Below, one piece after another: positions 1 to 15,892 of a DNA stretch of 15,892 nucleotides. The notes under the pieces were generated by a model that saw nothing but the letters and a program-made list of their open reading frames with translations, did no database searches and was not told the origin of the DNA. Source of the stretch: Clostridia bacterium (lineage in GTDB: Bacteria > UBA6262 > WVXT01 > JAUXBS01); NCBI GenBank assembly GCA_030618495.1, contig JAUXDE010000029.1:1-15892 (forward strand), read 5' to 3'. Both the position numbers and the translations under genes were made by a program. The stretch's first letter is position 1. Every line of letters begins with the position of its first letter.

Positions 1-120
1 ACAGAACGACATGGCTACGATCCGACTTCGGGCCTGCCAAAATCGGTTATTCCCTGTTTTGTCCCGTCAGCAAGCGCTTCATCATCAGGCATATTTTCGG
101 TAAACCCGTTCCTGTCCGGA
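1..120. other. unassigned stretch at window edge
   Basis: I recognise no gene here. The minus strand has a short frame without stops from the repeat down to a TAG at 15-17. It contains PDDEALADGTKQGITDF and could be the tail of a small or decayed gene, but there is no convincing start or ribosome site. The plus strand also has a frame open across the whole stretch, running into the repeat. The base composition is more GC-rich than in the nearby gaps. It could be a gene remnant, part of a mobile element whose end is the palindrome at 121-216, or the edge of a feature outside the window. Confidence 0.3.
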
Positions 121-216
121 GGAATTATGGGGACACGTACTTAATTATTTTGTTCTAAGGAATTGTGTCATTATTGTGTTTCAAAAAAATAATTAAGTAC
201 GTGTCCCCATAATTCC
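121..216. repeat. palindromic repeat element, copy 1
   Basis: This is a perfect inverted repeat of 31 bases per arm (121-151 and 186-216) around a 34-base AT-rich loop. The arms begin GGAATTATGGGGACACGTAC. A second copy of the same design lies at 11053-11135. At the position after GTAC this copy has a T:A pair (141:196) where the other copy has C:G, so pairing is kept although the base differs. The right end touches the TAG stop of the glycosyltransferase gene. From memory, GGGGACACGTAC-type palindromes occur scattered in many genomes with IS200/RAYT-type (Y1) transposases. No transposase gene is present here, so this would be a non-autonomous REP- or MITE-like unit. It could also form a 3' mRNA hairpin for the gene that ends in it. 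Confidence 0.9.
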
Positions 217-2186
217 TATTTCTCTTTCTTCTTCCTGAGTTCTTCAATACGTTCAACAATTAGTTTTTTTTCTGAATCGCTGTCGGGATAATCAGGAACT
301 TTCTCCATGCACGACTCCCACATCCTGATTGCCCCGGCCGTATCATATCCCTCGTAAATCATTGCCAGCGCCTTCCTGTTCTCAAACAGTTCCGGGTTCA
401 TGTCCAGCGATTTCTGAAGATATTTTTCCGCTTGCATGTAATCCTTAAGATAGAAGCAGGTGATTCCCGCATAAGAGAGAGTATCCTCATTCCCGGGCAG
501 GTACTCCAGCGAGAGTTTAAACTCCTGCAGGGCTTCCTTGAACCTGTTATAATTGAAATACGCAATGCCGCTGAAACGGCGCGCCTTGGCGAACAACTCG
601 TTTAATTTTTCTTCGGGTTCCTCATTTGCCTCGGATTCTTTTGCAAGGTTCATGTATGAATTAGCGAGGTTATACCATAGTTCAGGCATCTGGCCGTTTA
701 TGTCTATTGCCTTTTCATAAGCTTCTATTGCTTCCTTATGCATGAGTTTGGCGGAGTAAATGCAACCCAGGGTGTTATATGACCCCGTGAACTCCTGCCT
801 CTTTACCGGCAAATGAAAAACCACGGCAAATCCTGTAAGAAGCAATATGGCCTTCGCGAGTTTTTTAAAATCCCTTCGTTTAATAATCCCACCGATTGAA
901 ACCAGCCCGTAACCTGCGAACACGGCAAGTACAGGGACCAGGTAAATCCGGAAACGCGAGAAGATAAAGAACAGTAGCAGCGAAAAAGCGTAAATGAACG
1001 TAAAAACATACAGGGGTAAAATATTTTTGAAATTCTTATACCCCAAGTACATTCCCGCCAGCGCGAGCGGACCTATTATCCCGAAGGTAAAAAGCGGGAG
1101 CCGCAGTAAAAAGGAAAACTTCCTGCTGAAACTGTAATCGTAGTTATCCGGCCCCTCGTACGTGTTAAAAAGATACCTGATTTTTTTCAACGTTACACCA
1201 AGCCACTTCACCGGATGCTTTATTATGAATTTAAACCCTTTCAACATCCAGAAATTGGCAACCTGTGACGGCCTCAGCGAACGCCCCGTCAGCTCTTCCG
1301 CTTTCGCTGTAAAATCAGCATGTTCATAAAAAGGATCCGGGCGGATAAACTCGGGCGGAGAATACGTCCCGTCAGCATTGGGATTATTTCCTTCATAAAA
1401 TGTTTCCCCGTACTTGCTCGTAATCAGCACGAAATCCTTTCCTACTTTATAATTGCGCAGTGTAACCGGCAGGACAATAATGCCCAACCCCGTAAGGAAC
1501 AGCAAACCGTATGTTTTTATCTTATCAGCGCTTATTTTCTTAGTAACGCGCAAACCCAGCAGCGTGGCAAGGAAAAGAAAAATAAGAATTAACGCGTTTT
1601 CCCTGGAAAGACACAGTAATCCGAATGCCATCCCCGTAAACAGGTATCCCCTTTCCCGGAACTTGCCACGGTGAATCAATACCAGAAGATACACAAACAA
1701 CGTTAAAAGGAATACTCCCGTTGTTGTTTTTATAATTAATCCATCATAGAAAATAAGCGGACCGGTAAAAATGGCAATTAAAGCCGCTGTTAACCCGGCC
1801 CCCCGGGAAAATACTTTTTCGCCGATATAGAATACCAGCAGACAGGTACTGCTCCCCAGTATAACCTGGAAGAACCTCACCGTAAGATAACCGTGGCCGA
1901 ATATTTTGTATATCAAGGCAAGCAGGTAAGGATACAGTGGGCTCATCTCCCATACACCCTTCCCGATTAAATCACCGCCAGCGATTTTCTTCGCCCAGGA
2001 ATCATAGTAGGACGGATCGCCCATTAGTGTATTGAAGAACATCTCGTTTTCAATTTCAAGGATGAATATCAGTCTTACGATAAATGCAATGGCATAAATC
2101 ACGACAGGCAGGTATCCGGCTCCGGATATCCGGTTGAACCATTCTACAAGGTATTTTTTGAAGTTGTGAGTTATGTTTTTCCCCAT
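216..2186 (-). CDS. GT-C membrane glycosyltransferase (GT39/PMT-like) with C-terminal TPR domain
   Basis: A 656-residue polytopic membrane protein. The first membrane segment is at about 26-44. It is followed by a periplasmic loop with G56-D57-P58 and Y61-D62, matching the acidic motif of GT-C enzymes that use polyprenyl-phosphate sugars (family knowledge). SPLYPYLLALIYKIFG (82-97) is also typical of the family. About ten further hydrophobic segments run to residue 460. From about 466 to 625 come tetratricopeptide-like repeats, with helices such as EAIEAYEKAIDIN and EALQEFKLSLEYLPG, then a charged Lys-rich end. It probably transfers a sugar to a lipid, protein or glycan outside the membrane; donor and acceptor are unknown. 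The ATG has no clear Shine-Dalgarno site. A good promoter lies 67 bases upstream, so the gene is probably its own transcription unit. The stop codon abuts palindromic repeat copy 1. Confidence 0.85.
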   Translation of the reverse strand: MGKNITHNFKKYLVEWFNRISGAGYLPVVIYAIAFIVRLIFILEIENEMFFNTLMGDPSYYDSWAKKIAGGDLIGKGVWEMSPLYPYLLALIYKIFGHGYLTVRFFQVILGSSTCLLVFYIGEKVFSRGAGLTAALIAIFTGPLIFYDGLIIKTTTGVFLLTLFVYLLVLIHRGKFRERGYLFTGMAFGLLCLSRENALILIFLFLATLLGLRVTKKISADKIKTYGLLFLTGLGIIVLPVTLRNYKVGKDFVLITSKYGETFYEGNNPNADGTYSPPEFIRPDPFYEHADFTAKAEELTGRSLRPSQVANFWMLKGFKFIIKHPVKWLGVTLKKIRYLFNTYEGPDNYDYSFSRKFSFLLRLPLFTFGIIGPLALAGMYLGYKNFKNILPLYVFTFIYAFSLLLFFIFSRFRIYLVPVLAVFAGYGLVSIGGIIKRRDFKKLAKAILLLTGFAVVFHLPVKRQEFTGSYNTLGCIYSAKLMHKEAIEAYEKAIDINGQMPELWYNLANSYMNLAKESEANEEPEEKLNELFAKARRFSGIAYFNYNRFKEALQEFKLSLEYLPGNEDTLSYAGITCFYLKDYMQAEKYLQKSLDMNPELFENRKALAMIYEGYDTAGAIRMWESCMEKVPDYPDSDSEKKLIVERIEELRKKKEK

Positions 2187-2252
2187 TTTGTAATATTCGT
2201 AATACTTGTAATAATTAATTAAATTAAAATTAATATTTTAATATTTTAATAT

Positions 2253-2281
2253 ATTATAGTACATTCTTTTTATTTATACAA
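2253..2281 (-). promoter_or_regulatory. predicted sigma70-type promoter for the GT-C glycosyltransferase gene
   Basis: On the minus strand, a -35 like TTGTAT (2276-2281) and a consensus -10 TATAAT (2253-2258) are separated by exactly 17 bases. They sit in a strongly AT-rich gap, 66 bases before the start codon at 2186. The -10 is perfect and the -35 matches only in TTG. It is the only good promoter candidate I see between the pilZ stop and this gene. Confidence 0.6.
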
Positions 2282-2334
2282 ATAAAATAGTGAAATAGGA
2301 AAGTAAATTTATTGTCCTGCGGAACGATTGGAAG

Positions 2335-2706
2335 TTACATGACTTTATGAAAATCTATAACACACTCAGAAGTGTCTTCTTTATCTATCACTTTTTTTAC
2401 GAACATTTTCACATTAACATTATCGCTGAAATCCATCTTTATGAACCTGATCCCGAGCTGATTCCCTTCTAACCTCACTACCTTACCCAGCCCGTCAACA
2501 TACTTCACCCTCCCGGGAAGCTTGAAACTGATAAATATTTCATCCCCCACGTTGAACTTGTTATCAGATTCCAGGCCGACCCCGCCGGCGCTGAGATTCT
2601 TGATATCACCTATTTTTTTAAAGATTTCATTTATTCTGATATTAAATAATTCATCCGGTGTTATGTCAGCATCTATTCTTGGGTATATTCGTCTTTCTTT
2701 TATCAT
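2335..2706 (-). CDS. PilZ-domain protein (c-di-GMP receptor)
   Basis: A 123-residue single-domain PilZ protein. It has both c-di-GMP signatures of the family: the basic motif ERRIYPRID near the N-terminus (RRxxxR form, residues about 4-12) and the NLSAGGVGLES motif at about 38-48 ((D/N)xSxxG form). The beta-barrel pattern continues with GDEIFISFKLPG and ends with QLGIRFIKMD. The protein is cytosolic, with no membrane segment or second domain, so it probably acts as a c-di-GMP-responsive adaptor on an unknown partner. The start is supported by AAAGG at 2713-2717, six bases upstream of the ATG. Two promoters lie in the gap upstream. A role in controlling surface polysaccharide fits the neighbours (wecB upstream, GT-C enzyme downstream), but that is inference. 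Confidence 0.9.
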   Translation of the reverse strand: MIKERRIYPRIDADITPDELFNIRINEIFKKIGDIKNLSAGGVGLESDNKFNVGDEIFISFKLPGRVKYVDGLGKVVRLEGNQLGIRFIKMDFSDNVNVKMFVKKVIDKEDTSECVIDFHKVM

Positions 2707-2749
2707 ATACTACCTTTCATTATCATTATTTATCATACTCTCTAATTGC

Positions 2750-2778
2750 ATTTTATTAAATCGTGGCATACATGTCAA
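2750..2778 (-). promoter_or_regulatory. predicted sigma70-type promoter, proximal, for the PilZ gene
   Basis: On the minus strand, a perfect -35 TTGACA (2773-2778) and a -10 TAAAAT (2750-2755, five of six consensus) have a 17-base spacer. The -10 lies 43 bases before the pilZ start codon. This is the strongest promoter match in the window. Confidence 0.7.
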
Positions 2779-2889
2779 GGAAAATCCTAAGAAAAAATAA
2801 TTATTTTCTTTGCATCCCCAATCAACAAAACGACCGTTAAATTAAATCGTGAAAAATAGATATTTCTCCCTGCTTATACTTATAACAAA

Positions 2890-2918
2890 TTTATACCCCA
2901 GCTTATCTCATTTGTCAA
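2890..2918 (-). promoter_or_regulatory. predicted sigma70-type promoter, distal, upstream of the PilZ gene
   Basis: On the minus strand, a perfect -35 TTGACA (2913-2918) and a -10 TATAAA (2890-2895, five of six consensus) have a 17-base spacer. It lies 140 bases upstream of the proximal promoter, so its transcript would carry a leader of about 180 bases before pilZ. I see no open frame or riboswitch fold that I can name in that leader. Confidence 0.6.
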
Positions 2919-2973
2919 GTAATTTTTCAGTAAATTTATCATCCCCATGAGGAAGTTAACGTCGGCATTGAAG

Positions 2974-4107
2974 CTACTTTACGATTTTATCCCTTAATTT
3001 AAAATAACGGCTTATGGCTTTTACTATCCTGATTGCCGCTTTCCCGTCGCCATAGGGATTTATTGATTTTTGCATTTTCTTGTACGCTCTTTTATCCTTC
3101 AACAATCCGGACGTTTCTCTTACAATCCTGTCCCTGCCTGTACCTATAACTTTAACGGTTCCCGCATTAACAGCTTCAGGCCGTTCCGTCACCTTTCTCA
3201 GAACCAGCACCGGTTTGCCCAGGGAAGGGGCTTCCTCCTGCAGTCCTCCTGAATCCGTAAGCACCAGGTATGATTTCTTCATAACGTTAACAAAATCAAC
3301 ATAGTCCAGCGGTTCTGTCAGGTGAACGCCCTCCACCTTCTTAAGTATATTTAAAACCGTTTTTTTCACTTCCGGGTTAGGATGTACCGGGTAAACGATT
3401 TCCACGTCCTTGAATCTTTCCTTGATATTTTTTAACGCCCGGCATATGTCCGCCAGCGGTTTTCCCCAGTTTTCCCTGCGGTGCGCCGTGACAAGTATCA
3501 GACGCTTACTGAAATCAATTTTTTTCAGAGCTTTCTGCTTAAACCCGCGCTTCTTCTTCAAAGTCATGAATAATGAATCAATCACGGTGTTGCCGGTTAC
3601 AACGATATTGTTCTTATCCGCATTTTCCGCCTCAAGATTCTTCCCTGCCGATACTGTGTGAACGAAGTAAAGGTCGCAGATTGCATCAGTCAGTTTCCTG
3701 TTTATCTCTTCGGGATAAGGATTGAATTTATCATGGCTCCTTAACCCTGCCTCCACGTGCCCTACCGGAATCTTTTCGTAAAATGACGCCAGCGTCGCGG
3801 CAAAGGTTGTTGTAGTATCACCGTGAACAAGCACCATGTCGGGTTTTTCTCTTCTTAATATCGCCTGAATTTTTAAAAGTACTTCCGTGGTGATGTATTC
3901 CAGTTTTTGTGATTTCTTCATGATATTTAAATCATAATCCGAGCTGACATTAAAAAGGCCCATGGCCTGGTCAAGCAGCCCTCGGTGCTGCGCCGTCAAT
4001 ATGACTTTTGTTCTGAATGCTTTCCTGTTTTTCTTCAGTTCACAAACCACCGGAATCATCTTAATGGCTTCAGGCCTCGTTCCGTAAATACAAATAATAT
4101 TTTTCAT
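2974..4107 (-). CDS. wecB: UDP-N-acetylglucosamine 2-epimerase (non-hydrolysing)
   Basis: A 377-residue cytosolic enzyme that interconverts UDP-GlcNAc and UDP-ManNAc. Full family length (about 370-380). Visible hallmarks are YGTRPEAIKM at the N-terminus (8-17), TAQHR (38-42), VHGDTTTTFA with D97, GHVEAGLRS with E119, PYPEEINR with E133/E134, TAHRRENWGK with H209, and the UDP-binding TDSGGLQEEAP (284-294). These match the catalytic Asp/Glu/His set known from the E. coli and Bacillus enzymes (WecB/MnaA). The start has AAAAGGA overlapping the TAA of the WecA-like gene four bases upstream, so the two are co-translated. UDP-ManNAc feeds enterobacterial-common-antigen-like, teichoic-acid linkage or capsule synthesis. 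Which of these applies here is not visible. It is the last gene of the tightly packed run. Confidence 0.96.
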   Translation of the reverse strand: MKNIICIYGTRPEAIKMIPVVCELKKNRKAFRTKVILTAQHRGLLDQAMGLFNVSSDYDLNIMKKSQKLEYITTEVLLKIQAILRREKPDMVLVHGDTTTTFAATLASFYEKIPVGHVEAGLRSHDKFNPYPEEINRKLTDAICDLYFVHTVSAGKNLEAENADKNNIVVTGNTVIDSLFMTLKKKRGFKQKALKKIDFSKRLILVTAHRRENWGKPLADICRALKNIKERFKDVEIVYPVHPNPEVKKTVLNILKKVEGVHLTEPLDYVDFVNVMKKSYLVLTDSGGLQEEAPSLGKPVLVLRKVTERPEAVNAGTVKVIGTGRDRIVRETSGLLKDKRAYKKMQKSINPYGDGKAAIRIVKAISRYFKLRDKIVK

Positions 4108-4111
4108 TTTT

Positions 4112-5158
4112 TTATCCTTTTAAAATCGTAAGAATTATAGCTATAAAACCAAGCAAAGCCGAAATGCAGTACATGGTAATAACAATTCTCTTCTGGCTCC
4201 ACCCCCGCTCAAGCAGTATATGATGGAAATGCCCCTTGTCAGCTTTCATAATTGGCTGCTTCCTGAAAAGTCTCCTTACAATGGCGAAACCGGCGTCCAT
4301 AATCGGTATGCCAAACATTATAACGGGAATCCACAGAGCAATTGCCGCTGTTGTCTTGAGTGTGCCGATAATAGTCAGAGTACCCAGCATGAATCCCAGG
4401 AACATACTGCCCGTATCCCCCATGAATATCTTCGCGGGATTAAAATTGTACCTCAAAAAACCCAGTATGCTGCCCACAAGACAGGCGGATAACAGCGCAA
4501 CGAGTTTCAGCCCCTTGATAATCTCTATACTTGTCTGCATGTTAATCTGAAGAATTGTAACGATGAAAAAAGTAATTCCCGTTATCCCCACAATCCCCGC
4601 GGCAAGTCCGTCCATGCCGTCTACCAGGTTAACCGAATTTATAAACCCTATAATCCATATTGCCGTAATAACCGTGCTGAAAATAATCGGAAGCCTCATG
4701 TAATTGGCCGTAAACGGATTGGTAATGCCGACTATTTTTATACCGTATTGTAGAACTACCATTGCAGCTATAATCTGGGTTAGTAATTTGGTCAGCGGTT
4801 CAACCCCCTTCTTGTCATCAATCATCCCGAGGAAGATAATTATAGTAGCCCCGATAATAATACCGCCAAGGTAAGTCTGAATGGTTGGGGTGGGAATATT
4901 CTTTACAAACTTTTCCATGGGAAAACTCAGAAGCACGCGGAAATACTTCACGTTCAGCAGGTAAAGCAATCCCAGCGACCCCACGAAACCGAAGTATATA
5001 CCTAACCCGCCCCAGCGTGGTTTATACCTTGAATGCACCTTTCTCGGGTCAGGCCTGTCCATAACACCGAATCTTTCCGCAATGTTTATCACAAGCGGTG
5101 TAACCAGCAGCGTTATGGTCAGTGAAAAGAAAAATCCGAATATATAGCTTAGTTCCAT
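4112..5158 (-). CDS. wecA: WecA/TagO-type undecaprenyl-phosphate N-acetylglucosaminyl 1-phosphate transferase
   Basis: A 348-residue polytopic membrane enzyme of the MraY/WecA superfamily that loads a sugar-1-phosphate onto undecaprenyl phosphate, starting a lipid-linked glycan. Seen in order: [20 protein letters not shown] (34-53), LGMIDDKKG with D114-D115, the [15 protein letters not shown] loop (174-188), [11 protein letters not shown] with D248, and HFHH at 310-313. The last is the cytosolic His motif of the WecA/TagO branch rather than MraY, which argues for UDP-GlcNAc over UDP-MurNAc-pentapeptide as donor (family knowledge). About ten membrane helices. The ATG overlaps the 3' end of glyA by ten bases, and wecB follows after four bases. 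The pair suggests a GlcNAc-ManNAc linkage unit. The symbol is by family: tagO would be used in a Gram-positive. Confidence 0.9.
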
Positions 5159-6405
5159 TTTTTTAATATATCCTCGTAAACAGGGAATTTTTTTGTCAGC
5201 ACGTGGACTTTCTTCTTTATTTCATTGAGTTTCGCGCTATCGCAACGGCCCTTAAGCGCCTCCGAGATATAACCGGCGATTATCTCCATTTCCTTTTCCT
5301 TCATGCCCCTTGTGGTCAGCGCGGGCGTTCCCAGGCGAATACCGCTTGTAATGAACGGTTTTTCCACATCATGCGGTATGCTGTTCTTGTTAACGGTAAT
5401 TCCCGCTTTATCAAGAGCTTCCTCCGCGACGTCCCCGGTTAATCTCTTGCTGCGCAAATCCACAAGCATCAGGTGGGTATCGGTCCCCCCGGAAACTATC
5501 TTGAAACCCTTCTTCGTCAGTGCCGCCGCCAGCGCCCTGGCATTATTGACAATCTGTGCCTGGTATGCCCTGAATTCCGGTTCCATGGCCTCCTTGAATG
5601 CCACTGCCTTTGCGGCAATGATATGCATCATGGGACCGCCCTGCATACCCGGAAAAACGTTTTTATCGATGATTTTCGCAAACCTTTTCCTGCACATAAT
5701 CATTCCACCCCTGGGCCCCCGCAAAGTTTTATGCGTGGTCGTGGTAATAAAATCCGCGTAAGGTACCGGCGACGGGTGCAGCCCTGCCACTACCAACCCC
5801 GCAATATGCGCGATGTCCGCCATCAGCAATGCACCCACCCTGTCGCATATCTCCCTGAACCTATCGAAGTGTATTATCCTGGAATACGCCGAAGCTCCCG
5901 CGACAATCAGTTTCGGCTTGTGTCTTAAGGCAAGTTTTTTCATTTCAGAATAATCAATCGTTCCTGTCCTCTTGGTAACGCTTATTGGCACGGTGCTGTA
6001 ATACTTACCCGAAAAATTCTGCGGATGCCCGTGAGAGAGATGTCCCCCGTGGCTTAAATGCATGCCCATAATGGTATCTCCGATATTCAGCACTGAAAAA
6101 TAAATAGCCATATTTGCCTGCGTACCCGAATGCGGCTGGACATTCGCATGGTCACAGCCGAACAATTTCTTTGCCCTTTTCACGGCAAGTTTTTCAACGG
6201 TATCGTAATTCTCACACCCCCCGTAATACCTTTTCCCGGGATAACCTTCTGCGTATTTATTGGTCATCACCGACCCCTGCGCCTCAAGAACGGCATTGGA
6301 AACGTAATTCTCGGAAGCAATCAACTCAAGGTTCTCCGATTGCCTTTTTATTTCCTTCTTTATTGCCCCGTGCACCCCGGGGTCTACTTTTTTCAGACTA
6401 CTCAT
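5149..6405 (-). CDS. glyA: serine hydroxymethyltransferase
   Basis: A 418-residue PLP enzyme that converts serine and tetrahydrofolate to glycine and 5,10-methylene-tetrahydrofolate; the usual length is 410-430. Visible: [10 protein letters not shown] (27-36), [13 protein letters not shown] (51-63), [11 protein letters not shown] (90-100), the Asp of [10 protein letters not shown] (195-204), and the PLP-lysine motif [14 protein letters not shown] with K226. FPGMQGGP follows. All active-site motifs are intact. The ATG overlaps the phosphatase gene end by eight bases (ATGAGTAG). AAGGAG about nine bases upstream, inside that gene, supports this start. In Firmicutes glyA also lies downstream of ywlC and ywlE, usually with rpiB between them; rpiB is absent here. 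Part of the packed operon. Confidence 0.98.
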
Positions 6406-6874
6406 ATTTATTCACTCCTTTTATCAGCTTTGGAAGAGACCTGGTTACATAACCCTGTATTTCTTTAAACGCCGACCGGTAAACATCTTCCGGCTGGCCT
6501 ATCGGGTCGGCAATATCCGGTCCATTCTTTTGGCCGGCGTATTCCGTAAGCTTAAACATCCATTTCTCCGCCCCGGGGACCATTCGTTCCAGCGCTTCCT
6601 TATGCTTCTTCTCCATCACCAGTATTAAATCCGTATTATTTATCATTTCAATCGTTACCTGCGTTGATAAATGGGAACTTGTGTCAAGATTCTCCTCTTC
6701 CATCACCTTCTTCAGGTCACCGAAAATCCTGTAATACGGGGATGCTGCAATCCCCGCTGAACTGACTGTAATTTCATCCACACCATTTTCTTTCAATAAT
6801 CTTCTTAAGATGAATTCAGCCATCACGCTTCTGCAGGTATTCCCGGTACATACAAATAGAACGTTCTTTTTCAT
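6398..6874 (-). CDS. low-molecular-weight protein phosphatase, possibly YwlE-type arginine phosphatase
   Basis: A 158-residue single-domain cytosolic phosphatase. The P-loop is [10 protein letters not shown], giving the CX5R nucleophile C9 and R15, and the general-acid loop is DIADPIGQP with D123-P124. Classical tyrosine phosphatases of this family have Ile before the second Cys (GNICRS). Here it is Thr13, the residue reported to favour phospho-arginine in Bacillus YwlE, so protein-arginine dephosphorylation is a real possibility. That would predict a McsB-like arginine kinase elsewhere in the genome. V17 replaces the more common Pro after RS. The gene overlaps tsaC by four bases (ATGA), with AAGGA upstream inside tsaC, and overlaps glyA at its own end. 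tsaC-phosphatase-glyA matches the Bacillus ywlC-ywlE-glyA order. Family is sure; substrate is open. Confidence 0.93.
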
Positions 6875-7494
6875 AAAGCCAGTTCCTTACCCTTAATTGC
6901 CCCCTCCCTGATTACCCTGTACGGGTAAGAGGATGCGTCCAGAATAGTTGACTCCATTCCGATGGCGGAGTTTCCCCCGTCAATTATCAGGTCAACATTA
7001 TTCTTAAGAGTTTGCTCAATTTTACCGGTTCCGCTAATTGGTTTTTTTCCTGAAATATTTACACTGGTTGCGGCTATTGTCCCCGCTTTCCTTATTAAAG
7101 ACAGTGCAATCCTGTTGCCGGGCATTCTAAGGCCTATCGAATCACCCGCAAAACCCGTCCTATTCCTATCCCCATCCCGCGCCTTGAGTATTAAAGTGAG
7201 CGGTCCAGGCCAGTATTTTTTCATCAACTCGTTTACTTTTGCGGGAACATCACCTGCGAACTTGCTTACATCTTTCTTATAACCTATCAAGTAAATTAAA
7301 GGCTTTTTGTGACTCCTTTTCTTAATCCTGTATATTTTTCTAATGCTCGCGTCTTTTGACACCACTGCCCCCAAACCGTAAACGGTGTCTGTCGGGAATA
7401 TTACAAGCCCTCCCCTTCTTAAAACACCCGCGGCATAATCTATTTTATTTCTTTCGGGATTACCGGGGCTTACCTTTATTACTTCACAGGCCAT
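6871..7494 (-). CDS. tsaC: L-threonylcarbamoyladenylate synthase (TsaC/YwlC, short Sua5 form)
   Basis: A 207-residue YrdC-domain protein that makes threonylcarbamoyl-AMP from threonine, bicarbonate and ATP, the first step of t6A37 modification on ANN-decoding tRNAs. Visible motifs: VIFPTDTVYGLGA (31-43), KKRSHKKPLIYLI, KYWPGPLTLIL, SIGLRMP, ATSVNISGKKP, ESTILD, and VIREGAI near the end. The length fits the short TsaC form without the extra Sua5 domain. The start lies four bases after the TAA of the exonuclease gene, and the Shine-Dalgarno site is weak, so translation is probably coupled. The last codons overlap the phosphatase start by four bases. Confidence 0.96.
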   Translation of the reverse strand: MACEVIKVSPGNPERNKIDYAAGVLRRGGLVIFPTDTVYGLGAVVSKDASIRKIYRIKKRSHKKPLIYLIGYKKDVSKFAGDVPAKVNELMKKYWPGPLTLILKARDGDRNRTGFAGDSIGLRMPGNRIALSLIRKAGTIAATSVNISGKKPISGTGKIEQTLKNNVDLIIDGGNSAIGMESTILDASSYPYRVIREGAIKGKELAL

Positions 7495-7498
7495 ATGG

Positions 7499-8245
7499 TT
7501 ATTCTACTTTCTTCCAGTCCTTTTCAATGCCTTTTTTCCTGCAGAGCAGCTCAAAATCACAACTCCTGATTTCCTTTTTTATTCCCGATTCCCTGACTGT
7601 CTTCACCCAGGTTTTATTCTCGCCGTCCCAGCGGAAGTTCCTCTGGCTGGCTTTCCGCCTGTTATCATAGGATACATTTGCCTTCAGTTCATACTTCTGC
7701 TCCGTAGCTAATTTAATTATCTTTTTAATATCGTAATCCTTTACCACGCTAAACATCGTAAGCACGTCAAACAGGGCCCTGTGGGCAAATGGATTCAAAA
7801 AACCGTGTTCTGCGGCAAGAAATACCAGTTTCCTGGTTTTTATGCCTGCGGGATACGCCACATCAACCGAACTATCCAGCCATATCTTTTCGGAAAAAAC
7901 GTTTTCTGAGCCAATCCTGTTAATCGTGGATTCGTAAAACTTTCTGTCAAATTCCGCATTATGCGCCATCACGTAATCAGTTTTCAGGCTCATTTTGTTC
8001 AGTTTATCAAGAGCTTCCCCGGGGGCCACGCCGAATTCATCAAGCAGCCCCTCCGTGATACCGTTCATCTCCACTACCACAGGATTCAATTTCACGTTAT
8101 CGGGCAACGATATAAGTTCATCCATTATCATTACCGGCTTTTTCCCTTCCCAGTCCCACAGTACAGCGCCTACCTCGGTAACCACATCCTGGCTTTCCAT
8201 AAGCCCCGTTGTCTCAAAATCCACTCCAAGTATATACATGAACAT
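7499..8245 (-). CDS. DnaQ-like DEDDh 3'-5' exonuclease with extra C-terminal domain
   Basis: A 248-residue protein. Residues 5-170 form a DEDDh exonuclease fold: GVDFETTG supplies D9 and E11, AHNAEFD supplies D100, and FAHRALFD supplies H155 and D160. All five acidic/His metal-binding residues are present, so it should be active on DNA or RNA ends. The tail (about 180-248) has KANVSYDNRRKASQRNFRWD followed by a KTWVK segment. This resembles the small DUF5710-type motif found in nucleic-acid enzymes (inference, by eye). It is not the polymerase-linked DnaQ, because the extra domain differs and no polymerase gene is near. AAAGG lies only three bases before the ATG used here. The in-frame ATG at 8239-8237 has better spacing and may be the real start. 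Tightly followed by tsaC. Confidence 0.87.
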   Translation of the reverse strand: MFMYILGVDFETTGLMESQDVVTEVGAVLWDWEGKKPVMIMDELISLPDNVKLNPVVVEMNGITEGLLDEFGVAPGEALDKLNKMSLKTDYVMAHNAEFDRKFYESTINRIGSENVFSEKIWLDSSVDVAYPAGIKTRKLVFLAAEHGFLNPFAHRALFDVLTMFSVVKDYDIKKIIKLATEQKYELKANVSYDNRRKASQRNFRWDGENKTWVKTVRESGIKKEIRSCDFELLCRKKGIEKDWKKVE

Positions 8246-8263
8246 CCGCCTTTCAGAGCACTA

Positions 8264-9466
8264 CTAATTATAATCAGCATTTATTTTTATGTACTCCTGC
8301 GTCAGGTCACAGGTATATACCGATGCCTCCCGGCTTCCCATCCTCAGGTCAACCGTTACCTGCAACTCCTTTTTCCCCAGTATCCGCTTCATCCTGCTCT
8401 CCGGGAAACTGACTGCCATGCCGTCCCTGGCAACTCTCAAATCCCCGAACTTTACGCCAATCCTTCCGGGATTCACGCCAACCCCCGCGTTACCGACAGC
8501 GCACAACACCCTTCCCCAGTTTGCGCTCCCGCCGTAAACGGCTGTTTTAAAAAGCATGGAATTGGCAATAGATTTTGCCACGTCCCTGGCTTCATTAAAG
8601 GTCTTCGCATTAACCACCCGGACTTCTATGAACTTCGTTGCCCCTTCGCCGTCTTCAGCAATCATCTTTGATAGCCTGAGTGTAAGCATATCAAGGTGCT
8701 CCTGCCATACCCTGAAATCATCTCCTTCCTTTTCGATGATAGCGTTCTCCGCCTCCCCGTTTGCCATTGCAAACACTGTATCGTTTGTGCTTGTCTGAGC
8801 GTCAATAGTTAGAAGGTTAAACGATTTGTCAATTGCCCTCTTAAGTGATTTGTCCAGCAGTTTTTTGCTGATATTAATGTCCGTCAGCAGGAACCCCAGC
8901 ATCGTTGCAAGTTTTGGCTGTATCATTCCCGCTCCTTTTACCGCGCCCCATAATATAACTTTGCTTTCGCCAAGCATGAACTCCTCACAGGCAATTTTCA
9001 TTGCCCTGTCTGTTGTCATAACGGCTTCTGCAGCCTTTTCGGGAAAAGATTCTTTTTTCTTAACGGAATCACACAGCTTCCTTATCCCGAATTTTACTTT
9101 TGACATCGGGAGAAAACTGCCTATCAGCCCGGTTGAAGCAACGAGTATATCCGATGGTTTTATTTTAAGTTTCCTTGCGGCGTACTCCGTCATCCACTCG
9201 GCATCATTGATTCCCTTCCCGCCGGTGCACGCATTGGCGCATCCTGAATTGGCTATGATAACCTGCGCCCCCCTGTCGCTCACGTTCTTCTTACTCACCG
9301 TAACAGGAGCCGCCTTTACCTTGTTTGCGGTAAAAAACGCCGCCGCCGCGCACGGCCTGTCCGAATAAAAAACGGCCATGTCCGGCTTACTGCCAGGACT
9401 TATCCCCGCATTCGTTCCTGATGCGATAAACCCCTTTGGAAACATCATTTTATTTTTCTTTTTCAT
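8264..9466 (-). CDS. argJ: arginine biosynthesis protein ArgJ (ornithine acetyltransferase family)
   Basis: A 400-residue precursor of the self-cleaving ArgJ enzyme, which moves the acetyl group from N-acetylornithine to glutamate. When bifunctional it also makes N-acetylglutamate from acetyl-CoA. Visible: NSGCANACTGG (73-83), ASTGLIG (110-116), TTDRAMKIA, and the autoproteolysis site KGAGMIQPKLATMLGF, with cleavage expected between A187 and T188 and T188 as the new nucleophile. QTSTNDT and GGSANWGR (substrate site) follow. Full length. AAGGT six bases upstream supports the start. No other arginine genes are in the window, so argJ is detached from the usual argCJBD cluster. Mono- versus bifunctional cannot be decided from the motifs. 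Confidence 0.97.
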   Translation of the reverse strand: MKKKNKMMFPKGFIASGTNAGISPGSKPDMAVFYSDRPCAAAAFFTANKVKAAPVTVSKKNVSDRGAQVIIANSGCANACTGGKGINDAEWMTEYAARKLKIKPSDILVASTGLIGSFLPMSKVKFGIRKLCDSVKKKESFPEKAAEAVMTTDRAMKIACEEFMLGESKVILWGAVKGAGMIQPKLATMLGFLLTDINISKKLLDKSLKRAIDKSFNLLTIDAQTSTNDTVFAMANGEAENAIIEKEGDDFRVWQEHLDMLTLRLSKMIAEDGEGATKFIEVRVVNAKTFNEARDVAKSIANSMLFKTAVYGGSANWGRVLCAVGNAGVGVNPGRIGVKFGDLRVARDGMAVSFPESRMKRILGKKELQVTVDLRMGSREASVYTCDLTQEYIKINADYN

Positions 9467-9497
9467 TTTTTTACCTTGACCTTTATAGTTTTTTCTA

Positions 9498-10073
9498 TTA
9501 CACCGCGGCTATCACCAAAACAATAACAACCGTTAAAAACATTGAAACAACAAACACAAAAAATAACGGTACGAAAAAAATACGCAGGGCTTTTTCCATT
9601 GAACAACTATAAACCTTTTTTATAGCCATGATTGACAACACCGCCATCCATACATTAATGCCCAGAATAAACAGGCTATAAAAGAATAAAGACGCTCCCC
9701 CCATCCCCCTGGCAATAATTGAAAGCGGTGCTACAAACAGCCCGGGCGCCATGCAAACACCGAGCATCATAAACAGTTCCCCGGCGTTTCCTTTAACCTT
9801 CCACAACTCAGCCGATAAATGAAAAACGCCGGAAACTACAATCCAGTTAAGCAGCCCGGCTGCAATTCCAAATCCCAGCCCAAATACCATCACGGCCCTT
9901 CCAAACCCCCCTGAAATGGGAAGAGAAAGAGCCCCGCCGATAATTCTGCTGACATGAGCGCCGACAAAAATCATGAACACCAGCACCCATGGCTTACCCC
10001 GGCTGACCTCCTCCATGGCGTCTCGCGGCCTTACTATCAGATTATAAAATGTTTTGCTGAAATATTCTATCAT
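9498..10073 (-). CDS. Yip1-family membrane protein
   Basis: A 191-residue integral membrane protein with about five hydrophobic segments (near 29-48, 61-85, 100-121, 127-150 and 163-190). The N-terminus YNLIVRPRDAMEEVSRGKPW and the middle GNAGELFMMLGVCMAPGLF follow the pattern of the Yip1 domain (PF04893-like). In bacteria this family has no agreed biochemical role. The start codon shares one base with the sppA stop (TAATG), so the pair is translationally coupled, and argJ follows 31 bases later. The link to SppA suggests a membrane-protein quality-control or export role, but that is inference only. Confidence 0.75.
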   Translation of the reverse strand: MIEYFSKTFYNLIVRPRDAMEEVSRGKPWVLVFMIFVGAHVSRIIGGALSLPISGGFGRAVMVFGLGFGIAAGLLNWIVVSGVFHLSAELWKVKGNAGELFMMLGVCMAPGLFVAPLSIIARGMGGASLFFYSLFILGINVWMAVLSIMAIKKVYSCSMEKALRIFFVPLFFVFVVSMFLTVVIVLVIAAV

Positions 10074-11026
10074 TATTGCAGCATGTACTCCAATCTTACC
10101 CTTGATTTTTCATTCACGACCCTCTTGACAAGCTCTGTCGGCACCGAGTCCATGACAAAATCAAAGAATCTCATCATGGGTTTATCAAGGTCAATTATCC
10201 TCGGCTCCCCCTCAATTCCCGCCAGCTCGCCGGCAATCCTTATTGAATCTTTCAAGTCTCCTGTCTCATCAACCAGCCCGAGCTCCTTCGCCTGTCGCCC
10301 GGTAAAAATCTGCCCCTGGGACACTTCACCCGCCTTTTTCTCATCAAACCCTCTTCCTTCAATCACAACGCCAAGGAACTGGTCGTAGGCATCATTTATG
10401 ACCTCCTGGACAAGCTTTCTTTCCTCATTCGTCATTCCTCTTGATACGGACCCCATATCCTTGTATTTTCCGCTCTTTATCACTTCAATTTCAACGCCCA
10501 CCTTGCGGAACAACCCCTCAAGGTTGCTTACTTTCATTATGACACCTATACTTCCCGTAATGGCCCCGGGGTTTGCAACCAGCCTGTCACAGGCGCAGGA
10601 AATATAGTACCCGCCGGAAGCGCATACATCTCCCATGGAAACAACGACTTTCCTGCCTCCTTCCCTGAGCTTCTTCACAGCATTGTATACTTCCTGAACC
10701 GCTCCCACACTGCCTCCGGGACTGTTTATTCTCAGAACCACAGCCTTTATATCGGAATTATTTTCCGCCTTCTTCAACTGCTCAACAATCCTGTCGCTTC
10801 CCCTCATCATGCGGTTCCAGTAAACATCGTTATCCGAAACGTACAAAGGACCGTAAATATATATCACGGCCACACCGGGAGAACGGGACAGCAGCCCTTT
10901 TTCCCCGGAACCTGCGGTTAGCTCCCCGTGCCCCGAAGGCTTTATAACCAGCACTACGCCTATCAGTATTGACAGAAAGCATGAAGCGAGAATAATACCA
11001 ACAATTATTTTTTCCTTTTTATCCAT
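10073..11026 (-). CDS. sppA: signal peptide peptidase SppA (S49 serine protease)
   Basis: A 317-residue single-domain SppA, the short Gram-positive-like form rather than the two-domain E. coli form. One N-terminal membrane anchor at about 7-29, then an extracytoplasmic S49 domain. Visible: INSPGGSVGAV (100-110), the nucleophile region DVCASGGYYIS with S137, NPGAITGSIGVI (152-163), and the general base in IKSGKYKD, K189. These match the Ser/Lys dyad of Bacillus SppA (S147/K199). It would cut leftover signal peptides in the membrane. The start is backed by AAGGGAG eight bases before the ATG. The upstream gap holds palindromic repeat copy 2 and no good promoter. The stop overlaps the Yip1 gene. 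Confidence 0.96.
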   Translation of the reverse strand: MDKKEKIIVGIILASCFLSILIGVVLVIKPSGHGELTAGSGEKGLLSRSPGVAVIYIYGPLYVSDNDVYWNRMMRGSDRIVEQLKKAENNSDIKAVVLRINSPGGSVGAVQEVYNAVKKLREGGRKVVVSMGDVCASGGYYISCACDRLVANPGAITGSIGVIMKVSNLEGLFRKVGVEIEVIKSGKYKDMGSVSRGMTNEERKLVQEVINDAYDQFLGVVIEGRGFDEKKAGEVSQGQIFTGRQAKELGLVDETGDLKDSIRIAGELAGIEGEPRIIDLDKPMMRFFDFVMDSVPTELVKRVVNEKSRVRLEYMLQ

Positions 11027-11052
11027 AATAATAACTCCCTTTTAAGTCTTTT

Positions 11053-11135
11053 GAATTATGGGGACACGTACCTAATTATTTAGTAACAACACTATTGAAA
11101 AGAGCTAAATAATTAGGTACGTGTCCCCGTAATTC
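11053..11135. repeat. palindromic repeat element, copy 2
   Basis: An inverted repeat with 31-base arms (11053-11083 and 11105-11135) around a 21-base loop. The arms begin GAATTATGGGGACACGTACC and are nearly identical to copy 1 at 121-216. There is one mismatch, T11059 against G11129, which is a wobble pair on the plus strand. The base pair after GTAC is C11072:G11116 here and T:A in copy 1. The right end is one base away from the TGA of the DegT-like gene, much as copy 1 abuts the glycosyltransferase stop. It fills most of the 110-base gap before sppA. The loops of the two copies are unrelated. No poly-T tract follows the arm, so it is not a standard intrinsic terminator. Confidence 0.9.
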
Positions 11136-11136
11136 T

Positions 11137-12300
11137 TCATAATTTCAAACCTGCCCCCAAAGACCCTAATATTTCCACCATCGTATTTATGTCTTTTTCC
11201 GTTACCCATTCATGAACAGGCAGGGACAGAATCCCCCCGGTTAATCGTTTCGAATTCTGCAGCGGCTTTAACAATCTCAAATATTCTGTCGAACTCTCTA
11301 TCCCGCCTGCAAGAAGCAACCGCCTTGCCGCCTCCCTATCGTCGCTGTCTTTGAAAATGATAGGCATGCTGTTATACACCGTCCGGCTGTAAACAGGCAT
11401 TTTTGGGAATCCAAGCTTCTTGTTGTTTCTAAGCCTTTCCATAAGAAATGTGCCGTTGAATAATCTTTTGATATTGGAATCCAGGATATTTTTCAGAATT
11501 GCCAACCCAACAGCAGCCTGTATGCCTGTAAATCTTCTTAAATCAACGTTATCACCATTGGTTTTGAAACAATTTCTGAGCACCGGAAACAAACCATAAA
11601 CAACAGGGTTTGAAATGGCCCAAAGAACCATTAACCTCACTATCACCCCGAACCCATAGATACTGCCCCGGCTTTTAAGTTCCTTCACTTTTTTGCTGAA
11701 TTTCCCTGCCAGCTCTTCATTGTCCGTTACAATACACCCCCCCGAATAGGTTGAAAAATTACTTTCAGCGTCAAAACCCGTAAACCCGGCGTCACCTATC
11801 GCTCCGACTTTCCTTTCATGATAATAAGAACCGAAAGCGCGGGTGAAGTCTTCAATAAGCCATACATTCCTGTCCCTGGTTAACTCCAGTACCGGATTAA
11901 GGTCACGGGGCAAACCAAAAGAATGGACAGCGACTACACACAAGGTTTTCTTTGAAATAAGCCTTGATAGTGAGCTCCTGTTGAAATCAAAGGAATCCTG
12001 CGATACGTCACAGCACACAACCTTTAAACCAAGCTTCCTGATAACATTTTCAAGCTCGCTATGGGTGTAGGCGGGAACTATTACTTCCCTGCCTCCGGAA
12101 ATCCCCGAGAGTGTTTTAAGAATAATCCCCAATGACGCGCTGCCCGAGCCTGTTGTAAAACAATACCTGCTGTGAAGAAAACCCGACAGTTCTCTTTCAA
12201 AATCTTTTACCGGGTTCTTCCGCTTCAGGCACAACAGAAGGCCTCTTAGCAAATCACTCATCCTTATATGAGAAGCGCAAACACTCAGCCTCCTTAACAA
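11137..12300 (-). CDS. DegT/DnrJ/EryC1/StrS-fold protein lacking the PLP lysine (probable pseudoenzyme)
   Basis: A 387-residue protein with the fold and order of sugar aminotransferases of the DegT family. Seen are TTGSGSASLGIIL (49-61), REVIVPAYTH (71-80), AVHSFGLP (124-131), LIEDFTRAFGS with D151 for the PLP ring nitrogen (148-158), then VGAIGDAGFTGFDAESNFST. The family motif at that last place is F-x-A-x-K-N-(L/I)-x-T-x-x-G-G. Here the lysine column holds S180 (AGT codon) followed by N181, so the Schiff-base lysine is gone. The frame is otherwise intact. It may be a binding protein or a dead enzyme rather than an aminotransferase. The start used is TTG, with AAGGGAG six bases upstream. The next in-frame ATG (12261) would drop 13 residues and has poor spacing. 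It follows the small TPR-like gene and ends at palindromic repeat copy 2. Confidence 0.8.
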   Translation of the reverse strand: MLRRLSVCASHIRMSDLLRGLLLCLKRKNPVKDFERELSGFLHSRYCFTTGSGSASLGIILKTLSGISGGREVIVPAYTHSELENVIRKLGLKVVCCDVSQDSFDFNRSSLSRLISKKTLCVVAVHSFGLPRDLNPVLELTRDRNVWLIEDFTRAFGSYYHERKVGAIGDAGFTGFDAESNFSTYSGGCIVTDNEELAGKFSKKVKELKSRGSIYGFGVIVRLMVLWAISNPVVYGLFPVLRNCFKTNGDNVDLRRFTGIQAAVGLAILKNILDSNIKRLFNGTFLMERLRNNKKLGFPKMPVYSRTVYNSMPIIFKDSDDREAARRLLLAGGIESSTEYLRLLKPLQNSKRLTGGILSLPVHEWVTEKDINTMVEILGSLGAGLKL

Positions 12301-12301
12301 G

Positions 12302-12603
12302 TTATTCTCCCTTCATTCCTTCCTTCATTTTTCTTATTCTATCCATCATATTCTTTGCTATGTCCGGCATTTGCTTTATTTCTTCTTCCTTGCGCTTTCA
12401 GGCTCATAACTCAGGGCAATTTCCAATGCCCTGGTTGCTTCTTCATAATCATCGCCAAAAAACGCCCTGATTGAATTCCTGAAATAATCATCATTGCTCT
12501 GGTCCACGGCTAATACGCCTGCGGTTGCGGTGAGCAACAACATTAGGATTATTACAATAGGCCTAAAACACAGTCGGTTACTTCTTCCAAAGTTTATTAA
12601 CAT
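12302..12603 (-). CDS. small exported TPR-like protein, frame probably broken near its end
   Basis: The plain reading frame runs 12603-12376 and gives 75 residues. There is a basic N-terminus (GRSNRLCFR), a hydrophobic core (about 15-29), a possible signal-peptidase site after VLA at residue 32, and one tetratricopeptide-like helix pair (YFRNSIRAFFGDDYEEATRA and LEIALSYEPES). It then ends abruptly in RKKK and TAA. In the -1 frame the sequence continues EEEIKQMPDIAKNMMDRIRK and stops at TAA 12302-12304, three bases before the DegT-like start. That frame first opens at 12397, so any shift must occur between 12397 and 12379, in an A/G-rich run. The ATG follows directly on the TGA of the coiled-coil gene, so the two are coupled. 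The family is unknown. The intact protein would be about 100 residues. Confidence 0.6.
12307..12313 (-). promoter_or_regulatory. Shine-Dalgarno site supporting a TTG start
   Basis: AAGGGAG on the minus strand lies six bases before the TTG at 12298-12300 that opens the DegT-like gene. A second purine run, AAGGAGG at 12289-12295, lies just inside the gene. It has no in-frame start at a useful distance, and the ATG at 12261 is 27 bases further. This favours the TTG. Confidence 0.55.
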
Positions 12604-15600
12604 TCAATTTAACGCCGTTTCCTTTTTATTGCCGCTTTTTTTCCTGGAATGCCTGAATAACCTCGCAACCAGTCCTTTACTCAGCTCCTTATCCAGTTCA
12701 ATCTGCAGGGAATCCATTTCCTTCTTTTTGTATTCCAGTTCATCCTTAATATTTTTCAGTACTCTTATTTTTTCGTCGTATTCCGATTTTATCTTGTTAT
12801 ATTTTTCGGACATTTCACGACGAATATTTTCTTTTTCCTCATCCAGCCTTCTTATTCGCGCAGTCAATTCATCCTTCTCACCGTTTGCCTTATGTTTTAT
12901 TTCATCCTTTTCACTTTCCATTTTCTCCTTCAACTCGCTCCACTCAAGAGCCTTCTGCTCGTATTGAACCTGGAAATCTCTTTCCTTCTGAGCCATTTCA
13001 GCCTTTAATTCGTCAATATGTTTCTGGAGTTTGCTCTTCATTGACTCCATTTCCTGCTCTTTTAATTGTGTCTCTCTTTCATTTCTTTCCTTCTGCAGTA
13101 ATGCCTGCGCCTGAAGGTTCTTCTTCTCCTCATCCCACAGTTTCTTCTGCATTTCCTCCGACAGTTCCTTGTTCTGGATCCGCATCTGAAGTTCTTTGAC
13201 CCTGATTTTCTCTTCCCATACCTTGTTCTTTTCCTCATCCAGCCTGTTCTGGATTAATTCGTTCTTAAGGTTTAACGCCTTTATACTGTTCCTGCTGCTA
13301 TTAATATCATTTTCCAGCCCGGTATTTATTTTTATTAACTCCTGCTCTTTCCTCTGGTAGGATTCCTCAAGCTCCACTCTTTTCTGAACAAGGCTTGACT
13401 TTACCCTGTCAACATCCTGTTCCTTTGCCCTGATAACGGCGCCCCTTATCCTTTCCTCTTCAAGTTCCGCCCTAACTTCCATCAGCTTATTTTCGATTTC
13501 CCTCCTGGCATTGATGATTTCATCTTCCCTGTTCTGGCACTCAAACCTTACTTCCGTCTCCCTTTCAAATATCCTGTTCCTTTCCGCTTGCACTTCCTCA
13601 CCCTTGAGCTCAACCCTTTTCTTCCATTCATCATCCAGTTCATTTATCTGTTTTCTCAGCTTTTCGTGCTCGTTTTCCTTCCTGCTAAACTCCGTCTCCA
13701 GCATATAAACACGGCTTTCTTTCTCCTTCAGCCTTGCCATCCATACCAGCTTGCCTTCTTCAATGCTTATCTGAAACTTCTGGTTCTCCAGTTCCCTGTC
13801 TCTTATCCTGTCAAGCAGTGCCTCTTTTTCCCCTTCCATATGTTTCATGGCGGCTTCATGCCTGTGTTTCTCTTCTTCGAGGAACACCCTTTTTTCCCTC
13901 TCATTGCTTAAAACAATATTACCATTCTCCAGTTCCTTTTCCAGCTTCACCTGCAGCATTTCCAGGGAATGCCTGCTGCCGGTAACATCCTTCTGCAATT
14001 GCTGTTTCTCGGTCAGATGCCAGTCATCCGTCTTTTTCATGGTCTCTTCCCTGTTGTTCAGCTTGATTTCGAGACCGGACTTTGCTTCTTCATGCTTCCT
14101 GATTCTCTCAAGTAATGATTCCTTTTCCTGCTGCCTGCTCCTTGATATATCATCAACCTCCTTCTTGTAGCTCTCTTCAGCCCTCTCCATATCCTCGCTC
14201 TTGCGCTGGAGGACTTCCTCAAACTGGGCCTGCTTCTGGAGGTTTTGAATCCTTAAATGATTTATCTCCTCTTCTTTTTTGCTTAGCAACTCCCTCTTGC
14301 TCAGGTTTTCATCTTCAAACCTGTTTTTCAAATCGTTAAATTCAAGTTCTTTTTTATGTACCTGGGTAATGAAGCTTTCGTTCTCCTTGTTCTTATCAAC
14401 CAACTTTTCATTTAAGACCGAAACATCCTTCCTGCCCTTCTCCTCAAGCCACTTGTATTCCTCGTTCTTACTGTCGTACTGCGCCTGCAGCTGCGCCTCC
14501 CTGACTATCATCTGCGACTTCATGTCGTTTATTTCTTCCTGCCCCTTCTTTATCAGTTCAAAATATCTATTTCTTTCTTGTTCGGCATCCTCGCTGATTT
14601 TTTTCACTTCGTCCCTGTACTGTCCTCTCAACCTTTCAAAATCCTTCTCCTTATTCTCAAAACTCAGCCTTAACTCTTCGTTCTTCCTCATCAGTTTGTT
14701 GTCAAGCGACGCCAGCTCGTCTTTTTTCTCGGAACCCATTCTTTTCCAGTTTTCTCTTTCTTCGTCAAGCCTTGTGGCAACTTCCTTCAGCTGCCTCTCC
14801 AGTCCGGCTTTCTGGCCAACCATGGACTCCTTCTCGTCCATGTACCGCGACTTCATGTCGCCTTCCGACTTTGCAAGCTGAATTTCAATACTGCTTATTT
14901 TCTCGTCCCTTTTCTTTATCCTGTCATTCAACACGTCTCTTTCCTCGGCTATATCGTGCTTGATACGCGCTATTTCATCCTCATGCTGTACCCGCGTTGT
15001 CTCCATTCCCTGCTTTTTTTGCTTCTGGCTTTCATTATTCTCTGTTTCAATTTTCGTCATGTCATTCTTCATTGAAATGATTTCATCATTTTTTCCGGCT
15101 ATCTCTCCAAGCAGTTTTTCCTGTGTCTTCCTCTGGATTTCGTCCAGTTCCTTTACCTGTTTCCTGAGGTTTTCCTCCGACGCCTTCAATTTATTTTCCT
15201 TCTCCAGGTGTTCGTCTTTAAGGGATACTTCTTTTAGTGTCGCCTCGGACATTATAATGCCCCTTGTTTCCTCAGCTTCCTTAAATATCCTTTCCTTTTC
15301 CGCGCGTTCCTTCTCAATCAAATGGTCTTTTTCCCTGATAACCTCTTCTTTTCCCTTAACCTCCAGCTGCGCCTTGTGTTTGTTGTCTTCAATAACTTTA
15401 GTGAGATTATAGACTTCCTTTTCAATCACCTGAACTTTCTGGTCCCACTGCGTTCTTTCATTGTTCAGATTCTGGCGGGACTTATCAGCCTCGTTTTCCC
15501 TGTCTTTTCTTTCCCAATCAATATCCGCCTGCATAAGAGTGTACTCCGCCTTCAGTTTATCCATTTCCGTTGTAATTTCATCAACCCTGCGCTTGGCGAA

Positions 15601-15892
15601 CTTCAGCTCGTCAACCTTATCGCAATACATCTTTTTTGCATTCATCCCATCATCGGTCATCTTTTGTTTAAGGGCATTAATCTCATTATCCTTCATTCCC
15701 AGTTGATTCCTGGAATCCCTTTCATTTTCCTTCAACTGCATCTGCATACTTCTTATATCGTCCTTGAGCACGGCCATGCTCTTTTCATTTTCTTGTTTTG
15801 TCTTATCGAACCCCCTCAACATGTCGGCTTCCCTGAGCGACCATTCCGCTTCCGCCATGCTCATTTTCTCCATCAGCTTAACTTCAACTTCC
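12604..15892 (-). CDS. large coiled-coil protein, 5' end outside the window
   Basis: At least 1095 residues are visible and the frame is still open at the window edge. The ATG at 15873 has no close ribosome site and is probably internal. The visible part is almost entirely Glu/Lys/Arg/Gln with Leu/Ile/Met at heptad-like spacing, and I find no proline in the 1089 residues from that Met. This predicts one uninterrupted alpha-helical rod, at least 160 nm if a single coiled coil. Degenerate internal repeats of about 90-100 residues are visible. The C-terminus changes to a basic tail, GLVARLFRHSRKK, which could bind membrane or nucleic acid. No SMC, Rad50 or MukB ATPase motif is visible, but those may lie upstream of the window. 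The gene leads a unit with the small TPR-like protein (stop TGA directly followed by ATG) and the DegT-like protein. Function is unknown; a cytoskeletal or scaffold role is inference. Confidence 0.85.
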   Translation of the reverse strand, partial: EVEVKLMEKMSMAEAEWSLREADMLRGFDKTKQENEKSMAVLKDDIRSMQMQLKENERDSRNQLGMKDNEINALKQKMTDDGMNAKKMYCDKVDELKFAKRRVDEITTEMDKLKAEYTLMQADIDWERKDRENEADKSRQNLNNERTQWDQKVQVIEKEVYNLTKVIEDNKHKAQLEVKGKEEVIREKDHLIEKERAEKERIFKEAEETRGIIMSEATLKEVSLKDEHLEKENKLKASEENLRKQVKELDEIQRKTQEKLLGEIAGKNDEIISMKNDMTKIETENNESQKQKKQGMETTRVQHEDEIARIKHDIAEERDVLNDRIKKRDEKISSIEIQLAKSEGDMKSRYMDEKESMVGQKAGLERQLKEVATRLDEERENWKRMGSEKKDELASLDNKLMRKNEELRLSFENKEKDFERLRGQYRDEVKKISEDAEQERNRYFELIKKGQEEINDMKSQMIVREAQLQAQYDSKNEEYKWLEEKGRKDVSVLNEKLVDKNKENESFITQVHKKELEFNDLKNRFEDENLSKRELLSKKEEEINHLRIQNLQKQAQFEEVLQRKSEDMERAEESYKKEVDDISRSRQQEKESLLERIRKHEEAKSGLEIKLNNREETMKKTDDWHLTEKQQLQKDVTGSRHSLEMLQVKLEKELENGNIVLSNEREKRVFLEEEKHRHEAAMKHMEGEKEALLDRIRDRELENQKFQISIEEGKLVWMARLKEKESRVYMLETEFSRKENEHEKLRKQINELDDEWKKRVELKGEEVQAERNRIFERETEVRFECQNREDEIINARREIENKLMEVRAELEEERIRGAVIRAKEQDVDRVKSSLVQKRVELEESYQRKEQELIKINTGLENDINSSRNSIKALNLKNELIQNRLDEEKNKVWEEKIRVKELQMRIQNKELSEEMQKKLWDEEKKNLQAQALLQKERNERETQLKEQEMESMKSKLQKHIDELKAEMAQKERDFQVQYEQKALEWSELKEKMESEKDEIKHKANGEKDELTARIRRLDEEKENIRREMSEKYNKIKSEYDEKIRVLKNIKDELEYKKKEMDSLQIELDKELSKGLVARLFRHSRKKSGNKKETALN

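Follow-up and report, generated by a model that had tools for sequence, protein, structure and literature searches.

The window, by which we mean the whole 15,892-nucleotide stretch of DNA analysed here, encodes on its reverse strand a DegT-type protein whose reading frame opens on a TTG codon and contains no internal stop codons (Table 1). The protein matches PF01041 (DegT/DnrJ/EryC1/StrS) over its full length (E=3e-46 across residues 30–377; 158.7 bits against a cut-off of 19.8; profile positions 25–358 of 360 covered), and this match together with a predicted type I aminotransferase fold places it in that family by both sequence and structure. A small ORF and a gene for a coiled-coil protein lie upstream, while SppA, Yip1 and ArgJ lie downstream.

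Table 1. Features of the DegT locus and its surroundings, in window coordinates.
Feature	Position	Strand	Details
DegT/DnrJ/EryC1/StrS-fold protein without Schiff-base lysine	11137..12300	-	387 aa
GGGAG, ribosome-binding-like sequence	12307..12311	-	six bases 5' of the TTG start; direct reading
D151-F-T-R154	11839..11850	-	PLP-N1 Asp (D151) kept; invariant A153 replaced by Thr
G175-F-D-A-E-S180	11761..11778	-	in place of S-F-N-R-G-K of relatives
Ser180 codon AGT in Schiff-base lysine column	11761..11763	-	alignments to PDB chains and homologues
Hydrophobic helical insert, subfamily-typical, retained	11566..11664	-	residues 213–245
Shortened His loop	11221..11280	-	residues 341–360, between invariant Y340 and P361
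Perfect inverted repeat GGGGACACGTACCTAATTATTTAG	11060..11128		immediately past the DegT stop codon
Small ORF	12302..12603	-	75 aa
Coiled-coil protein	12604..15891	-	at least 1,095 aa; no Pfam match

Some of the surrounding features deserve comment in their own right. The repeat has 36 matches in the genome at up to three mismatches (control, 0), often as facing pairs and including another copy at window positions 129–208, and it looks like a dispersed palindrome of the REP type. The small ORF has a signal-like N-terminus and ends in ESARKKK-stop, while another frame runs on as EEEIKQMPDIAKNMMDRIRKMKEGMKGE-stop; it looks frameshifted at AAGGAAGAAGAAA, with no clear homologue for comparison. 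In the sister family a 1,121-aa coiled-coil-like protein is encoded directly upstream of MotA/MotB, a place corresponding to that of the coiled-coil gene in the window.

Ser180 falls under the catalytic lysine of PDB chains aligned with phmmer (e.g. the K of FHPRKTLTTGEGG in 8vr5), as an earlier note on this DNA had proposed, and once homologues taken from other genomes are aligned with it, every other row carries Lys in this column. The window protein thus lacks the Schiff-base lysine required of an active DegT-type sugar aminotransferase. Lysine occupies the column in all 41 close subfamily members, in nearly all of the wider aligned homologues, and in 14 more loci from whole-genome searches, the largest of which surveyed 386 genomes. 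The 41 relatives are also invariant around it, with Ser five residues before the Lys, Arg and Gly at the two positions preceding it, and Asn after it. The serine codon is two base changes away from a Lys codon, just as the note had said; the interval it gave for the motif, 11740–11785, was right to within a few bases (F176–G188 actually occupies 11737–11775).

A single-sequence scan of genome contigs found no relatives, and an alignment-guided scan was required to find them. An initial survey of genomes yielded four relatives of full length, at 31–25% identity. The alignment-guided scan covered named genomes and recovered 79 loci; the close set has 41 members, and the closest relatives are 36–37% identical to the window protein. 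The collection was scanned for Ser-type members with one pattern that permitted Ser and another that was independent of the Ser180 site, and no second example appeared in this sample of 79 named loci, about 95 related loci altogether, and 386 surveyed genomes. In the tree the window protein pairs with a Lys-type protein from a Planctomycetales MAG (L037; support 96/90) inside a clade with Omnitrophota, Elusimicrobiota and Nitrospirota members. Omnitrophota form the richest clade. The window protein's branch length is 1.53, about three times the median of 0.53, and at such a length the placement of a row is unsure. Since no second Ser-type protein was found among these loci and the nearest relatives are all Lys-type, the window protein is one long terminal branch, and the distinct branch of Ser-type members that had been anticipated is not supported. 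The loci L075 and L077 encode near-identical DegT proteins; their MAGs are labelled Chloroflexi and Rokuibacteriota and have soil-scaffold names that resemble each other, which suggests a binning error. A distant DegT homologue in a Zipacnadia MAG (L115:1913–2412) spans two frames and has Phe in the Lys column (SMKKFFNFGTGIDGG), possibly as another lysine-less case or as a misalignment.

The serine is part of a larger block of change that the earlier note had missed: NRGK has become DAES, accompanied by S175G, A153T, an Arg three residues past the Asp, and a 10-residue deletion. The SFNRGKN motif of the relatives accordingly reads GFDAESN. In Spr1654, the PLP phosphate is bound by a Thr and by Ser194, which lies five positions ahead of the Lys; an Asp contacts N1 of PLP, and the residue three past this Asp contacts O3' (PMC5936713). 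The stretch from that Ser to the Lys runs alongside the sugar, and the substrate site is lined in part by a C-terminal His (PMC5936713). The positions equivalent to residues 175 and 180, the residue three past D151, and the His loop are cofactor or substrate contacts in that enzyme (PMC5936713). In the window protein the phosphate-binding Ser, present in 41/41 relatives and required of an aminotransferase, is Gly175, and the residue three past the Asp is Arg154, a position held by Gln or Ser in 39/41 relatives. An in-frame deletion of 10 residues takes out the His-containing loop above the active site, so that only 20 residues separate Y340 and P361 (28–40 in relatives, 30 in the nearest clade); Lys345 occupies the column of the C-terminal-loop His expected in an active aminotransferase. 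The Asp that contacts PLP N1 is kept as D151, as noted before, while the N-terminal GSGSASLG loop, also described as remaining, does so only in part: S52 and G53 persist, while position 51, usually Asn, holds Gly.

The 41 relatives share 17 fully invariant columns. The window protein retains 12 of them, and each of the five that have changed (A153T, S175G, R178A, G179E and K180S) belongs to the cofactor pocket. The hydrophobic helical insert of the subfamily is still present, with a core (residues 216–241) more hydrophobic than any other compared (mean 1.67). Insert and tree together relate the protein to the Lys-type subfamily associated with radical SAM and WbqC genes.

The codons of the block hint at one possible origin. 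Read one base back, codons 178–180 give R-stop-K, which matches the consensus R-G-K, and this is the best match among 1,512 shifted triplets in the gene. NRGK could thus have become DAES through a compensated frameshift, in which one base was lost and another gained inside a span of about 12 bases. In a random-coding comparison, 3–5% of coding triplets in the window match equally well, and because of this chance level of about 0.03–0.05 the frameshift is suggestive only; S175G, A153T and the loop deletion lie beyond its reach. The same pair of indels could instead be a sequencing or assembly error that disguises an otherwise normal enzyme. The earlier note had considered a single sequencing error unlikely, which is correct for point errors, but one compensating indel pair could produce the whole change. 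We regard such an error as very improbable: besides the chance matches, the shifted frame itself contains stop codons, and S175G, R154, A153T and the missing loop are independent of the indel pair.

The AlphaFold2 model of the protein (50 alignment rows) has a mean pLDDT of 94.2 and a pTM of 0.93, a confidence that, the alignment being one of intact relatives, shows compatibility with the fold and not stability. Among solved structures, sugar aminotransferases and E1 come closest in fold (Foldseek TM about 0.8). Comparison with 7b0m gave a VIA Z of 41.7 and an rmsd of 2.1 over 336 residues, and the E1 and ColD chains gave Z values of 40.9 and 39.3. In the model the lysines after residue 198, one of which it had been suggested might substitute for the missing one, lie on or just past helix 195–206, which succeeds the GG strand.

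The good matches to E1 and ColD, together with the retained D151, raise the question of a PMP-dependent enzyme in which Ser180 or another side chain serves as acid-base in place of His or Lys, since ColD and E1 are lysine-less members of the family that use PMP and His (PMC8987622). The 3-dehydratases, however, need His in the Lys column (PMC8987622), where the window protein has Ser; it has also lost the phosphate-anchoring Ser and the His loop, and it sits among Lys-type relatives. A ColD-like dehydratase was rejected because the His column is Ser and the phosphate Ser is gone, and we consider any enzyme of this kind very improbable.

The genomic setting of the relatives differs from that of the window. 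In most close relatives the DegT gene lies directly between genes for a SAM methyltransferase and a radical SAM/SPASM protein, and 3' of the latter there often follow a GT4 glycosyltransferase, a 492-aa protein that matches no Pfam family, WbqC and PIG-L. This cluster occurs at L037:5278–12358, L038:5147–10740, L044, L050, L055, L057, L063 and other loci, from Omnitrophota, Elusimicrobiota, Nitrospirota, Planctomycetota, Poribacteria and further phyla; the open papers searched, a set outside which most subscription papers fall, contained no description of a WbqC/PIG-L/radical SAM/DegT cluster. In the window genome, 98% complete, nothing matches WbqC, the radical SAM partner or the 492-aa partner, and the neighbours in the window are unrelated to the cluster. 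The window DegT gene is an orphan. The SppA-Yip1-ArgJ order is conserved in the sister family, where DegT is absent and MotA, MotB, rplM and rpsI (named from sequence, without a profile test) precede SppA. This common order indicates that the contig belongs to the lineage and that the DegT gene was added or left over. Searches of the phylum's five other genomes, several of them incomplete, turned up no member of the subfamily. The only genome of the same genus (76% complete) yielded neither a DegT copy nor the coiled-coil gene; its SppA contig begins inside SppA, and the absence of DegT there is uninformative.

We favor the interpretation, at a probability of roughly 0.5, that the window protein is a pseudoenzyme, a catalytically dead derivative of a glycan-cluster sugar aminotransferase that is kept for a non-catalytic binding role. 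Its ancestral subfamily would normally work within the methyltransferase/DegT/radical SAM/GT4/WbqC/PIG-L cluster, which the window lineage lacks. With Lys180, Ser175 and the His loop missing, an internal aldimine presumably could not form, and we infer that the ability to hold PLP has probably been lost as well; transamination would then not be expected, and the earlier description of the protein as probably non-transaminating gains support from all three losses. Loss of the lysine by itself is no proof of lost cofactor binding, given that crystals of Lys-to-Ala mutants in the family, according to the titles of 3dr4, 4oca, 3nys and 4ztc, nonetheless contain bound PLP or external aldimines. Since the protein retains its fold, its hydrophobic insert and those subfamily invariants that lie outside the pocket, the most likely remaining role would be non-catalytic binding, perhaps of a glycan or membrane ligand or of a protein partner. 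A more specific version, in which a lysine-less pseudoenzyme lineage in this small phylum uses the fold and a hydrophobic lid as a glycan-binding or regulatory protein at the membrane surface, strikes us as unlikely.

Ranking close behind is the possibility, tentative in our view, that the gene is a decaying relic: having lost its purpose when the glycan cluster went, it would be free of selection and would simply not have acquired a stop codon so far. Its orphan status, the long branch, the failure to find a DegT copy in any other genome of the phylum, the possible indel pair and the frameshifted look of the small ORF directly upstream would all fit. The protein also deviates at 11/41 columns conserved at 90% or more, which exceeds all 41 relatives tested alike (the next deviates at 9/42, most at 0–3). 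The codon-position G+C of the ORF (0.45/0.40/0.48) is flatter than that of neighbouring genes and weakly favors relaxed selection; like the long branch, it counts against a maintained pseudoenzyme. Against a relic stand the 387 intact codons behind a good ribosome-binding site, the retention of all 12 invariant columns other than the five at the pocket, a sequence predicted to fold confidently, and the selective way in which the pocket is struck. Because a single copy is known, selection on the present form is not measurable, and a functional pseudoenzyme and a decaying relic are indistinguishable.

The protein is an instructive but single case. Should it be expressed and maintained, it would offer a natural example of a DegT protein that lacks the lysine and probably the cofactor and that stands apart from the His-type ColD/E1 group, and would help to show how a PLP fold outlives its own chemistry; if a relic, it would be a snapshot of enzyme loss following pathway loss. 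A by-product may matter more than the DegT protein itself: the conserved glycan gene cluster, common to several phyla, to which its Lys-type relatives point. Lysine-less members of the family are already known, whereas the open literature searched, outside which most subscription papers fall, contained neither a Ser-bearing member with an eroded pocket nor anything relevant on lysine-less DegT pseudoenzymes.

Compared with known systems, the window protein is closest to its Lys-type relatives such as L037 (Planctomycetales), L038 (Omnitrophota) and L041 (Nitrospiraceae), with which it shares the hydrophobic insert and the AYT, ED, SGG and LPVH motifs. These relatives adjoin radical SAM/SPASM, GT4, WbqC and PIG-L genes and retain three further elements, SFNRGKN, EDCAQ and the PLHHxFDLG loop, in these or closely similar forms; the window protein has none of the three, nor the cluster. 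It resembles the solved enzymes ArnB, PseC, GDP-perosamine synthase, Spr1654 and WbpE in fold (VIA Z about 40) and in the N1 Asp, but unlike them lacks the Lys, the phosphate Ser and the His loop. The 3-dehydratases ColD, E1 and SpnQ are also lysine-less and belong to the same fold family; they carry His at the Lys column and use PMP, whereas the window protein has Ser there, in an eroded pocket.
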